A stretch of DNA of 64,000 nucleotides, taken from positions 124,001 to 188,000 of the forward strand of contig NZ_ATXQ01000001.1 of NCBI RefSeq assembly GCF_000421765.1, in the 5' to 3' direction. This DNA comes from Denitrificimonas caeni DSM 24390 (GTDB taxonomy: Bacteria > Pseudomonadota > Gammaproteobacteria > Pseudomonadales > Pseudomonadaceae). Of the stretch, positions 1-64,000 are shown one piece after another (position 1 is the first letter of the stretch; each line of letters begins with the position of its first letter). The position numbers and the translations under genes are program-made. Below the pieces are notes generated by a model, which saw nothing but the letters and a program-made list of their open reading frames with translations, searched no databases and had not been told where the DNA came from.

Positions 1-498
1 TTGCAAGGTGTGCGGCACGATGGTCAACTCAAACTCACTGCCGTTAACACCATTCACCGTCAGGCTGGTGCCATCTACGGTAATCGAGCCTTTCATCGCG
101 ATATAGCGCGCCAATTGCTTAGGCGCACGAATCCAAAACTGCACCGCACGGGCGTTGTCTTGCCGAGAAATAACTTCACCCACCCCATCAACATGACCAC
201 TGACCAAATGCCCGCCAAGGCGTGTGGTCGGCAGTAAGGCTTTCTCTAGATTGACTTGGCTGCCGTTCTTCAAGTTAATAAAGGCACTGCGCGCTAAGGT
301 TTCGCGACTGACATCAGCGCAAAAACCATCGCCTGGTAACTCAACCGCAGTCAAACACACACCATTTACCGCAATACTGTCGCCAAGTTTGACGTCGGAT
401 AAATCCAACTTGCCTGTCGCCACGCGCACACGCACATCACCGCCTTTAGGCGATAAGCTACGAATGCTGCCAACGGCTTCGATTATTCCAGTAAACAT
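1..498 (-). CDS. ribE: Riboflavin synthase alpha chain, partial (3' end beyond window)
   Basis: Riboflavin synthase dismutates two molecules of 6,7-dimethyl-8-ribityllumazine to riboflavin plus a pyrimidinedione, the last step of riboflavin synthesis in the cytosol. Reading the minus strand from the ATG at 498 gives MFTGIIEAVGSI followed by the first lumazine-binding repeat, with GDSIAVNGVCLTA and GGHLVSGHVDG, and then the start of the second repeat (GSITVDGTSLTVNGV). All of these are hallmarks of the family. 166 codons lie in the window without a stop, so roughly the last 50 residues are missing. It lies directly downstream of an FMN riboswitch on the same strand, which fits feedback control by FMN. 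The gene is often called ribC or ribE depending on the species. Confidence 0.95.
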   Translation of the reverse strand, partial: MFTGIIEAVGSIRSLSPKGGDVRVRVATGKLDLSDVKLGDSIAVNGVCLTAVELPGDGFCADVSRETLARSAFINLKNGSQVNLEKALLPTTRLGGHLVSGHVDGVGEVISRQDNARAVQFWIRAPKQLARYIAMKGSITVDGTSLTVNGVNGSEFELTIVPHTLQ

Positions 499-617
499 AT
501 TGATTCTGCCCCTGCAAAAAATGCATCCATCTGCATGATGTCGATCTCCTGTTTGTGGAAAACAAGGCTTTTTTGATCGAATGGGAGCACACCGCACAAG
601 ACCTGTACGGTGCTAGA

Positions 618-818
618 TCCCGCTCTCTCTTCATCCGGACTTTAAGAATACCGTGTCACTGAGCGCGCACAATTTTCATTACCGTCGGCCTTGGGATCTC
701 ACCAAAGTCTGCTGACCTTATTAGGGGTGATTAACACCTCATAATAAGCGCTCGCGGGCTATGCACCTATCAGTACAATTACCGCCGGTGGGGATTTCCA
801 CCCCGCCCTGAGAACGTA
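618..818 (-). promoter_or_regulatory. FMN riboswitch (RFN element) controlling ribE
   Basis: On the minus strand the conserved RFN blocks appear in the right order: CTCAGGGCGGGGTGGAA with CCCACCGGCGGTAAT, then AGCCCGCGAGCG, GGTCAGCAGACTTTGGT, GATCCCAAGGCCGACGGTAAT, and finally AGTCCGGATGAAGAGAGAGCG. The element ends about 120 nt before the ribE start. FMN binding is known to reduce expression of the downstream riboflavin gene by sequestering the ribosome site or by termination. I do not see an unambiguous terminator hairpin between 499 and 617, so translational control is the likelier mode. The edges are approximate. From 819 to 990 I see only presumed promoter sequence. Confidence 0.95.
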
Positions 819-991
819 GTTCAATTAAACAGTTGTTTAACAGACGCATTTGTACCACAAAGCGTTAAATTTTGCATCTGTTAAGGCAGATACCCACTGA
901 ACTCATCTAATTAAAAGCCGTCATATTGCTTCGCCGATCGAGCCTAAACAGACACTTGCAGGCAATACCCTAAACAACTCTGCGGCCATAA

Positions 992-1027
992 AAAAGCGCG
1001 AACTGAGCCAAGCCAATTCGCGCTTTT
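992..1027 (-). terminator. Intrinsic terminator of the lipoprotein gene
   Basis: A perfect 11-bp inverted repeat (992-1002 and 1017-1027, arms AAAAGCGCGAA and TTCGCGCTTTT) encloses a 14-nt loop. Read on the minus strand, the stem ends in a U-tract and lies 38 nt past the stop of the lipoprotein gene that starts at 1421. The T-tract on the other side could also make it work in the plus direction. Confidence 0.8.
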
Positions 1028-1064
1028 AAAATCACTATTCGACGCCCTAACGGCTCACTAACAA

Positions 1065-1421
1065 TCAGCGCGAAATGGTCCAGTCACCACTCTTACCTTT
1101 AGTCATGCGCACGCTATCCGTATTGGTGATCTTTCTACCCTTAATCGACGAAGCCGCCTCAACGGTGCATTGATACGCATCGTCGCCTAGCGACTCGCAA
1201 CCATGCAGGGTTATTTTTTCAATTTTCGGCATCAAGCTTGCCAGCACATTTTTCACATCAGCTGAACTGCTGCCGGCGGCTCGATCTATTTGCAACTGTA
1301 TTTCCTGCTCTAACGCTTGTTGCACATCCGCCTCAGAAGGCGCTCCACCACCGCAAGCCGTCAACACAGCAGTCACACCAACAACAAGTCCTAGTTTTAC
1401 AAAGCCTTGTACTGTTTTCAT
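1065..1421 (-). CDS. Small lipoprotein of unknown function
   Basis: 118 residues. The N terminus is a type II signal peptide with a hydrophobic core (LVVGVTAVLTAC) and a lipobox LTAC, with the cysteine at about residue 23. The product should be lipidated and membrane anchored on the periplasmic side or in the outer membrane. The rest is a short domain with a helical region of Glu/Gln residues and two further cysteines (HGCESLGDDAYQC) that could form a disulfide. I do not recognise the family from sequence alone. It stands alone, with its own terminator downstream and no partner on the same strand close by. Confidence 0.75.
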   Translation of the reverse strand: MKTVQGFVKLGLVVGVTAVLTACGGGAPSEADVQQALEQEIQLQIDRAAGSSSADVKNVLASLMPKIEKITLHGCESLGDDAYQCTVEAASSIKGRKITNTDSVRMTKGKSGDWTISR

Positions 1422-1724
1422 TGTTACTCCTTACTTTGGCGTCTTATGCACCAGCTTGGGAAAACCTACTTAAAAGCACAAGTCGAGAAGCCGTGCAGCT
1501 CTAATCAGCCTAGAAAAGTTAACGACCGTTAAAAGAGCAAGCACTCATGCAACCGGCAAAGTAGCCGCAGTCGTCTCGCTTAACCTTTGAGCAAAATCTA
1601 TCAATACGCTATTCAAAACGTTCACTAAGATTCTACTTGTTTTAGTTATTTCGATGCTGACCCAAAGCAATCTACTTAAGCTTAGTAAAAGTGAACAAAC
1701 GAACATGGGTTTGTCTTGAGTGAT
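1422..1724. other. Intergenic stretch without a supported gene
   Basis: Between the lipoprotein start and the terminator of the hydrolase gene I see no coding region that holds up. A 65-codon minus-strand frame at 1545-1742 begins inside the terminator hairpin and has no recognisable domain. The stretch probably holds the lipoprotein promoter. Confidence 0.5.
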
Positions 1725-1759
1725 AAAAAAAGCCCTTGCCATTAAGCAAGAGCTTTTTT
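1725..1759 (-). terminator. Intrinsic terminator of the cysteine hydrolase gene
   Basis: An inverted repeat with arms AAAAAAGC-CCTTGC and GCAAGAGCTTTTTT (one mismatch) and a 6-nt loop lies 25 nt past the stop of the hydrolase gene at 1784. Both flanks are poly-A/poly-T, so it can act in both directions. Confidence 0.75.
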
Positions 1760-1783
1760 AAACACAGTTTTAATCAGCTGCGA

Positions 1784-2383
1784 TTAAGCACCTAATGCAG
1801 CCGCATCTTTAACCACACAAGCAAAAAAGTCAGCCAACGCCACCAGTTCCATGTCATGCAGCGCTTGCGCATCCAACTGTCCTGATTCTAAACCGGGCAA
1901 AGTTCGAGTTGCGCACGCATCGGCGACAACGGTGCTTTGATAACTCAAGTCTTTAGCGGCGCGCACCGTAGCACTGACGCACATGTGCGTCATAAACCCA
2001 CAAACAATGAGCGATGTACGTCCTGTTTTCTGTAAAAAATCTTGCAAGGAACTGCCAGCAAATGCATTAGGTAAAGGTTTATCAATCACTGCCTCACCAG
2101 CGACAGGCGTCAGCTCATCAAAAATCTGTCCACGTGGGCCTTCTGGGTCAAACAGATAACCAGGCACACCGATATGACGGATATGTGCCACAGGGCTACG
2201 ATGTTTACGAGCAGCGGCTAATAAACGTTCAATCTGCTCAGTTGCCGGACCCACATTAGGTAAAGCCATATCACCGATGCGGTATTCATTTTGTGCATCA
2301 ATAATAATCAACACGGCATCCTGCCATTGCGCAGCAGAATGCTCGCTGCCTGTCAGTTGAAATAAAGTAGGAAACTCGCTCAT
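1784..2383 (-). CDS. Isochorismatase-family cysteine hydrolase
   Basis: 199 residues from the ATG at 2383, chosen because GGAG lies about 10 nt upstream; an upstream in-frame extension to 2446 has no such site. The isochorismatase fold is clear. The catalytic Asp is in AVLIIIDAQNEY near residue 25. A cis-peptide and nucleophile region follows in ICGFMTHMCVSATVRAA, with the catalytic Cys in HMCVS. The family hydrolyses amides, vinyl ethers or related bonds (nicotinamidase, isochorismatase, ureidoacrylate and others). The substrate cannot be told from the sequence. It is divergent from the LysR regulator that starts about 120 nt away, which is the usual arrangement for a regulator and its target. 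Confidence 0.85.
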   Translation of the reverse strand: MSEFPTLFQLTGSEHSAAQWQDAVLIIIDAQNEYRIGDMALPNVGPATEQIERLLAAARKHRSPVAHIRHIGVPGYLFDPEGPRGQIFDELTPVAGEAVIDKPLPNAFAGSSLQDFLQKTGRTSLIVCGFMTHMCVSATVRAAKDLSYQSTVVADACATRTLPGLESGQLDAQALHDMELVALADFFACVVKDAAALGA

Positions 2384-2503
2384 TGTTGTGCTCCAGTAGT
2401 AGATGGTTGGTGCTATTGTCGAAGTGACTGGCAGCAAATGGAACACCTAAACTTGCAGTTAGTGTTTGCATTTTTGCAACAGCATTGCGCAAGGAAAATT
2501 GAA

Positions 2504-3418
2504 TTGATATTAGCCAATACATTTGACTGGAATGACATCCGTTTACTGCTGGTGTTACAACGCGAAGGTAGCTTGCGTGCAACGGCACGCCAATTAAAAG
2601 TGGATGTTTCAACCATCAGTCGCCGCCTAAGTGCGGCTGAGACAGCACTAAAAACACGTTTATTTATCCGCACAACTAGCGGCTATCAAGCGACAGTTGC
2701 GGGTCTAACCTTTTTAGAGTCTGCGCAGTCTATTTCAGGACGTATTCAGCAGATGCTAGACAGCACACAAAACTCAGCTCAAAGCATCAGTGGCACGGTA
2801 CGCATTACTTCAGTTGATTTTATTTTTAGTCTTTGGCTGGTCAAGCATATCGCCAGTTTTAAGGATCAGTACCCGCAATTGAGCTTAGAGCTACTCAATG
2901 ACAACCGTGATTTATCCTTTAGCCAAAGTGAAGCAGATATTGCGATTCGCTTGGCACGCCCCGAACGTGATGCAGCCCTTTTTATGCGTAAAGTAGGAGA
3001 GTTGGGTTGGGCTGTGTATGGCCATGCAGAACATCCACCATTAACCGCAGCAGAGTGGCCGCAACACGACTGGTTAAGCTATACCGATGACTTAGCACAT
3101 GTTCCTGAAATGCGCTGGCTAGAGCAGCTCAAAACCAGCCAACCTGCGGTATTACAATCCAGTCATCTTGAAACACTGATTCACGCCTGCAAGCACGGTG
3201 TCGGTCTCGCGCTGCTACCTTGCATGCTAGCGAACGAGGCAGGGCTTAAACAACTCAGTGATGGCCCCGTGGTATTTCGCGAAATCTGGTTACTCAGTCA
3301 CCGCCAAACATCGCAGTTAGCGCGCTTTGAAACCGTTTATAATTGGTTACTTGAGCAGTTTTCGAGCAGTGCTCAGCTCTTGCGTGGAGTCAGCTCATCA
3401 CTTAATCAAAGGCTTTGA
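2504..3418 (+). CDS. LysR-family transcriptional regulator
   Basis: About 304 residues with an N-terminal winged helix-turn-helix (FDWNDIRLLLVLQREGSL, then STISRRLSAAETAL) and a C-terminal LysR substrate-binding domain from about residue 90. It probably controls the divergent hydrolase gene. The frame also has an ATG at 2438, but that would add 22 residues before the helix-turn-helix, unusual for the family. The TTG at 2504 has AAGGAA seven bases upstream and gives the normal spacing from start to DNA-binding helix, so I prefer it. The 3' end overlaps the 3' end of the convergent ercS-like kinase by 17 nt. Confidence 0.85.
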   Translation: MILANTFDWNDIRLLLVLQREGSLRATARQLKVDVSTISRRLSAAETALKTRLFIRTTSGYQATVAGLTFLESAQSISGRIQQMLDSTQNSAQSISGTVRITSVDFIFSLWLVKHIASFKDQYPQLSLELLNDNRDLSFSQSEADIAIRLARPERDAALFMRKVGELGWAVYGHAEHPPLTAAEWPQHDWLSYTDDLAHVPEMRWLEQLKTSQPAVLQSSHLETLIHACKHGVGLALLPCMLANEAGLKQLSDGPVVFREIWLLSHRQTSQLARFETVYNWLLEQFSSSAQLLRGVSSSLNQRL

Positions 3419-5126
3419 GTTGATGACTCATAACAGCTCTTAACTTCCCTGGTCGAACCGGTTTATTCAACATTGGAATACCCAGCTTCTTGCGCAGTTC
3501 TTGCTCTTGATCTGCATAGTCGGCGGTGATCAGTACCGCTGGAAGCGTGGCACAAAAACGCGCTCGCAACTGTTCAACCACGAGCAGTCCAGTCACATTA
3601 TTATCTAAGTGTAAATCCACGATAATCAAATCTGGTGCAACACCATTAAGTGCAGTAATCGAGCCTTGGTAGTCTGCAGCCAGAACCACATCGCACTCCC
3701 ATTGGCTTAATAATGCTCCCATGCTATGCAAGATTTCAGGTTCATTATCAACAACTAAAACACGCTGCCCTCGCAAGTTATTAATAGCTGAGTTCGGCCG
3801 GCTCTCAGTCAATCGCTGCACAGGTGCAGTACTGATCGGCACTTCAATACTAAAACAAGAACCCACCCCCTCACGCGACCACAGCTCAACTCGAGTATTT
3901 AATATAGTCGCTATCCGTTCAACAATAGCCAAGCCGAGCCCGACGCCCTTGCGACCATTTGCATGGTTATTAGTCAGTTGATTAAACTCTAAAAATATTT
4001 TCTCTTGCTGCTCTAAAGCAACACCTACACCTGTGTCCCACACCTCTAAACGTACATTTTTACCTCGCCGTCTTACGCCCAGCAAAATACGCCCAGACTC
4101 AGTATAGCGACAGGCGTTGCTGAGAAAGTTTCTTAAAATACGAGTGATTAAATGCGCATCGGTAAAAACACATAAAGAAGTTTGCAACATCGTAAGTTGT
4201 AGCCCTGCTTTTTGCGCGACAGGTTCAAACTCTGACACGAGCGAGCGAAACAAATCATCGATGCGCAATGCTGTTAAAGATGGAGTAATTGCCGCTTGGT
4301 CAAGACGCGCAATATCCAATAAATCCGCGAGCAAATCTTCAGCACCCTCAAGCGCCATGTGCGCTCGCTCCAGCAAATGCTGCTCTGCAGCAGGCAACTG
4401 ACGCTCACGTAAAGTTGACATCAATAAGCGTGCAGCGTTTAAAGGCTGCAACAAATCATGACTGGCCGCAGCTAGATATTTATCTTTACTGCGATTGGCT
4501 TCTTCGGCCGCATCACGGGCGACGCGTAAAGCCTTTTCCATTTGTTTACGTTGTGCGATTTGCTGCTGTAAATCTTCATTACTGAGTTGCAACTCACGGG
4601 TGCGCTCAGCCACTCGATCTTCAAGCTCATGGTTAAGCTGCTCAAGACGCAACTGATTTTTTTTACGCTCGGAAATATCAGCAACAAAGCCCTCAAGAAC
4701 ACCGGGTTCATCATCTTTGAGCAACAGATTCATCAACACATCAAGCGTTTTACCGTCTTTGCAGCGCAAAAGCGTTTCGTAGCCGCGCACGACATTGTTT
4801 TGCAGTAACTTGGCGCGAATGCGTTTGACTTCATCCACACCGCCAACAAATAAATTGTCGGTTTGCGCAGTATTCATAGACAACAATTCAGCAGCACTGC
4901 TGTAGCCAAGCATGCTGGCTAATGCAGGGTTAATCGCGCGAAAACCACCACCGATATGTGCTTGGAAAATACCGTAGGTCGCATGCTCAAACAACCATTT
5001 ATAACGGTTGCGCTCACGCTCAACTTCTTCAAGCTGTAAGAGCAATTCAGGATAATGGCTTTTGCGTGCAGACTGATCACTTAAACCCAGCAGTCCTGCT
5101 AAGGTATTTTCAGAGTGCTTCGCCAT
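3402..5126 (-). CDS. ercS: Hybrid sensor histidine kinase, ErcS-like
   Basis: 574 residues with no membrane segments, so a cytoplasmic sensor. Domains in order: a PAS domain (about 40-155), a coiled-coil linker (about 155-215), a HisKA dimerisation domain with the phospho-accepting His223 in AAASHDLLQPLNAA, an HATPase domain with DTGVGVALE and GVGLGLAIVERI (about 320-430), and a receiver domain (about 452-570) with VDNEPE and the acceptor Asp in IIVDLHLDNN. In P. aeruginosa the gene next to ercA at this position is ercS, part of the regulatory network of ethanol oxidation. The start overlaps the end of ercA by 17 nt, so the two are translationally coupled. The signal sensed is not evident. 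Confidence 0.85.
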   Translation of the reverse strand: MAKHSENTLAGLLGLSDQSARKSHYPELLLQLEEVERERNRYKWLFEHATYGIFQAHIGGGFRAINPALASMLGYSSAAELLSMNTAQTDNLFVGGVDEVKRIRAKLLQNNVVRGYETLLRCKDGKTLDVLMNLLLKDDEPGVLEGFVADISERKKNQLRLEQLNHELEDRVAERTRELQLSNEDLQQQIAQRKQMEKALRVARDAAEEANRSKDKYLAAASHDLLQPLNAARLLMSTLRERQLPAAEQHLLERAHMALEGAEDLLADLLDIARLDQAAITPSLTALRIDDLFRSLVSEFEPVAQKAGLQLTMLQTSLCVFTDAHLITRILRNFLSNACRYTESGRILLGVRRRGKNVRLEVWDTGVGVALEQQEKIFLEFNQLTNNHANGRKGVGLGLAIVERIATILNTRVELWSREGVGSCFSIEVPISTAPVQRLTESRPNSAINNLRGQRVLVVDNEPEILHSMGALLSQWECDVVLAADYQGSITALNGVAPDLIIVDLHLDNNVTGLLVVEQLRARFCATLPAVLITADYADQEQELRKKLGIPMLNKPVRPGKLRAVMSHQLKAFD

Positions 5127-6273
5127 ATACCACTTCCATATCCCGCTGATTTGAAGTCCGCGGGTTGGTCAAGATACAAGGATCGACCATCGCATGGCGC
5201 GATAAAAATGGAATATCTGAAACGCTCACACCATAGGTAGCAAGACTGTCTTGAAAACCGACTGCGCGCTTAAATGCGACCAAATAATCAATCAAATGCT
5301 GACGAATCTGCGGTGGGCTTAGCCCACGACAATCAATGCCTAGGGTTTGTGCAATGATTTTAAAACGCTCTGGGGCAGAGTCGAAATTAAAGGCAACCAC
5401 ATGCTCGATCAGTGTCGCGTTGCACTGACCGTGGGGCAAATCTAAATACCCACCTAAGCTATGCGACATGGCATGGACTGCCCCTAAAATCGCATTAGAA
5501 AAAGCCAAACCGGCTTGCATACTGCCAAGCATAATTTGCTCTCGCAGAACAATATCGGTCGGATTCGCGATCATTTCGATCAAGTTACCACTGATCAAGC
5601 GCATGGCTTCGAGCGCATGATGATCGGTCAACGGTCCACTACCGATCGAAACAAAAGCTTCAATGGCATGCACCAAGGCATCAATCCCAGTGCAAGCAGC
5701 CAGAAACGGATCCATCGTCAGAGTGGTTTCAGGGTCAATTAGCGATACATCCGGCACCACCGCCTTACTGACAATCGAAAATTTCATCCGCTGCTGTTGA
5801 TTGGAAATAATCACAAACTGCGAAACATCCGCAGAGGTGCCCGCAGTAGTGGGAATTAAAATCAACGGCGGGCTGGGCAGACGAATCGTATCTACGCCCT
5901 CGAACTCTAGAATACTGCGGCCATGAGCCGCAACAATGCCAATCGCTTTCGCACAATCCATGGGGCTGCCACCACCCACTGCAACGATGGCAGTGCAACT
6001 GTGCAGTTTATAAATCTCGGCACCATGCATCACTTCTTCTACCCGTGGATTGGGCGAGACATCGGTGAATATATGATAGTTAATGCCTTGTTCTTGCAAG
6101 CTGATCTCAATATCAGTAACCCAACCGGCAGCTTGCACACCTGGGTCTGAGACAATCAAAACCTTGCTAGCGCCGAAAACACTGGCAAAATGGCCAACAC
6201 GGTGTCGGCAACCAGCGCCAAAGACAATTTCAGGGGAGACGAACTTGCGTAGCTCGCTAACTGATCGACTCAT
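5110..6273 (-). CDS. ercA: Iron-containing alcohol dehydrogenase, ErcA-like
   Basis: 387 residues from the ATG at 6273, which has AAGAG eight bases upstream; longer in-frame starts lack a ribosome site. Type III metal-dependent alcohol dehydrogenase: the NAD-binding GGGSPMDCAK motif is near residue 95, and the metal site region carries HAMSHSLGGYLDLPHGQCNA, with the three His and the Asp upstream (TGIDALVHAIEAF). ErcA of pseudomonads is reported to be regulatory rather than mainly catalytic in ethanol oxidation, although the active-site residues are intact here. It sits between pqqH and ercS exactly as in P. aeruginosa. The 172-nt gap to pqqH leaves room for its own promoter. A weak copy of the PQQ-region dyad is at about 6390. 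Confidence 0.9.
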   Translation of the reverse strand: MSRSVSELRKFVSPEIVFGAGCRHRVGHFASVFGASKVLIVSDPGVQAAGWVTDIEISLQEQGINYHIFTDVSPNPRVEEVMHGAEIYKLHSCTAIVAVGGGSPMDCAKAIGIVAAHGRSILEFEGVDTIRLPSPPLILIPTTAGTSADVSQFVIISNQQQRMKFSIVSKAVVPDVSLIDPETTLTMDPFLAACTGIDALVHAIEAFVSIGSGPLTDHHALEAMRLISGNLIEMIANPTDIVLREQIMLGSMQAGLAFSNAILGAVHAMSHSLGGYLDLPHGQCNATLIEHVVAFNFDSAPERFKIIAQTLGIDCRGLSPPQIRQHLIDYLVAFKRAVGFQDSLATYGVSVSDIPFLSRHAMVDPCILTNPRTSNQRDMEVVYGEAL

Positions 6274-6445
6274 AAATACTCTTCTTATAATTATCGCAAA
6301 GCTGGGGCGCAGTATAAGCAACATTTGCAGCGACCCGATATGCAGCATTTGCAGACGGCTTAGTCTAGGCCTTAAAGTTTACCAATACAGTAGGACTTTA
6401 AATACTATCCAAGAGTATAAACTCGCATATTTAACCGATAAAAAA

Positions 6446-8341
6446 TCACCTGTTTTGAAAAACTTTTTGATAGAAACTCAATTCCATATTCATCACTGCT
6501 GCAAGATTTTTAGCTTGGCGAAAACCATGTCCCTCGTCAGCAAAAACATGGCACTCAACTTGGACTTCTTGAGATTTTAGCGCGTTAACCATGACCGCTG
6601 TTTGCTCCGCAACCACCACAACATCAGTTGCACCCTGAAAAAAAATGACTGGGGTGGTTATTCGCGACACTTGCTGCAACGGTGCTCGCTTTGCAAACTG
6701 CTCAGCACTGCCAAGTAGCCAATCTAAATAGTCAGCTTCAAATTTGTGAGTCACTCGCCGCAATGCCACAGGATCACTGACACCGTACAAGCTCGCAGCT
6801 GCTGCAAACTTCTGACTAGAGGCCACTGTTAACAATGCCGTATAGCCGCCAGCACTAGCGCCACGCACGCATATTTGCTTAGGGTTGACCCAATCTTGTT
6901 CAATCAAGTGCTCAACCAACGCGCAAACATCAGCAACCTCTAACGTCCCCCACTGATGCCGTAGAGATTGTCGATAGTTGCGGCCAAAACCCGTGCTACC
7001 ACGGTAATTAAGGTCCGCAACAGCAAAACCGCGCTGCGTCCAAAATTGAATACGCGAGTCAAACACAGGGTAACAGGCTGAAGTAGGCCCACCATGCAGA
7101 AACACCACTAATGGCGGTCGTTCGTTATCCGCCAATTGATAATGCTGATTACATGGAGGATAAAAAAACGCATGCACTGATTGTTTGTCAGTGCTGGTAA
7201 AACAAAAACTGTGCGGCTTTGATACGTCATTACAGTCCAAAGCAATTTCTAATTCGGTGAGCACCTGTGTGCGCAAGGTTTTTCTATCAATCGCCAACAC
7301 AGCGGTACCACGCGCAACATGCGAAGCAATGCAATAAAAAAAACGCTCATCAACAGCCAAATGACGTAGACGGCTGTAATCTTCGGCCAGTACGTTCACC
7401 ACAGCGTTGTCAGTAAATGAATACACTGCTAGATGGCCAAAACCGTTATAGAGCCAACTGATTAAATAGTCACTTTGCTCAAGTGGCACATAATTACAGC
7501 CACCCAACTGCCAAGGCGCGCCGCTATAATCAGCCTTTAAGCCTGGTAATATTTGTAAACGACCACAATCATCTTCACGCCAAGGCTGCCAATAGCCGTG
7601 CTGATCATTGAGGACAACCGCTCGATTCTCGGCATCAAACAAAGGTTGTTGTAATGCTGCATCACCCTCATCACCGCCAAGACAAAAAGCTGTATCCCAT
7701 TCGCCATTAGGTTTGCGCGCAGCACACCAGGCTTGCGTCTGTGTCCAAGGTTGCTCAGGCCGTTGCCATTCAATCCAAATTAAACGCTCGCCGTTTGGGC
7801 TCAGCCTTGGCGATGCATAAAAGTCACGGCCTTGCACAATGACTGTAGGTGCCTGACAAGCTTGCGTGCTTGCAAGGTTTAAACTGATGCTGACAATACG
7901 ATGCTTGACCCCGCACTGACTGTGCTCCTCCTCAATAGCGATAACACTACCGGTGAGCGCATCAAACTGCATGTCTGCATAGCGGCACTGACTACCCTGC
8001 GTTAACTGTCGTGGAGCGCCCTGCCAAGTTTGCAAATATACTTGTTGGTCAGCTTCATTAGTAAATACAACGCCATCTAGGGTCAGACAAAACGAGCCGC
8101 CGCCGTATTCATAAACTCGACTTCGCACTGAGAAACCAGGTTGAGTAAATACTGCAGCATCTTGTGTGCAGTGCTGATAACAATAAAGCAAGGTTTGTGC
8201 AGTTTTCGGGTCGAATTCAGACCAGAACACGCCCTGCTCAGAAACCTTCAGCTCATTGATTTCACGCCCAGCAGCAGCGGCCTGCTCAGCGCTCCAAGAA
8301 CTGGGCCAAAAGCCTGGAGCAGGCGTCTGTGCACCTAACAT
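6446..8341 (-). CDS. pqqH: Prolyl oligopeptidase family protein PqqH
   Basis: 631 residues: an N-terminal seven-bladed beta-propeller (about 20-370) followed by an alpha/beta hydrolase domain of peptidase family S9. The nucleophile elbow is GASAGGYTAL near residue 490. The Asp is expected in the QGATDVVV segment and the His lies in ADEGHGF near the C terminus. In pseudomonads the gene directly after pqqE is pqqH, a dispensable peptidase of the PQQ operon whose exact step is unsettled. Only six bases separate it from the pqqE stop, so it is the last gene of the pqqABCDEH operon. No signal peptide is seen, so it is cytosolic. Confidence 0.9.
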   Translation of the reverse strand: MLGAQTPAPGFWPSSWSAEQAAAAGREINELKVSEQGVFWSEFDPKTAQTLLYCYQHCTQDAAVFTQPGFSVRSRVYEYGGGSFCLTLDGVVFTNEADQQVYLQTWQGAPRQLTQGSQCRYADMQFDALTGSVIAIEEEHSQCGVKHRIVSISLNLASTQACQAPTVIVQGRDFYASPRLSPNGERLIWIEWQRPEQPWTQTQAWCAARKPNGEWDTAFCLGGDEGDAALQQPLFDAENRAVVLNDQHGYWQPWREDDCGRLQILPGLKADYSGAPWQLGGCNYVPLEQSDYLISWLYNGFGHLAVYSFTDNAVVNVLAEDYSRLRHLAVDERFFYCIASHVARGTAVLAIDRKTLRTQVLTELEIALDCNDVSKPHSFCFTSTDKQSVHAFFYPPCNQHYQLADNERPPLVVFLHGGPTSACYPVFDSRIQFWTQRGFAVADLNYRGSTGFGRNYRQSLRHQWGTLEVADVCALVEHLIEQDWVNPKQICVRGASAGGYTALLTVASSQKFAAAASLYGVSDPVALRRVTHKFEADYLDWLLGSAEQFAKRAPLQQVSRITTPVIFFQGATDVVVVAEQTAVMVNALKSQEVQVECHVFADEGHGFRQAKNLAAVMNMELSFYQKVFQNR

Positions 8342-8347
8342 TTCAGT

Positions 8348-9496
8348 TCACCCTTTGATAATAATGTTCGACATTTTCTCATTGCGATAAACCATCTGCT
8401 CAACGCCCAGCGGCGCATGCTCGGCCTGCTCTCTAGCTGCTAAAATTTTTCCATGATGCTCTGATTTACTGCACACAGGGTCGGTATTACTGGCATCACC
8501 GGTGAGCATAAAGGCCTGACAACGGCAGCCTCCGAAGTCTTTTTCTTTTTCATCGCAAGAGCGACAGGGTTCCGGCATCCAGTCGAAGCCGCGAAACTTA
8601 TTAAATCCGAATGACTCTTGCCAGATGTGTTGCACGCTGTGTTCTTTGACATTAGGAAACTTGATGGGTAGCTGTCGTGCACTGTGACAGGGTAAGGCAG
8701 TCCCATCTGGGGTGATATCTAAAAACAAACTGCCCCAACCATTCATGCAAGCTTTGGGACGTTCTTCGTAATAATCAGGCGTAACAAAAATCAGCTTGCA
8801 GGGATGATTTTCTGCGGCCAGTTTCTCACGCCATTTTTGCGTAACTTTCTCGGCACGATCCAACTGCTCACGTGTCGGCAATAACGCTGCGCGATTGAGC
8901 TCTGCCCAGCCATAAAACTGGCAAGTAGCCAGTTCAACAAAGTCGGCATCCAGCTCAATGCATAATTCGATAATGCGGTCCATACGGTCGATATTGTGCC
9001 GATGCGTAACAAAGTTCAGCACCATTGGATAGCCTGCTGCTTTCACTGCTTTAGCCATCGCAAGTTTTTGAGCAAAGGCTTTTTTTGAACCGGCCAACAT
9101 ATTGTTGACCTCTTCATCGGCCGCCTGAAAACTGATTTGAATATGGTCTAAACCGGCATCACTGAGCTCTGTAATACGCTTTTCGGTGAGACCAATGCCT
9201 GAGGTAATCAGATTGGTGTAAAAACCTAAATCGCGCGCCGCTTTGACCAGCTCAGCCAAATCTTGCCGCACCAGCGGCTCGCCACCGGAAAACCCCAATT
9301 GCGCAGCACCCAGCTCACGCGCCTGCCGAAACACTTCAATCCACTGTGCGGTGGTCAATTCTTCGCCACTGCGAGCAAAATCAACAGGATTGGAGCAATA
9401 AGGGCATTGCAAAGGGCAGCGGTAGGTCAGCTCGGCAAGCAACCACAAAGGTGGGCTTTGCACAGTTTTAGCAGGACTCAAGCCAGAATTGTGCAT
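8348..9496 (-). CDS. pqqE: PQQ biosynthesis radical SAM protein PqqE
   Basis: 382 residues. PqqE makes the carbon-carbon bond between the Glu and Tyr side chains of the PqqA peptide. The radical SAM cluster motif is [11 protein letters not shown] (Cys27, Cys31, Cys34), followed by GFSGGEPL. The C-terminal SPASM domain carries the extra cluster cysteines in [20 protein letters not shown]. Length and motifs are those of the family. The start overlaps the end of pqqD by 29 nt, and GGGGGTGG precedes the ATG. Confidence 0.97.
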
Positions 9497-9746
9497 ACGC
9501 CACCCCCATAAAGGTTAAAACATCTTCGTCCAGCCCCTGCACATCAGGAAACTGCTCCTGCAACTGCGCAATGATCTGCGCAATACTGCGCTGACCATCG
9601 ACTAACTTTAAAATATGCGCAGCGCTTTCATTGAGCTGGATCATGCCTTCTGGATACAGCAGCACATCACAGTTTTGCACCGGCTCCCACTGCAACCGAA
9701 AGCCACGGCGAATGCGCGGACAGTCATCAAGATTAAACTCACTCAT
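9468..9746 (-). CDS. pqqD: PQQ biosynthesis peptide chaperone PqqD
   Basis: 92 residues from the ATG at 9746, which overlaps the pqqC stop as ATGA. An upstream extension of the frame lies inside pqqC and is not used. PqqD is a winged-helix RiPP recognition element that binds PqqA and presents it to PqqE. The sequence has the typical [12 protein letters not shown] strand region, then [16 protein letters not shown], and the predicted helix at the C terminus. It is a stand-alone domain, not fused to PqqC or PqqE. Confidence 0.95.
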
Positions 9747-10495
9747 ACACCCAACCCTCGGTGCCAAACCTGCTGTTCAGTCACCGTGTGATACGGTGGG
9801 CGGTTCAGTTCATACGCCATGCTCATCGCATCCAGCATGCTCCACAACACATCCAATTTAAATTGCAAAATATCTAGCATGCGTTGCTGCGCGGCGAGCG
9901 TAGTGTAATGCTGCAAAGTAATTCTGAGGCCATGCTCAACATCACGGCGCGCTTCGCTGAGACGCTTACGGAAATAGTCATAACCACTTTCATCAATCCA
10001 TGGGTAATGTTGCGGCCATGCATCCAAACGCGACTGATGAATATGCGGTGCAAACAACTCGGTTAACGAGCTACTCGCTGCTTCTTGCCAACTGGCACGG
10101 CGCGCAAAGTTAAGGTAGGCATCCACCGCAAAGCGCACGCCCGGCAACACCAACTCACCGGACAAGACTTGCTCGCGATCCAAGCCAACTGCTTCAGCCA
10201 GACGCAGCCAGGCTTCAATCCCACCTTCTTCACCGGGCGCACCATCATGATCCAAAATACGCTGCACCCACTCTCGACGCACATCGCGATCAGGGCAGTT
10301 GGCCATAATTGCGGCATCTTTCATGGGAATATTGAGTTGGTAATAAAACCGATTGGCCACCCAACCTTGAATCTGCTCACGGGTCGCCTGCCCGTTGTGC
10401 ATCGCGATATGGTAGGGATGATGAATATGGTAATAATCGCCCTTCGCGCGCAGCGCCTGCTCAAACTGCTCGGGGGTCATCGCTTGCTCGCTCAT
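9743..10495 (-). CDS. pqqC: Pyrroloquinoline-quinone synthase PqqC
   Basis: 250 residues, the usual length. PqqC is a cofactor-free oxidase that carries out the final ring closure and eight-electron oxidation to PQQ. Conserved stretches include [15 protein letters not shown] near residue 20, [15 protein letters not shown], and YYFRKRL-type sequence ([18 protein letters not shown]) near residue 170. The protein should be all-helical and cytosolic. The gene starts 9 nt after pqqB and its stop overlaps the pqqD start by four bases. Confidence 0.97.
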
Positions 10496-10504
10496 CGCAG
10501 GCTC

Positions 10505-11419
10505 CTAGAGTTGAATACTCATTCCGTCATAAGACACTTCAACACCGGCAGCATGCACTTGCGCGCGCTCGTCGGAGTCTTCATTTAGAATAGGGTTGGT
10601 ATTGTTGATATGAATTAAAATCCGCCGTGCGTTTGGGTAGTCCGCTAGCACTTCGAGCATGCAGCCTGGCCCACTTTGCGCAAGGTGACCCATTTCGCTG
10701 CCAAGCTTGCTGCCAACGCCATAGACTTGCATTTCATCGTCACGCCAAACCGTGCCATCAACTAATAAACAATCAGCACTGGCCATGATGCGGCGCAGAT
10801 TGTCATCCATCTCACCCAGGCCCGGTGCGTAAAAGACTTTTTTACCGCTGCGCGTATCTTCGATCAGCAAGCCAATGTTATTGCCTGGGTGCGGATCATC
10901 ACGACGCGGTGAATACGGCGGTGCATTACTGCGCAACGCCACCGCGGTAATGCTTAAGGCTGGGCAGGCAGGCACGGTAAAAGCGCTGCCATCAAGGCTT
11001 ATTAATTTGTGATTAAGCCCACCATTCCAGTGCGCCAGCATATTGAAGATGGGAAAGCCTGAGGTTAAATCTTGATGCACCATGTCGGTGCACCAGACGT
11101 CATGCGGACAGCCTTCACGCAAGGTCAGTAATCCGGTTACATGATCAATTTGGCTGTCGAGTAAAATAATCCCTGCAATCGCTGTGTCGCGTGCTTGACG
11201 CGCAGACTGCAAGGCGGGAAATGCTTCAAGCTGGCTTCTAATGTCCGGCGAAGCATTGCATAAAATCCAGTTGACACCATCATCACTAATAGCGATCGAA
11301 GACTGTGTACGTGGCACAGCATTTAAAGTGCCTTTGCGCAATCCATGACAGTTATGACAATTGCAGTTCCATTGCGGAAAACCACCACCAGCTGCTGAAC
11401 CCAATACTTGAATGTACAT
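10505..11419 (-). CDS. pqqB: PQQ biosynthesis hydroxylase PqqB
   Basis: 304 residues with a metallo-beta-lactamase-like fold. The N terminus [17 protein letters not shown] is diagnostic of PqqB, as is the cysteine-rich CHNCHG that follows. The degenerate metal motif [11 protein letters not shown] and [12 protein letters not shown] near the C terminus are also family marks. PqqB hydroxylates the cross-linked Glu-Tyr intermediate. It is the second gene of the operon, about 70 nt after pqqA, with a strong hairpin in between that may lower its expression relative to pqqA. Confidence 0.96.
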
Positions 11420-11436
11420 GATGTTTTTCCTTAGTA

Positions 11437-11455
11437 GCCCCAGCAGAGCTGGGGC
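11437..11455 (-). other. Hairpin between pqqA and pqqB
   Basis: A perfect 8-bp stem (GCCCCAGC and GCTGGGGC) with a 3-nt loop sits between the pqqA stop and the pqqB start. On the minus strand it is not followed by a U-tract, so it is not a full terminator. A stem here would protect or punctuate the mRNA and leave the pqqA segment in excess, which suits a precursor peptide consumed one per PQQ. Confidence 0.6.
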
Positions 11456-11490
11456 CTGATCGTTTAACGTTTAACATGAAGCGTGATGCA

Positions 11491-11562
11491 TCAACGGTTT
11501 GCGATGTACATCGTTACTTCAAAGCCAATACGCAGATCATTAAAGCTAGGTTTAGTCCACAT
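11491..11562 (-). CDS. pqqA: PQQ precursor peptide PqqA
   Basis: A 23-residue peptide beginning [15 protein letters not shown] and ending in TMYIANR. It is the ribosomal substrate from which PQQ is built: Glu15 and Tyr19, in the required Glu-x3-Tyr spacing, are cross-linked by PqqE and then excised. GAGGAA lies six bases before the ATG. The gene is first in the pqqABCDEH operon and is much shorter than typical gene-calling cut-offs. An inverted repeat at 11636-11657 lies about 80-95 nt upstream and is a candidate operator. Confidence 0.97.
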
Positions 11563-11635
11563 GATTGATTCCTCTTTCTTATTAAGACCGGGCAATTCCG
11601 GTACCTCTATTAATAGCGCTGTTGCGTCTTAGAAA

Positions 11636-11657
11636 AAACGGTACTTTGGGACCGTTT
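11636..11657 (-). promoter_or_regulatory. Candidate operator upstream of pqqA
   Basis: Perfect 7-bp arms AAACGGT and ACCGTTT are separated by 8 nt, 74-95 nt upstream of the pqqA start. The centre GTACTTTGGGAC resembles the dyad found in front of other PQQ-region operons (consensus near STACT-TT-AGTRS) but is its weakest full match. A response regulator such as the ErbR/AgmR-like protein is the natural candidate ligand. This is inferred. Confidence 0.45.
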
Positions 11658-11713
11658 ATTGCTGCCATTGGTCGCACTGCTTTGTTCTGGCAGGTAAACA
11701 CTATATTTAGAGC

Positions 11714-11741
11714 AAAAAAAAACGCAGCCTTTTGGCTGCGT
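11714..11741 (-). terminator. Intrinsic terminator after exaC / candidate sRNA
   Basis: Stem ACGCAGCC/GGCTGCGT with a TTTT loop (11722-11741) is followed on the minus strand by eight consecutive U (11714-11721). It is a strong canonical terminator, placed about 175 nt past the exaC stop and before the pqqA promoter. Confidence 0.88.
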
Positions 11742-11916
11742 CTCGACTAAAACAAAGTAAGTTATGCGGGGTACACCCTTAGGGGCAAGGGACCTACTTC
11801 TCTGTCGACAGGGTTCGCATCCTATCTAAGATACAAACATTTCGGAGTCACACTTAACTACACCGCGCCTGCAGTAGTCCACACAGCAGGCACAGCTAGG
11901 TAGAGCTCAACCTCGT
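11714..11916 (-). ncRNA. Candidate structured small RNA or long 3' UTR between exaC and pqqA
   Basis: The 203 nt after the exaC stop contain no reading frame but on the minus strand can form a row of hairpins: AGGT/ACCT arms around GAGCTC (11898-11913), GCCTGC/GCAGGC (11867-11891), TATCT/AGATA (11823-11833), the palindrome CTGTCGACAG (11802-11811), CCCTT/AAGGG (11776-11791), and a final 8-bp GC-rich terminator stem followed by eight U (11714-11741). Such density is unusual for a plain 3' UTR. It may be an independent sRNA or one released from the exaC transcript. I do not recognise a known RNA family. Confidence 0.4.
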
Positions 11917-13437
11917 TTAGAAAAAGCCTAAAGGGTTAATGTCGTAACTGATCAATAGGTTTTTGGTCTGCTGATAGTGGTTGAGCATCATTTTATGGGT
12001 CTCACGTCCCACGCCAGACTTTTTGTAACCACCAAATGCAGCATGCGCTGGGTAGAGGTGGTAGCAGTTGGTCCAAACACGACCCGCCTGGATACCACGA
12101 CCCATACGGTAGGCACGGTTAATGTCACGCGTCCATAAGCCTGCGCCTAGACCAAACTCGGTATCGTTAGCAATTTCCAAGGCTTCCGCTTCATCTTTAA
12201 AGGTTGTCACGGCAACCACTGGCCCAAAAATCTCTTCTTGGAAAATACGCATTTTGTTATGACCCTTAAGCAAGGTCGGCTGAATATAGTAACCACTGGC
12301 CAAATCACCACCCAAGTGCTCAACTTGACCACCGGTTAGCAGCTCCGCGCCCTCTTCTTTAGCAATGTCCATGTAAGACATAATTTTTTCAAATTGCTGC
12401 TCAGACGCTTGCGCACCTACCATCGTTTCGGTATCGAGCGGGTCACCACGACGGATTTGCTTGATTTTCTTCATGACCACTTCCATGAAGGGCTCATAAA
12501 TCGACTCTTGAATCAACGCGCGTGATGGGCAAGTGCAAATCTCACCTTGGTTAAAGAATGCCAACACCAAACCTTCAGCCGCTTTTTCAATAAAGGCAGG
12601 CTCTGCATTCATGATGTCTTCAAAGAAAATGTTCGGTGATTTACCGCCCAACTCAACGGTGCTTGGAATAATATTTTCAGCAGCGCAATGCATAATATGC
12701 GAACCAACTGGCGTTGATCCGGTGAATGCGATTTTGGCAATACGCTTGCTAGTGGCTAAAGCCTCACCCGCCTCACGACCAAAACCTTGGACAACGTTAA
12801 GCACACCTGGCGGTAGTAAATCACCAATCAGCTCCATCAACACACTGATAGAGAGGGGCGTCTGCTCTGCTGGTTTAAGCACAATACAGTTACCCGCCGC
12901 CAATGCAGGCGCGAGCTTCCAAGCGCCCATTAACAACGGGAAGTTCCACGGAATAATCTGCCCAACCACACCAAGTGGCTCATGAAAATGGTAGGCAGCA
13001 GTATGTTCATTGATTTCTGCAGCGGAGCCTTCTTGGGCACGTAAGCAGCCGGCAAAATAACGAAAATGATCGGCAGCTAAGGGAATATCTGCGTTAAGCG
13101 TTTCACGCACCGGCTTACCGTTGTCCCAGGTTTCTGCGACAGCCAGTAGCTCTAAATTTTCTTCCATGCGGTCTGCAATTTTTAACAGAACGCGAGCACG
13201 ATCTTGCGCCGAAGTTTTACCCCAAGCGGCTGCAGCTGAGTGAGCTGCATCTAAGGCAAGATTGATATCATCAGCATCTGAGCGTGGAAACTCACCGGCA
13301 ACTGCACCGGTTACTGGTGTGGTGTTGGTAAAGTACTCACCATTGACCGGTGGCACGAACTGTCCACCGATATAGTTGCCGTAGCGCGGTTTAATGGTCA
13401 GTAAAGAACCTTGAGTACCTGGTTGTGCATAAATCAT
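11917..13437 (-). CDS. exaC: NAD+-dependent aldehyde dehydrogenase ExaC
   Basis: 506 residues from the ATG at 13437 (GAGGA eight bases upstream); the in-frame extension to 13536 has no ribosome site. 506 residues is the length I recall for the pseudomonad acetaldehyde dehydrogenase. Family marks: cofactor segment [29 protein letters not shown], the general base Glu in [14 protein letters not shown], and the catalytic Cys in [14 protein letters not shown]. It oxidises acetaldehyde and similar products of the quinoprotein dehydrogenases to acids in the cytosol. It lies between pedH and pqqA on the same strand but has its own promoter region with a 22-bp palindrome, and is separated from pedH by a strong terminator. 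Confidence 0.93.
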
Positions 13438-13541
13438 GAGAGCATCCTCGTTGTATTCAGTGCCTGCGCCAACCGCGGGCAGGTTATGGTTCGATAATAG
13501 CCACTCTCCACAGCCAGACGAATGCACCCTAGGCATAGAAA

Positions 13542-13563
13542 ATCTAGTTATTTAGAACTAGAT
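13542..13563 (-). promoter_or_regulatory. Palindrome in the exaC promoter region
   Basis: Perfect 8-bp arms ATCTAGTT and AACTAGAT flank a 6-nt centre ATTTAG, 105-126 nt upstream of the exaC start. The TTTAG centre and distance match the dyads in front of the other PQQ-region operons, although the outer arm sequence differs (AGTT/AACT instead of CTAC/GTAG). Confidence 0.5.
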
Positions 13564-13649
13564 AGAACTCGTTTGTAAGATAGTAGATTGGTCTTCAGGC
13601 CGACAAATTGCGCATGCCCACATGAATGAGTGGCCAACACGCGGTGTGC

Positions 13650-13688
13650 AGATACAACAAAACCGGACAAGCCGGTTTTGTTGTATCT
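13650..13688 (-). terminator. Intrinsic terminator of pedH
   Basis: A perfect 17-bp inverted repeat (13650-13666 and 13672-13688) with a 5-nt loop lies 18 nt past the pedH stop. The stem is GC-rich at the loop end (CCGG) and has AAAA/TTTT within it. It insulates pedH from exaC. Confidence 0.85.
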
Positions 13689-13705
13689 AAAGAACACTTA
13701 CAAAA

Positions 13706-15475
13706 TTATTTGGTATGTTCTTTTGGCAGTTTAAAGGTCCAGACCATGCCGCCCTGGTTAAAGTCTTTAACCCGCTTAGCCACCTCACCGCCCCATAATG
13801 GTACAGCGCCACCCCAACCTGAAACGACGCTAATATATTGCTCGCCATCCATATCCCAAGTCACAGGTGAACCCAGTACACCTGAGCCTGTTTGGAACTC
13901 ATAGAGCTTTTTACCGGTTTTTGCATCAAAGGCCATTAAGAAGCCTTCAGGGTTACCCGTAAAGACCAGATTACCTTTGGTCGCCAATACCCCGCCCCAT
14001 AACGGTGAGTTATTTTTATAACGCCATACTTCTTTACCAGTTTTCGGATCAATGGCTTTTAACACGCCAATATAATCTTCATTCAGTGGTCGGATGGTAA
14101 AGCCAGCACCTAAGTAGGCTGCGCCTTTTTTATAGGTCACACCTTCGTTCCAGATGTCCATGCCCCACTCATTGACCGGTACATAGAACAAACCGGTGTC
14201 TTGGCTATAAGCCATTGGCATCCAGTTTTTCGCACCTAAGAAAGCAGGGGCAACAAATACTGAACTGCCTTGTTTCTCAGCACCCGGCGCTCCAGGGCGA
14301 TTACTTTCGTCATAGATGGGACGACCATCTTTATCCAAGCCTTTAGCCCAAGTAATCTTATCGGCGAATGGGAAACCACGAATAAACTTACCGTTGGTAC
14401 GATCCAAAACATAGAAATAACCGTTACGGTCAGCTGTCGCTGCTGCTTTCACGGTTTTGCCGTTTTCTTGATAGCTAAAGGAGACTAATTCGTTGACACC
14501 ATCGTAGTCCCAGCCGTCGTGCGGTGTGGTTTGGAAGTGCCATTTGATCGAACCATCATCCGGGTTCAGTGCTAAACGTGAAGAGGAAAACAGGTTGTCG
14601 CCTGGACGCATATGCGAGTTCCAAGGTGACGGGTTACTGGTACCGAAGAGTAAAGAATCGGTTTCCGCATCATAAGAACCACCCAGCCACGGGGCTGCGC
14701 CACCGGTTTTCCAAAGGTCGCCTGGCCATGTTTTGCCGGCTTCCCCACCGGAAATACCACTTTCGATTTTTTGACCGTCTTTCCAGACATAACCCATATG
14801 GCCTTCAACGGTTGGACGCGTCCAGATCAAATCACCATTCAAAGGGTTATAGGCCTCAACTTTACCAACGATACCGAATTCACCACCAGAAACGCCGGTG
14901 ATCAGCTTGCCTTTCACCACAATTGGCGCGGCAGTAATGGAGTATCCAGCTTTATAATCCGCAACAGTTTTACGCCACACCACTTTACCAGTGTCTTTAT
15001 TGAGCGCGACGAGCTTGGCATCAAGGGTACCGACAATCACTAAATCGCCGTACAAAGCCACACCACGATTAATCACATCACAGCACGGCATAATGCCGTC
15101 TGGTAGACGCGCGTCGTACTGCCACAACTCTTTACCGGTACGTGCATCGACTGCGAAAACACGTGAATAGGAGGCGGTGACATACATCACGCCGTCTTTA
15201 ATCATGGGCTGTGATTCTTGTCCGCGCTGCTTCTCACCGCCAAAGGATAAAGCCCACACCGGACGCAATTGCTGCACGGTATCGACGTTGACTTTATTCA
15301 GGGGGCTATAACGCTGCCCAGCTAAACCTAAACCATTACTGACAACCTGATGCGTCGTCGTCGCATCGTCTAAAATTTCTTTATCAGTTACCGCCACAGC
15401 ACCGGTACTGTGTAGCAGCATTGCGCCGCATAATGCGGATAGAGCAAACATTTGATGCAGTCTTGTGCGTTTCAT
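13706..15475 (-). CDS. pedH: Lanthanide-type PQQ-dependent alcohol dehydrogenase, PedH-like
   Basis: 589 residues from the ATG at 15475 (AGAGG eight bases upstream; an in-frame GTG three codons earlier overlaps the ribosome site). Signal peptide, then an eight-bladed quinoprotein propeller exported to the periplasm. Landmarks: vicinal cysteines PCC at 131-132 that stack on PQQ, metal ligands Glu199 (GGEFG) and Asn281 (TSNPSP), catalytic Asp323, and a second Asp325 in GWDYDGVNE. The Asp two residues after the catalytic Asp is the established sign of lanthanide-dependent enzymes, as in XoxF and PedH. It oxidises primary alcohols and aldehydes and passes electrons to a cytochrome c. A GGGAAATAATCCC palindrome lies just before the start. 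Confidence 0.93.
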
Positions 15476-15507
15476 TATGGCCACCTCTACAACGTTATTA
15501 TTGTGAT

Positions 15508-15522
15508 CGGGAAATAATCCCG
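15508..15522 (-). promoter_or_regulatory. GGGAAATAATCCC palindrome in the pedH leader
   Basis: CGGGA-AATAA-TCCCG, 33-47 nt upstream of the pedH start. It matches 12 of 13 positions of the repeated element in front of pedE (GGGAAATATTCCC). Its closeness to the start would suit a repressor site. The rest of the gap 15523-15822 holds the pedH promoter and that of the divergent binding-protein gene. Confidence 0.55.
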
Positions 15523-15586
15523 AACCGATATAGATTCTTAGCTGCAGCAGGCTCTACAACAATTGACCTCAATACCTAGTTAACAC

Positions 15587-15598
15587 CTACGTTAGTAG
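15587..15598 (-). promoter_or_regulatory. CTAC-N4-GTAG dyad upstream of pedH
   Basis: CTACGTTAGTAG with perfect CTAC/GTAG arms, 112-123 nt before the pedH start. It belongs to the dyad family seen before other PQQ-region operons. It also lies 225 nt before the divergent binding-protein gene. Confidence 0.4.
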
Positions 15599-15822
15599 TA
15601 ACACCTCACTGTGCAGAGCGAACAATTGCACTGCATACCGCCCCTCGCACTCTGGCCAATGGCTGCCCTTCGCGCCTGATTACGCCCAGCAAACCAAGAC
15701 CGTCAACTAAAGCCTTACACCGTGGCCAAGGCTAAAGTTCTAAGCGCTTGGCTATAACAGAGCATGGGTTAACGTCCGCAATAAGACTAAAAAACAGACT
15801 TCACTCAAAAGGAGGAATAGCA

Positions 15823-17061
15823 GTGAAGCAACCGATTGTTCACGCTTTAATCATGTGTCTATTACCCATCAGCGTGCTGGCCAATGAGCCGATTAAAATA
15901 GGCTTAAATTTCCCGCGCACCGGCAACTATAAAGCCGAGGGCCTTGAGCTGATGCAAGGCTCGCTGTTGGCCATTGAACACATTAATCATAACGGCGGAG
16001 TGCTGGGCCGCCCACTGCAGCTGCTCAGCAAAAACAGCGCCTCGCGCGCTGAAAAAGCACAACGTAATGTCGATGAGTTTTTTCGCAGTGAAGCGAAAAT
16101 GATTTTTGGCGGTGCTACCAGCGAAGAAGCGATCGCCGCTGGACGGCGTGCCCGCGAGTTAGGCTTGCCGTATTTTGCCCTGCTCAGTTACGCCAATGAG
16201 GTCACCGGACGCGAAGGCCACCGTTATATTTTTCGCGAATCCAATAACGACTGGATGAGTGCGCAAGTACTCGGTGAATACCTGTCCTGGCACATGCCAC
16301 GCCAGCGCTATCACTATATTATTAGCGACGACACCTGGGGGCTGAGCATGGAGGCAGCGTTGCGCTTAGCCACCGCCAGTCAAGATCGCGCCAAACACAG
16401 TTTCACCCGCTTAAACCCTGTCAATGCCAGTCATGCCGAATACAAGCAAGCACTGATCAAGGCACAGAAAAGCCAAGCCGATATCCTTGTCTTAGTACTG
16501 CAAGGGCAAAATGTTATGCACGCCATGCGCGTTGTGCATGCCATGGGTTTAAATAACCAAGTACAAATTATTATTCCCAATTTAAGCCGCACACTGATCC
16601 AGAACCTTGGCGCGCAAACCATGACTGGCGTGATCGGCACCCAAGCCTGGACTTGGCGCGTACCCGCACTGGAAAACAGCGTAAAAGGTCGCGCCTTCGT
16701 TAAGGATTATACCCAGCGCTATAGTGAATACCCCGGCAGTGCCGCCGCGTCGGCTTATAGCGTGGTGTACCAATGGGCTGACGCCGTGCAACGCACCCAC
16801 AGTTTAGATAGCGAGAGCATTATTAAAGCGCTCGAAGACCACAGCTATCAACTGCTTAAGGGCCCGCAGCAGTGGCGTGGTTTTGACCACCAAAACGTAC
16901 AAGACATCTACGCGATTCGGGTTAAATCGCGTGCGGAGATTATGCAGGATCCTCTCAAACAAGATTACTTTGAAATCATCCATCGCATGCAAGGCCAAGA
17001 TGCGGTGCAATCATTGGACGACTGGCAGCAAGAGCGCGGCGAGCATTTAACCCTAGACTGA
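15823..17061 (+). CDS. Type 1 periplasmic binding protein (branched-chain amino acid ABC family)
   Basis: 412 residues from the GTG at 15823, which has a full GGAGG seven bases upstream; the frame is open further upstream but without a ribosome site. A signal peptide (ALIMCLLPISVLANE) is followed by a LivK/UrtA-type two-lobe receptor. It has the ligand-sensing start KIGLNFPRTGNYKAEGLELMQGSLLAIEHI-like segment and GGATSEEAIAAGRRA. No permease or ATPase for it is adjacent. It is divergent from pedH and shares its promoter region, so it may bind an alcohol-related or metal-related ligand and act in sensing or uptake. The ligand is unknown. Confidence 0.8.
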   Translation: MKQPIVHALIMCLLPISVLANEPIKIGLNFPRTGNYKAEGLELMQGSLLAIEHINHNGGVLGRPLQLLSKNSASRAEKAQRNVDEFFRSEAKMIFGGATSEEAIAAGRRARELGLPYFALLSYANEVTGREGHRYIFRESNNDWMSAQVLGEYLSWHMPRQRYHYIISDDTWGLSMEAALRLATASQDRAKHSFTRLNPVNASHAEYKQALIKAQKSQADILVLVLQGQNVMHAMRVVHAMGLNNQVQIIIPNLSRTLIQNLGAQTMTGVIGTQAWTWRVPALENSVKGRAFVKDYTQRYSEYPGSAAASAYSVVYQWADAVQRTHSLDSESIIKALEDHSYQLLKGPQQWRGFDHQNVQDIYAIRVKSRAEIMQDPLKQDYFEIIHRMQGQDAVQSLDDWQQERGEHLTLD

Positions 17062-17079
17062 GGCAACTGCAGGCCACAT

Positions 17080-17119
17080 AAAACCTTCAAGATTACCTGA
17101 GCAACACTTGGAGGTTTTT
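17080..17119. terminator. Bidirectional terminator between convergent genes
   Basis: Arms AAAACCTTCAAG and CTTGGAGGTTTTT pair with one mismatch around a 15-nt loop, between the convergent binding-protein and metallohydrolase genes. A and T tracts on the two sides allow use from both directions. Confidence 0.6.
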
Positions 17120-17150
17120 GACCATCAAGCTATCTAATGGCTGTTAATGC

Positions 17151-18077
17151 TTATTGATCCAATCGCTGCCACTGTTGCTGCTCATAGCGTGGATAGAGAT
17201 GACTGACCGTACGGATCAATTCATAACGCGTCAAACTGACCCCAGCAAAGCGCTCTGGAATAGGCATTCTTAGGACTTGATTCATATCCTGCCCAGCCTG
17301 CGCCGCTTCACGCAGAGCACTGTCCAACCAGTTTAAGTAATCACGCATCTGCACAAAGGGTTGATGATCAGTGGCCAGCGGCCCATGCCCTGGCACAATC
17401 AGTTTCCACGGTAGTTTCTCTAACGTATCAATATCAGCTAGCCAAGCTGCCAGCCCTGGAGTATTCGGAGTGGCTAACGCGCGCTGATAAAACACTAAAT
17501 CTCCAGCAAACAACACCCCAGTGCGCTCATCTAAAATAGCCAAATCAGCCCCGGTATGCCCAGTCAAACTCAGCAGACGCAAAGGATGACCGCCAATTTC
17601 CATTAGGCCTTCTTCGACGAGTTGCGTCGGCAACAGCACCTCGGTACCACGCATCGCGTCGCCGACCACGCGATACATGTTTTCCGCCATATAGTTGCCT
17701 TGCTCTTGCAGCAGCTTTTTAGTGCCGGCTAAAGCCGCAATCGGCACATCGTCAAAGGCCTGATTACCCAGCACATGGTCAGGATGATGATGGGTCAGTA
17801 ACACTTGGATTACCGGCTTATCAGTGACACTGGCAATCGCTGCACGCAAGACTTTGCCATAGGCAAAAGAAGGGCCGGTATCCACCACCACCACACCGTG
17901 GTCAGTTACAATAAAGGCTGCATTGACGATATTACCGCCATTATGCAGACTGAAGTTGTCCGTTGAGCCTTCGACTAACCAAGTGTTTTCAGCAATTTTC
18001 TTCGGTGTTAATTGATAGTCCGCAACCGCGCTAAGACTCAAGAAAAAACTGCAACAGAATATAAATAAGTAACGCAT
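17151..18077 (-). CDS. Quinoprotein-associated zinc metallohydrolase (MBL fold)
   Basis: 308 residues. A signal peptide (YLFIFCCSFFLSLSAVADY) is followed by a metallo-beta-lactamase fold with the metal motif LLTHHHPDHVLGN near residue 95, a second His in SLTGHTGADLA, the bridging Asp in LFAGDLVF and the last His in VPGHGPLA. All zinc ligands are present. Members next to quinoprotein dehydrogenase genes are known as quinoprotein relay system zinc metallohydrolases, and their substrate is not established. The SoxYZ-like carrier immediately upstream suggests it acts on a sulfur adduct on the carrier. It is the last gene of the pedF-pedG-carrier-hydrolase operon. Confidence 0.88.
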   Translation of the reverse strand: MRYLFIFCCSFFLSLSAVADYQLTPKKIAENTWLVEGSTDNFSLHNGGNIVNAAFIVTDHGVVVVDTGPSFAYGKVLRAAIASVTDKPVIQVLLTHHHPDHVLGNQAFDDVPIAALAGTKKLLQEQGNYMAENMYRVVGDAMRGTEVLLPTQLVEEGLMEIGGHPLRLLSLTGHTGADLAILDERTGVLFAGDLVFYQRALATPNTPGLAAWLADIDTLEKLPWKLIVPGHGPLATDHQPFVQMRDYLNWLDSALREAAQAGQDMNQVLRMPIPERFAGVSLTRYELIRTVSHLYPRYEQQQWQRLDQ

Positions 18078-18180
18078 AACATCACCTCAATCGACAAAAC
18101 ACTACGCTGCAAAAATCACTGCAGCAGGCCTCGCTAAACCATGCCAAGCACTGCATACAAAAACGGCGAAGCGCAGTGGC

Positions 18181-18933
18181 CTATGGAATATGTGCAGTAA
18201 ACTCATTGCCGTTGTTATCACGCAGCCACAGTTGCGTTTCTGGCTGACCTTTAATCCCTAAGGTAATGGTGGGATTTTCACTAATCGCAGAAAATATCTC
18301 TAAACGCGCCAGCACCGCACCGGAAAGATCACGTAGCTCAGCCTGATCGAGATAGAACTCAGGGATGGAATCGACTAAACCATTGTCCATAGGATGCGAG
18401 ACGCTTAAACGTAAACGGCTGTTATCACCGGTATTAAAGCGCGCACCTAAGATTTCACCGAGATGATCCTCCCAGCCTTCCTGCGCTCTGACTACACTGG
18501 GTGCAGTGCAACCACCACCGGCTGCCTCAATCCGTGCTGAGCCGACGTGCCAAATACCATCATCCATTAAAAATGCCGCACGAATCGGCGTGGCCTGTTC
18601 TACTCGAATGCGCACCGCCAGAAACTTTTCTAATTCAGCACTGGGATAGACATTCAGCACTTGTGGAATGGGGTTAAGCTCAGCCCACAGCATGATTTTT
18701 TCGACGCGACCAGTTAACGCTCTAGCGTCGACTTCGACAGGGACTTGCCGCGCATCTTCGGCAAAAGGCGGCACGCTGACCTGAACCTTCTCATCAAAGA
18801 CAAACTCAGCATTGTTGAGTAAACGCTCGTGAAAGTACTCCCACATTACTGAAGGTTGCGGATCGCCCTCAACCGCATTGGCCCAGCACGACACCAGGGA
18901 CAAGACTAAGGCACAGACCATACGCTGTTTCAT
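18181..18933 (-). CDS. Quinoprotein dehydrogenase-associated SoxYZ-like carrier
   Basis: 250 residues with a signal peptide (ALVLSLVSCWANA). The first half resembles SoxY, ending in a glycine-flanked cysteine (AAGGGCTAP, Cys142) that stands where SoxY carries its substrate. The second half is an immunoglobulin-like SoxZ domain (SVSHPMDNGLV, EFYLDQAELRD). The family is a natural SoxY-SoxZ fusion found beside PQQ dehydrogenases without the rest of the sulfur-oxidation system. The job is unknown; a thiol-linked carrier working with the neighbouring metallohydrolase is the best inference. It is periplasmic. Confidence 0.85.
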   Translation of the reverse strand: MKQRMVCALVLSLVSCWANAVEGDPQPSVMWEYFHERLLNNAEFVFDEKVQVSVPPFAEDARQVPVEVDARALTGRVEKIMLWAELNPIPQVLNVYPSAELEKFLAVRIRVEQATPIRAAFLMDDGIWHVGSARIEAAGGGCTAPSVVRAQEGWEDHLGEILGARFNTGDNSRLRLSVSHPMDNGLVDSIPEFYLDQAELRDLSGAVLARLEIFSAISENPTITLGIKGQPETQLWLRDNNGNEFTAHIP

Positions 18934-18977
18934 ACCACCTCCAGCTTTACACTATGGGAACCACTGTTGCATTTAAG

Positions 18978-19877
18978 CTATTGGTACATCTCAGGCTTCT
19001 CATAACTTAAATGGTACTTGTCATATAGCGCCTGCATACGCCCATCGGCAATCATTGCTTCAGTCAGTGCTTCGACGGTATAGGCCAGTTGGCGATTACT
19101 TTCATGCACGGCCATACCCACTTCCCAAGTCGATTGACCTAAATTGGGATAGGCGGCGTCAGATTTTTTCAGCTGCGCATCCTTGGTTTGACTGAGCAGC
19201 CATTCCAGCTCACCGCGCATCGCCATCACCGCATCGACCTTGCCGTCTTGCATGGCGGCAAACGCCGCAGTTGGACTGACAAAGTGCTTAACATTGGAGC
19301 TCAGACGCCCAGCAAAGGCGGTGAGCAAGTAAAACGAAGGCACTGAATCATCTTCGACACCGACTGGGTGATACTGAAACACCCCGACTGTTTCCAGGCT
19401 TTTGATGCGGCGGCTGTTGTACACGGTGAGCCAGCGTTCACGCTGATAAGGACCAAACATCACCACTAACTCGTTAACCAACTCACCCAGTTCATTGCGT
19501 CGATTGGAGAATTCACGATCGTAAGGCACGCGCAGCATTAAATCAGCGCGAATGTCTTTACGTAAGTAATGACCACGCCAAATAAAGTTGCGCAAATCAT
19601 CATCAATTTTTTCACCTGGAACAACCCAGAGCAGCTCTAAGCTAACACCCAATTCCTGCGCAACCTGCTCAGCCAATTCAACATCAACGCCCTTAGCCTG
19701 ACCATCAACTGTAAAACTATAGGGCGCAAAATTTTCGTAAACAGCCACTTTCAGCGTGCCTGCGTCAATCATGTCATCGTATGTACGCACTGGCGTGCTA
19801 ATACTTTCCGCAAACAACTGGGAGGTTAGCGACAAGCTTAAGAAAGCACACACAGACAATAAGATTCGACGCATCAT
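18978..19877 (-). CDS. pedG: Quinoprotein dehydrogenase-associated substrate-binding protein, PedG/MxaJ-like
   Basis: About 299 residues. Three consecutive ATG codons (19880, 19877, 19874) follow the pedF stop; the second or third is best spaced from GGAG. A signal peptide (ILLSVCAFLSLSLTSQLFA) is followed by a type 2 periplasmic binding fold: LKVAVYENFAPYSF, GVDVELAEQVAQELG, and a C-terminal EALTEAMIADGRMQALYDKY typical of extracellular solute-binding family 3. Relatives (MxaJ, XoxJ) are thought to help load PQQ or metal, or to activate the dehydrogenase, rather than to serve a transporter. No cognate transporter is adjacent. Confidence 0.87.
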   Translation of the reverse strand: MMRRILLSVCAFLSLSLTSQLFAESISTPVRTYDDMIDAGTLKVAVYENFAPYSFTVDGQAKGVDVELAEQVAQELGVSLELLWVVPGEKIDDDLRNFIWRGHYLRKDIRADLMLRVPYDREFSNRRNELGELVNELVVMFGPYQRERWLTVYNSRRIKSLETVGVFQYHPVGVEDDSVPSFYLLTAFAGRLSSNVKHFVSPTAAFAAMQDGKVDAVMAMRGELEWLLSQTKDAQLKKSDAAYPNLGQSTWEVGMAVHESNRQLAYTVEALTEAMIADGRMQALYDKYHLSYEKPEMYQ

Positions 19878-19879
19878 CA

Positions 19880-20317
19880 TTACTCCGGCAGAGGACGGCT
19901 TTCGATGTAGGTACGAATTGCCCACAGTGCTTCTTGGCTTAAATAATCCGCCATTCTTGGCATATACACCGCTCCATTGCGTACTGCACCATTGATCACT
20001 CGTTCTTTATACCAATCATCACCGTCAAGGCCTGGCTCTAACAGACGCAAGTCAGGGGCAATGCCACCCGACTGTGCTTCTAGACCATGACAACGCGCAC
20101 AGTTTTGATTGTAAGCCGATGAGCCAATGTCTATAGCCAAAGCGTTTTGCTCATTGGGTGCTCGATAGGGGTTTTCATCCAGCCACTCTTCACCGATTGT
20201 TTCTAATTCACCGGTATTGACACTTTGCGGTACCACATCACCATGCGCATACAACGCAGTAGAAAAACCTAGACATGTCGCAACCAAAGTAGCCAAAACT
20301 GTATTTTTGTTGTTCAT
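19880..20317 (-). CDS. pedF: Cytochrome c-550 PedF (electron acceptor of PQQ alcohol dehydrogenase)
   Basis: About 145 residues. ATG at 20317 (or 20320) follows GGTGG; the frame's first ATG at 20329 precedes that site. A signal peptide ends near ALYAHG. One haem c site is NCARCH (Cys73, Cys76, His77 from the 20317 start), with the axial Met probably in VYMPRMADYL. The conserved HGDVVPQSV start of the mature protein and the SSAYNQNCARCHGLEA block are typical of the ethanol-oxidation cytochrome c-550 of pseudomonads. It accepts electrons from PedE/PedH in the periplasm. First gene of its operon, divergent from pedE. Confidence 0.92.
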   Translation of the reverse strand: MNNKNTVLATLVATCLGFSTALYAHGDVVPQSVNTGELETIGEEWLDENPYRAPNEQNALAIDIGSSAYNQNCARCHGLEAQSGGIAPDLRLLEPGLDGDDWYKERVINGAVRNGAVYMPRMADYLSQEALWAIRTYIESRPLPE

Positions 20318-20409
20318 CATTCCCACCATTATTTAAATGTACGCAAGGCTTTCGCCATCCATATAAACACTGGTTTTCATGTTAGAAATGTCTCCCTCAG
20401 AGTAGAACG

Positions 20410-20421
20410 CTGCTTTAGTTG
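20410..20421 (-). promoter_or_regulatory. TTTAGT dyad upstream of pedF
   Basis: CTGCTTTAGTTG, 93-104 nt upstream of the pedF start and about 210 nt from pedE. It matches the common PQQ-region dyad at its core (GCTTTAGT) with imperfect arms. The 313-nt gap 20318-20630 is the divergent promoter region of pedF and pedE. Confidence 0.4.
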
Positions 20422-20501
20422 TCGAGAACCAGGCCCTTAGTACTAGTTTAAAAGACATATAGAAAATGGCTTTAGAAGCACTGCCAATTGAGCTACCCGC
20501 T

Positions 20502-20536
20502 GGGAATATTTCCCGTTGCCGGCGGGAAATATTCCG
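20502..20536 (+). promoter_or_regulatory. Double GGGAAATATTCC palindrome upstream of pedE
   Basis: Two head-to-head copies of GGGAAATATTCC (GGAATATTTCCCG at 20503-20515 and CGGGAAATATTCC at 20523-20535) form a perfect 13-bp inverted repeat with a 7-nt spacer. Each copy is itself a near-palindrome. The site is 95-129 nt upstream of the pedE start, an activator-like distance. The same 13-mer with one change lies 33-47 nt before pedH. The PedR2-like regulator encoded just downstream is the obvious candidate to bind it. Confidence 0.6.
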
Positions 20537-20630
20537 TATGCATCGCTCTCGTACTTTCACACCATGGATACCGTCACTGCGCACATATCTGTCGCAAGAC
20601 TCACAACATGCAACCACGGGAAGTACAGCA

Positions 20631-22490
20631 ATGATAAAAAAACAATTACCCAGCTCTGCCAAACCCCTAGCCCTCGCCGTCAAGGGCTTAATCTTAGGCG
20701 CCACCTTACTGGGCTCAAGCTTGAGTTTTGCCTCATCAGTGACTTGGGAAGATATTGCCCAAGACCATTTGACCACCAGCAACGTCTTGCAATACGGCAT
20801 GGGCACGAACGCACAGCGTTACAGCCCATTAACCAAAATTAACGAAGACAACGTGTTCAAGCTGACGCCGGCTTGGACCTACTCGTTTGGTGATGAAAAA
20901 CAACGCGGCCAAGAGTCTCAAGCTGTGATTCATGACGGCATTATTTATGTTACGGGCTCTTACTCGCGGGTTTGGGCACTCGATGCAAAAACCGGCAAAC
21001 GCCTGTGGAACTACAGCCACCGCTTGCCTGACGATATCCGCCCATGCTGTGACGTCGTCAACCGTGGCGTAGCTATCTTCGGCGATAAAGTGTTCTTCGG
21101 CACACTTGATGCGCGTGTTGTCGCACTCAACAAAGAAACCGGTAAAGTGGTTTGGAACAAGAAGTTTGGTGATCACGCTGCGGGTTACACCATGACCGGC
21201 GCACCGACCATGGCTAAAGATGCCAAAACAGGCAAAGTTCTGCTGATTCACGGCAGCTCCGGCGATGAGTTTGGCGTGGTCGGCAAACTGTTTGCCCGTG
21301 ACCCCGACACCGGTGAAGAAGTGTGGATGCGTCCCTTTGTGGAAGGCCATATGGGCCGCCTCAACGGTAAAGACAGCACGCCGACCGGCGATGTCAAAGC
21401 ACCGTCATGGCCAGATGATCCAAACCACCCAACTGGAAAAAAAGAAGCCTGGAGCCAAGGCGGTGGAGCACCATGGCAGAGCGCCAGCTTTGACGCGGAA
21501 ACCAACACCATTATCGTTGGTGCCGGTAACCCAGCACCTTGGAACGGCTGGGAGCGTACCGCTGATGGTGGGGATCCTAAAGATTTCGACAGCCTTTACA
21601 CCTCAGGCCAAGTCGGCGTTGATGCCACCACCGGTGAAGTGAAATGGTTCTACCAGCACACACCAAACGATGCCTGGGACTTCTCCGGTAACAACGAACT
21701 CGTGCTGTTTGATCACAAAGACAAAAACGGCAAGGTCACCAAAGCCACAGCGCACGCTGACCGTAACGGTTTCTTCTATGTCGTTGATCGCAACAACGGT
21801 AAGCTGAAAAATGCCTTCCCATTTGTTGACGGTATTACTTGGGCTTCACACATCGACTTAGAAACCGGTCGTCCAGTTGAAGGTAAAGGCCAGCGTCCAG
21901 AGAAACCACTACCAGGCGAGACGCGCGGTAAGTCAGTGGAAGTCTCTCCACCGTTCTTAGGCGGTAAAAACTGGAACCCAATGGCTTACAGCCAAGACAC
22001 TGGTCTGTTCTATGTACCAGCGAACCACTGGAAAGAAGACTACTGGACTGAAGAAGTCTCCTACAAAAAAGGCTCGGCTTACTTAGGTCAAGGCTTCCGT
22101 ATCAAGCGTCTGTTTGATGACCACGTCGGTATCTTACGTGCGATGGATCCAACCACCGGTAAAGTTGCTTGGGAACACAAAGAGAAATTACCCTTGTGGG
22201 CTGGCGTATTGGCCACCAAAGGTAACCTCGTGTTCACCGGTACCAGTGACGGTTACTTCAAAGCCTTTAACGCGAAAACCGGTAAAGAACTGTGGAAATT
22301 CCAAACCGGTAGTGGCGTGATTTCACCACCAGTAACATGGGAAATGGATGGTCAGCAGTATATCGGTGTGACCTCAGGTTACGGCGGCGCTGTACCACTG
22401 TGGGGCGGTGACATGGCGGAATTGACCAAACCTGTGGCACAGGGCGGTTCATTCTGGGTGTTCAAATTGCCCGAGTGGGACAACAAGTAA
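20631..22490 (+). CDS. pedE: Calcium-type PQQ-dependent alcohol dehydrogenase, PedE/ExaA-like
   Basis: 619 residues from the ATG at 20631 (GGGAAG eight bases upstream), which begins a signal peptide with core LALAVKGLILGATLLGSSLS. The open frame continues to 20466 through the promoter palindrome, so that extension is rejected. Quinoprotein propeller landmarks: vicinal cysteines 139-140 (RPCCDV), metal ligands Glu213 (GDEFG) and Asn300 (GAGNPAP), catalytic Asp350 in AWDFSGNNE with Ser352 two residues later. Ser at that place, instead of Asp, is the calcium-enzyme pattern of ExaA and PedE. It oxidises ethanol and other alcohols in the periplasm and reduces PedF. About 30 residues longer than the PedH-like enzyme, mostly from a loop around 245-275. 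Confidence 0.93.
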   Translation: MIKKQLPSSAKPLALAVKGLILGATLLGSSLSFASSVTWEDIAQDHLTTSNVLQYGMGTNAQRYSPLTKINEDNVFKLTPAWTYSFGDEKQRGQESQAVIHDGIIYVTGSYSRVWALDAKTGKRLWNYSHRLPDDIRPCCDVVNRGVAIFGDKVFFGTLDARVVALNKETGKVVWNKKFGDHAAGYTMTGAPTMAKDAKTGKVLLIHGSSGDEFGVVGKLFARDPDTGEEVWMRPFVEGHMGRLNGKDSTPTGDVKAPSWPDDPNHPTGKKEAWSQGGGAPWQSASFDAETNTIIVGAGNPAPWNGWERTADGGDPKDFDSLYTSGQVGVDATTGEVKWFYQHTPNDAWDFSGNNELVLFDHKDKNGKVTKATAHADRNGFFYVVDRNNGKLKNAFPFVDGITWASHIDLETGRPVEGKGQRPEKPLPGETRGKSVEVSPPFLGGKNWNPMAYSQDTGLFYVPANHWKEDYWTEEVSYKKGSAYLGQGFRIKRLFDDHVGILRAMDPTTGKVAWEHKEKLPLWAGVLATKGNLVFTGTSDGYFKAFNAKTGKELWKFQTGSGVISPPVTWEMDGQQYIGVTSGYGGAVPLWGGDMAELTKPVAQGGSFWVFKLPEWDNK

Positions 22491-22518
22491 TAGCGCTTAG
22501 TCTATTCATTTAACACTC

Positions 22519-22549
22519 ACCGCTGCTGTGCTGGCATAGCAGCGGTTTT
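22519..22549 (+). terminator. Terminator or attenuator after pedE
   Basis: Stem ACCGCTGCT/AGCAGCGGT (22519-22527 and 22538-22546) with a 10-nt loop and four T. It sits 29 nt past the pedE stop and ahead of the pentapeptide gene on the same strand. The short T-run suggests partial read-through. Confidence 0.65.
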
Positions 22550-22564
22550 CCTGAGGAACTCGAT

Positions 22565-23206
22565 ATGCAACGCCATCTTTTAACTGCTTTAGCGCTGGTG
22601 ATCAGCACCGGCGTTTGCGCCAATCAAGACGATGTCCCAACAATCAATGGCTGTAAGCTTGAACCCGCCAGTAACTGTGCTGGCATGGATTTGCGTAATG
22701 CCGATCTCAGCAATATGAATTTGAAAAAAATCAACTTCGACAAAGCCAACTTATCCGGTGCCAACTTACGTCACACGCAATTGGATCTGGCCACCCTCAA
22801 TCAAGCCAACTTAACCGGTGCTAACCTGACTCGTGCCAGCTTGCAACAAGCTAGCTTACGCGGCGCTAACTTGAGCAACACTAAACTGATTGCAATCACT
22901 GGCTGGGCGTTAATGGCGCAAGGCGCAAAAGGTAAAAACACTGATTTTAGCGGGGCTAATTTAGATTTCGCGCGTTTCTCTGGCGCTGATTTACAAAGCG
23001 CTAACTTTAATGCAGCTAACTTAGAAATGGCCTGGCTGAACAAAAGCGATTTGCGTAAAGCCACGTTTATTGATGCCAATATGCAAGAGTCTAAACTCAG
23101 CGAAGCCAATATGGCCAAAGCTAATATGACCGGCGCACGCCGGCACTATGCAACTTTTTTAGGAACCTTCATGGAAGGCTGTACAGGATGTCCGCTTGAT
23201 TGGTAA
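22565..23206 (+). CDS. Secreted pentapeptide-repeat protein
   Basis: 213 residues. A signal peptide (LLTALALVISTGVCA) is followed by about 25 pentapeptide repeats of the A(D/N)LXX type from residue 45 to 200, which fold into a right-handed quadrilateral helix. Two cysteine pairs bracket the repeats (NGCKLEPASNC at the start, GCTGCPLDW at the end). A pentapeptide protein occupies the same position after pedE/exaA in other pseudomonads, but its role is not established. It is exported, so it is unlikely to be a gyrase-protection protein. It follows pedE behind a modest terminator and is probably partly co-transcribed. Confidence 0.85.
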   Translation: MQRHLLTALALVISTGVCANQDDVPTINGCKLEPASNCAGMDLRNADLSNMNLKKINFDKANLSGANLRHTQLDLATLNQANLTGANLTRASLQQASLRGANLSNTKLIAITGWALMAQGAKGKNTDFSGANLDFARFSGADLQSANFNAANLEMAWLNKSDLRKATFIDANMQESKLSEANMAKANMTGARRHYATFLGTFMEGCTGCPLDW

Positions 23207-23249
23207 ACAACACATCGCGCACAGCTAATAGCGGTTATTCCTTCAGCTA

Positions 23250-23897
23250 TTAGCTGGCTTCACCAATACGCAACACCCCGGTATCAATGGCTAGATGCAC
23301 TAATTCAACATGTGAAGTGACTTGTAACTTATGCTTGAGTAACGTCATGTAATTGGACACGGTTTTATTACTGATACACAGCGTCTTGGAAATTTTCTGA
23401 GTGGGCAATCCACGCGACAACATCACAAAGACTTCCATTTCTCTAGGGGTCATGCTTTGTAAACGCGGATCGATAGCACCCTGAGTGTATTTTTGACTGG
23501 CGAGTTGGGTGGCCAGTCCCTGCTCAATATACATCTGCCCAGCTAAGGTACGGCGCACCGCCTCAACCAAAACATCCGGCGCAGAACTCTTAGTGATATA
23601 ACCCGTAGCTCCTGCATCTAAGGCCTGTCGAACCAAAGACAACTCATCATGCATACTAAAAAACAACACCGGCAATTGTGGTAAACGCTGGCGTAAACGT
23701 CGACAGGTTTCTAAGCCACTGATACCCGGCAAGCCAATATCCAGCACCACTAAATGCGGGCCTAACAAGGGCACCGCTGACAATGCCTCTTCGCCACTGC
23801 CTGCTTCATCGACCTGCACTTCAGGCAGCAAGGCTTTGAGCAAACTGGCATAGCCTTGACGCACCACAGCATGATCATCCACCAATAAGATTTTCAT
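23250..23897 (-). CDS. pedR2: Response regulator, NarL/FixJ family, PedR2/EraR-like
   Basis: 215 residues from the ATG at 23897; the frame upstream lies in the kinase gene. Receiver domain with LLVDDHAVVRQG, the phosphorylated Asp in LVVLDIGLPGISG (about residue 54) and the Lys in GYITKSSA. Linker, then a LuxR-type helix-turn-helix (MTPREMEVFVMLSRGLPTQK, LCISNKTVSNYMTLLKHKL). Two bases separate it from the kinase stop. In P. putida the regulator at this place is PedR2, which activates pedE and represses pedH when lanthanides are absent; in P. aeruginosa it is EraR. The assignment rests on position and architecture. Confidence 0.88.
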   Translation of the reverse strand: MKILLVDDHAVVRQGYASLLKALLPEVQVDEAGSGEEALSAVPLLGPHLVVLDIGLPGISGLETCRRLRQRLPQLPVLFFSMHDELSLVRQALDAGATGYITKSSAPDVLVEAVRRTLAGQMYIEQGLATQLASQKYTQGAIDPRLQSMTPREMEVFVMLSRGLPTQKISKTLCISNKTVSNYMTLLKHKLQVTSHVELVHLAIDTGVLRIGEAS

Positions 23898-23899
23898 TA

Positions 23900-25150
23900 T
23901 TACTCTCCGACCATTGGTAGATAAAGATAAATGCTCCAACCACGCTTGCTGCGCGCTTGAATATGCAACTGAGCCGCCAAGGTTCGAGCGCGCTCGGCCA
24001 TCGAGCGCAAACCCAGACCTTGATGCGGCACCGCGCAGCCACTGCCATTATCACGCAGCAACAGACGCACAGCGCCAGCCTTATATTGCATCCAAATCTG
24101 CACCTCAGTCGCCTGCGCATGCCGGCTGACATTGGTTAAGGCTTCTTGCAGAAAACGGTACAACTGATTTTTTTGTGCCACTGTTAACAGCGGCAGCGTA
24201 TTGAAAACATGCAACCGGCATTGACCGCCATGGCTTTGTTGCCAGTGCTCTTGCAGGTGCTCCAACATTTGCGCGACGCTCAGGTGATCGAGCATGGCCG
24301 GATACAAATCACGCACCAAACAGCGAAAACCGGTTTGTAATTGTTGGCCATGTTCTTCTAATACCTGTGCCACTGACAACACGGTCTGCGGCTGCTCGCG
24401 CACAACTTGCAGCAACTTAATTTGTGCGCGCATGCCCGCCACATACTGACCTAAATCATCATGCAGGGTCTGCCCCAGGCGGCTGCGCTCAGTATCTTGT
24501 AAATTTAATAGCGCTCTGGTCAGCTGACTATTTTCTGCTTGAGCGGACTGCAAAGCTGCAGCCATTTTATTAAATTGCTCGGCTAACTGTTCTGCTTCAC
24601 GCAGCGGATAGGTTTGCAAACGAACGGCTAACTGCCCTTCACCAATCTGCTGTAACGCCAACAACACGTCATCCAAAACTAAAAGGCCGCGACGTACTGC
24701 CCAGCGAATGGCCAGCAAGCTCATAATCAGTGCTAAAGCAAAAACGCCCAGCAACTGCACGATCGAGTCTTGCGCTTCTTCGACTTCATCTTGCGGATCA
24801 ATGGCCAACAACAAAGCGCGGCCATCAGACAAGGCAATCCGATGCAAAGGTGCCGGTTGTGGGTATAAAAACTGAGTTAAGCGATCATGTGTCTGTGTTG
24901 CATTTAAGGTGCTACTTTCTCCGGCCGCTACCAACTCCAGTCGCACATGCCTTAGATACCCTTCTAAGCGAACAAATCGTTCTGGATCATTTGGCGCGGC
25001 TTCGGCCAGATAATCCACCAACACCTGTGCAGCGCCTAACTCACGCTGCACATCGGCTTCCGCTTGACGCAATAACACCACTAAACAAACACTGACTACT
25101 GCAGCAAAGAATAGCGTCACATAAACATTAATGCGCCATAACGTCGACAT
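23900..25150 (-). CDS. pedS2: Membrane sensor histidine kinase, PedS2/EraS-like
   Basis: 416 residues. Membrane helix 1 (VTLFFAAVVSVCLVVLL) is followed by a periplasmic sensor of about 100 residues, membrane helix 2 (LLGVFALALIMSLLAIRWAV), a HAMP linker, and a HisKA_3 domain with the phospho-His in RLGQTLHDDLGQY. A compact HATPase domain has RDNGSGC and GLGLRSMAERA. The periplasmic loop is rich in Glu and Asp (ALLLAIDPQDEVEEAQD), which would suit a cation sensor. In P. putida the equivalent kinase is the lanthanide-responsive PedS2. It lies 25 nt after the cupredoxin-like gene and two bases before its regulator, so all three are probably one transcript. Confidence 0.87.
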   Translation of the reverse strand: MSTLWRINVYVTLFFAAVVSVCLVVLLRQAEADVQRELGAAQVLVDYLAEAAPNDPERFVRLEGYLRHVRLELVAAGESSTLNATQTHDRLTQFLYPQPAPLHRIALSDGRALLLAIDPQDEVEEAQDSIVQLLGVFALALIMSLLAIRWAVRRGLLVLDDVLLALQQIGEGQLAVRLQTYPLREAEQLAEQFNKMAAALQSAQAENSQLTRALLNLQDTERSRLGQTLHDDLGQYVAGMRAQIKLLQVVREQPQTVLSVAQVLEEHGQQLQTGFRCLVRDLYPAMLDHLSVAQMLEHLQEHWQQSHGGQCRLHVFNTLPLLTVAQKNQLYRFLQEALTNVSRHAQATEVQIWMQYKAGAVRLLLRDNGSGCAVPHQGLGLRSMAERARTLAAQLHIQARSKRGWSIYLYLPMVGE

Positions 25151-25175
25151 TTGCCTGCTCCCAGCGCGCTATAGA

Positions 25176-25613
25176 TTACTTAACAATAAACTCGCCTTGC
25201 ATGCCTTTACTCTCAAGACCTTTGCAGAAGTAGGAATAGCGACCCGGCTTAATCGGTACAAAGAACATTTCAGCTTGGCCAGCGTCCTCAAATTCAAGCT
25301 CAGTCAACATAACGGCTTTGACTTCAATGCCACCGGCTTCAACTTTGCGTAAATAAATGGACTGCATAAACTGTGGCGCTTGGAAGGCACATTCTTTTTG
25401 CCCGTTAGAAATAATCTTCAAACGGTAAGAGCCACCGGTTTCTAACTGATAACTTTTTTCCGTGAAACTGTAATCGCTTTGCTCAGAACCCATCACTAGA
25501 TCTGGTAGACGTTGAGGCTTGGTGGTCAAATCCCCAGCAGCTTGAACCCTATCCAGTCCAATCATGCCTGACACCAACACTACTGCTAACGTTGTCGCTT
25601 TTAAAAAACTCAT
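25176..25613 (-). CDS. Cupredoxin-like periplasmic protein with degenerate metal site
   Basis: 145 residues with a signal peptide (TTLAVVLVSGMIGLDRVQA). The C-terminal 90 residues have the cupredoxin shape: strand SYRLKIISNGQKECAF, then a strand ending FFVPIKPGRYSYFCKG and a closing KGMQGEFIV. In a type 1 copper site one expects His near the first strand and Cys-x2-His-x4-Met at the end. Here the Cys and Met are present but both His positions hold other residues (Cys-Ala and Leu). It may therefore bind copper differently or not at all. It is first in the operon with the PedS2/PedR2-like pair, which suggests an accessory sensing role. Confidence 0.75.
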   Translation of the reverse strand: MSFLKATTLAVVLVSGMIGLDRVQAAGDLTTKPQRLPDLVMGSEQSDYSFTEKSYQLETGGSYRLKIISNGQKECAFQAPQFMQSIYLRKVEAGGIEVKAVMLTELEFEDAGQAEMFFVPIKPGRYSYFCKGLESKGMQGEFIVK

Positions 25614-25772
25614 AGTCTGTCTTCCTAGTTATTTTTATGACAAGACCATGCTAATCAGAGCGCAATCCAAACAATCTCCTACCTTGGTACTGCCTAGTTG
25701 GTACTTTCTGCATATTCCTTTCGCGACAGACTGTTCCTATGCTGGTTTTTAATTAGCGAGGACATCTTTACT

Positions 25773-26951
25773 ATGCGCACTTTAATATTTCTAATCAGCC
25801 TAGCCTTTACTTCGGCCAGTTACGCGACAACCAAGACCACAACAAATCTTGAGGTTGCGATTGGCTATTTAGCCTACCAGCCGGCAGCGCGTCCTTTGTT
25901 GTCGAATGTTATTCCAGAGCCGACGGATACAGGTTTACGCGGCGCTGAATTAGCCCTCGTGGATAACAACAGCACCGGGCGCTTTCTCAAGCAACACTAC
26001 AGCTTAAGCACTGATATCTCGGCTAGCGCTGAAACATTATTGGCAGCTGCTCTCGAACAGCATGCCGCGGGAACCCGCCTGTTTGTGGTTAATGCACCGC
26101 AGTCAGTATTACGCCAACTGGCCACGCAATTGCCGGACAGTTTGCTGTTTAACGCGGGCAGCGCCGACGATGAATTACGCCAAGCCGCCTGCTTAAGCAA
26201 TGTTCTGCATACCTTGCCCAGTGACGCCATGCTGACTGACGCGCTGGCACAATTTATGGCGTTGCGCCAATGGCAGCGCTGGCTGTTAATTGTTGGCCAA
26301 GCCCCTGAAGACATAGCTTATGCGAATGCCCTACGACGCTCCGCTAAGCGCTTTGGCCTCAAAATAATCGCGGAAAAAACCTGGGACTTCAGCAGCGATC
26401 AACGCCGCTCTGCCAGCGCCGAAATGCCGCTGTTTACTCAAAGTAAAGAATACGACGTAGTGGTGGTGGCCGATAAAGCCGGTGATTTTGGTGAATACTT
26501 GCCCTACAACACTTGGCTGCCACGTCCGGTAATCGGCACCCAAGGTTTAACCCCAGTGGGTTGGCACAAAACCATTGAAACCTACGGTGCAGCGCAGCTG
26601 CAAAAACGCTTTGAAAAACACGCTGATCGTTGGATGAATAGTGTCGATTTTGCCGCTTGGATTGCCGTACGCAGCATTGCTTCAGCAGTAACTAAACTGG
26701 GACACGTTGATCCTGCCGCGATACGCCAATTGGCACTCAGTGATCAATTACCCATCGATGGTTTTAAAGGTCGCAAACTAAGCTTCCGTCCTTGGAGCGG
26801 GCAATTACGCCAGCCCATTGCCTTAGTTCATCCGCGCTCACTGGTCAGCACCTCACCACAAGAGGGCTACTTGCACCCACACAATGAAATGGACAGTTTA
26901 GGTTTCGACAAAGCAGAAACCACTTGCCACTTAAGCGACAAAGCCCTGTGA
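25773..26951 (+). CDS. PQQ-dependent alcohol dehydrogenase system substrate-binding protein
   Basis: 392 residues from the ATG at 25773, which opens a signal peptide (TLIFLISLAFTSASYA). The frame runs back to 25698 without a ribosome site. The mature part is a type 1 periplasmic binding fold with start EVAIGYLAYQPAARPLL and GTRLFVVNAPQSVL. It belongs to the group of binding-protein homologues always found with the beta-propeller, ABC ATPase and permease of PQQ alcohol systems. Odd feature: the neighbouring permease is of the ABC-2 exporter type, which does not normally use a binding protein. It is first of an operon of at least four genes and divergent from the cupredoxin-like gene. Confidence 0.87.
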   Translation: MRTLIFLISLAFTSASYATTKTTTNLEVAIGYLAYQPAARPLLSNVIPEPTDTGLRGAELALVDNNSTGRFLKQHYSLSTDISASAETLLAAALEQHAAGTRLFVVNAPQSVLRQLATQLPDSLLFNAGSADDELRQAACLSNVLHTLPSDAMLTDALAQFMALRQWQRWLLIVGQAPEDIAYANALRRSAKRFGLKIIAEKTWDFSSDQRRSASAEMPLFTQSKEYDVVVVADKAGDFGEYLPYNTWLPRPVIGTQGLTPVGWHKTIETYGAAQLQKRFEKHADRWMNSVDFAAWIAVRSIASAVTKLGHVDPAAIRQLALSDQLPIDGFKGRKLSFRPWSGQLRQPIALVHPRSLVSTSPQEGYLHPHNEMDSLGFDKAETTCHLSDKAL

Positions 26952-27008
26952 CAACAACGCCTACGGCCTGTTTCGCCGGTTAATTATTGATAACAAGAAG
27001 GACACACT

Positions 27009-27968
27009 ATGCGCCGTTTATTGCCTTTATCTGCCCTCATGCTGATCTGCCACACCAGCTTGGCCGCCACTGCTTATGTTTCTAACGAGAAAGACAACAC
27101 GATCAGCGTGATTGATCTGGCCACGCAAACCGTGACGGATACCCTTGAAGTCGGCATGCGCCCACGCGGACTGCTGCTCTCGCATGACAACAAGCTGTTG
27201 TACATCTGCGCCAGCGACTCGGATCGCGTGCAAGTGATGGATCTCAGCAATCACAGCATTATTAAAGAGCTGGCTTCAGGCGATGACCCTGAACAATTTG
27301 CCTTACACCCCAACAATAAATGGCTCTACATCTCCAACGAAGACGACGCATTGGTCACTGTGGTCGATGTCGACAGCAATATTGTCATGGCCCAAATTGA
27401 TGTCGGTGTGGAGCCGGAAGGTATGGCCGTCAGTCCTGATGGCAAATGGGCAGTCAATACCAGCGAAACCACCAATATGCTGCATTGGATTGACACGGCC
27501 AGCAATGAACTTGTGCATAACACGCTGGTGGATCAACGCCCACGTCATGTCGAGTTCAGTAATGACAGCAAACGCCTCTGGGCCAGCGCGGAAATCGGCG
27601 GCACGGTGACCATCATCGATGTCGACCAACGTGAAATTTTGAAAACCATGACCTTCGAAATCAAAGGTGTGCATCCTGACAAAATCCAACCTGTCGGTAT
27701 CAAGCTGACTGACGATGGCCGTTACGCTTTCGTCGCGCTGGGTCCAGCCAATCATATTGCCGTGGTTGATGCTAAGACTTGGGAGATTTTAGATTACTTA
27801 CTGGTCGGTCGCCGTGTTTGGCATATGGCCTTCACCCCAGATCAAAAAACTCTGATTTCCACCAACGGTGTGAGTGGTGATGTGTCACTGGTTGATATCG
27901 ACAGCCTCAAAGTCACCAAGTCAATTAAAGTTGGTCGTTACCCTTGGGGTGTTGTGGTGACACCATGA
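27009..27968 (+). CDS. PQQ-associated YVTN beta-propeller protein
   Basis: 319 residues. Signal peptide (LPLSALMLICHTSLA) then about seven YVTN-type blades, each with a pattern such as AYVSNEKDNTISVIDLATQ or YAFVALGPANHIAVVDAKT. It is periplasmic and belongs to the beta-propeller family that accompanies PQQ alcohol dehydrogenase ABC systems. No enzymatic residues or PQQ site are visible, so binding or scaffolding is more likely than catalysis. Its stop overlaps the ABC ATPase start in an ATGA, indicating translational coupling. Confidence 0.87.
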   Translation: MRRLLPLSALMLICHTSLAATAYVSNEKDNTISVIDLATQTVTDTLEVGMRPRGLLLSHDNKLLYICASDSDRVQVMDLSNHSIIKELASGDDPEQFALHPNNKWLYISNEDDALVTVVDVDSNIVMAQIDVGVEPEGMAVSPDGKWAVNTSETTNMLHWIDTASNELVHNTLVDQRPRHVEFSNDSKRLWASAEIGGTVTIIDVDQREILKTMTFEIKGVHPDKIQPVGIKLTDDGRYAFVALGPANHIAVVDAKTWEILDYLLVGRRVWHMAFTPDQKTLISTNGVSGDVSLVDIDSLKVTKSIKVGRYPWGVVVTP

Positions 27969-28696
27969 ATGCCCTGGAAGTCAGGGATGTCAGTTTTTCC
28001 TATGGTGCTCGCCAAGTGTTGCATGGGCTTAATTTCACCTGTCCAAAAGGCCGTCTAACAGCTTTACTCGGACCTAATGCTGCGGGCAAAAGCACACTGA
28101 TTTCCTTGCTCACCTGCCTCTATCCTATCCAACAGGGGCAGATCAAAGTCAGTGGCCATGATCTTAATCGCGCGCCGCGCTCAGCCTTACGCGAACTGGG
28201 CGTAGTCTTTCAGCAAAGCACGCTAGACTTGGATCTCACCGTTGAGCAAAACTTGCGTTACCATGCAGCCCTGCATGGTTTCTCACCCTCTGACGCTAAA
28301 GGAAGAGTTAATGACGAGCTGGCTCGTCAGCAACTCAGTGATCGACGGCACGATAAAGTGCGTCTTCTTAACGGCGGCCATCGCCGCCGTGTTGAGATAG
28401 CTCGCGCGCTATTGCACAACCCACGCTTATTGCTACTCGATGAAGCCAGCGTAGGCCTGGATCCCGCCAGCCGGCAAGCATTGCAGGCGCATTTGCGCAG
28501 TCTGTGCGCAGAGCGCGATATTGCTGTGTTGTCCACTACCCACTTACTGGATGAAATCGCACCTGAAGACCATGTGCTAATTCTCAATCAAGGTGCTTTA
28601 GTGGCTAACGGCAGCATTGAAGCAATCCAAGCCCAATATCAGCAGCAATCCTTAGCTCTTATTTTTCAACAGTTGACGAAAAAGGAGCCAAAATGA
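27965..28696 (+). CDS. ABC transporter ATP-binding protein of the PQQ alcohol system
   Basis: 243 residues from the ATG at 27965 (ATGA overlap with the propeller gene). Walker A is GPNAAGKST near residue 40, Walker B LLLLDEAS, and the switch His is in LSTTHLLDEI. The signature motif reads LNGGHRRR instead of LSGGQ, so two of its five positions differ; this may be tolerated or may alter hydrolysis. It pairs with the ABC-2 permease that follows with another ATGA overlap. It is the ATPase family specific to PQQ-dependent alcohol systems. The transported substance is unknown; names such as alcohol transporter rest on context only. Confidence 0.9.
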   Translation: MNALEVRDVSFSYGARQVLHGLNFTCPKGRLTALLGPNAAGKSTLISLLTCLYPIQQGQIKVSGHDLNRAPRSALRELGVVFQQSTLDLDLTVEQNLRYHAALHGFSPSDAKGRVNDELARQQLSDRRHDKVRLLNGGHRRRVEIARALLHNPRLLLLDEASVGLDPASRQALQAHLRSLCAERDIAVLSTTHLLDEIAPEDHVLILNQGALVANGSIEAIQAQYQQQSLALIFQQLTKKEPK

Positions 28697-29490
28697 AAGC
28701 CTATTGGTATTGCCTGTCGGGTATTTTTTTTCGTGAATGGCTGAGATTCTGGCAACAACGCACCCGCCTGCTCAGCGCTTTAGTCCGACCTTTATTGTGG
28801 CTGATTGTGTTTGCCGCTGGCTTTCGTGCGGCGCTGGGCATCGCCATTATTGCCCCCTACGACACTTACATCACCTACGAAACCTACATTGTGCCGGGAC
28901 TGGCCTGCATGATTTTATTATTTAACGGCATGCAGAGTTCGCTCAGCATGGTCTACGACCGCGAAATGGGCAGCATGCGCATCCTTCTCACTAGCCCTCA
29001 ACCGCGTAGCTTTTTACTGATTTGCAAATTAATGGCCAGCGCCTCTATTTCCATCATTCAAGTTTATATTTTCTTAGCGATCACCTGGTTTTATGGCGTA
29101 CAACCACCCTTACTTGGCCTGTTAGTAGCATTACCAGCATTGTTGATGGTGGCACTAATGCTCGGTGCTATCGGTTTACTGCTCTCTAATGGCATTCGCC
29201 AGTTAGAAAACTTCGCAGGGGTGATGAACTTTGTGATTTTCCCTTTATTTTTCTTATCCTCGGCGTTGTACCCGTTATGGAAAATGCAAGAAGCCAGTCT
29301 ATGGTTGTATTGGATTTGTGCACTCAACCCATTTAGCTACGGTGTCGAGCTGGTTCGGTATGCGTTGTATTTACAATTTAATCCTTTGGCTTTAATAGTT
29401 TGTGCGACGACTACGGTAGTGTGTTTGTCCGCGGCAGTATTGACCTTTAGCCCTAAGCGAAGCGCTCTGCGCAGAGCACCCGGAAAGTAA
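28693..29490 (+). CDS. pedC: ABC-2 type permease, PedC-like
   Basis: 265 residues with six predicted membrane helices (for example LLWLIVFAAGFRAALGI, CMILLFNGMQSSLSMVYD, VIFPLFFLSSALYPLW). The YDREMGSMRILLTSPQPR loop is typical of ABC-2 exporters of the DrrB/NodJ kind. It is the partner of the preceding ATPase, with a four-base overlap. The family is known from phenylethanol and ethanol degradation loci as PedC. Direction by family is export, so it may remove a toxic intermediate or place a component in the envelope rather than import alcohol. Confidence 0.9.
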   Translation: MKAYWYCLSGIFFREWLRFWQQRTRLLSALVRPLLWLIVFAAGFRAALGIAIIAPYDTYITYETYIVPGLACMILLFNGMQSSLSMVYDREMGSMRILLTSPQPRSFLLICKLMASASISIIQVYIFLAITWFYGVQPPLLGLLVALPALLMVALMLGAIGLLLSNGIRQLENFAGVMNFVIFPLFFLSSALYPLWKMQEASLWLYWICALNPFSYGVELVRYALYLQFNPLALIVCATTTVVCLSAAVLTFSPKRSALRRAPGK

Positions 29491-29507
29491 ATACCGACAT
29501 AAAAGCA

Positions 29508-29519
29508 GTACTTTAGTAG
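29508..29519 (+). promoter_or_regulatory. TACT-TT-AGTA dyad upstream of the CXXCW-erbR operon
   Basis: GTACTTTAGTAG, 80-91 nt upstream of the rhodanese-like gene. Perfect TACT/AGTA arms around TT. One of the best copies of the dyad that recurs before PQQ-region operons. Confidence 0.5.
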
Positions 29520-29598
29520 CGGCCCAAGCAGCACATTGTAGCATTCCCAAAGACTGCTGCTTTGCATCTAATGAAGTTAACAACTGCGAGAAATAATC

Positions 29599-30147
29599 AT
29601 GTTGAAAACAGTATTGACTGCCCTAGCTTTAACATTACTGCCATTGGGCGTAATCACTAGCCATGCTCAAGAAAGTCATTTATTTACTGAAGATGGCTAT
29701 AGAAGCACGCTGTATCGCAGCCCGACACCGCAGTCGCATGAGCATGCACAAACACTTTCACCTCAAGAATTAAACACTTTGCAGGAGAAAAACCCAAAGT
29801 TACTGTTAGTGGATGTCTACCGCAACCCATGGTTACGCGGCCAGTTCACTCTACAAGAAGAGCATACTAATCTGCCTAATAGTTTATGGTTAGCCAATTG
29901 CGGTGACGGCGTACTCTCAGAGCAATGGTTGGACTACTGTAAACAACATCTTGAGCAAGCAACTGCAAACGATAAAACCCACCCCATCGTATTTTACTGC
30001 CGCTCAGACTGCTGGTTGGGTTGGAATGCAGTCAAGCGCGCGAACGCCTTTGGTTATAACAACCTATACTGGTTACGTGACGGCACGGATGGTTGGGAAC
30101 AAGCTCATTTACCTTTAGAACAAGCACAACCTGCACCCTTTCGCTAA
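29599..30147 (+). CDS. PQQ-associated rhodanese-like protein with C-x3-CW motif
   Basis: 182 residues with a signal peptide (LTALALTLLPLGVITSHA), so periplasmic. The fold is rhodanese-like: PKLLLVDVYRNPWLRG, then the active-loop region VFYCRSDCWLGWNAVKRA and a closing YNNLYWLRDGTDGWEQA. The loop begins with a Cys where rhodanese has its catalytic Cys, followed by a second Cys and a Trp. The family is restricted to bacteria with PQQ alcohol systems, and the function is unknown. A role in disulfide or sulfur handling alongside the SoxYZ-like carrier is an inference. It is followed 36 nt later by the ErbR-like regulator. Confidence 0.87.
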   Translation: MLKTVLTALALTLLPLGVITSHAQESHLFTEDGYRSTLYRSPTPQSHEHAQTLSPQELNTLQEKNPKLLLVDVYRNPWLRGQFTLQEEHTNLPNSLWLANCGDGVLSEQWLDYCKQHLEQATANDKTHPIVFYCRSDCWLGWNAVKRANAFGYNNLYWLRDGTDGWEQAHLPLEQAQPAPFR

Positions 30148-30183
30148 CCTTGCGCTTTGCATACAAAAACGAGGTCACTGACC

Positions 30184-30846
30184 ATGTACAACATATTAAT
30201 TGCTGACGATCACCCGCTGTTTCGCGAGGCGATTTGTAACGTGATTCGTTCAGGTTTTCCTGACTGCACTATCATCGAAACCGCAGACCTAGACAGCACC
30301 TTACTGCTCGCCTGTGAACACGACGATCTTGATTTAATTTTACTAGATCTCAATATGCCAGGCATGAGCGGACTCAACGGCCTTATGAGCTTACGCAATG
30401 AAGCGCCCACCATCCCCGTGGTTATTGTCTCTGCAGAACAAGATAAACATATTGTTTTACAAGCCATTACCTATGGCGCGGTTGGTTTTATCACCAAATC
30501 TACACCTCGCGAGCAAATGACCGCAGCCATCGAGCAAGTGTTAAACGGGCATGTTTACTTGCCGGCTGACATCATCCGTTCCGAACAAGCCAACACGCGG
30601 CGTACACCGCGCGAAGCGACTATCTCTCCAGAATTATTGCAGGCACTGACACGTAAACAATTACAAGTGCTCGAGCGTATGGCTAAAGGCGAAGCGAATA
30701 AACAAATTGCTTATAATTTGGACATTGCTGAGACCACAGTTAAAGCGCATGTCTCGGCTATTTTAAGAAAGCTCAACGTTCATAACCGTGTGCAAGCCAT
30801 TCTGTCCGTCGGTGACATTGATTTCTCTACTTACCTTCGCCGCTAA
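30184..30846 (+). CDS. erbR: Response regulator ErbR/AgmR (PedR1)-like
   Basis: 220 residues from the ATG at 30184. Receiver domain with [14 protein letters not shown], acceptor Asp in [13 protein letters not shown] (about residue 57) and the Lys in GFITKSTP. LuxR-type DNA-binding domain from about residue 150 with [20 protein letters not shown] and [17 protein letters not shown]. In Pseudomonas this regulator (ErbR in P. aeruginosa, AgmR/PedR1 in P. putida) is the master activator of the PQQ and ethanol oxidation genes. It is the best candidate for the CTACT-TT-AGTAG dyads, since one lies in front of its own operon. Confidence 0.9.
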
Positions 30847-31013
30847 CGGCCTCTAACCGCCCGCGCTGCGGTCATTTTGCAAGCAGCTTGTGAGCTAACT
30901 TGTTTTTATTCTTTAGGCCGGCAGAGCTAGTGCAACGCAACGCAACAATTCTTGCTTGCCATGTATTTGTCGGACTAAAGCGAGGGGCACACAAAGGTTA
31001 TTGTGCACAGATC

Positions 31014-33593
31014 TTAGCGCTCGTTATCCAGCAAATGATTCATCGCGGTTTTCAAACGCATTGGCTTGACTGGTTTGTGCATCAAAGTATGGCCTAACTC
31101 GCGCATTTTTTGCTTCAGCTCATTGCTATAGTTGGCCGTAATCATCAGTGTCGGGATGGGTGTTTGTCGTTGCTGATTGATATTAACCACGACATCAACA
31201 CCGTTAACGTCATTATCCAAATGATAATCAACGATCAGTAAATCAACAGCAGAGCAAAAACCGCCGACTTGTTCTGCTAAATCGTCCTCAGACAGGCCTG
31301 TTTGTACCTCACAACCCCATCCTTCGAGCAATGCTCGCATCGCTACACAAATAGCCAGATCATTATCCAGCACCCACACCCGTGCACCTCTCAGGCGATC
31401 TAAGTGATATGTCGATGATTCAATCTCAGGCGTTGCCCGCAACTCGTCTTTACGCGCTAATGGCACTGCAACAGAAAACACCGAGCCTTTGCTTGGCTGC
31501 GATGAGACCTGGATTGGGTGGTCTAAAATACGGGTGATTTTGTCAACAATTGCCAAACCTAAACCTAAACCTCGATCTTGCTTTAAGCGCTGTACATCAC
31601 CACGCTTAAACTCTTGAAATATTTCTTCTTTTTTATCTTCTGCAATACCAATACCGGTATCCCACACCTCAATGGATACATGCCCTGCATGGCGACGACA
31701 GCCCAGCAGCACACGACCATTTTCGGTATAACGAATCGCATTGCTTAACAAATTACGTAAGATGCGCGCCAGCAAGTGAATATCACTTTTAATCAGCACC
31801 GAACTGGGCACAAAATCTAACCTAAGCCCTACACTTTTAGCCAACTGCTGATACTCAATCGCTAAGTTGTTTAACAACTCATGGGCTGCAAAAGCGGATA
31901 CATCAGCTTTAATAACTCCAGCATCGAGCTTAGAAATATCAACCAAGGTGCCTAATAGATTTTCGACATCCTCCAGTGAGTTACTGATATTTTTGACCAA
32001 AGTGTTACGGTCAGGTGAGTCCGGACGCTCTGATAATGAGCCGGTAAATAAGCGCGCAGCATTTAATGGCTGGAGCAGATCATGACTGACTGCGGCTAAA
32101 AACTTAGTTTTCGATAAGTTGGCTTCTTCAGCTTCGCGCTTAGCATCACGCAGACGTACTTCTATTTGTTTGCGTACTTCAATTTCCGAAACCAGTTTGC
32201 AATTGAGCTGTGTCAACTCTGCCGTACGCTCACGCACTCGCTCTTCAAGGTTTTGATATGCTTGATGCAATGCTTCTGCGGTTTGTCGACGCTCGGTAAT
32301 GTCTCGTACTAAAACGAAAATACCAGAAATCTCACCATTACTTTGTCGATTAGGCACATAAGAGCGCTGCATAAAACGAGGCTTACCCAACACACTCGAT
32401 TCAGCCACATCAAAAGTTAAACTTTCACCTTTTAATGATCGATTAATATAAGGTTCCAGACGCATAAAGTGCTCATCGCTATGCGCCTCACGCAAGCTGC
32501 GCCCTAAAATGCTACCGCGAGGCCAGCGATACCATTCTTCATATACCTTGTTAGTAAATTCATAAGTGAAGTCATTCTTCACATAGGCGATCATCGCCGG
32601 TACGTGGTCGGTAATTAACCGTATCCAGTTTTCACTTTTACGCAAAGCTTCGGCATGTTGATAACGCTCGGTAATATCGGTAAACGTATTAACAAAACCG
32701 CCCAAGGGTAATGGGTGCGTGCGAATTTCGACCATTCGCCCATCCGCTAAACGCTGTTCTTTTTGCAGTAAAGGCGCGCCGTCTTCTCCCAGGCTTTGCG
32801 GGGTCAGTAACGTTGCACAACTGTTGTTCATCACGTCAGCAAAAGCTAGATTGGCCTCAATGGGTTGTAAATCACATAGCTCTAAAAAACGATGATTCCA
32901 CAACTCGAGAAGCCCATCTGCGTTAACCATAGCAACGCCTTGCGACAAGTTATCCACCGTTTTTTGCAGCAAATGGGTTTTTTGCGCTAAAGCTTGCTCG
33001 CGACGCTGCGCTTCAATGTGTTTAAGCTCGGTAATGTCTGTATACAAAATAACCAATCCACCTTCTTGCGTTGGTCGTTCGGTCACTTGTAACCAACGCC
33101 CAGTGCGTAAGCGGTACAAGACCCGCTGGCGACCGCTGCGCTGTTTTTCTACAACGAGTCCGGTTTCATGAATAACGTTTCTAACTTCACTCAAATAGGT
33201 GCCAACATCCATACGATAGGCACTTTTTTCCCAGAACTTTTTAAAATGACGATTAAATAAAACGATACGATGATCGTTATCAAACAGCACAAAACCATCA
33301 CTGATGCTTTCAATTGCATCAATCAGATGTTGATGCGCAACTTCTGCCTTTTGCCGCGCATCACTGAGTAGTATGTTGCTGTTTTTCAAATCAGCCATGG
33401 TTTGATTCAGCGCATCAGTACGCTCACGTACTTGTTCAGCCAAAATCACAGAGTGACGAAAAGCTGCATAGGCGTCTGAGCTTTGTGATGTACCTGACTC
33501 GACACGCTCCACCAAAGCGTTATTAATGCGTCGCAGCTTGTTATTTTCCTGCTGCAGCGCCTGTATTTGTGCAACAAGTTCAGCGTTAGGCAT
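31014..33593 (-). CDS. ercS': Multi-PAS hybrid histidine kinase, NahK/ErcS'-like (PedS1)
   Basis: 859 residues from the ATG at 33593; the frame also offers a TTG five codons earlier. No membrane helices. An N-terminal coiled coil (about 10-90) is followed by three PAS domains (about 90-190, 210-310, 325-440), a second coiled coil, HisKA with His504 in AAVSHDLLQPLNAA, HATPase with DTGIGIAED and GLGLGLAIVDKI, and a receiver domain with Asp in LIVDYHLDND. In P. aeruginosa the equivalent gene is known both as ercS' and nahK. It lies next to the FIST-type NO sensor nosP, as here, and signals through HptB and ethanol-oxidation control. It overlaps the FIST gene by eight bases. Confidence 0.87.
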   Translation of the reverse strand: MPNAELVAQIQALQQENNKLRRINNALVERVESGTSQSSDAYAAFRHSVILAEQVRERTDALNQTMADLKNSNILLSDARQKAEVAHQHLIDAIESISDGFVLFDNDHRIVLFNRHFKKFWEKSAYRMDVGTYLSEVRNVIHETGLVVEKQRSGRQRVLYRLRTGRWLQVTERPTQEGGLVILYTDITELKHIEAQRREQALAQKTHLLQKTVDNLSQGVAMVNADGLLELWNHRFLELCDLQPIEANLAFADVMNNSCATLLTPQSLGEDGAPLLQKEQRLADGRMVEIRTHPLPLGGFVNTFTDITERYQHAEALRKSENWIRLITDHVPAMIAYVKNDFTYEFTNKVYEEWYRWPRGSILGRSLREAHSDEHFMRLEPYINRSLKGESLTFDVAESSVLGKPRFMQRSYVPNRQSNGEISGIFVLVRDITERRQTAEALHQAYQNLEERVRERTAELTQLNCKLVSEIEVRKQIEVRLRDAKREAEEANLSKTKFLAAVSHDLLQPLNAARLFTGSLSERPDSPDRNTLVKNISNSLEDVENLLGTLVDISKLDAGVIKADVSAFAAHELLNNLAIEYQQLAKSVGLRLDFVPSSVLIKSDIHLLARILRNLLSNAIRYTENGRVLLGCRRHAGHVSIEVWDTGIGIAEDKKEEIFQEFKRGDVQRLKQDRGLGLGLAIVDKITRILDHPIQVSSQPSKGSVFSVAVPLARKDELRATPEIESSTYHLDRLRGARVWVLDNDLAICVAMRALLEGWGCEVQTGLSEDDLAEQVGGFCSAVDLLIVDYHLDNDVNGVDVVVNINQQRQTPIPTLMITANYSNELKQKMRELGHTLMHKPVKPMRLKTAMNHLLDNER

Positions 33594-34752
33594 ATTTTGG
33601 TCGTCCAATGGCTACACCGGTGAACGTTTGATTAATGTGCATGCCATTACACTGTTCGCCGTAAGTGTTAAAACCAACCACATGTTGCTTGCGCAGCACC
33701 TCTTCGATCGCGGCCTGACCGCCTTTACTATCAATTTCTAAGCGACGTAAAAAACAATCACAACCGATCGTGATCAATAACTCACCCAAGCGCTGATTGA
33801 GCCCTTGAAACAGTTGATTGACGTTCTCAAGCAAGGAGGTGGTATTCATTGCGGTCAGCACAATGCCATTTTCCACCGCACAATAAAAAGTCAGACTTTG
33901 ATCAGGATTCGTCTGTTGAATTGCTCGTGGGTAGTAGTTCTCACTGATTTTGACTGCCAGTGGATGACTCGCAAACAGATGCATATCCAGTTCATCCAAG
34001 CGACAACCAATCAGCCGCGCATACTCTTTGGCTGCGGGCTCTGCATTGAACTCGAGTACCCGCCGTGAGTCGCTATCAACTTTGGTCACCACAAGCTTTT
34101 CACTGGAGGGCTGTAAATGGTGAGTGGTAAAGACTTCAAAATCTAAATGGGTATTAATTAACACCACCACTGCCGCGCCATTATGAAACTGCCCGTCATA
34201 ATACACATGGGTGTGGGTTAAATGATTGTCATCGCCAGCAGAGCCACCAAAGTGCGGAATACTGCCTAATGCCGCACTGAGCGCGGCCAAAACCACTTCT
34301 TCTCGACTGGAAAGACCATCCAACAAAGTTAAGGCAAAGCTGTGATCTTTAATCGGCGCTAAGGAGTTACCACGGCAATCACTGATGAGATTCTCAACCA
34401 ACTCTTGGGCGTCATATAAACTGAAACGCTCCATTTCATCAATTAACACACTGGCGATAGAAAAGTGTCGATGATCAAAGCCAATCGCGCTAATACAGCC
34501 TCGCGCATAGCCTTCAGAAGTTATTTCACCAGCGCTCGTACAACCTACCAGCGGCACACCAAAAAACTCTGCTTCTAAGGCTTTAGATAAGGCTGGCAAG
34601 TCATATTCAGCTGAACAGAAAAACAAGACAAAGCCTAAGTCAGAACAAAGCAGCTGTTGTGCTAAATCCTGAGCTGCTGCTTCAGCTTGTTTGGCAAACG
34701 AAAACGCTGTCGTAATACCCTCATTATCAAATGAGATTTTTTTTAGACCCAT
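33586..34752 (-). CDS. nosP: FIST-domain protein, NosP-like nitric oxide sensor
   Basis: 388 residues, cytoplasmic. FIST_N domain with LVGCTSAGEIT near residue 75 and PHFGGSAGDD, then FIST_C with GFNTYGEQCNGMHINQTFTG at the end. In P. aeruginosa the FIST protein encoded beside NahK is NosP, a haem protein that senses NO and changes kinase activity. The gene pair and order are the same here, so the assignment rests on context plus fold. I cannot confirm the haem-ligating histidine from sequence alone. It is the first gene of the pair, with a perfect CTACT-N2-AGTAG palindrome 77-88 nt upstream, which ties it to the ethanol regulon. Confidence 0.82.
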   Translation of the reverse strand: MGLKKISFDNEGITTAFSFAKQAEAAAQDLAQQLLCSDLGFVLFFCSAEYDLPALSKALEAEFFGVPLVGCTSAGEITSEGYARGCISAIGFDHRHFSIASVLIDEMERFSLYDAQELVENLISDCRGNSLAPIKDHSFALTLLDGLSSREEVVLAALSAALGSIPHFGGSAGDDNHLTHTHVYYDGQFHNGAAVVVLINTHLDFEVFTTHHLQPSSEKLVVTKVDSDSRRVLEFNAEPAAKEYARLIGCRLDELDMHLFASHPLAVKISENYYPRAIQQTNPDQSLTFYCAVENGIVLTAMNTTSLLENVNQLFQGLNQRLGELLITIGCDCFLRRLEIDSKGGQAAIEEVLRKQHVVGFNTYGEQCNGMHINQTFTGVAIGRPKYA

Positions 34753-34828
34753 AAATCACCCACCTAGTATGTGTCTATTTTAAAAGCATCCAGCAAGAAG
34801 CACATGCGCCTTCAGTCGCGAGCAGTAC

Positions 34829-34840
34829 CTACTAAAGTAG
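34829..34840 (-). promoter_or_regulatory. Perfect CTACT-N2-AGTAG palindrome upstream of nosP-ercS'
   Basis: CTACTAAAGTAG (CTACTTTAGTAG on the minus strand) with complete 5-bp arms, 77-88 nt upstream of the FIST gene. The best single example of the dyad family in this island. Confidence 0.55.
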
Positions 34841-34851
34841 CGATCACAAAA

Positions 34852-34880
34852 AAGCCAGAAGGCATCAGCACTTCTGGCTT
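34852..34880 (-). terminator. Intrinsic terminator of the porin gene
   Basis: A perfect 10-bp stem (AAGCCAGAAG and CTTCTGGCTT) with a 9-nt loop, followed on the minus strand by a U-tract. It lies 19 nt past the porin stop. Confidence 0.85.
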
Positions 34881-34898
34881 GGACTCATAGCTGCATTA

Positions 34899-36080
34899 TT
34901 ACCAAGTCAAAACCGCACCAACCGCAAAGGTATTGGTGTCTTCATTGACTAAGCTATTGCCTTTATGGCCATCAATTTCAAACTGATTGTATTCAGCAAC
35001 TAACTTTAAGTTGTCATTGATATCACGGAACAAGGCAATACCACGTGTTTCATAATCCGCACCGGTTGCCACAGCACCGTTACCATCATCTTTGGTTTTG
35101 CCATAACTTAATGCCAAACGGTTTTTACCAAAGCGGTAGGAGCCCTGCGCTAAATAGCCTTTACTGTCGATATCACGCAAGGTTGCGTTGCCAGCGTTAT
35201 TGGTAAAGAAAGGATTAATACCTTTCGCGGTAAAACCTGAACCGCTGACGGTAAAGTTACCCATCTTCGCTTGTACGCCGTAGCCTAAACCTTTAGAGGT
35301 GACATCTTTCACTGTGCTGTCAGTATTTTCAGAAGTTTGATAGCCACCGTTGATCCATGAGTAAATTTCTGCGCCGGCCACATCAAACTGATAGGTCACT
35401 TCAGACTCAAAACGTGGATTTTTCTGATAAGCCTTACCCATTGCACTGTTATCGTTCGTATCCACTGGATCCATCACACCAACGGCAACACGCACACCAC
35501 TCATAACAGGCGAACGATAAGTGATCTGTGAGGTTGGGAATGGATATGGATAACCACTGCCGATATTACCGAAAGAAACACCGCCACCATCGACTAAGCC
35601 TAAGGTGTCGCTGACTTGACCATAACCCGCTAGCAACTCATCGAGTAGAATATTAGAGCGCGCAAATAATCCAAAATCCTTACCGATCAGCACTTCACCC
35701 CACTCACCAGCAGCGGTACCGTAAAACTGACGCACATCGATATCGGTCCCTGTACCGTTATCATCACTGTCATTAATGGTGACCCAAAACGAAGCACGAG
35801 CCCCTAACTGCAATCCATCGATTTTTTTACCCATATTGAAACCAATATAGTTGGGTAAAAAACCCATTTTAATGCGCGACTGACGACGGTCAAACTGATC
35901 ACCAGCCCGATCAACATCACTGTTCACATAAAACGCGTTGACATAACCATCGGTTGAAAAAGTAGTGTCGTCTTTATCATAAAGAACGATTTCAGCTAAA
36001 GCAGGACTGCTTGCTGCTGCAATAGCGCCAGCAAGGGCTAAAGGCATAAAAATATGTTTGGCAGTTTTGTTGTTATACAT
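34899..36080 (-). CDS. Outer-membrane porin
   Basis: 393 residues from the ATG at 36080 (GGAGAAG upstream; a GTG four codons earlier overlaps that site). A signal peptide (PLALAGAIAAASSPALA) precedes a general Gram-negative porin barrel: alternating beta strands throughout, FYGTAAGEWGEVLIGKDFGL typical of strand and loop 3, and a C-terminal aromatic strand ending in FAVGAVLTW, the outer-membrane assembly signal. It probably provides the entry route for alcohols or other small substrates of the island. A TTTAGTGCG dyad lies 83-94 nt upstream, so co-regulation with the PQQ genes is likely. Confidence 0.9.
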   Translation of the reverse strand: MYNNKTAKHIFMPLALAGAIAAASSPALAEIVLYDKDDTTFSTDGYVNAFYVNSDVDRAGDQFDRRQSRIKMGFLPNYIGFNMGKKIDGLQLGARASFWVTINDSDDNGTGTDIDVRQFYGTAAGEWGEVLIGKDFGLFARSNILLDELLAGYGQVSDTLGLVDGGGVSFGNIGSGYPYPFPTSQITYRSPVMSGVRVAVGVMDPVDTNDNSAMGKAYQKNPRFESEVTYQFDVAGAEIYSWINGGYQTSENTDSTVKDVTSKGLGYGVQAKMGNFTVSGSGFTAKGINPFFTNNAGNATLRDIDSKGYLAQGSYRFGKNRLALSYGKTKDDGNGAVATGADYETRGIALFRDINDNLKLVAEYNQFEIDGHKGNSLVNEDTNTFAVGAVLTW

Positions 36081-36162
36081 AGTCTTCTCCACAGAAATGG
36101 AACAACTGACCTATCAGTCGCTTCAGTGTCGATTATTAGAAGCTATGCACCTGACTCATACG

Positions 36163-36174
36163 CCGCTTTAGTGC
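36163..36174 (-). promoter_or_regulatory. CGC-TTTAGT-GCG dyad upstream of the porin
   Basis: CCGCTTTAGTGC with CGC/GCG arms extending to 36175, 83-94 nt before the porin start. The CTTTAGTG core is shared with the pqqF upstream copy. The remainder of the 352-nt gap 36081-36432 is AT-rich and carries only the pqqF terminator. Confidence 0.45.
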
Positions 36175-36379
36175 GAAGTCAACAATACTTACTAACACAC
36201 ACCTTAAATATCAATAATCAGAACCCATAGTAGACATCCTAAAGATGTACAAAAACTAGAAATTTAATAATACTCAAAGCATCACTACAGCAGGCTGAAG
36301 TTTAATAAATCGACTTAAGAAGCAATCCAACAGAAGCATGCAATCCCGCACAAATAAAATTATTCCAATGCAAACAAAA

Positions 36380-36415
36380 AACCCACAACAATCATTAAAA
36401 TGATTGTTGTGGGTT
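36380..36415 (-). terminator. Intrinsic terminator of pqqF
   Basis: A long perfect inverted repeat (about 16 bp, arms starting AACCCACAACAATCATT) with a loop of about 4 nt, 18 nt past the pqqF stop. A-rich sequence on the left supplies the U-tract on the minus strand. Confidence 0.85.
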
Positions 36416-36432
36416 AAATTTAAAAAAATTAA

Positions 36433-38889
36433 TTAAGACGCGAATTGATTACTTAATATAAACCAGCTTTTTTCATCCTGTATAGCATCATAATATTTTT
36501 CAATATCAGCAAAAGTTAGCAACTGTGCAGTTGTATCCTCTTCTTTTGCGTCTTTTTCTAAGCGCTGTTCACTCCAGCGCCGAAACAACCTGTGACTCAA
36601 ATGTTCAACATGCTGCGCGCCCTGCTCAAGCTGGCTGATTTGGAGTAAAATATCCGCATGCGTTGCCGGCAAGCACTCTCGTTGCCCTTGAAGAAAGCTC
36701 ATCAAGCATTGACTGATTTCCTTTAATAAAAGATGCGCTTCAACTTTACTGGATTGCACTGCACAGACTAAACCCTCTCGCTCAACTTGCACATGCGGCA
36801 TCACAAAAACGGCATAGCACAAGCCAAGCTCATCACGTAAACGACGCTGCAAAACACTTTGGAAATGCTGCGCAAATACCTTATTAATAACTCGCATTCG
36901 ATCTTGCTCAAGCATGCCAATAGCAGGTAATGGTATGTGAACAATGAGTAAAGAATCATCAGTAGCGCACGCACTGACTTGATGCCACCCAGCCGCTAAA
37001 AGCTGGGCATCTTTCACAACAGAGAGATTTTTTAATCGTTTTAGATAAAAGGGACTCAATTGCATTGCACTGTTTGCATCACCCAACCATAAAGCTGCCT
37101 GCGGTTGACTTGGCAATGCAATTTCAGTAGTAGCACTCGGGTTATCTGTATTGACAAGCAAGCCAGGTAAACGCTGCAGGAGCCGACGCAAAGCAAAAGG
37201 ACTACTCGCTACAAAGGGTACATCAACTAGCGGCTGCTCAAGTTCAGTTAAAATCTGACTGATCGCCACGGCTAAGTAATCTGCAGGACCTGTGATGCGA
37301 AGAAACACATGACCTGGCAAAACCCCCACCTGCCAATGCACCGCGTGGTAGCTAAATTGCTCGACTAAGGATGCCAGTCGAGCCTGCAAGCTTTGTTCTA
37401 TGCCTTTTGGATCATGCACTGCCCATCCCCAGTAGCACACCGCGATATCCTTGGGAAAACCAAGCGGGTGATACTGCGCGAGAGCGTACTCAGTACAACC
37501 CCGTGCTGTGTGCTGCTCGCAATTGCTTGCCGCTGGCACAGTTAAACCAACAAAAAATGGAGTGCCAACCACCGTAGCAGGGCTAATAACGCCCCTAGAG
37601 CCCTGACCCACGCGCTCTACATTAAGCGGTAAGCCTGCATCATACACACCAAAGACTTGCTCTGGGCCTGCATGAACCTGCACAAACGCATCACTGTGAA
37701 CAGCTTCAATCACTCTGTCTAATGCAGCTAAACATTCAGCTGTAACGCCTTGCAATGGCCAGCAGCCAGTTAAGATTTGCTGGGCTTTGCGCAAAGAGTC
37801 TGCGCGTGACCAGCGACGCAATTGCGCCTGTAGCTCATAAGCCTGTTGTTCAGGGGAACGTAATTGTTCGCGCCACTGTTCAAGCCATTGACGAAAAGCA
37901 GGCAAGAACCCATCAAGCTCAGCAGGCAGCCTTTTAAACTCCAGAGTCAGCACACCCTGCCCTTGAGCAATGTAAGGGGCACGCACTGCAATTGCAGAAC
38001 ACCAGTGCCACTTCTGAGCATAGTCGAGAAAGCTTTGTGCAAAACGCAACACCAAAGCGTGCTGCATCTTCTCTGCTAGCTCTTGCAAACCTTCGGCACA
38101 GCTATTAATAGGGATATGCAAGACAAAAAACGGCTCGGTAATAGGCAACTCAAGCTTAATCTCACAATCTGCAGGCACAGCTAAGCGTGGCAACGTCTGA
38201 GATTGCTCGTAGCGTGGCTGACAGATTAATGGCTGCAACACAGCGAGCACCTGATCTTGCCAGCCACCCCAACCATCGGGGATAACCAGTACAACTTTTA
38301 GTTTACTGCGCAAATAAGCCATCTGATGAAAGGCTCTCAATGATGCAGCAAAATCAGCATTTTCTATAGACAGCGTCTGGCGATTACCGGCATAAAAACG
38401 CTGCAAAGGGTGTTCACCAAGCAAACAGAAACCCAGCGCCGCATCCATTAAGATTTGCGGTGCTCGACAATACAAATGAAACTCTTCGTTAAGTACCTCT
38501 CTCTCTGTTACCAGCATTGCATCCTCTAAGCGCGGCGAAACCAGCATATCCACTAAACGCTTAAGCGCATCAACGAATAATGATGGCTTAGCTTGAAAGT
38601 GAAAAAGCGTTTCACGGGCTTGAGTTTGCGCATTGACATGCCCACCACTGCGCTGCACAAATGCCATTAACCCATCATCTAGCGCATAATTACTACTACC
38701 TCGAAACACCAAATGTTCCAAAAAATGCGCCATACCTAAATGCGCAGCCGGCTCATCATGACTGCCCGAGGCTAGACTAAGAGCTAAAGCGCACTGCTGC
38801 GCATCAACAGCTTCTAATACCTGGAGTTGGCAGCCATCGGCTAGCTCTATTTCTAATAGTTGCGCAGTCGGTGAATGGGTATCCTGCAT
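36433..38889 (-). CDS. pqqF: PQQ biosynthesis protease PqqF (M16 family)
   Basis: 818 residues from the ATG at 38889 (GAGAGG seven bases upstream). Insulinase-type zinc protease. The inverted zinc motif HFLEH (His55, Glu58, His59) lies in GMAHFLEHLVFRGSSNYA, and the third ligand Glu is expected in the VLNEEFHLYC segment about 75 residues on. Four M16-like domains of decreasing conservation follow. PqqF with PqqG cuts the cross-linked PqqA peptide; no pqqG is seen beside it. It is encoded 25 kb from pqqA-E and as its own unit, with two TTTAG dyads upstream. It is somewhat longer than PqqF proteins I recall (about 760 residues). Confidence 0.87.
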   Translation of the reverse strand: MQDTHSPTAQLLEIELADGCQLQVLEAVDAQQCALALSLASGSHDEPAAHLGMAHFLEHLVFRGSSNYALDDGLMAFVQRSGGHVNAQTQARETLFHFQAKPSLFVDALKRLVDMLVSPRLEDAMLVTEREVLNEEFHLYCRAPQILMDAALGFCLLGEHPLQRFYAGNRQTLSIENADFAASLRAFHQMAYLRSKLKVVLVIPDGWGGWQDQVLAVLQPLICQPRYEQSQTLPRLAVPADCEIKLELPITEPFFVLHIPINSCAEGLQELAEKMQHALVLRFAQSFLDYAQKWHWCSAIAVRAPYIAQGQGVLTLEFKRLPAELDGFLPAFRQWLEQWREQLRSPEQQAYELQAQLRRWSRADSLRKAQQILTGCWPLQGVTAECLAALDRVIEAVHSDAFVQVHAGPEQVFGVYDAGLPLNVERVGQGSRGVISPATVVGTPFFVGLTVPAASNCEQHTARGCTEYALAQYHPLGFPKDIAVCYWGWAVHDPKGIEQSLQARLASLVEQFSYHAVHWQVGVLPGHVFLRITGPADYLAVAISQILTELEQPLVDVPFVASSPFALRRLLQRLPGLLVNTDNPSATTEIALPSQPQAALWLGDANSAMQLSPFYLKRLKNLSVVKDAQLLAAGWHQVSACATDDSLLIVHIPLPAIGMLEQDRMRVINKVFAQHFQSVLQRRLRDELGLCYAVFVMPHVQVEREGLVCAVQSSKVEAHLLLKEISQCLMSFLQGQRECLPATHADILLQISQLEQGAQHVEHLSHRLFRRWSEQRLEKDAKEEDTTAQLLTFADIEKYYDAIQDEKSWFILSNQFAS

Positions 38890-38947
38890 ATACGGCCTCT
38901 CGCGTGAATGAATCACACAATCCACAGACTCGACTCATAACGCAATA

Positions 38948-38959
38948 GTTCTTTAGAAC
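38948..38959 (-). promoter_or_regulatory. GTTCT-TT-AGAAC palindrome upstream of pqqF
   Basis: GTTCTTTAGAAC with perfect GTTCT/AGAAC arms, 59-70 nt upstream of pqqF. It has the TTTAG centre of the island's dyads, with arms closer to the exaC palindrome (AGTT/AACT). Confidence 0.4.
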
Positions 38960-39012
38960 AGCTAGATCTGACTCAATTGCCATTATTTAGCAATGCTAGC
39001 TATAAACAAAAC

Positions 39013-39024
39013 GTACTTTAGTGC
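39013..39024. promoter_or_regulatory. GTACTTTAGTGC dyad between pqqF and a small secreted-protein gene
   Basis: GTACTTTAGTGC lies 124-135 nt upstream of pqqF and 155-166 nt upstream of the divergent small gene. It matches the 29508 copy at 10 of 12 positions. Confidence 0.45.
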
Positions 39025-39178
39025 GCCTAACTCGCACACAAAACCTAAGCATTAACTCTAAAAAAATTAAAAAAACACCAAAGTAGCATTCAAAACGCCA
39101 ACTCTAACTCGACACACTGCCACTGTAGTTCAAAAAATGAAGTACACACCTCTAACAAAGATAAATAGTGAGTAATCT

Positions 39179-39463
39179 ATGAACAAGACAATAACCGCGT
39201 TATGCCTGACCGTTCTTATTAGCCCAGCGGCTTTCGCTGAGCAATGGCTCACCAGCCTTGAAACAAAAACACCACAAGAAGGCTATGAGCTTGCGATAAA
39301 AATGTCGCGAATGGCTGTTAAACACACGCAACCATCAGCCGAGAAACGCACTGAAGTTCGAGCCAAGTACGAAAAAGATGCCGATGGATTAATAGCAGCA
39401 GCGCAAGTAGTGGCAACAAACTATCAAACAGTCGCAGCAGCGAATAACTACTGGAAGAAATAA
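39179..39463 (+). CDS. Small secreted protein of unknown function
   Basis: 94 residues with a clear signal peptide (ALCLTVLISPAAFAEQ). The mature 75 residues are helical and rich in Lys, Glu and Ala, with no cysteine and no motif I recognise. It starts with a weak ribosome site and is divergent from pqqF, sharing an intergenic region that carries the PQQ-type dyad, so it may be part of the same regulon. The bidirectional hairpin at 39551 can terminate it. Confidence 0.65.
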   Translation: MNKTITALCLTVLISPAAFAEQWLTSLETKTPQEGYELAIKMSRMAVKHTQPSAEKRTEVRAKYEKDADGLIAAAQVVATNYQTVAAANNYWKK

Positions 39464-39550
39464 ATCTGACTCGATTTAAAAGCGGCCTTACTCGAACGAC
39501 TAAGCTCACATCAGCACCAGCAAAGTGGATTTTTATCACCCAGAAACGAA

Positions 39551-39582
39551 AAAACCCGTTAAGCATAAACTTAACGGGTTTT
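39551..39582. terminator. Bidirectional terminator between small gene and tRNAs
   Basis: A perfect 13-bp repeat (AAAACCCGTTAAG and CTTAACGGGTTTT) with a 6-nt loop. On the minus strand it ends the tRNA-Val/tRNA-Asp transcript eight bases after the CCA end. On the plus strand it can end the small gene. Confidence 0.85.
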
Positions 39583-39589
39583 CGTAAGA

Positions 39590-39666
39590 TGGCGCAGTGG
39601 ACGGGACTCGAACCCGCGACCCCCGGCGTGACAGGCCGGTATTCTAACCAACTGAACTACCACTGC
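39590..39666 (-). tRNA. tRNA-Asp (GTC)
   Basis: 77 nt on the minus strand with a full cloverleaf: acceptor GCAGTGG/CCACTGC, D arm AGTTCAGTTGGTTAGAAT, anticodon loop CTGTCAC with anticodon GTC, T arm GCGGGTTCGAGTCCCGT, discriminator G and an encoded CCA. It is transcribed together with the tRNA-Val 18 nt upstream. Confidence 0.97.
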
Positions 39667-39684
39667 GCATACTTTAAGGACAAG

Positions 39685-39760
39685 TGGTGGGTGATGACGG
39701 GATCGAACCGCCGACCCTCTGCTTGTAAGGCAGATGCTCTCCCAGCTGAGCTAATCACCC
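39685..39760 (-). tRNA. tRNA-Val (TAC)
   Basis: 76 nt on the minus strand: acceptor GGGTGAT/ATCACCC, D arm TAGCTCAGCTGGGAGAGC, anticodon loop CTTACAA with anticodon TAC, T arm GGCGGTTCGATCCCGTC, and an encoded CCA. It is first of a two-tRNA operon with tRNA-Asp. Confidence 0.97.
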
Positions 39761-39960
39761 TTGTCTCTCGAAGTGGTGCGTATATTAGACACCGCAACGG
39801 CTCTTGGCAAGCACAACAGCATCTATTCGCAAAGTAACTTGGGTTGTTTGAATATTTATTGTTCAGATTGACGCGTGATTACAAATCAATAATAGCTAAA
39901 ACCAGATTTAATAAAGCGTTTGCGGAAGAGTTTATTCTCAATACGAACTCGATGCTGAAA

Positions 39961-40329
39961 TCACCCGCCGGATTTTTTTGCGGTAAAACCGCGTTTGCGT
40001 AACTCTTCAAGCAGCAGTTCAACATGCTCACCTTGGATCTCAATCACGCCGTCTTTTAACGCACCACCACAGCCGCAGCGTTTTTTTAATGCTGCGGTTA
40101 GAGTCTTAAGCTCGTCCAGAGTCAGGCATAAACCTTGAATCGTGGTGACCGTTTTGCCACCACGCCCTTTGCTTTCACGTCGTACGCGCGCGATTCCATC
40201 ACCACTATTGACTGGCCCAGCAGCACACACACACTCAGCCTGTGGTTTTTCACAATCTGGACAATGACGGCCGCTGTCGGTGGAGTAGACCAAACCACTT
40301 AACGCAGAAAAAGATGATGCATTTTTCAC
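39961..40329 (-). CDS. yciH: SUI1/eIF1-family translation factor (YciH-like)
   Basis: About 122 residues starting at the GTG at 40329, nine bases after TGAGGA. A zinc-knuckle-like N terminus (HCPDCEKPQAECVC) is followed by the SUI1 domain with RRESKGRGGKTVTTIQG, LKKRCGCGGALKDGVIEIQG and the closing LLEELRKRGF. Bacterial YciH resembles eukaryotic eIF1 and influences the fidelity of translation initiation, possibly under stress. The gene stands alone, oriented with the tRNAs. Confidence 0.9.
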   Translation of the reverse strand: MKNASSFSALSGLVYSTDSGRHCPDCEKPQAECVCAAGPVNSGDGIARVRRESKGRGGKTVTTIQGLCLTLDELKTLTAALKKRCGCGGALKDGVIEIQGEHVELLLEELRKRGFTAKKSGG

Positions 40330-40503
40330 GGAGCACAATCCTCATAAACTATAAAAACGCAAGCTTTCAGCACAGAGACTTATTTTCAAGCAGGACTCAA
40401 CAGAGCAATTATGTGCAGAAGAAAACTTAGCGCTCCCCGAGTTGGCCATATCTACAACAGCATTCTGCTGAACTGCAATGCAGCCAACCCTCCAGCGAAC
40501 AAC

Positions 40504-40959
40504 CTACAACCAGCGACGAACCTTGCTCATATACCGACGGTAATCATCGCCAAAATGCTCAACCAACATACTCTCTTCGTGTCGAATCACACCAACCGTC
40601 ATCGCCACTATAACCACGGGCAAAAACAACCACGGCCAAACATCCGCCATTAACAGCGCAATCCCGATATACAACAAGGTATCCGCAACATAGATAGGAT
40701 TGCGCGTGGCACGGAACGGTCCTTCGGTGAGTAACTGCTGCGGCTTGCCATAAGGGTTGAGCGTGGTTTTGCGCCAGAGCATCAGCCATGCTGTCCACAG
40801 CATTAACACCATGCCAGCATCAATCGCGCCCCAGCCAAAAAACAAAGTCCAGGGATTGCTCGTCAACGGCAACGGCCATAGATAACTGAGCCCCCACGCC
40901 AACAATAGAAAAGCCGCATACAGCACTGGCGGTGGAATAATATAAAAAGCCTTACGCAT
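40504..40959 (-). CDS. Isoprenylcysteine carboxyl methyltransferase-family membrane protein
   Basis: 151 residues from the ATG at 40959 (AAGGTG upstream; an in-frame TTG at 40983 is less likely). Four membrane helices, with the conserved C-terminal signature GPFRATRNPIYVADTLLYIG and RHEESMLVEHFGDDYRRYM. This is the ICMT/PEMT-like fold that binds S-adenosylmethionine at the membrane face. Bacterial members methylate small lipids or unknown substrates; protein prenyl-cysteine is not expected in this organism. No functional link to its neighbours is apparent. Confidence 0.8.
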   Translation of the reverse strand: MRKAFYIIPPPVLYAAFLLLAWGLSYLWPLPLTSNPWTLFFGWGAIDAGMVLMLWTAWLMLWRKTTLNPYGKPQQLLTEGPFRATRNPIYVADTLLYIGIALLMADVWPWLFLPVVIVAMTVGVIRHEESMLVEHFGDDYRRYMSKVRRWL

Positions 40960-41083
40960 CGGGCACACCTTCAAAAAGGGCAATGTATGCGCGACAGTCT
41001 ACCGCTTCGGTCGATAGTCTGCATTTGTATAAATAGAAATTTTTATGCGTCAAAAAATGGCATAGACGCTAAATTGTAGATTA

Positions 41084-41165
41084 CTTTTGTAGGCCGACCT
41101 TTCAAGATCGACAATGCATCTTGCGCGTTGGCTGTGGTCGCTCACAAATGAACGACCTACAAAAG
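41084..41165. repeat. REP-doublet-like element
   Basis: An 82-bp element bounded by perfect 10-bp inverted termini CTTTTGTAGG and CCTACAAAAG. Each half holds its own imperfect hairpin (CGACCTT/AAGATCG and TCGTTCA/TGAGCGA, one mismatch each). The TGTAGG head is that of pseudomonad REP sequences, and the inverted pair resembles a mobile REP doublet. It lies just after pilD. Confidence 0.65.
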
Positions 41166-41183
41166 CCTTGCCCCACCAAAACT

Positions 41184-42053
41184 TTAAAACCCGGCAATCT
41201 GCAAATAACTGCTGGTAATTTGCTCACCCCAAATCAATGCAACCCACCCAGCTGCGGCTAAGTACGGGCCAAAAGGTATTGGGTTACTGTAACCATTACG
41301 TTGTAAACGCAAGATGACTATGCCAATCACAGCACCCAGCACTGAAGACAATAAAATCGTTAACGGCAAAACTTGCCAGCCGCCCCATGCGCCAATCAAT
41401 GCTAAGAGCTTAAAGTCACCGTAGCCCATGCCCTCTTTACCAGTGATCAATTTAAACAGCCAAAAAATCGACCATAAACTCATATAGCCAATCACTGCAC
41501 CCCATAAGGCATCGGACAAGCTGGTGAATAAGCCAAAGCTATTAAGGATCAAACCCAGCCATAGTAATGGCAGCACTAAAACATCTGGAAGAATTTGATG
41601 GTCAGCATCAATCAAACTCATTGATAGCAAACCCCAGGTCAGCACCAGCATTGCCAAAGCTTCCCAACTCACCCCAAACTGCCAAGCAATTACCGCAGAA
41701 AAAAGACCACAAGCCAATTCAACCAGCGGATAACGAATGCTAATAGCTTCTTTACAATTTGAGCATTTACCACGCAAAAATAACCAACTAACCAGCGGAA
41801 TATTTTCCCAAGGCTTAATTTCATGATCACAATGCGGGCAACTGGAATTAGGCAGAATCAGATTAAAAGTCCCGGAATCAGGCTGCTCAGGTATTTCCAA
41901 TACTTCACGCGCTTGCATACGCCAGTCACGCATCAGCATCTTCGGCAAACGGTAAACCACCACATTTAAAAAACTACCAATCAACAAACCAACAAAGCCA
42001 ACACACACCGTAAATACGGCAATGTTATTTGTCCAAAAATTAAAAATATCCAT
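41184..42053 (-). CDS. pilD: Prepilin peptidase / N-methyltransferase PilD
   Basis: About 289 residues from the ATG at 42053; another ATG two codons earlier is possible. Eight membrane helices. A cytoplasmic zinc-binding loop has two Cys pairs (CPHC and CSNC, about residues 72-100), and the two catalytic aspartates of the aspartic prepilin peptidase lie in SLIDADHQ and GKEGMGYGDFKLLA. PilD cleaves the leader from type IV prepilins and type II pseudopilins at the Gly-Phe bond and methylates the new N terminus. Here it is last of pilB-pilC-pilD, separated from pilC by a REP palindrome and a terminator-like hairpin. Confidence 0.95.
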   Translation of the reverse strand: MDIFNFWTNNIAVFTVCVGFVGLLIGSFLNVVVYRLPKMLMRDWRMQAREVLEIPEQPDSGTFNLILPNSSCPHCDHEIKPWENIPLVSWLFLRGKCSNCKEAISIRYPLVELACGLFSAVIAWQFGVSWEALAMLVLTWGLLSMSLIDADHQILPDVLVLPLLWLGLILNSFGLFTSLSDALWGAVIGYMSLWSIFWLFKLITGKEGMGYGDFKLLALIGAWGGWQVLPLTILLSSVLGAVIGIVILRLQRNGYSNPIPFGPYLAAAGWVALIWGEQITSSYLQIAGF

Positions 42054-42107
42054 ACACATACCGTTTAAAAGTTAAAAACTCAATCCGCGCCCGTATGAGC
42101 GAGCCAT

Positions 42108-42133
42108 CTGTAAGAGCTGGCCAGTTCCTACAG
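42108..42133. repeat. REP-like palindrome between pilC and pilD
   Basis: A 26-bp imperfect palindrome with arms CTGTAAGAGCTGG and CCAGTTCCTACAG. It has the TGTAGGA-type head seen in pseudomonad REP elements (minus strand CTGTAGGAACTGG). Confidence 0.55.
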
Positions 42134-42141
42134 AAAACAAC

Positions 42142-42168
42142 AACGGGGCAGTTTTTGGCTGCCCCGTT
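42142..42168. terminator. Hairpin after pilC
   Basis: A perfect 10-bp stem AACGGGGCAG/CTGCCCCGTT with a 7-nt loop, 22 nt past the pilC stop. On the minus strand the trailing sequence (GTTGTTTTC) is only moderately U-rich, so read-through into pilD is likely. Confidence 0.6.
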
Positions 42169-42189
42169 TTAATTTCACTACACAACAAA

Positions 42190-43407
42190 TTACACAATAG
42201 AACCCAATTGGAAAATAGGCAGATACATGGCAATAATCAAACCACCAATTAACACCCCTAGTACCGACATAATAAGTGGTTCCATCAGCGCGGTGAGACC
42301 ATCAACCGCGTTGTCTACCTCCGACTCATAGTGAGTTGCAACCTTATCCAGCATCTCATCCAAGGATCCTGACTCCTCACCAATAGCCGTCATCTGCAAG
42401 GCCATAGAAGGAAATACGCCAGTCGACCTCATAGAGAAGTTCAATTGCATACCACTAGAGACATCGGACTTGACTTTCATCACTGCATTTTTAAACACGA
42501 CATTACCGGTTGCCCCTGCAACCGAGTCAAGCGCATCAACCAAAGGTACGCCAGCAGCAAAGGTAGTCGCCAAAGTACGACCAAAACGAGCCACTGATGA
42601 TTTATAAATAATATCGCCAACAACCGGTGCTTTTAGCAACATTCGATCAATACTGTCACGAAACTTTTCTGACGAACGATGCACTCGCTTAAAGATAAAA
42701 GCAACTGCGATAGCCACCACTAAAACAATCCAGCCATCACTTTGTAAAAACTCAGAAATACCAATAACAAACATAGTGAACGCTGGCAACTCAGCTCCAA
42801 AGCTAGCAAAAACCTCTTGGAACTGTGGTACCACTTTAATAAGTAAAATAGCAGATACGATGACAGCAATAGCAATAACAGCAATAGGATAATTCATTGC
42901 TTTTTTGATTTTGGCCTTTAGAGCCTCGGTTTTTTCTTTATAGCTCGCAACACGATCAAGCAAACTTTCCAATGCGCCCGACTGTTCACCCGATTCAACT
43001 AGGTTGCAATACAGATCATCGAAATATTGTGGATGTTTACGCAAAGAGACAGCAAAGCTATTGCCACTCGCCACATCCTGCTTAACTGTATCAACTAGCT
43101 TACGCAGATTCGGGTTATCAACCCCTTCTGCAATGATGTCAAAAGACTGTAATAAAGGCACACCAGCTTTCATCATAGTCGCCATTTGTCGGGTAAAAAT
43201 CGCAATATCCATTGGCTTGATTTTTTTACCAGCGCCAAATAACTGTATGCCCTGCTTACGCACTTTAGTTGGGTTGATACCCTGCTTACGCAATTGCGCT
43301 TTCACTAAGGCTGCATCTTTGCCAGCCATCTGACCAGACATCGCTGCGCCCTGACGGCTTTTGCCTTCCCACTTATACATATTGGTTTTTGCTGATTTCG
43401 CCGCCAT
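42190..43407 (-). CDS. pilC: Type IV pilus inner-membrane platform protein PilC
   Basis: 405 residues of the GspF/PilC family: two cytoplasmic four-helix domains (about 70-190 and 275-395), each followed by membrane segments (YPIAVIAIAVIVSAILLI, WIVLVVAIAVAFIF, and a C-terminal LIMSVLGVLIGGLIIAMYL). Conserved FTRQMATMMKAGVPLLQSF and FGRTLATTFAAGVPLVDAL mark the two repeats. It couples the pilus ATPases to pilin assembly. It starts three bases after pilB. Confidence 0.96.
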   Translation of the reverse strand: MAAKSAKTNMYKWEGKSRQGAAMSGQMAGKDAALVKAQLRKQGINPTKVRKQGIQLFGAGKKIKPMDIAIFTRQMATMMKAGVPLLQSFDIIAEGVDNPNLRKLVDTVKQDVASGNSFAVSLRKHPQYFDDLYCNLVESGEQSGALESLLDRVASYKEKTEALKAKIKKAMNYPIAVIAIAVIVSAILLIKVVPQFQEVFASFGAELPAFTMFVIGISEFLQSDGWIVLVVAIAVAFIFKRVHRSSEKFRDSIDRMLLKAPVVGDIIYKSSVARFGRTLATTFAAGVPLVDALDSVAGATGNVVFKNAVMKVKSDVSSGMQLNFSMRSTGVFPSMALQMTAIGEESGSLDEMLDKVATHYESEVDNAVDGLTALMEPLIMSVLGVLIGGLIIAMYLPIFQLGSIV

Positions 43408-43410
43408 GGT

Positions 43411-45105
43411 TTAATCCTTAGTTACACGGTTAACTTCTGCGAGACTGGTCACGCCTTGAATAACTTTGAGCAATCCTGACTGCCGAAGGCTATTAAAGCC
43501 GTCTTTACGCATCTGTGTATCAATATCTATGGAATTGCCGTCCTCCATGATAATCCTTTGTAGAGCAGGCGTGCTTTTAACCACTTCATATATTCCGACA
43601 CGACCTTTATAACCACCATTGCAATTATCGCAACCTTTCGGCCCATACACCTTAAAGGTTCCGACTTGCTCAGGAGTAAAGCCTTCTTTGAGTAGCGCTT
43701 CATTTGGTACTTTTATTTCTTGCTTACACGCACAGAGCTTGCGAGCCAAACGCTGAGCAATAATCAAGTTCACTGAAGTTGCTAAGTTAAACGCCGCCAC
43801 CCCCATATTACGTAAACGAGTCAGCGTTTCTGCAGCACTGTTAGTGTGCAGCGTCGACATCACCATGTGTCCTGTTTGCGCGGCTTTAATGGCAATCTCA
43901 GCAGTTTCTAAATCTCGAATCTCACCCACCATGATCACGTCAGGGTCTTGGCGTAAGAAAGCGCGGAGCGCCGTGGTAAAGTCCATACCCTGTTTAGGGT
44001 TGACGTTAACCTGGTTAATTCCTTCGAGGTTAATTTCTACAGGATCTTCCGCCGTAGAGATATTCACATCGACAGTATTAAGAATATTCAAACCGGTATA
44101 CAAGGAAACGGTTTTACCCGAACCGGTTGGCCCAGTCACCAAGATCATCCCTTGCGGTTGTTTCAATGCATCGAGATATAACTGTTTCTGGTCTTCTTCA
44201 TAACCAAGCGCATCAATCCCCATTTTTGCACTACTAGAATCGAGAATTCGCATAACGATTTTCTCGCCCCATAAAGTAGGCAAAGTATTAACACGGAAGT
44301 CGATGGATTTAGTGGCGGAGATTTTCAACTTAATTCGACCATCTTGCGGCTTGCGACGCTCAGAAATGTCCATACTGGCCATCACTTTTAAACGCGCTGA
44401 AATCCGGTCACGCAATTGAATTGGAGGCCTTGCCACTTCATGCAATACGCCATCGGTACGAAAACGCACACGATAGGTTTTCTCATAAGGCTCGAAGTGT
44501 AAATCCGATGAACCGCCTTTTATCGCGTCCAACAACATTTTATGAACAAAGCGCACAACTGGTGTTTCATCGGCATCTTCGGTCTGCGCTGGCCCTTTAG
44601 CTTCGGTGCTTTCTAGATCAAGCCCGTCCAGCTCAGCATCATCCATACCGTCTAAGCCGCCAGTAGCCGACTCGTATAATTTGTCGATGGCGCTGCCAAG
44701 CTTTTCATCCTCAACCAATAAAGGCTCTACAGTGAGCCCTGAGCTGAATTGAATATCAGTAACAGCTTGATGATTACCCGGGTCTGAGATGGCGACATAG
44801 AGTTTATTAGCACGTTTAAAAACCGGCAACGCTCGGTGCTGACGTGCTAGTTTTTCACTGACCAAATCTTTCGGGAAGACTTCTGGATTAATCGCCGACA
44901 AATCAAAATAGGCAACGCCGAACTGATCAGAAGCCAACTCCATTAAAGCTCGGCTTTTAACTAATTTATTTTGCACCAACCAAGTGACTAGGGGCGTTTG
45001 GTTACGTTTGGCTTGTTGTACGGCATCTTGCGCTTTCTGCTCTTCAAGCAAGCCTGCCTCAACCACCTGTCGAGCCAAGCCGATTAAATTCACACTACTG
45101 TTCAT
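43411..45105 (-). CDS. pilB: Type IV pilus assembly ATPase PilB
   Basis: 564 residues. N-terminal MshEN/GspE-N domain (about 1-150), then the secretion ATPase core: Walker A GPTGSGKT near residue 330, Asp box AEDPVEI, Walker B region VIMVGEIRDLETAEIA, His box GHMVMSTLHTN, and a tetra-cysteine zinc motif CACK with CDNC near 460-500. It drives pilus extension from the cytoplasmic face. The gene is divergent from pilA; 400 bp between them carry the pilA promoter, its upstream repeats and a REP element. Confidence 0.97.
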   Translation of the reverse strand: MNSSVNLIGLARQVVEAGLLEEQKAQDAVQQAKRNQTPLVTWLVQNKLVKSRALMELASDQFGVAYFDLSAINPEVFPKDLVSEKLARQHRALPVFKRANKLYVAISDPGNHQAVTDIQFSSGLTVEPLLVEDEKLGSAIDKLYESATGGLDGMDDAELDGLDLESTEAKGPAQTEDADETPVVRFVHKMLLDAIKGGSSDLHFEPYEKTYRVRFRTDGVLHEVARPPIQLRDRISARLKVMASMDISERRKPQDGRIKLKISATKSIDFRVNTLPTLWGEKIVMRILDSSSAKMGIDALGYEEDQKQLYLDALKQPQGMILVTGPTGSGKTVSLYTGLNILNTVDVNISTAEDPVEINLEGINQVNVNPKQGMDFTTALRAFLRQDPDVIMVGEIRDLETAEIAIKAAQTGHMVMSTLHTNSAAETLTRLRNMGVAAFNLATSVNLIIAQRLARKLCACKQEIKVPNEALLKEGFTPEQVGTFKVYGPKGCDNCNGGYKGRVGIYEVVKSTPALQRIIMEDGNSIDIDTQMRKDGFNSLRQSGLLKVIQGVTSLAEVNRVTKD

Positions 45106-45246
45106 GCATTTTGTCCTGCGCGCATTGTTATTGGCATAATGCTGCTACTTATAGCCTAGAACACCCTACCCTGCCAAACCCTGTACGCATTTTTATCCAG
45201 TTGTTTGTTATAAACCGTAATTTAGAACTCTATAAAAGCACAACAC

Positions 45247-45280
45247 GACACACACTGACAAAAAACGTCACACTCTGACA
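45247..45280 (+). promoter_or_regulatory. Helically phased GACA repeats, candidate PilR activating site
   Basis: GACA occurs at 45247, 45257 and 45277 (with GTCA at 45267), spaced by 10 or 20 bp and about 160-190 bp before the sigma-54 promoter of pilA. On the other strand these are TGTC, a core I recall from PilR binding sites. Enhancer-like distance and phasing fit a sigma-54 activator. Confidence 0.4.
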
Positions 45281-45340
45281 AGCCCAGGCATCACACAAGC
45301 TGTATGAGTACTCTTATGGACCACCATTTGTACACCCGCT

Positions 45341-45366
45341 TCTGTAGGAGGGAATTTATTCCCGAT
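45341..45366. repeat. REP element upstream of pilA
   Basis: TCTGTAGGAG followed by the palindrome GGGAATTTATTCCC and CGAT. This is the layout of the common Pseudomonas REP (TGTAGGAG, stem, CGAT), with a GGGAAT/ATTCCC stem at 45350-45363. Confidence 0.7.
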
Positions 45367-45437
45367 ACAAGCCCGCATATAGAAAAAATCCTCCCCACGA
45401 CCCTGCAAACGCAAAGAAAACAAGCAAAACTAAAACT

Positions 45438-45453
45438 TGGCACACCCTTTGCA
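45438..45453 (+). promoter_or_regulatory. Sigma-54 promoter of pilA
   Basis: TGGCACACCCTTTGCA with GG and GC exactly 12 bp apart, the -24/-12 signature of RpoN promoters. Transcription would start near 45465, about 40 nt before the pilA ATG. PilS/PilR control is expected from other pseudomonads. Confidence 0.85.
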
Positions 45454-45505
45454 TTATCTATCACAGGTCACAAGACCTTTCTATAAAAAACAACGGAGCT
45501 TCAAC

Positions 45506-45859
45506 ATGAAAGCACAAAAAGGTTTTACCCTTATTGAATTAATGATCGTTGTTGCGATCATCGGTATTCTGGCTGCGATTGCCCTACCAGCGTATCGCGA
45601 CTACATGCAAAAAGCAGCAAACAGCGCTTGCTTAGGCGAGGCGAAAGCTTATGTGGGTGCTGGCGTAGCTAGCGCAGCTAACGGTGAGACACCAACAGCT
45701 TTTGCTGCATCTGCATGCCAGTCGGGGGCTCTTATGACCATCGCAGCATACCAAGGCAACACAGCCTTAACTTTCGTCCCAAAATCTCGCGGCACTGCTA
45801 CTGTACAGAAAAGCACTATCTGCCAAGCTGGCACTGGCAGCTGCGCTCTAGCGCCATAA
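45506..45859 (+). CDS. pilA: Type IV major pilin PilA
   Basis: 117 residues from the ATG at 45506 (CGGAG eight bases upstream). A class III leader MKAQKG is cleaved by PilD before Phe of [20 protein letters not shown], with Glu5 of the mature protein present. A short globular head with two Cys pairs is expected; the last (CQAGTGSC) makes the C-terminal disulfide loop, and the chain ends ALAP. It is shorter than most Pseudomonas pilins (about 145-150). A near-identical leader and N-terminal helix occur in the second pilin 2.4 kb downstream. Its own terminator follows. Confidence 0.94.
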
Positions 45860-45885
45860 GATTCAAGCTATTTACTTAGTCTTAC

Positions 45886-45911
45886 AAAAAAGCACCTGAA
45901 GGTGCTTTTTT
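45886..45911 (+). terminator. Intrinsic terminator of pilA
   Basis: AGCACCT/AGGTGCT stem flanked by A5 and T5 (45886-45911) starts about 27 nt past the pilA stop. Confidence 0.88.
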
Positions 45912-46003
45912 GTTTACTAGCAAACACCCTGCTCTACTTACTAGTAACGCAATCATATCTAAAACATGAAACCGTCTCGTCAGTATCAATTTTGAGTTTA
46001 CTC

Positions 46004-47809
46004 ATGCGATTTAATTTTGCCGCCCTATTCGTGACAATGCTGGCATCCAGTCTTTTTCTCCTTGGCTTGCCTGGTGATTTTGTGCTTGATGACTCCGTCA
46101 ACATCCTGCAAAATCACCTTCTTTATGTACATAAGTTTGACATTGAACAATTGATTTATGCAGCACTAAGCTTTCATGACGGTAATGGCTCGCGCGCACT
46201 GCCCATGCTTAGCTTCGCACTAGATCACTTACGCGCGGGGAATATGGATCCGAGCACGTTCAAAGCAACCAATTTACTAATTCATGCTCTAACTACTTTT
46301 ATTCTAATTTTCTTCTTCCGTCGCTTATTATTACTTGCAGACTTGACCGAGCAGCGCGCCGCATGGGGCGCTTTAGCACTCGCGTTCATCTGGGCGATTC
46401 ACCCGCTACAAGTGTCTTCAGTACTGTATATCGTGCAGCGCATGCAAACCATGGTCACTCTGTTTATAGTGCTGGCACTGTGGGCATATCTAGCCATGCG
46501 GCAAGCACAAATAAGCGGTGGCCGAGGGCGACTGCAGGGCATTCTGCTTATTGTATGCTGGGCCTTAGCGCTAACGTGTAAAGAAGACGCCATACTCCTA
46601 CCTCTTTACACTCTAATTCTGGAGTTAACCATACTGCGCTTCAAGGCCGGCCAAGCTGTCGTAGCCAAAGGTCTACGCCAAAGCTATAGCCTTTTCGTGC
46701 TTGCTACAGTACTGGTATATTTTTTACTTGTAGTGCCCCATTATTGGTCTTGGGATACTTATCCTGGGCGCGATTTTTCAAGCACAGAGCGCTTATTAAC
46801 TCAAGGACGGGTATTAGTTATGTATATCGGTCAGATTCTCTGGCCACTGCCTAACCACATGCCGTTCATTTATGACCATTATCACGTATCACGCAGCCTC
46901 TGGCAGCCTTTAAACACCCTACCGGCAATCCTCTTGCTTGGCGCACTCTTCAGCTGCGCATGGGTTTTTCGAGTAAAGCGACCTCTATTTGCCTGTGGCG
47001 TACTACTGTTTTTTGCAGGGCATTTCATTACAAGCAATATCATTGCACTCGAACTCGTATTTGAGCATCGCAACCACTTACCCTTAATTGGTGCAGTACT
47101 GGCACTAGGCGATCTCTCAGTGGCTGCCTGGCAACGCCTACAACTCGGACGCAACGCGGCCATAGCTACACTTGGCAGCGTGGCTTTACTATTAGCCGCT
47201 GGCACATTAACACATACTTACACTTGGGGCGATGGTACGCGCCACGGCAAAAAAATGACTGAGCTTTCGCCAAACTCCATTCGCGCATGGAACCAATACG
47301 CCACAGTTTACTTCCGTCGCTACAACATCACCAAAGACACTCGACACTTGGGTAAAGCAACCGAAGTAACAGAAGAAGCACGGACATATATTAGCTCACC
47401 ATCTCTAACTGGCAACATTCTAATTTACAAATCAATCATGGGCACAGTCAACAGCCAAGACTGGCAACGTTATTATCAAGACTTACGCGAAGCACCTAAC
47501 GACAGTGTTAGCAAAGTATCAGCAATATTACTAATAGATAACGTGGCGCGCGGCTACATTTTTGAGGAAGCTCGTATTGTAGAAGCCCTAGAAATTCTTG
47601 CAGAACGATATAGCATGACAGGAAGGGATTATATGCAAGCTGGTGTGTTTATTTATAAAACCAACCAGCAAAACAAAGCTTTACCTTTTTTTAAGAAAGC
47701 TATTCAGCTTTATCCAAAAGACGACCCAATTATGCAACAACTCATAAAAGACCTGTCTAATGCAGGTCACGATGACTGGGTTGATATCTTACAAAAGGTT
47801 CATAACTAG
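46004..47809 (+). CDS. Multispanning membrane glycosyltransferase-like protein with C-terminal TPR
   Basis: About 601 residues from the ATG at 46004; the frame opens inside the pilA terminator, so earlier starts are rejected. Around 11 membrane helices. An early periplasmic loop has DFVLDDSVNI and the helix start HPLQVSSVLYIVQRMQT, both like the GT-C fold TMTC-type O-mannosyltransferase and related bacterial proteins, where an acidic pair in the first loop is catalytic. The last 90 residues look like TPR (AGVFIYKTNQQNKALPFFKKAIQLYP). Lying between two pilin genes, it may glycosylate pilin, as TfpW does for P. aeruginosa group IV pilins. The sugar donor is unknown. Confidence 0.7.
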   Translation: MRFNFAALFVTMLASSLFLLGLPGDFVLDDSVNILQNHLLYVHKFDIEQLIYAALSFHDGNGSRALPMLSFALDHLRAGNMDPSTFKATNLLIHALTTFILIFFFRRLLLLADLTEQRAAWGALALAFIWAIHPLQVSSVLYIVQRMQTMVTLFIVLALWAYLAMRQAQISGGRGRLQGILLIVCWALALTCKEDAILLPLYTLILELTILRFKAGQAVVAKGLRQSYSLFVLATVLVYFLLVVPHYWSWDTYPGRDFSSTERLLTQGRVLVMYIGQILWPLPNHMPFIYDHYHVSRSLWQPLNTLPAILLLGALFSCAWVFRVKRPLFACGVLLFFAGHFITSNIIALELVFEHRNHLPLIGAVLALGDLSVAAWQRLQLGRNAAIATLGSVALLLAAGTLTHTYTWGDGTRHGKKMTELSPNSIRAWNQYATVYFRRYNITKDTRHLGKATEVTEEARTYISSPSLTGNILIYKSIMGTVNSQDWQRYYQDLREAPNDSVSKVSAILLIDNVARGYIFEEARIVEALEILAERYSMTGRDYMQAGVFIYKTNQQNKALPFFKKAIQLYPKDDPIMQQLIKDLSNAGHDDWVDILQKVHN

Positions 47810-47825
47810 GAGCTTCTAGCAATAT

Positions 47826-47841
47826 TGGCACATTTCCTGCT
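47826..47841 (+). promoter_or_regulatory. Sigma-54 promoter of the second pilin gene
   Basis: TGGCACATTTCCTGCT with GG and GC exactly 12 bp apart. The predicted start of transcription is near 47853, some 27-39 nt before the candidate start codons. Same promoter class as pilA, so both pilins should answer to RpoN. Confidence 0.75.
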
Positions 47842-47891
47842 AGATATAAAAACAAATAACTTACAAACAATCTTCTAGCATGGGCGGAGTT

Positions 47892-48248
47892 ATGAAAAGA
47901 ATAGAAAAAGGCTTTACACTCATAGAGTTAATGATTGTAGTCGCCATTATTGGGATTCTCGCTGCTATAGCTTTACCGGCCTACCGTGACTATATGCAAC
48001 GCTCTGCAAACTCTGCCTGCCTTGCAGAGGCTAAATTTTACATGAATTCTGCAGTTGCTAACTTTGCTGATAATACAACTCCTCCACCTTATGCTGCCTT
48101 TGCTTGCGAAAGCGGGAGCGCGCCAACAATCAGCCAATATCGGAACAATAACAACGTAACTTTTTCATCTAGAGCTAGGGGTAACACTGCGCTACAAAAA
48201 AACACCCAGTGCAACGCAGGTAACTCTAATTGTACGTTAGTTCCGTAA
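47892..48248 (+). CDS. Second type IV pilin, PilA paralogue
   Basis: 118 residues from the ATG at 47892 (leader MKRIEKG before [10 protein letters not shown]); the ATG at 47880 would give an 11-residue leader, and neither start has an ideal ribosome site. The first 45 mature residues are almost identical to PilA (YRDYMQ-ANSACL-EAK). The head domain then diverges, with more Asn and aromatic residues ([18 protein letters not shown]), but keeps the C-terminal Cys pair (CNAGNSNC) and the terminal Pro. It has its own sigma-54 promoter and terminator. It could be an alternative major pilin or a minor pilin; the AT-richer head suggests separate ancestry or exchange. Confidence 0.9.
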
Positions 48249-48283
48249 TTGATTAGTTACTCTCTGATGATCAACCTCTCCTA

Positions 48284-48336
48284 AAAATGGATCTAATAAG
48301 TACCGATTAATACTCTATACTCATTAGATCCATTTT
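48284..48336 (+). terminator. Long inverted repeat after the second pilin
   Basis: Perfect 14-bp arms (AAAATGGATCTAAT and ATTAGATCCATTTT) separated by 25 nt, about 35 nt past the pilin stop. The wide loop is unusual. A role as terminator is likely but not certain. Confidence 0.5.
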
Positions 48337-48449
48337 CAGCATCCAAGTTATTTAGAGTAACCCTTGCACGCTGAGTTGACTAAGTATCCCGTCATCAAGA
48401 TTAGTCCACATTTAATCTGAACGTACATAATAGATGAGTAATACGCTGC

Positions 48450-49301
48450 ATGATTATTTCGATTGTTCTACCTGCTAAAAATGAATCCGCAGCAATTGGC
48501 GCGACCGTGACTGGTATTATCGCGTTACTGCCTGAAGCAGAAATCATTGTCGTCAACGACGGCTCCACGGATAACACCGCCGCAGTTGCTGAGGCCGCAG
48601 GCGCATGCGTGGTTACTCATCCTTACTCCAAAGGCAACGGCGCTGCGATCAAAACAGGTGCGCGTGCAGCGAATGGTGACATTATTGTATTTATGGATGC
48701 CGACGGCCAGCACGACCCCGCTGATATTCCACGCTTATTGGCGCGCTTAGAAGAAGGCCACGACATGGTGGTGGGTGCGCGCCAAAGAGGTTCGCAAGCA
48801 AGTGTAGGCCGAGGCATAGCCAATAAATTTTATAACTGGCTAGCAAGCTATATGAGCGGTCATAAAATCGAAGATTTAACCTCCGGTTTTAGAGCTGTAC
48901 GTGCCGAGAAATTTAAGCAGTTTCTGTATTTGTTACCTAATGGTTTTTCCTACCCAACAACCAGCACCATGGCATTTTTTCGCGCGGGTTACTCGGTTGC
49001 GTACGAACCTATCCATGCGGCACAACGTATTGGAAAAAGCCACATTAAACTCGTTAAAGACGGTATGCGTTTTCTGCTGATCATCTTCAAAATCGGCACC
49101 CTGTACTCACCACTAAAACTCTTTGGCCCTATCGCCGCCAGCCTATTTGCAGCTGCAACATTATGGTACGGCTATACCTATGTTGATGCAGGTCGCTTTA
49201 CCAACATGAGCGCGCTGCTCTATACCGGTAGCGTGATGATATTTTTGATGGGCTTGATTTCAGAACAGATAACGGCGTTGATGTATAAAGATAGCGATTG
49301 A
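48450..49301 (+). CDS. Family 2 glycosyltransferase (polyprenyl-phosphate type)
   Basis: 283 residues. GT-A domain with VLPAKNESAAIGATV, VVNDGSTDNTAAVAE and the metal-binding GDIIVFMDADGQHDP (Asp-x-Asp). Two C-terminal membrane helices follow (LFGPIAASLFAAATLWYGY and LYTGSVMIFLMGLISEQITAL). This layout is that of dolichyl/undecaprenyl-phosphate sugar transferases, which charge a lipid carrier with a sugar for use on the periplasmic side. It may supply the donor for the membrane transferase between the pilins or for the polysaccharide genes that follow. Confidence 0.88.
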   Translation: MIISIVLPAKNESAAIGATVTGIIALLPEAEIIVVNDGSTDNTAAVAEAAGACVVTHPYSKGNGAAIKTGARAANGDIIVFMDADGQHDPADIPRLLARLEEGHDMVVGARQRGSQASVGRGIANKFYNWLASYMSGHKIEDLTSGFRAVRAEKFKQFLYLLPNGFSYPTTSTMAFFRAGYSVAYEPIHAAQRIGKSHIKLVKDGMRFLLIIFKIGTLYSPLKLFGPIAASLFAAATLWYGYTYVDAGRFTNMSALLYTGSVMIFLMGLISEQITALMYKDSD

Positions 49302-49431
49302 CTGTGAGTTATATACCGCTCAATTTTAACTTAATATTTTAGAACCAACATCAAGCTGTACCTTTGAGCCACCCCGTGTACGTACTCCAGGCTAGAAAAG
49401 CTTGCCATGCACCTTACAGGATAAAATTACC

Positions 49432-50589
49432 ATGAGTGAAGACTTTCTTGTGTTCGGTTCTCCTGCCATCGGCGAAGAAGAAATTGCTGAAGTTGAGGCC
49501 TGCATGCGTTCGGGTTGGCTAGGGACTGGGCCACGAGTAGCACAATTTGAAAAAGATTTTGCAGCCTATCAGAGCATCAGTGATAAACAAGTAGCAGCAG
49601 TTAACTCATGCACTGCAGCTCTACATGTCTCCATGGTGGCGGCCAATATCGAGCCTGGTAGCGAAGTTATTACAACGCCACTAACTTTCTGCGCCACGGT
49701 GAACGCAATCATTCATGCAGGCCTAACACCTGTATTAGCAGATGTTGACCCTGTTACACAAAACATCGACCCTGCTGCGATTGAGGCGGCTATCACACCT
49801 CGCACCCGCGCCATACTTCCAGTACATTTTGCCGGGCGGCCATGCGAGATGGACAGCATCATGTCCATCGCTAAAAAACATAATCTAGTAGTAATTGAAG
49901 ACTGCGCCCACGCCATCGAAACAACTTACCATGGCAAAAAAGCCGGTACTTTTGGTGACTTTGGCTGCTTTAGTTTTTATGCAACGAAAAATGTCGTAAC
50001 CGGCGAAGGCGGCATGATTATAGGGCGCAATGAAGCACTCATAGCACGCGCCAAGGTGCTAGCTTTACATGGCATGAGCAAAGACGCATGGAACCGTTTT
50101 GGCGACAAAGGCTATAAACATTATCAAGTTGTAGAAGCAGGATTTAAATACAACATGATGGACTTGCAGGCGGCTTTGGGTATTCATCAACTTGCGCGCG
50201 TAGAGACTAATTGGCAGCGCAGACAAGAGATCTGGCAACAGTACATGAATGCATTTGCTAACCTACCAATAGGTTTACCTGCATTACCTGCAGACAATAC
50301 GCGCCATGCCTATCACTTATTTACCATCATGATAGACGAAGAAAAGTGTGGAATCGCACGCGATGATTTCTTGAATGCAATGAACGAGCAGCGTATTGGT
50401 ACAGGGGTTCATTACTTATCAATACCGGAACACTCTTATTACCAGCAACGCTTTGGCTGGAAATCGGAGAACTATCCAAATGCTATGAAAGTTGGTCGGC
50501 AGACAGTAAGTTTGCCGTTGTCGGCAAAACTAAATGCACAAGATGTCAAAAATATAATTTATTCTGTATATCAAAATATAAAGCATTAG
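49432..50589 (+). CDS. DegT/DnrJ/EryC1/StrS family sugar aminotransferase
   Basis: 385 residues from the ATG at 49432. A PLP-dependent fold type I enzyme: VAAVNSCTAALHVSM near residue 55, ILPVHFAGRPCEMDSI, VIEDCAHAIET with the pyridine-binding Asp, and the Schiff-base Lys in SFYATKNVVTGEGGM near residue 185. It aminates a keto sugar nucleotide for surface polysaccharide. It lies 17 nt before an acyltransferase gene, a pairing typical of acylamino-sugar synthesis such as WbpE with WbpD. A glutamate donor is expected. Confidence 0.92.
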   Translation: MSEDFLVFGSPAIGEEEIAEVEACMRSGWLGTGPRVAQFEKDFAAYQSISDKQVAAVNSCTAALHVSMVAANIEPGSEVITTPLTFCATVNAIIHAGLTPVLADVDPVTQNIDPAAIEAAITPRTRAILPVHFAGRPCEMDSIMSIAKKHNLVVIEDCAHAIETTYHGKKAGTFGDFGCFSFYATKNVVTGEGGMIIGRNEALIARAKVLALHGMSKDAWNRFGDKGYKHYQVVEAGFKYNMMDLQAALGIHQLARVETNWQRRQEIWQQYMNAFANLPIGLPALPADNTRHAYHLFTIMIDEEKCGIARDDFLNAMNEQRIGTGVHYLSIPEHSYYQQRFGWKSENYPNAMKVGRQTVSLPLSAKLNAQDVKNIIYSVYQNIKH

Positions 50590-50605
50590 GAATACGTACA
50601 CAATT

Positions 50606-51118
50606 ATGTCGAACTTAAGATTTGGATATTACTTAATTATAGAAAAACTTTTACGCTGGTCGATTAATCCACGCCTTCGCTCTAAAGTCCTTAGCTTTAC
50701 CGGTGCATCTATTGGCAATAATGTAAGAATATACGAGATTAATTTATTTAATTTGAACGAAGGCTTTAGCAACTTACATATTAAGGATGATGTACATATT
50801 GGAACAGGCTGTCGGCTTGATTTAAAAGGCACTTTAAAAATAGGTAAAGGTAGCACCCTATCACCAAGTGTTCTTATCTTGACACATGCAGACCCTGGAA
50901 GCGCACATAACTCTATACTTGCCCAAAAATACCCCCCCCATTCTTATGGTGTAGAGATAGGAGAAAACTGTTGGATTGGTGCAAATGTAACAATTCTTGA
51001 TGGTATAAAAATTGCTGACTGCACAATCGTTGCAGCTGGTGCAGTAGTTAACAAAAACTTTCCTGAAAACTCCATTTTAGCAGGCGTGCCTGCTAAAATT
51101 ATTTCAATGCACAAGTAA
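50606..51118 (+). CDS. Left-handed beta-helix acyltransferase (LbetaH)
   Basis: 170 residues with hexapeptide repeats in two blocks (IGNNVRIYE-type coils about 35-75 and ENCWIGANVTILDGIKIADC near 115-140) and the usual acetyltransferase ending GAVVNKNFPENSILAGVPAKII. It likely O- or N-acetylates a sugar of the polysaccharide. The coding sequence is noticeably richer in A and T than its neighbours, suggesting that it was acquired separately. It is followed after eight bases by the convergent flippase-like gene. Confidence 0.87.
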   Translation: MSNLRFGYYLIIEKLLRWSINPRLRSKVLSFTGASIGNNVRIYEINLFNLNEGFSNLHIKDDVHIGTGCRLDLKGTLKIGKGSTLSPSVLILTHADPGSAHNSILAQKYPPHSYGVEIGENCWIGANVTILDGIKIADCTIVAAGAVVNKNFPENSILAGVPAKIISMHK

Positions 51119-51125
51119 TCTCTTA

Positions 51126-52046
51126 TCACCTACTAGGTTTAAAAAAATAAAATAAAGAGAAAAAAATCACATCTACTAGCATTAATGTCAGTCGACCTAA
51201 TACCGCCATTCCTGCCACCGCATCCGGAGGAAAGTTTTGTGCTAGCAGTACAAATATAAGCTCGCGAACTCCAGCTCCTGAAGGGGTAACTAAGCTAATA
51301 TAGCCAACAAACCAAGCGACAGTATATATTGCACATAACCAGACAGCATCTATCGGAGTCAAGCTTGGCCAAGCCATCCCATACCCCATCCATGCCATAA
51401 AATAAACAACCCAGCTAATAATGTACCAAAAGCCAACATTGGCTTTGAATTTTGCATCAACTGCAATAAAAGACACTAGTGCACTAGTTAAGCGTTTTAA
51501 AAGCGGCAATTTATTCAACACAAGTAACACATAACTTAATGGTTTTTCTTGCCATAAAAATAGATATATTGCTGCACCTGCAATGACAGCAAACATCCCC
51601 CATAAGAAACCAAACATAAAGCCAAGAACGCTAGCCGCTACCCATACAGCAAAACCAGTGGATAAAACCATAAATACTGAAGTTACGCTGACCCATTCAA
51701 CCATGCTGGCACGATTACCCATAGCTGCTTGATAAGCAATACCCCAAATACGGCCTGGTAAATGCTTCATCAGCTGACCAGTAAAATACAGGTGTGCTAA
51801 GTGAAAACGAGGGTAAGTACAAGGCTGTATTTTTTCAAAAAGTGCACGAAAAGCTTCAAACACTAGATAGCCTGCAATCAAGTTGCCTACAAGCGTGAAG
51901 CCAAGCCACCCCCAATGTAATTTGGGTAAGCTTTCGAGAACTAACGGGATAGAATCCCAAAGCAACCAAACAGTCCAAGCGAGCGCACCAATGGCAAGCG
52001 GGAATCTCAGCCAACGCCAGCGTTCACTCTTTGCGTTTTCACTCAT
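51126..52046 (-). CDS. Lysylphosphatidylglycerol synthase-type integral membrane protein
   Basis: 306 residues with about eight membrane helices (GALAWTVWLLWDSIPL, GWLGFTLVGNLIAGYLVFEAF, FMFGFLWGMFAVIAGAAIYLFLW and others). The conserved LPGRIWGIAYQ and LVTPSGAGVRE signatures match the transmembrane domain family shared with MprF/AglD. In polysaccharide loci such proteins are thought to move or modify lipid-linked sugars; the exact activity is unknown. Its start overlaps the end of the glycosyltransferase gene by eight bases. Confidence 0.85.
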   Translation of the reverse strand: MSENAKSERWRWLRFPLAIGALAWTVWLLWDSIPLVLESLPKLHWGWLGFTLVGNLIAGYLVFEAFRALFEKIQPCTYPRFHLAHLYFTGQLMKHLPGRIWGIAYQAAMGNRASMVEWVSVTSVFMVLSTGFAVWVAASVLGFMFGFLWGMFAVIAGAAIYLFLWQEKPLSYVLLVLNKLPLLKRLTSALVSFIAVDAKFKANVGFWYIISWVVYFMAWMGYGMAWPSLTPIDAVWLCAIYTVAWFVGYISLVTPSGAGVRELIFVLLAQNFPPDAVAGMAVLGRLTLMLVDVIFFSLFYFFKPSR

Positions 52047-53175
52047 GTGAAACGATCTCTTGCACTATTTTCTTAGCTAATAAATCAAGTTGAAACTCTC
52101 TAGCGCATGCAGCGATTCCTAATTTAAATACTTCTGGTGAGCCATGTATAGCTTGTTGCAGCGCCTGACAATATGCAGCGGCACTGACCCCACTCACGAG
52201 AATACCTGATTTATTTTCAACCAATACAGGCAAGTCACCTACTGGCATCGCCACCACTGGACGACCGAGCTTCATTGCATCTGAGAAAACCACAGGAATG
52301 CTCTCAATGCGTGATGGAATTAATACCCAGTCTGCCCTAGCAATAGCAGCCTCAGCTTCGTTTTTATTCAAATAGCGACCTAGCAGCACAGGCAGACCTT
52401 GTGCTTGCAAAGCTTTTACCTGCTCTTCAACCAAGCTTTGCATAGGTCCACCACCTTGAATTTCAACAACCTCAATACGCTGCCAATCTGCCTGGCTGAG
52501 TTGCGCTAACGCATCCAGCAATAAATCGATCCCTTTATTTGGGTGCCAGCGGCCTAAAAACAAAAGACGATAAGGAGCACAATCTCTTGGCACAGGCGAA
52601 TTCTTCAAGCCGATACGGCGAGTACTCGGTAAAAAACCAATACTTCTACCAGAAATATTTTTAGCATCAGCAGCAAGCAAATATCCGTCAGCATAGGCAT
52701 TTTTTGCTTGCTGTATTACGCGAGCCAACATGCCACGTAGCACAGGTATACGCCCTAAACTCCAGACATCACTACCCAGCATCCAAACGGAATAAGAAAT
52801 GCCGAGTTCTTTAGCTGCCCGCTTCGCCCAAGCTCCACTCGGCAAGGCCCAGAGCGCCAAAATATGCTGACTGCCTTGCGCTGCTATGCGAGTAGCTTGC
52901 ATGCCTCCACGCATCACTTGCACAATATCGCGCAAATCACCAAGGCGCCAAGGCTTGAGAGTAGAAAGAGGCTTGCATGGGGCTGCATAGCGTACAACCT
53001 TAACATTATCGCCCCATGTTTCTTGGCCTGCCACTGAACCAGGTGCAACTACTCGCACACAGATATGCTTCGCAAGTTCATCTACCAAATCAGCCACAAA
53101 AGAACCAGCGGCCTCACTACCATCACCACGTATAGGAAAAGAAGTTGTAATCAAGGTAAGAACTAGCAGGTTCAT
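52039..53175 (-). CDS. Family 4 glycosyltransferase
   Basis: 378 residues from the ATG at 53175, which overlaps the methyltransferase stop in an ATGA; the longer frame to 53229 lies inside that gene. GT-B fold: N-terminal TLITTSFPIRGDGSEAAGSFV, then the donor-binding half with LLFLGRWHPNKGIDLLLDAL and ADWVLIPSRIESIPVVFSDA, whose Glu positions are typical of GT4 retaining transferases. It adds a sugar during polysaccharide or glycolipid assembly on the cytoplasmic face. Middle gene of a three-gene minus-strand unit with the methyltransferase and the flippase-like protein. Confidence 0.9.
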   Translation of the reverse strand: MNLLVLTLITTSFPIRGDGSEAAGSFVADLVDELAKHICVRVVAPGSVAGQETWGDNVKVVRYAAPCKPLSTLKPWRLGDLRDIVQVMRGGMQATRIAAQGSQHILALWALPSGAWAKRAAKELGISYSVWMLGSDVWSLGRIPVLRGMLARVIQQAKNAYADGYLLAADAKNISGRSIGFLPSTRRIGLKNSPVPRDCAPYRLLFLGRWHPNKGIDLLLDALAQLSQADWQRIEVVEIQGGGPMQSLVEEQVKALQAQGLPVLLGRYLNKNEAEAAIARADWVLIPSRIESIPVVFSDAMKLGRPVVAMPVGDLPVLVENKSGILVSGVSAAAYCQALQQAIHGSPEVFKLGIAACAREFQLDLLAKKIVQEIVSHE

Positions 53176-53876
53176 ATTTTTCTCACTTGTATAATATGCC
53201 CATGCGTCATGTGCTGCCAGTCTGGCCATATCAAGCTAAATAGCCAGGCGCTCATGTTAATAACAGATACGATCAATAGTGCAAACGGCAAGAGTACATA
53301 TTTACGCCAGCCCTTAGCAGTATAAGCCCCTCCAGCAATTGCAAGACAGAGTAAAAGCCCAGCCGTACGTATGGCGTGTTCAGCTCTTTGAAATTTTATA
53401 ATTTCCAAGCCTGCAACTTGTGCGGCGCGCGTTAAACCAAATTCGGTAAATCTTTGAAAATCAAAAGGTGCATCATGCAGCGGATACAAAAAAGGCATGC
53501 TAATCCATGCATGTCCCTCTCTCTTTAACACTCGTGATATTTCAGCCATTACCCGATGCGGATCGGGAACATGTTCAATCACTTCCAAGCAGATCACCCC
53601 ATCAAATATATTGCTAGCAAACGGAAGGTTAGCTGCATCGGCAAACACACTGGGTTTAGCTCCATACAACTCGTGACCAGTTGCAGGATAATCCAAAGCA
53701 ATGTAATGCGTACTATTCGACAGATGCTTCTCAATCCAGCGATCAGCCGCCCCAATATCCAAAACTAAGCCGTTAATACTTTCTATACCGTCTGGTACTC
53801 TTTTCTGCCCAAGTAACCATTGTGGATGTATAGGAAGCCGCTTGAATAATTGCGCTATTTTTTTTACTGAGAACAT
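53172..53876 (-). CDS. Class I SAM-dependent methyltransferase with C-terminal membrane segments
   Basis: 234 residues. Methyltransferase core with INGLVLDIGAADRWIEKH, ASNIFDGVICLEVIEHVPDP and RVLKREGHAWISMPF. The C-terminal 60 residues are hydrophobic (AGLLLCLAIAGGAY and YVLLPFALLIVSVINMSAWLFSLIW), giving two likely membrane segments. It probably modifies a lipid-linked sugar or another membrane substrate in the same pathway as the overlapping GT4 gene. First gene of its unit. Confidence 0.85.
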   Translation of the reverse strand: MFSVKKIAQLFKRLPIHPQWLLGQKRVPDGIESINGLVLDIGAADRWIEKHLSNSTHYIALDYPATGHELYGAKPSVFADAANLPFASNIFDGVICLEVIEHVPDPHRVMAEISRVLKREGHAWISMPFLYPLHDAPFDFQRFTEFGLTRAAQVAGLEIIKFQRAEHAIRTAGLLLCLAIAGGAYTAKGWRKYVLLPFALLIVSVINMSAWLFSLIWPDWQHMTHGHIIQVRKI

Positions 53877-53974
53877 AGCTAGTAAGCTCTTTTAATAAGG
53901 AGTGACCATAATTTGTATGAAGCTATATAGCTGTGAAAGATTTCGAGTGATTATAAGAACACGTTGCTGACTCA

Positions 53975-55462
53975 TTAACTTTTACCTTCATTTTGCTGAG
54001 CTTGCACCACGGCTTTGCCTTGTGCGGTTAAGCGATACTTTTGTAGGCTGCTGTTGGGTTTGTCGGGGATGGTCATTTCAATTAGATCGGCTTCTAGGGC
54101 TGGATATACATAATTAGCTCTAAAAGTTGGTCTATGTTTTAAGCCCAAATCGGCTTGCATCGCACTTGGCGCCTTAGGCTCACCAATAAGCGTTTGCAAA
54201 AGTCGCAGAACTGGGTCGGTTACTGGGTCGGTTACTGGGTCGGTTATTGAAGGCATGACTTGACCTATGACTGTTTCACCAGCACCAATGCCAACGGGCG
54301 CAATTACTTGTGTTTCAGGCTCTGGTCTTGTCAAAATCGCTTTGAATTCATTGCCATTTTTGTGATCTTGCAGCTCTATATGTGGCCACGCTGCCAGCGC
54401 ACGATGAATACCGCTGCCTAAACCACGAAAAGGTAGCAGGTGTGCTGCATGCTCACTCAGCACAGGATTACGTCGTTTAGTTTTGCCTTGTTTTATTTCT
54501 TCGATACTTATGTTGTCAGGTAGGTGTCCTGGGCTAATAATTTCAATGCGGTCACGAAACACCAATACTCGAATCGAGGCACTATCAAAATAATCACGAT
54601 GCATTAAGGCGTTTACCAGCAGCTCTTCAATAGCAATGGCCGGTATTTCCAACTCGCCTAAGGTGTTAAACCCTCGATCATTTTGAACATGGTGCAGATT
54701 GCGCTTAATAAAAGAGAATGCACGCTGATACTGCTCAATTAAGGTGCCGTAAATATCTTCACTGTCCTGATAATGAACATCGGCAATTGATGTGCCATAA
54801 AAAGCGACGGCTTTAATCATACACACAGGCAACCAACGCTGGGGTTGTTTAGCAAAGAACAAGGTACCTGCGACGGTCATTTGAGTATCTTTTGCTAACC
54901 CCATATTTATAAGTGCCACAGGTAGCTGTTCAGGTGTACATTCATAGCCATAACGTTTATGAAAGTACTCAGCAAAGGCTTTGTTATCTATATCGCTTAA
55001 GGTGCTGTCTGGTATCGCTAAGGTGTCTGCTTGAATTAAGCCGGCATTTAAAAACATGCGCTGCATTTCTTCACGCGAAGTGACGTGGCGTTTGTCTGAA
55101 CCGTTTTTGACCCAGACACGACCCTGTAAATCCATATAAGGTTTATTAAGGCCGTCTGGCACAGTAACAACAATAACAGTACCTTTGTCTGTGGCGATAT
55201 TTTCAGTACGGGGATGAATCGGCGGGCGCACATTATTGGTCGCGGCATTGCTCAGTTGTTGATTAAATTGCCGTACTTGCTCCGGAGTAAGAGCGCAGAC
55301 TTGTCCATCGTCTTCAACACCAATAAACACACGCCCACCGCCACAGTTAGCAAAAGCAGCAAGCTCTGCGGCGAGGCTTTCAATGCGTGTGACTTCACGC
55401 TTGAACTGATGCTTGCTGTCTTCGCCATTAGCGAGAATGTGTTGTAGCTCTTGAGCGTCCAT
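53975..55462 (-). CDS. AlbA_2/Schlafen-domain ATP-binding protein
   Basis: 495 residues. An N-terminal AlbA_2 (Schlafen-like) domain with SKHQFKREVTR, LAAFANCGGGRVFIGVEDDG and RVWVKNGSDKRHVTSREEM (1-135) is followed by an ATPase-like HATPase_c_4 region with IEELLVNALMHRDYFD, IEIISPGHLPDN and FRGLGSGIHRAL (about 270-385). The C-terminal part resembles a winged helix. Related proteins are often called RecG-like or putative transcriptional regulators, and some occur in defence islands; the function here is unknown. Three perfect 12-bp repeats encode TDPV-TDPV-TDPV near residue 415. It interrupts the polysaccharide genes, possibly as an insertion. Confidence 0.85.
   Translation of the reverse strand: MDAQELQHILANGEDSKHQFKREVTRIESLAAELAAFANCGGGRVFIGVEDDGQVCALTPEQVRQFNQQLSNAATNNVRPPIHPRTENIATDKGTVIVVTVPDGLNKPYMDLQGRVWVKNGSDKRHVTSREEMQRMFLNAGLIQADTLAIPDSTLSDIDNKAFAEYFHKRYGYECTPEQLPVALINMGLAKDTQMTVAGTLFFAKQPQRWLPVCMIKAVAFYGTSIADVHYQDSEDIYGTLIEQYQRAFSFIKRNLHHVQNDRGFNTLGELEIPAIAIEELLVNALMHRDYFDSASIRVLVFRDRIEIISPGHLPDNISIEEIKQGKTKRRNPVLSEHAAHLLPFRGLGSGIHRALAAWPHIELQDHKNGNEFKAILTRPEPETQVIAPVGIGAGETVIGQVMPSITDPVTDPVTDPVLRLLQTLIGEPKAPSAMQADLGLKHRPTFRANYVYPALEADLIEMTIPDKPNSSLQKYRLTAQGKAVVQAQQNEGKS
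54211..54246. repeat. Three tandem 12-bp repeats inside the AlbA_2 gene
   Basis: CTGGGTCGGTTA repeated three times without mismatch. It preserves frame and encodes a Thr-Asp-Pro-Val tetrapeptide per copy in the linker before the C-terminal domain. Copy number could vary by slippage. Confidence 0.9.
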
Positions 55463-55470
55463 GTGCTCTC

Positions 55471-56778
55471 CTAAGCGGATACCACTTTACTGTGTCCCTG
55501 AAATCGGCCACGGGTATCAACGATAAGCTGGCTGTGTTTGAGCAGCACATCATAGTTAAAGGCATCATGGTCAGTAGCGATAATAATGCAGTCGTATTGC
55601 TCGATGTTGGCTTGAGTCAGCTCAACTGATTTAAGCTCAAAAAAGTAATCCCTTTTCCTTGGAAAAACAGGCACGTGTGGATCTGAATAAGCAATCTGTG
55701 CGCCCTTCTCTTCGAGCAAAGACATGATTTCCACTGCAGGAGATTCGCGGGTGTCATCAATGTTTTTCTTGTAGCTCAAGCCTAAAATCAGAATCTTACT
55801 TCCTTTAATGGCCTTTTCTTTTTCGTTTAGCGCATCAGTAACCTTTTGTACGACCCAGCGCGGCATGTAGTGGTTAATTTCACCGGCCAATTCGATAAAG
55901 CGAGTATTAATACCGTATTCGCGCGCTTTCCAAGTGAGGTAAAACGGATCAATAGGAATGCAATGCCCGCCCAAGCCGGGTCCCGGCTTGTAGGCCACAA
56001 AGCCAAACGGTTTGGTGGCTGCAGCTTCGATGACTTCATGGATATTAATGCCCATTTTATCGGCAACAATTTTCATTTCATTGACTAAACCGATGTTGAC
56101 GGCGCGATGAATATTTTCCAGCAGCTTAGTCATTTCTGCAGCACGTGGGGTACTGACGGGAACCATTTGGTTGATTGCATGTTTGTAAAGCTGAGTGCCC
56201 AGTTCAAGGCAGCTGGGTGTCATGCCGCCAATTACTTTTGGAATATCTTTGGTGCTGTATTTTGTGTTACCAGGATCCTCACGCTCGGGTGAAAAGACCA
56301 GCGCGCAATTTTCACCAGGTATAAATCCTTGATTATTTAAAGCCGGCGCTAGCACTTCTTCAGTAGTGCCAGGCCAGGTTGTGCTTTCTAAGCTTAATAA
56401 TTGCCCTTCTTTAAAGTAAGGCAAGATAGACGCTAAGGTTTTTTCGACATAGCTTAAATCGGGTTCACGATAGACATTAAGAGGTGTTGGAACACAAATA
56501 ATGAGAGCATCCACATCCTGCGTGCGTGAGAAATCGCTTGTTGCTTCGAAGCCGTTGTTTTGCGCTGCAACAATCTCTTCTATCTGTAGACGCTCAATGT
56601 AGCTTTTACCATTATTCAAGCTGTCGACTTTTGATACATCTATATCAAAGCCAATAACCTTGATACCGACCTCGCTAAAACGCAAAGCAAGCGGCAAGCC
56701 GACATAACCCAACCCATAAATACCAACGACCACAGAGCCTGAGGCAATTCGTTCTTTTAATACACGCAAACCGCTCAT
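55471..56778 (-). CDS. wbpA: UDP-N-acetylglucosamine 6-dehydrogenase family enzyme (WbpA-like)
   Basis: 435 residues from the ATG at 56778; the frame extends upstream without a ribosome site. NAD-binding [18 protein letters not shown], a central UDP-glucose/GDP-mannose dehydrogenase domain with the catalytic Cys in [18 protein letters not shown] near residue 265, and a C-terminal UDP-binding domain with [16 protein letters not shown]. It oxidises C6 of a UDP-sugar to the uronic acid in two steps. Together with the aminotransferase and acyltransferase nearby it suggests an acylated amino-uronic acid in the surface polysaccharide. Distinguishing WbpA from WbpO or TviB would need alignment. Confidence 0.88.
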
Positions 56779-56990
56779 AAGCTGCTCAACCCAATGACAT
56801 TTTGAATAACCAAAGCATAATGCCAGATAACAGCCCATGAGTTTTGCCACAAGGCACAAAACGTATCAATTAATTAGCCTACTGCCGAGTGTATTTGGTC
56901 TTACCTGCTGTTTTTAAATTTACAGATGACTTAGTATCCGCAACTTCTTAAAAATCAGACTGGCTTAGATAGACGCGAAGGAACGTACCC

Positions 56991-57311
56991 ATGAAAAAAA
57001 TCATCTTTATCCTAATCATCGCTGGCGGCTGGTATGTGAATAAAAACGGCTGGCCTGACTTTGTGCAAAAATCGAACAGCCCTGTGATTACTAATGCTTC
57101 GACGCCATCAAAATCGCCCGCCGCACCTTTAACATTTGCGCCACATTCAACTGCAAGCGCTCCTGCAGCAACCTATCGCTGTGATGGCAGGCAACATTGT
57201 TCGCAAATGAGCTCCTATGATGAAGCGGTGTTCTTTTTACGCAATTGCCCCAACACTAAAATGGACGGTGATGGCGATGGTATTCCGTGTGAGCGGCAGT
57301 TTGGGCGGTGA
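56991..57311 (+). CDS. Secreted Excalibur-domain protein
   Basis: 106 residues. One N-terminal hydrophobic segment (IIFILIIAGGWYVNKNG) acts as signal or anchor, followed by a low-complexity Ser/Pro/Ala linker and a C-terminal Excalibur domain with CDGRQHCSQMSSYDEAVFFL and the calcium-loop core DGDGDGIPCE. The domain usually binds calcium and holds its fold by two disulfides. It is often seen with surface nucleases, but no nuclease domain is present here. Stands alone. Confidence 0.87.
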   Translation: MKKIIFILIIAGGWYVNKNGWPDFVQKSNSPVITNASTPSKSPAAPLTFAPHSTASAPAATYRCDGRQHCSQMSSYDEAVFFLRNCPNTKMDGDGDGIPCERQFGR

Positions 57312-57483
57312 TGCAGAATAGGGATTTATTGAAGTTTTCGGCTGATGCGAATTTGCGGATGAGTACGGTTTTATACTGAGTTAGAAATTCCCGGTTGTCA
57401 CATTTTCCTGCAGCCATGCGGGGGTTTCCCACATGGCCAACTCATACAAGACAGACGGCAAACACCGCTGAAGATACTAAGAC

Positions 57484-59481
57484 TTAACGCTTAATGGTTT
57501 TCAGCAGATCTTCCGGGGTGATATGACCGACGATACCAGCGTTAAACTCTGCGCTGCCCAGCTGCGGCATATTGAGAATATGGCCTTTCATTTTGCCGAT
57601 GATGTGCATTTCACACGGTTTGCAATCAAACTTCAGGGTGAGCACTTCATCACCATGAATCAACTGCATATCGCTGACTTTAGTGCGCACACCGGTCACG
57701 CCTTTGGCTTGTTTTGGACACAAGTTAAACGAGAAACGTAAGCAGTGTTTGGTGATCATCACCGGCACATCACCGGCCTCTTCGTGAGCTTCATAGGCTG
57801 CATCAATCAGCTGCACGCCGAAACGGTGATAAAAGGCACGGGCTTTTTCGTTGTAAACGTTGGCCAAAAAGGTCAGATGCGATTCTGGGTAGACCGGCGG
57901 CGGATCACTGACAGCTTTGCGGAAACCTTTCGGATGCGCAGCCACACGCGCTTCAGTCAACGCAGCAATGGCATCACGGCGCAAGGCTTTCAGTTGCGAA
58001 TTAGGCACAAACCAAGCTTGCTCGGCTTGCACATTAATTTTCTGCGCATGATAAATCGTCGTACCCAACTTACTCAGGGTGTCTTTGATTTGCGCAATCG
58101 CCTGCTTAGCATCATCTGCAACAGTAAAAGGCTCTGTTTGCTGCACAGTGACGCTCACGCCTTCTTCACTGGTCGCGGTAAGCCTCAGCTGGTGCTCATC
58201 CAATTGCACTTGCCAATCCACTAATACACGACGCTCAGAGGATTTCTTTTGTAGGGCTTGCTGCCAGTTGTGATCCATATTGCGATTGAGCTGATACGGC
58301 GGGCGCAGCTCTTTGAGTTCAGCGCGCATGTCATTAGGCACCACGCGGTACTGACGAATCATCTGGCCGTCTTGCTCATACTCGCAGACTTGCTGCACGG
58401 TATTGGCACGAAAACCGATCACTTCACGCTTGTATAACACGTTTAAACCATCGCCATTGGCTAGAGGCTCAGTGGTTTGCACGCTGATATCATTTCGACC
58501 AATGCCAAGAATCTCGCCAACTGGCAAACCAATAAACTTCGGCGAATCAAAAGCACCGATATCAATTTTTCGATCACTGACAAAGTAATCCGTGCTGCCA
58601 CGGTGGAAAGTTTTATCTGGATCAGGGGCGAAAAAGTGCTCGGTAAAACCACTGGATGAACGCGCCAGCTCTGGGCGTTCTAACAAGATTTCATCCAGCT
58701 GCTGACGGTAATAGGCGGTGATGTTTTTCACATAGGTCATGTCTTTGTAGCGCCCTTCAATCTTAAAGGAACGCACGCCAGCATCAACCAAATCACGCAG
58801 ATTGGCGCTTTGGTTATTGTCTTTCATCGACAGCAAATGCTTATCGTAAGCCACCACGCGGCCTTCATCGTCTTTTAAGGTGTACGGCAAACGACAGGCT
58901 TGTGAGCAGTCACCACGGTTGGCGCTACGACCAGTTTGTGCGTGAGAAATATTGCACTGACCAGAAAACGCGACACAGAGTGCGCCGTGAATAAAGAACT
59001 CAATGGCTGAATCAACATTCTGGCTGATTTCGCGGATTTCTTGCAGATTCAGCTCGCGTGCTAACACCAGCTGAGAAAAACCGGCTTGTGAGAGAAACTT
59101 GGCTTTTTCTAGGGTACGAATATCAGTCTGGGTACTGGCATGCAGCTCAATCGGCGGCAGATCCATCTCCATCACACCTAAATCTTGCACAATCACCGCA
59201 TCGACACCTGCTTCATACAACTGACAAATCAATTGCTGCGCAGGCTCCAGCTCATCATCATGCAAAATGGTGTTGATCGTAACAAACACCTTGGCATGGA
59301 ACAGATGAGCGAACTCGACTAGCTCGGCAATATCGCTCAGGCTATTACTAGCGTTATGCCGCGCGCCAAAACTTGGCCCACCGATATACACCGCATCCGC
59401 GCCGTGCAAAATGGCCTCTTTGGCAATAATCGCATCGCGGGCGGGGCTGAGCAGTTCAAGGTGGTGTACAGGTAGGGACAT
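57484..59481 (-). CDS. rlhA: 23S rRNA C2501 hydroxylase RlhA (peptidase U32 family)
   Basis: 665 residues from the ATG at 59481; a TTG three codons earlier is less likely. U32 domain with LELLSPARDAIIAKEAI, GGPSFGARHNASN, FVTINTILHDDEL and the iron-sulfur cysteines in GALCVAFSGQCNISH and RGDCSQACRLPY. The long C-terminal half (about 380-665), with a further CxxC-like pair in CLRFSFNLCPKQ and FDCKPCEMH, distinguishes RlhA from the shorter tRNA enzyme TrhP. In E. coli RlhA hydroxylates C2501 of 23S rRNA using prephenate-dependent chemistry. Its length fits the E. coli protein (about 650). Confidence 0.88.
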   Translation of the reverse strand: MSLPVHHLELLSPARDAIIAKEAILHGADAVYIGGPSFGARHNASNSLSDIAELVEFAHLFHAKVFVTINTILHDDELEPAQQLICQLYEAGVDAVIVQDLGVMEMDLPPIELHASTQTDIRTLEKAKFLSQAGFSQLVLARELNLQEIREISQNVDSAIEFFIHGALCVAFSGQCNISHAQTGRSANRGDCSQACRLPYTLKDDEGRVVAYDKHLLSMKDNNQSANLRDLVDAGVRSFKIEGRYKDMTYVKNITAYYRQQLDEILLERPELARSSSGFTEHFFAPDPDKTFHRGSTDYFVSDRKIDIGAFDSPKFIGLPVGEILGIGRNDISVQTTEPLANGDGLNVLYKREVIGFRANTVQQVCEYEQDGQMIRQYRVVPNDMRAELKELRPPYQLNRNMDHNWQQALQKKSSERRVLVDWQVQLDEHQLRLTATSEEGVSVTVQQTEPFTVADDAKQAIAQIKDTLSKLGTTIYHAQKINVQAEQAWFVPNSQLKALRRDAIAALTEARVAAHPKGFRKAVSDPPPVYPESHLTFLANVYNEKARAFYHRFGVQLIDAAYEAHEEAGDVPVMITKHCLRFSFNLCPKQAKGVTGVRTKVSDMQLIHGDEVLTLKFDCKPCEMHIIGKMKGHILNMPQLGSAEFNAGIVGHITPEDLLKTIKR

Positions 59482-59600
59482 AGTTTTCAAAATTCAGCTA
59501 TTAAAAGACAGGACACAACGCCGCGCGATTCAGCAATCGAGACGCAGCGACACAATAAGTGCGCGCAGTTTACCACAGGGGCGCGCCAGACAGCAGACCA

Positions 59601-61928
59601 TCAGTCGACCACCGAAAACTGCACCGAGCCGGTTTGTCCCGCTTCATCGAGCACGCTGAGTTGATAGATACCGCTTTTGCGAAATACGTGATCAAAACCC
59701 TCGCCACCCTGTGTGCTAAGCAAAGGTCGGCCATTGAGATACCACCACTGTTTAGCGCTGCCACCTAAGCTGGAGAAACGCAGACTCAGCTCAGAGTGCT
59801 GCGCGCCGGCTTTTTGTAAACGATCACCCGAACTGACGCCGACAATCTGAATCGGCTCACTGTGCATCGCGACAGATGGCGGACAACTGGGATCAATCGC
59901 TGCTAAACGTGTACGGCGCTGCTCTGCCAAAGGTAACCATGGTTCTAACGCCGCCGGCCACAAGGCCACGCGCTGCGCTTGTGCACCTGGGCAATCTTTG
60001 TCCACCCGTAATCCTTTTTTATTCAGCCAAATCAGCGGCTGCAACTCACTGCTAAAGGGCTCACCCATGGTTAAGGTCGGTGGAACTGTGCCATTGAGTG
60101 TCCAGGCGAAACGCAAGCGCCGACAATTATCATCACTGCGCGGTAATACCTGACCTAACGGCCAGCAAATAGCGGCAACGCCAACGCTAGCCGGCTGCGG
60201 ATCAGGCAGCACAGGCTTAGCGTTTTGCCGATCACGATGATTCAGCACATCATGTACTTGTAGCAGTAACGGCGTCGCCGAGGCTAAACCAAACTGCCCA
60301 GGCACCGGCGTACCATCAGGTCGGCCAATCCACACACCAATTAAATAGCGCGAACTCACACCCACCGCCCAAGCATCGCGAAAACCATAACTGGTGCCGG
60401 TTTTCCAAGCTAACGGCGCACGCTCGACTAACTGCGCGCGCGGATCGATATCAGGACGGCGTTGGCCGGATAAAATGCGCCGCACAATCCAAGCGGCTCC
60501 AGCGGACATCAATGGTTTTTCTTGTAAGGCTTGCTGCGGCTGAAAACGCAACTGTGCCACTTTACCCTGCCGTGCAAAGGCACTAAAGCCACTGACCACA
60601 TCCTCTAAACGCGTGCCAACACCACCGAGAATCAACGCCAAATTCGGCTGCGCACCTCTGGGTAACAACAGCGGCACACCAGAGTTACGTAACTCGCCGG
60701 CAAAACGTTTTGGACCGTACACTTCCAGTAACTGCACCACCGGCAAATTCAGCGAACGCGATAACGCCTGACTGGCAGCCACCGGCCCACTAAAGCCTTG
60801 GGAGAAATTACCCGGACGGTAATCACCGGCATGCCGCGGTACATCTTGCAGTAAAGACTCAGAATGAATTAAGCCTTCATCCAACGCCAGCCCATATAAA
60901 AAGGGTTTTAAAGTTGAGCCCGGCGAGCGCACCGCTTGAATCATATCGACATGACCGAAGCGCTGCGCATCTTGAATATCTAACGAGCCTAAATACGCCT
61001 GCACCGCCATAGTTTCGTGTTCAACAACGATAATCGCCGCCGAAGTGCGCTCAGGTAAACGCGCACGCCAGCCGAGCAACATCTCCTCTAAACGACGCTG
61101 CAAGCTGGCATCCAAGGTGGTTTCAATCACTGCAGAGCTTTTTGCTGTATTTAAACGCCGCGCCAGCAAAGGTGCTAAAGAAGGCTCATCACGCGGAGCT
61201 AACCACACCCGCTCTTGCAATGCATCGGCAATCGCCGCCTGCGGCCACACCTCAAACTGCTGTAAACGCTGGAGGATTTTATCGCGCGCCGCTTGGGCTC
61301 GCTCAGGGTGACGATCCGGGCGTAAACGGCTCGGTGCTTGTGGTAATACGGCGAGCAAAGCCGCTTCTGCACGACTGAGGTTTTTTGGTGATTTACCCAA
61401 ATACGCCCAACTGGCCGCCGCCACACCCTCTAAGGTGCCACCAAAAGGTGCGCGATTCAGGTACAGCGTTAGGATCTCATCTTTGGATAAATGCCATTCC
61501 AATTGTGCCGTACGCCAGACTTGCCGCAGTTTGCCACGCAAGGTACGAGGGTGCGGATCGAGCAAGCGTGCGACTTGCATCGACAAGGTGCTACCACCGG
61601 AGACCACGCGGCCACCGCTGAGATTTTGCCAAGCAGCGCGGGCAATGGATAAAGGATTAATCCCAGGATGCTGATAAAACCAGCGATCTTCATAACCGAG
61701 CAACGCCTCAAGGTAATACGGCGAGACTTGATCAATGCGGATTGGATAACGCCAGACGCCATTATGATCGGCAAAACGCCACAGCGGCGTGCCATCCTGC
61801 GCCAACACCACTCGCGCCATATCGTCTTTGGGTAAGGGTAAAGGATCGAGCACATCTGCCAGCCACAGTAATGCGCAAAAAAGCAGCACACTCAAGGCTG
61901 CTCGGTGTAACCAGCGCTTACTCAACAT
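59601..61928 (-). CDS. pbpC: Penicillin-binding protein 1C
   Basis: 775 residues from the ATG at 61928 (TAGG six bases upstream). An N-terminal membrane anchor (ALSVLLFCALLWLADVL) is followed by the glycosyltransferase domain (family GT51) with the catalytic Glu in GYEDRWFYQHPGINPLS. The transpeptidase has SPGSTLKPFLYGL (Ser-x2-Lys) and KTGTSYGFRDAW, and a C-terminal beta-sandwich domain (BiPBP_C) ends the chain. It polymerises peptidoglycan in the periplasm. In enterobacteria pbpC sits beside the alpha-2-macroglobulin gene yfhM; no such gene is next to it here. Confidence 0.95.
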   Translation of the reverse strand: MLSKRWLHRAALSVLLFCALLWLADVLDPLPLPKDDMARVVLAQDGTPLWRFADHNGVWRYPIRIDQVSPYYLEALLGYEDRWFYQHPGINPLSIARAAWQNLSGGRVVSGGSTLSMQVARLLDPHPRTLRGKLRQVWRTAQLEWHLSKDEILTLYLNRAPFGGTLEGVAAASWAYLGKSPKNLSRAEAALLAVLPQAPSRLRPDRHPERAQAARDKILQRLQQFEVWPQAAIADALQERVWLAPRDEPSLAPLLARRLNTAKSSAVIETTLDASLQRRLEEMLLGWRARLPERTSAAIIVVEHETMAVQAYLGSLDIQDAQRFGHVDMIQAVRSPGSTLKPFLYGLALDEGLIHSESLLQDVPRHAGDYRPGNFSQGFSGPVAASQALSRSLNLPVVQLLEVYGPKRFAGELRNSGVPLLLPRGAQPNLALILGGVGTRLEDVVSGFSAFARQGKVAQLRFQPQQALQEKPLMSAGAAWIVRRILSGQRRPDIDPRAQLVERAPLAWKTGTSYGFRDAWAVGVSSRYLIGVWIGRPDGTPVPGQFGLASATPLLLQVHDVLNHRDRQNAKPVLPDPQPASVGVAAICWPLGQVLPRSDDNCRRLRFAWTLNGTVPPTLTMGEPFSSELQPLIWLNKKGLRVDKDCPGAQAQRVALWPAALEPWLPLAEQRRTRLAAIDPSCPPSVAMHSEPIQIVGVSSGDRLQKAGAQHSELSLRFSSLGGSAKQWWYLNGRPLLSTQGGEGFDHVFRKSGIYQLSVLDEAGQTGSVQFSVVD

Positions 61929-62209
61929 ATTACCTAGAAGTTCCAGTGATATTGCCCAATTCAAAACATCTCCAGCCAGCGCGTAGCAAAAATAAACTCA
62001 GCCCTACTATGGCGCTGCTAAACCTGTATTAGAAACTTACCTAAACAGTTCATTACAGGCCGATAAAACTTAATAAATAAAATATTTACCCTCGGAAACT
62101 TAGCGCAATTTATCGACAAACGTCGCAGATTCGAAGAAGTACATTCGCTATCTTATCTCAGCGGAGTTGCCTAAACTGAGCGTATCTTTTCATGTTCCAG
62201 GTCATCTTA

Positions 62210-64000
62210 ATGTCTGTTTCCACAGGGCTTATTGCACTCGTTGCGCTCGTTTATATGGCAATTTTATTTGCCATCGCTTTTTATGGTGACCGCCGCACTA
62301 CACCCATGAGCCCGCGCATGCGCTCAACGGTATACAGCTTGTCACTGGCAGTATATTGCAGCAGTTGGACATTTTTTGGTTCAGTTGGCCAAGCTGCAGA
62401 ACAAATTTGGTCGTTTTTACCTATTTATATCGGCCCAATATTATTACTGACCTTTGCACCTTGGGTGCTGAAAAAAATGGTCATCATCAGTAAGCAAGAA
62501 AACATCACCTCAATTGCTGACTTTATTGCCGCACGTTATGGAAAATCGCAACGTTTAGCCATTGTCGTCACCCTGATTGCAGTGGTCGGTGTTTTACCTT
62601 ATATCGCCTTACAGCTAAAAGGCATTGTGTTAGGCGTTAACTTATTGACCGGCGTTTCAGCCAATTCAACCGGCATCCATGCTCAAGATACTGCTTTAAT
62701 AGTAACTGTAGCACTGGCACTATTCTCCATTTTATTTGGTACGCGTAATCTTGATGTCACTGAGCATCACCGTGGTTTAATGCTGGCAATCGCTTTCGAA
62801 TCTCTAATCAAGCTTATGGCATTTGTGGCTGTGGGCTTGTTTGTAATTTATGGACTTTATAACGGTGTGGGTGATTTATGGTTGCAAGCCAAAGAAGCGC
62901 CCAAGCTTGAAGCTTACTGGAATGAAGCCACCAACTGGCCGGCAATACTGGTACAAACGTGCGTAGCCATGATGGCGATTTACACCTTGCCCAGACAGTT
63001 TCACGTCACTGTCGTTGAGAATAATGATTACAACGATTTACGCGTGGCACGCTGGGTTTTCCCTTTATACCTTTTAATAGTGGCGGTTTTCGTCATACCC
63101 ATCGCACTTGCCGGACAATTGCGCTTACCTTTGTCAGTGGTGCCAGATTCATTTGTAATCAGTCTGCCTTTAGCTGAAGGCAATCCAACCTTAGCGATTA
63201 TGGCTTTTATTGGTGGCGCATCAGCAGCAACCGGCATGGTAATTGTCGCTGCAGTAACACTCTCAATCATGATTTCCAATCATATTTTATTGCCTTTTTT
63301 ATTGCAGTCACGCAACACCGAACGCCCCTTTGAAGCCTTTCGTTATTGGATGCTTACCGCTCGTAGGCTCAGCATCATTATTATTTTACTGCTCGCCTAT
63401 ACCAGCTATCGACTCCTAGGTGCCAACACCAGTCTCGCCACCATTGGCCAAATTGCCTTTGCCGCACTGACCCAGTTGGCACCTGCGATGATTGGCGCAT
63501 TGATTTGGAAACCAGCCAATCGCCAAGGTGTATTTGCCGGTTTAACCGCTGGATCAATTTTATGGCTGTATACACTAGTATTGCCGGTAATTGCTGTCAG
63601 CGCTGGCTGGTCACTGGATGCTTTCCCGGGCTTAACATGGCTAGCTAATCAGCCGCTTGGTTTACCCATCGACCCACTCACCCTTGGTGTCACACTCTCT
63701 CTCAGCGGCAACTTCATACTCTTCGCCCTTGTGTCACTTTTTTCAAGAACACGCGTTTCAGAGCACTGGCAAGCTAACCGTTTTATCGGTCTGCATGTTG
63801 GCAACCGTCAAACCTTAACAGTGCAAATCAGTGACTTATTAACGCTATCGGGTCGTTTTGTTGGTGAAAGCCGTGCCAAGCAAAGCTTTATTCGTTTTGC
63901 TTATAAAAAAGGGCTCGATTTTAATCCTGCTGAAACAGCCAATAGCGAATGGATTGCTCATACCGAGCGTCTTCTCACTGGTGTTTTAGGTGCCTCTTCA
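62210..64000 (+). CDS. Sensor histidine kinase with sodium/solute symporter N terminus, partial (CbrA-like)
   Basis: 597 codons are in the window and the C terminus runs off the right edge. Start at the ATG at 62210 (AGG nine bases upstream), though an in-frame ATG at 62192 is possible. About 13 membrane helices form an SSS/SLC5-type transporter (SSWTFFGSVGQAAEQIW, ENITSIADFIAARYGKS, and QFHVTVVENNDYNDLRVARW typical of the sensor-fused group). They are followed by a STAC-like linker (ISDLLTLSGRFVGESRA) and WIAHTERLLTGVLGA, which in relatives leads into PAS, HisKA and HATPase domains. CbrA and PA3271-like kinases share this form. It is divergent from pbpC. Confidence 0.85.
   Translation, partial: MSVSTGLIALVALVYMAILFAIAFYGDRRTTPMSPRMRSTVYSLSLAVYCSSWTFFGSVGQAAEQIWSFLPIYIGPILLLTFAPWVLKKMVIISKQENITSIADFIAARYGKSQRLAIVVTLIAVVGVLPYIALQLKGIVLGVNLLTGVSANSTGIHAQDTALIVTVALALFSILFGTRNLDVTEHHRGLMLAIAFESLIKLMAFVAVGLFVIYGLYNGVGDLWLQAKEAPKLEAYWNEATNWPAILVQTCVAMMAIYTLPRQFHVTVVENNDYNDLRVARWVFPLYLLIVAVFVIPIALAGQLRLPLSVVPDSFVISLPLAEGNPTLAIMAFIGGASAATGMVIVAAVTLSIMISNHILLPFLLQSRNTERPFEAFRYWMLTARRLSIIIILLLAYTSYRLLGANTSLATIGQIAFAALTQLAPAMIGALIWKPANRQGVFAGLTAGSILWLYTLVLPVIAVSAGWSLDAFPGLTWLANQPLGLPIDPLTLGVTLSLSGNFILFALVSLFSRTRVSEHWQANRFIGLHVGNRQTLTVQISDLLTLSGRFVGESRAKQSFIRFAYKKGLDFNPAETANSEWIAHTERLLTGVLGASS

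Follow-up and report, generated by a model that had tools for sequence, protein, structure and literature searches.

A paired and a single palindrome at pedE and pedH: a probable PedR2 operator in the lanthanide switch of Denitrificimonas caeni and its relatives

A lanthanide switch mediated by PedS2 and PedR2 has been reported for Pseudomonas putida (PMC6115532, PMC5487730). PedR2 is described there as activating pedE and repressing pedH, the repression being only partial and a further activation of pedH by an unidentified regulator being postulated (PMC6115532). An RNA-seq analysis reported no lanthanide-dependent rise of pedH; both genes were expressed at lower levels and in a reversed ratio, erbium being the exception (PMC11520305). 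Moderately lower expression of pedI and pedF has been described for pedR2 mutants (PMC13390443), and a 2024 review states that how exactly the PedE/PedH switch works is still to be explained (PMC11845868). The terms "motif", "palindrome", "binding site" and "inverted repeat" are all absent from the main text of PMC6115532, and no published PedR2 motif was found by a literature search whose scope excluded subscription papers (e.g., Promden 2009, cited in PMC13390443).

A gene set of this type is present in the window, by which we mean the whole 64,000-nucleotide stretch of Denitrificimonas caeni DSM 24390 DNA analyzed here. The product of pedH (13706..15475, minus strand; TIGR03075), a lanthanide-type PQQ alcohol dehydrogenase, contains the motif WDYDGVNE, whose extra Asp we take to be the mark of lanthanide enzymes, while pedE (20631..22490, plus strand; TIGR03075) encodes a calcium-type enzyme with WDFSGNNE. 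The cytochrome c550 gene pedF (19880..20329, minus strand; TIGR04494) is divergent from pedE and has a common intergenic region with it. The same cluster contains pedR2 (23250..23897, minus strand), encoding a LuxR-type response regulator with Response_reg and GerE domains and the phospho-acceptor Asp53, and, alongside it, the sensor histidine kinase gene pedS2 (23900..25150, minus strand; HisKA_3 and HATPase_c, with HAMP slightly below the cut-off). The presence in one cluster of both types of dehydrogenase, together with this regulator and kinase, is as expected of a PedS2/PedR2 lanthanide switch.

The sequence GGGAAATAWTCCC occurred exactly at just two places in the 3.02-Mb genome, the pedH and pedE promoters, and a reversed-pattern control gave no matches. 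With one mismatch allowed, five places were detected, three of them in this region; the control then gave three forward and four reverse matches, indicating that the two places outside this region look like background. A REP-type repeat with many scattered copies, which the first-pass annotation had named as a reading to be checked, was rejected on the rarity of these exact copies. Two palindromes precede pedE, a distal copy, GGGAATATTTCCC (GGGAAATATTCCC on the minus strand; 20502..20514), and a proximal copy, GGGAAATATTCCG (20524..20536), together spanning −129 to −95 relative to the ATG at 20631; no strand applies to these sites. A larger, exact head-to-head repeat is formed by 20503-20515 and 20523-20535, each the perfect reverse complement of the other over 13 bp, as had been described in the first-pass annotation, with coordinates good to within one base. 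This exact repeat is a trait of the D. caeni genome; the conserved form is a pair of 13-mers, each palindromic on its own, with a spacing of 22 bp. The related 13-mer described shortly before pedH was also recovered as a single palindrome, GGGAAATAATCCC (15509..15521, strand again not applicable), located 33 nt before the pedH ATG (15475, minus strand). Across the window there were seven matches with two or fewer mismatches relative to 1.8 expected, a number reached in none of 100 shuffles.

The generalized site, GGGAAnnnTTCCC, was found exactly 111 times in 80 named loci (1.63 Mb; P. putida KT2440 not among them). These sites were divided between pedE (47 sites), pedH (45 sites) and one TonB-dependent receptor gene (19 sites), and none of the exact sites in the 80 loci lay away from pedE, pedH or TonB receptor promoters. 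Eight control palindromes or spacings gave 0 to 1 matches in the same loci. Sites were observed in 92 of 130 promoters, compared with a mean of 0.03 and a maximum of 1 for letter-shuffled promoters. Relatives likewise had the site at pedE and at pedH (81 and 139 promoters examined, respectively), a check that had been suggested along with the original observation. Searches of 20 whole genomes detected 63 exact sites versus 44 for the reversed control; by our combined reading of the searches, 31 of the 63 were located at pedE, pedH or the receptor gene, which leaves the remaining 32 at background level, estimated from the control counts as approximately two exact matches per genome. Outside the Pseudomonadaceae, a tandem with no more than one mismatch was detected in 1 of 367 genomes (G590). 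The gene that starts 74 nt after it encodes a beta-propeller protein scoring 257 bits, below the cut-off of 287 bits for a PQQ-associated family. A looser search of the Pseudomonadaceae (three or fewer mismatches) gave tandems in 162 of 248 genomes among the matches listed, a figure that was set aside because it includes matches unlike the ped sites and because the control was non-zero.

The arrangement of the sites differed between the two genes. For the pedE pair, a comparison of spacings of 15 to 39 bp gave 22 bp as the best spacing in 81 of 81 promoters, with one tie, and 78 of these pairs had three or fewer mismatches in 20 positions at 22 bp, a level attained by 0 of 405 shuffles. Of 70 distinct pedE promoters, 57 had a −10-like hexamer 23 to 24 nt past the proximal site (shuffled mean of 6, maximum of 13), and the count was the same without a tie-breaking rule and with a broader span of offsets. 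In D. caeni the predicted −10 region is CACCAT (20560..20565, plus strand), and the distal and proximal palindromes would be centered at approximately −64 and −42, with the latter abutting the −35 region. Thirteen of 27 genomes searched had the pedE pair without a pedH-level match, indicating that the pair by itself is uninformative about lanthanides.

All 139 pedH promoters collected (113 distinct) had a single site, located 11 to 13 nt past a conserved AAGAAT, and the distance from this site to the ATG varied from 31 to 92 nt (138 promoters with the ATG located). In the window this AAGAAT block of the alignment (15534..15539, minus strand) is the predicted −10 element and TTGTTG (15557..15562, minus strand), 17 nt away, the predicted −35 element; the 17-nt spacer was found in 133 of the 139 promoters. 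A sigma-70 consensus scan detected a promoter at neither pedE nor pedH, and hence the −10 and −35 assignments for both genes are drawn from conservation alone. On this assignment, the pedH site would be downstream of the transcription start, at approximately +7 to +19 of the transcript. In another set of 60 regions upstream of pedH, the closest match to the site had 0 mismatches in 44, 1 in 11, 2 in 4 and 3 in 1, compared with 2 mismatches in 5, 3 in 31 and 4 in 24 for the reversed control. A match to pedH in L042 (37% identity) was discarded as not being pedH. The first-pass annotation had proposed that position, in the form of activator and repressor distances, explains the opposite effects on the two genes, a reading that the present analysis supports. 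The arrangement that it described, two sites at the activated gene and one at the repressed gene, held for the 81 pedE and 139 pedH promoters; its distances, counted from the start codon, call for correction, the meaningful distance being that to the promoter.

We consider it probable (roughly 0.78) that GGGAAnnnTTCCC is the PedR2 site and that an upstream pair switches pedE on while a single copy past the start switches pedH off. Among the candidates, PedR2 is favored on three grounds: activation of pedE and repression of pedH have both been reported for it (PMC6115532); the other ped regulator, PedR1, can be accounted for by a separate element; and PedR2 is present in 13 of 14 genomes tested, including 8 of the 9 whose fetched DNA shows no clear pedR2 next to pedE. 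The remaining genome, the MAG L064, in which PedR2 was not found, has a degenerate pedE pair. We infer PedR2 as the bound protein and, likewise, the transcription starts and a steric mechanism of the following kind. Without lanthanides, PedR2 would be phosphorylated by PedS2, and two dimers would bind side by side at pedE, two helical turns apart (approximately −42 and −64), with the proximal dimer adjoining the −35 region and RNA polymerase being recruited. The one bound copy at approximately +7 to +19 of pedH would block the polymerase. With lanthanides, PedR2 would be dephosphorylated, such that pedE expression drops and pedH is released. The palindrome, found at pedE and pedH, was not conserved at pedS2R2/pedA1, and no exact copy was detected at pedI in the 80 loci; the reported effect of PedR2 on pedI would, therefore, be indirect or else the list of sites is incomplete. 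This effect counts against the PedR2 reading, as do the RNA-seq data in which pedH did not rise (PMC11520305) and the partial nature of the reported pedH repression (PMC6115532).

An alternative binder is PedR1/AgmR, another regulator controlling pedE. The pedR1/agmR-like gene of the window (30184..30846, plus strand), named by position and likeness (best NCBIfam match ErdR, below cut-off; orthologues 74 to 98% identical in the ped loci of relatives), likewise encodes a LuxR-type regulator, and PedR1 is described as needed for pedE expression in P. putida, an effect thought to be direct (PMC13390443). A PedR1 site at both pedE and pedH would not by itself explain their opposite regulation, and the pedS2R2/pedA1 region, a PedR1-only promoter according to that paper, shows a second element, STACCAAGGNAGTAG, and no conserved palindrome. 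This element gave 223 matches in the loci versus 37 for the reversed matrix and 4 to 43 for four shuffled matrices, and is shared by pedE, pedH and the pedS2R2/pedA1 region. Within the window it is represented by GTACCAAGGTAGGAG in the pedA1/pedS2R2 divergent region (25676..25690, minus strand; a proposed PedR1 box), by the diverged GGTGTTACTACTAACGTAGGTGTTAA at pedH (15580..15605, minus strand) and by a weak match, GTACTAAGGGCCTGG, between pedF and pedE (20429..20443, minus strand). Its occurrence at pedS2R2/pedA1 without a conserved palindrome is in line with the report that the pedS2R2 promoter needs PedR1 and not PedR2 (PMC13390443). The second element fits PedR1/AgmR, with the product of the pedR1-like gene as its proposed binder, and we regard PedR1 as an unlikely binder of the palindrome itself. 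Single GGGCATATTTCCC sites at pedA1 (mendocina group and some others) were considered as an extra target and rejected, as they represent a differently conserved element that elsewhere reads CTGCATATT.

An equally unlikely binder is some other regulator, such as a PedH-dependent lanthanide activator of pedH. An activator of pedH has been postulated (PMC6115532), but the palindrome is paired at pedE even in genomes without a pedH match, and so is not pedH-specific; an activator would also be poorly placed at the pedH site, downstream of the predicted start. That site lies within the predicted leader and is self-complementary, and it could form an RNA hairpin whose likeness to the pedE sites is coincidental. 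We consider this very improbable, as the palindromes of pedE and the receptor gene are upstream of the predicted starts and so would lie outside their transcripts, and the constant distance from the −10 element in 139 of 139 pedH promoters points to a DNA-bound, promoter-linked role. A functionless chance or REP-like repeat, favored only by the background of approximately two exact matches per genome, is strongly disfavored given the conservation, the specificity relative to controls and the fixed geometry.

The third group of sites lies before the receptor gene. In some Stutzerimonas, a gene beside pedR2/pedS2 encodes a TonB-dependent receptor, as indicated by its PF00593 and PF07715 domains, and its promoter has the layout seen at pedE. 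The pair, with 0 to 1 mismatches and 22 bp apart, was present in 10 of 10 full-length orthologues with at least 84% identity and available upstream DNA (L015, at a contig end, and L032, with 67 amino acids matched, were excluded) and additionally in G048 and G147. GATAAT was found at the same offset in the seven aligned receptor promoters. One of the 19 receptor-gene sites precedes a broken copy; the gene is broken in L074 and G121. Receptor and pedH were found together in L010, L013-L015, L017-L019, L021, L048, L059, L061, L074, G147 and G121, and pedH was not found in the receptor-bearing G048 (78% complete). Scanned DNA of more distant TonB receptors contained no tandem (L035, 41% identity; L036, 26%; G018, approximately 45 to 50%), with G018 having one weak single match with two mismatches, and the claim is limited to the close orthologue group. 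No solved structure matched the Stutzerimonas receptor at 1e-10. In these relatives the PedR2 pair would control the receptor, which is predicted to be on under lanthanide shortage and is a possible lanthanide importer. A broader proposal is that PedR2 is a lanthanide-shortage regulator reading a family-wide code, in which two upstream operators 22 bp apart mean on and one past the start means off, and that in Stutzerimonas this code further lets it turn on an outer-membrane receptor dedicated to lanthanides; we advance this tentatively, at somewhat less than even odds. If it is true, the receptor would be the missing import step of non-methylotrophic pseudomonads. P. putida is described as having no homologue of the lanthanide receptors of methylotrophs (PMC12997753, PMC6839425), and for strain KT2440 the report is of no close homologue.

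A defined operator with strict geometry makes the switch testable by mutating a few bases; it also distinguishes the sites that PedR2 probably binds from those of PedR1, likewise probable, and points to one particular receptor gene. Among known systems, the NarL-type dual activator/repressor response regulators are LuxR-type proteins whose effect is set by the position of the site relative to the promoter; they differ from the present case in site and signal, the arrangement here being two upstream sites versus one downstream. For Pseudomonas aeruginosa, an EraR binding motif may have been determined by DAP-seq (Trouillon, 2021), and the motif may already be in print for that species. The ExaDE/EraSR system of P. 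aeruginosa, where a functional pedH is said to be missing, is described as the counterpart of PedS2R2 and controls the pedE homologue exaA (PMC12997753). LutH and other lanthanide TonB receptors of methylotrophs have been associated with an ABC importer as well as with a lanthanide-dependent PQQ enzyme (PMC6839425, PMC11520305). The closest system is PedS2/PedR2 of P. putida KT2440, which has a like gene set and order, a LuxR-type regulator with Asp53 and, likewise, calcium- and lanthanide-dehydrogenase targets, with pedE activated and pedH repressed (PMC6115532); to that system, for which none of the three was found in the literature searched, the present analysis adds a candidate PedR2 binding site, a promoter geometry and a receptor target.

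Two genes of the window, one on the plus strand at 20631 and one on the minus strand starting at 15475, encode PQQ alcohol dehydrogenases. The first (pedE) carries the calcium-type motif and the second (pedH) an extra Asp, which we take to be the mark of lanthanide enzymes. Cytochrome c550 PedF, SoxYZ-like, metallohydrolase and pentapeptide proteins, a response regulator and a histidine kinase are also encoded, in agreement with the P. putida ped cluster tabulated in PMC12997753. A conserved 145-aa protein without a Pfam match is encoded at 25176-25613, upstream of pedS2 and in the same direction; its homologue adjoins pedS2 in most of the loci having pedS2.

The three palindromes described in the first-pass annotation, two before pedE and one before pedH, were recovered to within one base, and the larger head-to-head 13-bp inverted repeat before pedE was exact. 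The palindrome is not common elsewhere in the 3.02-Mb genome: GGGAAATAWTCCC with zero mismatches was confined to two places (contig 1, 139509 and 144502), the pedH and pedE promoters. With one mismatch allowed, two further places outside these promoters appeared together with the second pedE site; the reversed control gave 3 forward and 4 reverse matches. The looser GGGAANNNTTCCC was present at a single place, the pedE site, and differs from the pedH site of the window by one base.

Conservation was assessed in the best 80 of 394 loci from a PedE search of genome contigs, which come from Pseudomonas, Stutzerimonas, Denitrificimonas, Thiopseudomonas and MAGs. Exact matches to the generalised site, GGGAAnnnTTCCC, numbered 111 in these loci (1.63 Mb), of which 47 lie before pedE, 45 before pedH and the other 19 at a single additional type of place, as compared with 0 or 1 for each of eight control patterns. 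The exact site precedes 47 of the 80 pedE genes and is present in 45 of the 49 loci matched by the pedH query; three of the others (L006, L007 and L044) have one mismatch each, and the match in the fourth, L042, was rejected as not being pedH. Sites were observed in 92 of 130 promoters, against a mean of 0.03 in letter-shuffled promoters. In 20 whole genomes, 63 exact sites were detected versus 44 for the reversed control; 31 were assigned to pedE, pedH or a receptor gene by several searches combined, and the remaining 32 are at background level.

For pedE, spacings of 15 to 39 bp between two palindromes were tried in the 80 loci and the window, and 22 bp, about two helical turns, was the best in all 81 promoters (with one tie). 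Over 20 positions, the pair had 1 to 3 mismatches in 78 promoters; L064 and L080 had 4 each and L051 had 5. Shuffled versions of these promoters had 4 to 9, and none of the 405 had 3 or fewer. The pair lay a variable 62 to 214 nt from the ATG. Of 70 distinct promoters, 57 had a −10-like hexamer 23 to 24 nt past the proximal site, against a mean of 6 and a maximum of 13 after shuffling. Taking this hexamer as −12 to −7, the pedE sites are predicted to centre near −42 and −64, beside the −35 region, the position bound by class II-type activators. Outside the Pseudomonadaceae, the tandem with at most one mismatch was found in 1 of 367 genomes. This lone tandem (L289, around 7552; G590:C9:259551) is 74 nt upstream of a gene for a PQQ-associated-like beta-propeller protein, which matches PedA2 at 34% and scores below the PQQ-associated family cut-off; the tandem reflects either a chance match or use of the site in a distant lineage.

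The pedH promoters analysed (n = 139, 113 distinct) were those of the window, 48 named loci, 60 regions from further genomes of six genera and 30 further loci, with some overlap. The best site had 0 mismatches in 114, 1 in 19, 2 in 5 and 3 in 1, whereas the reversed control was much poorer in the 60 regions from six genera (best, 2 to 4 mismatches). The gap from the nearest upstream AAGAAT (or AACAAT) to the site was 12 nt in 126 promoters, 13 nt in another 11 and 11 nt in the other 2; in 133, a TTGTTG-like −35 element was present 17 nt farther upstream. As this gap to the −10 is fixed while the site-to-ATG distance varies (31 to 92 nt in the 138 promoters with the ATG located), the site belongs to the promoter and not to the start codon; in one genus (g5), the pedH leader is longer by up to tens of bases and the site keeps its place by the −10. 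The double pedE and single pedH layout originally proposed holds in the 81 pedE and 139 pedH promoters, but the start codon used there as the reference for distance does not. In the window, a −35 at 15562-15557, a −10 at 15539-15534 and a transcription start near 15527, all on the minus strand, are predicted from conservation, which would place the operator at +7 to +19 of the transcript. Neither the pedE nor the pedH promoter was detected by a simple sigma-70 consensus scan, so support for the predicted elements comes from conservation.

In P. putida without lanthanum, PedR2 has been reported as an activator of pedE and a repressor of pedH (PMC6115532). The other cluster regulator, PedR1/AgmR, is of the LuxR type like PedR2. 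A second conserved element, STACCAAGGNAGTAG, was found upstream of pedH and in the pedF-pedE intergenic region. Subsets of the loci also have it ahead of pedA1 and the pedS2R2 operon, ahead of pedI or ahead of a CXXCW gene. In the window, it lies at 25676-25690, 15580-15605 and 20429-20443. Its matrix gave 223 matches in the loci, a count including the pedE and pedH copies on which it was trained, versus 37 when reversed and 43, 12, 9 and 4 for four column-shuffled matrices. No description of it was met in the portions of the literature examined. The pedS2R2 promoter requires PedR1 and not PedR2, while pedE requires both (PMC13390443). As pedS2R2 has the second element and no conserved palindrome is found at pedS2R2/pedA1, the second element would, by elimination, suit PedR1 as a candidate PedR1/AgmR box, and the palindrome would fit PedR2. 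A PedR2 orthologue was detected in 13 of 14 genomes, including 8 of the 9 without a clear pedR2 in the pedE locus DNA; the one genome in which PedR2 was not found was L064, a MAG whose pair is degenerate. The pedA1 promoter (25690-25760) has its own conserved element, GGTACTTTCTGCATATT followed by TTCCTATGCTGG, which is palindrome-like in some species.

Several results run against assignment of the palindrome to PedR2. Expression of pedE, pedF and pedI is moderately reduced in pedR2 mutants (PMC13390443), and no exact palindrome was found at pedI in the loci, so that either the effect on pedI is indirect or PedR2 has unrecognised sites. By RNA-seq, pedH was not raised by lanthanides and both genes fell except with erbium (PMC11520305); in reporter fusions, pedH did rise (PMC5487730). 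PedR2 represses pedH only in part, and a further activator of pedH has been postulated (PMC6115532). Of 27 genomes searched, 13 had no pedH-level match and nonetheless kept the pedE pair. In several loci of genomes lacking a pedH-level match, PedR2 is kept although neither PedS2 nor PedA1 has a homologue in the flanking DNA retrieved; PedR2 there must, therefore, be driven otherwise. In 15 loci (L071, L075, L078, L079, L081, L083, L084, L042, L047, L020, L054, L055, L067, L076 and L080), a pedR2 of 57 to 70% identity lies near pedR1, no homologue of PedS2 or PedA1 was found in the flanking DNA retrieved, and pedE has no pedH beside it; the 10 of these 15 searched as whole genomes had no pedH-level match. 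In these loci, as we read them, PedR2 lacks its lanthanide kinase.

The other 19 exact sites were pairs or half-pairs, again with the 22-bp spacing, upstream of a gene for a TonB-dependent receptor; in a group of Stutzerimonas loci, this gene adjoins pedR2/pedS2. In L010, this gene (16298-18598) lies between the ped cluster and pedR2/pedS2, under a paired operator; orthologues are present in L013, L014, L015 (cut), L017, L018, L019, L021, L048, L059 and L061. The pair, with 0 to 1 mismatch, precedes all 10 full-length orthologues (at least 84% identity) with upstream DNA, and also the receptors of genomes G048 and G147; G147 may be conspecific with one of the loci. The promoter copies the pedE layout, with GATAAT 24 nt past the proximal site (7 aligned). 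Receptor genomes have a linked pedH (L010, L013-L015, L017-L019 and L021) or an unlinked one (L048, L059, L061 and L074), and both genes are present in G147 and G121. No pedH was found in G048 (78% complete) at the cut-off used, by which 118 of 248 family genomes have pedH. In L074 (14039-15219) and G121, the receptor gene has a large internal deletion and the paired operator is kept. At 1e-60, the receptor was matched in just 4 of the 119 family genomes, one of these matches being ∼50% identical and another a fragment; the receptor is, therefore, an addition specific to one clade. No homologue of the methylotroph receptors is reported for P. putida (PMC6839425). A receptor turned on by a lanthanide-shortage regulator would be a natural candidate for lanthanide import.

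No prior description of the operator, the code or the receptor target was found in the literature searched, with subscription papers and one DAP-seq study, which reportedly covered P. aeruginosa regulators, being outside its scope. Activation or repression by a LuxR-type regulator according to the position of its site is a known kind of control; the operator with its strict code, and the receptor as a target, appear to be new here.
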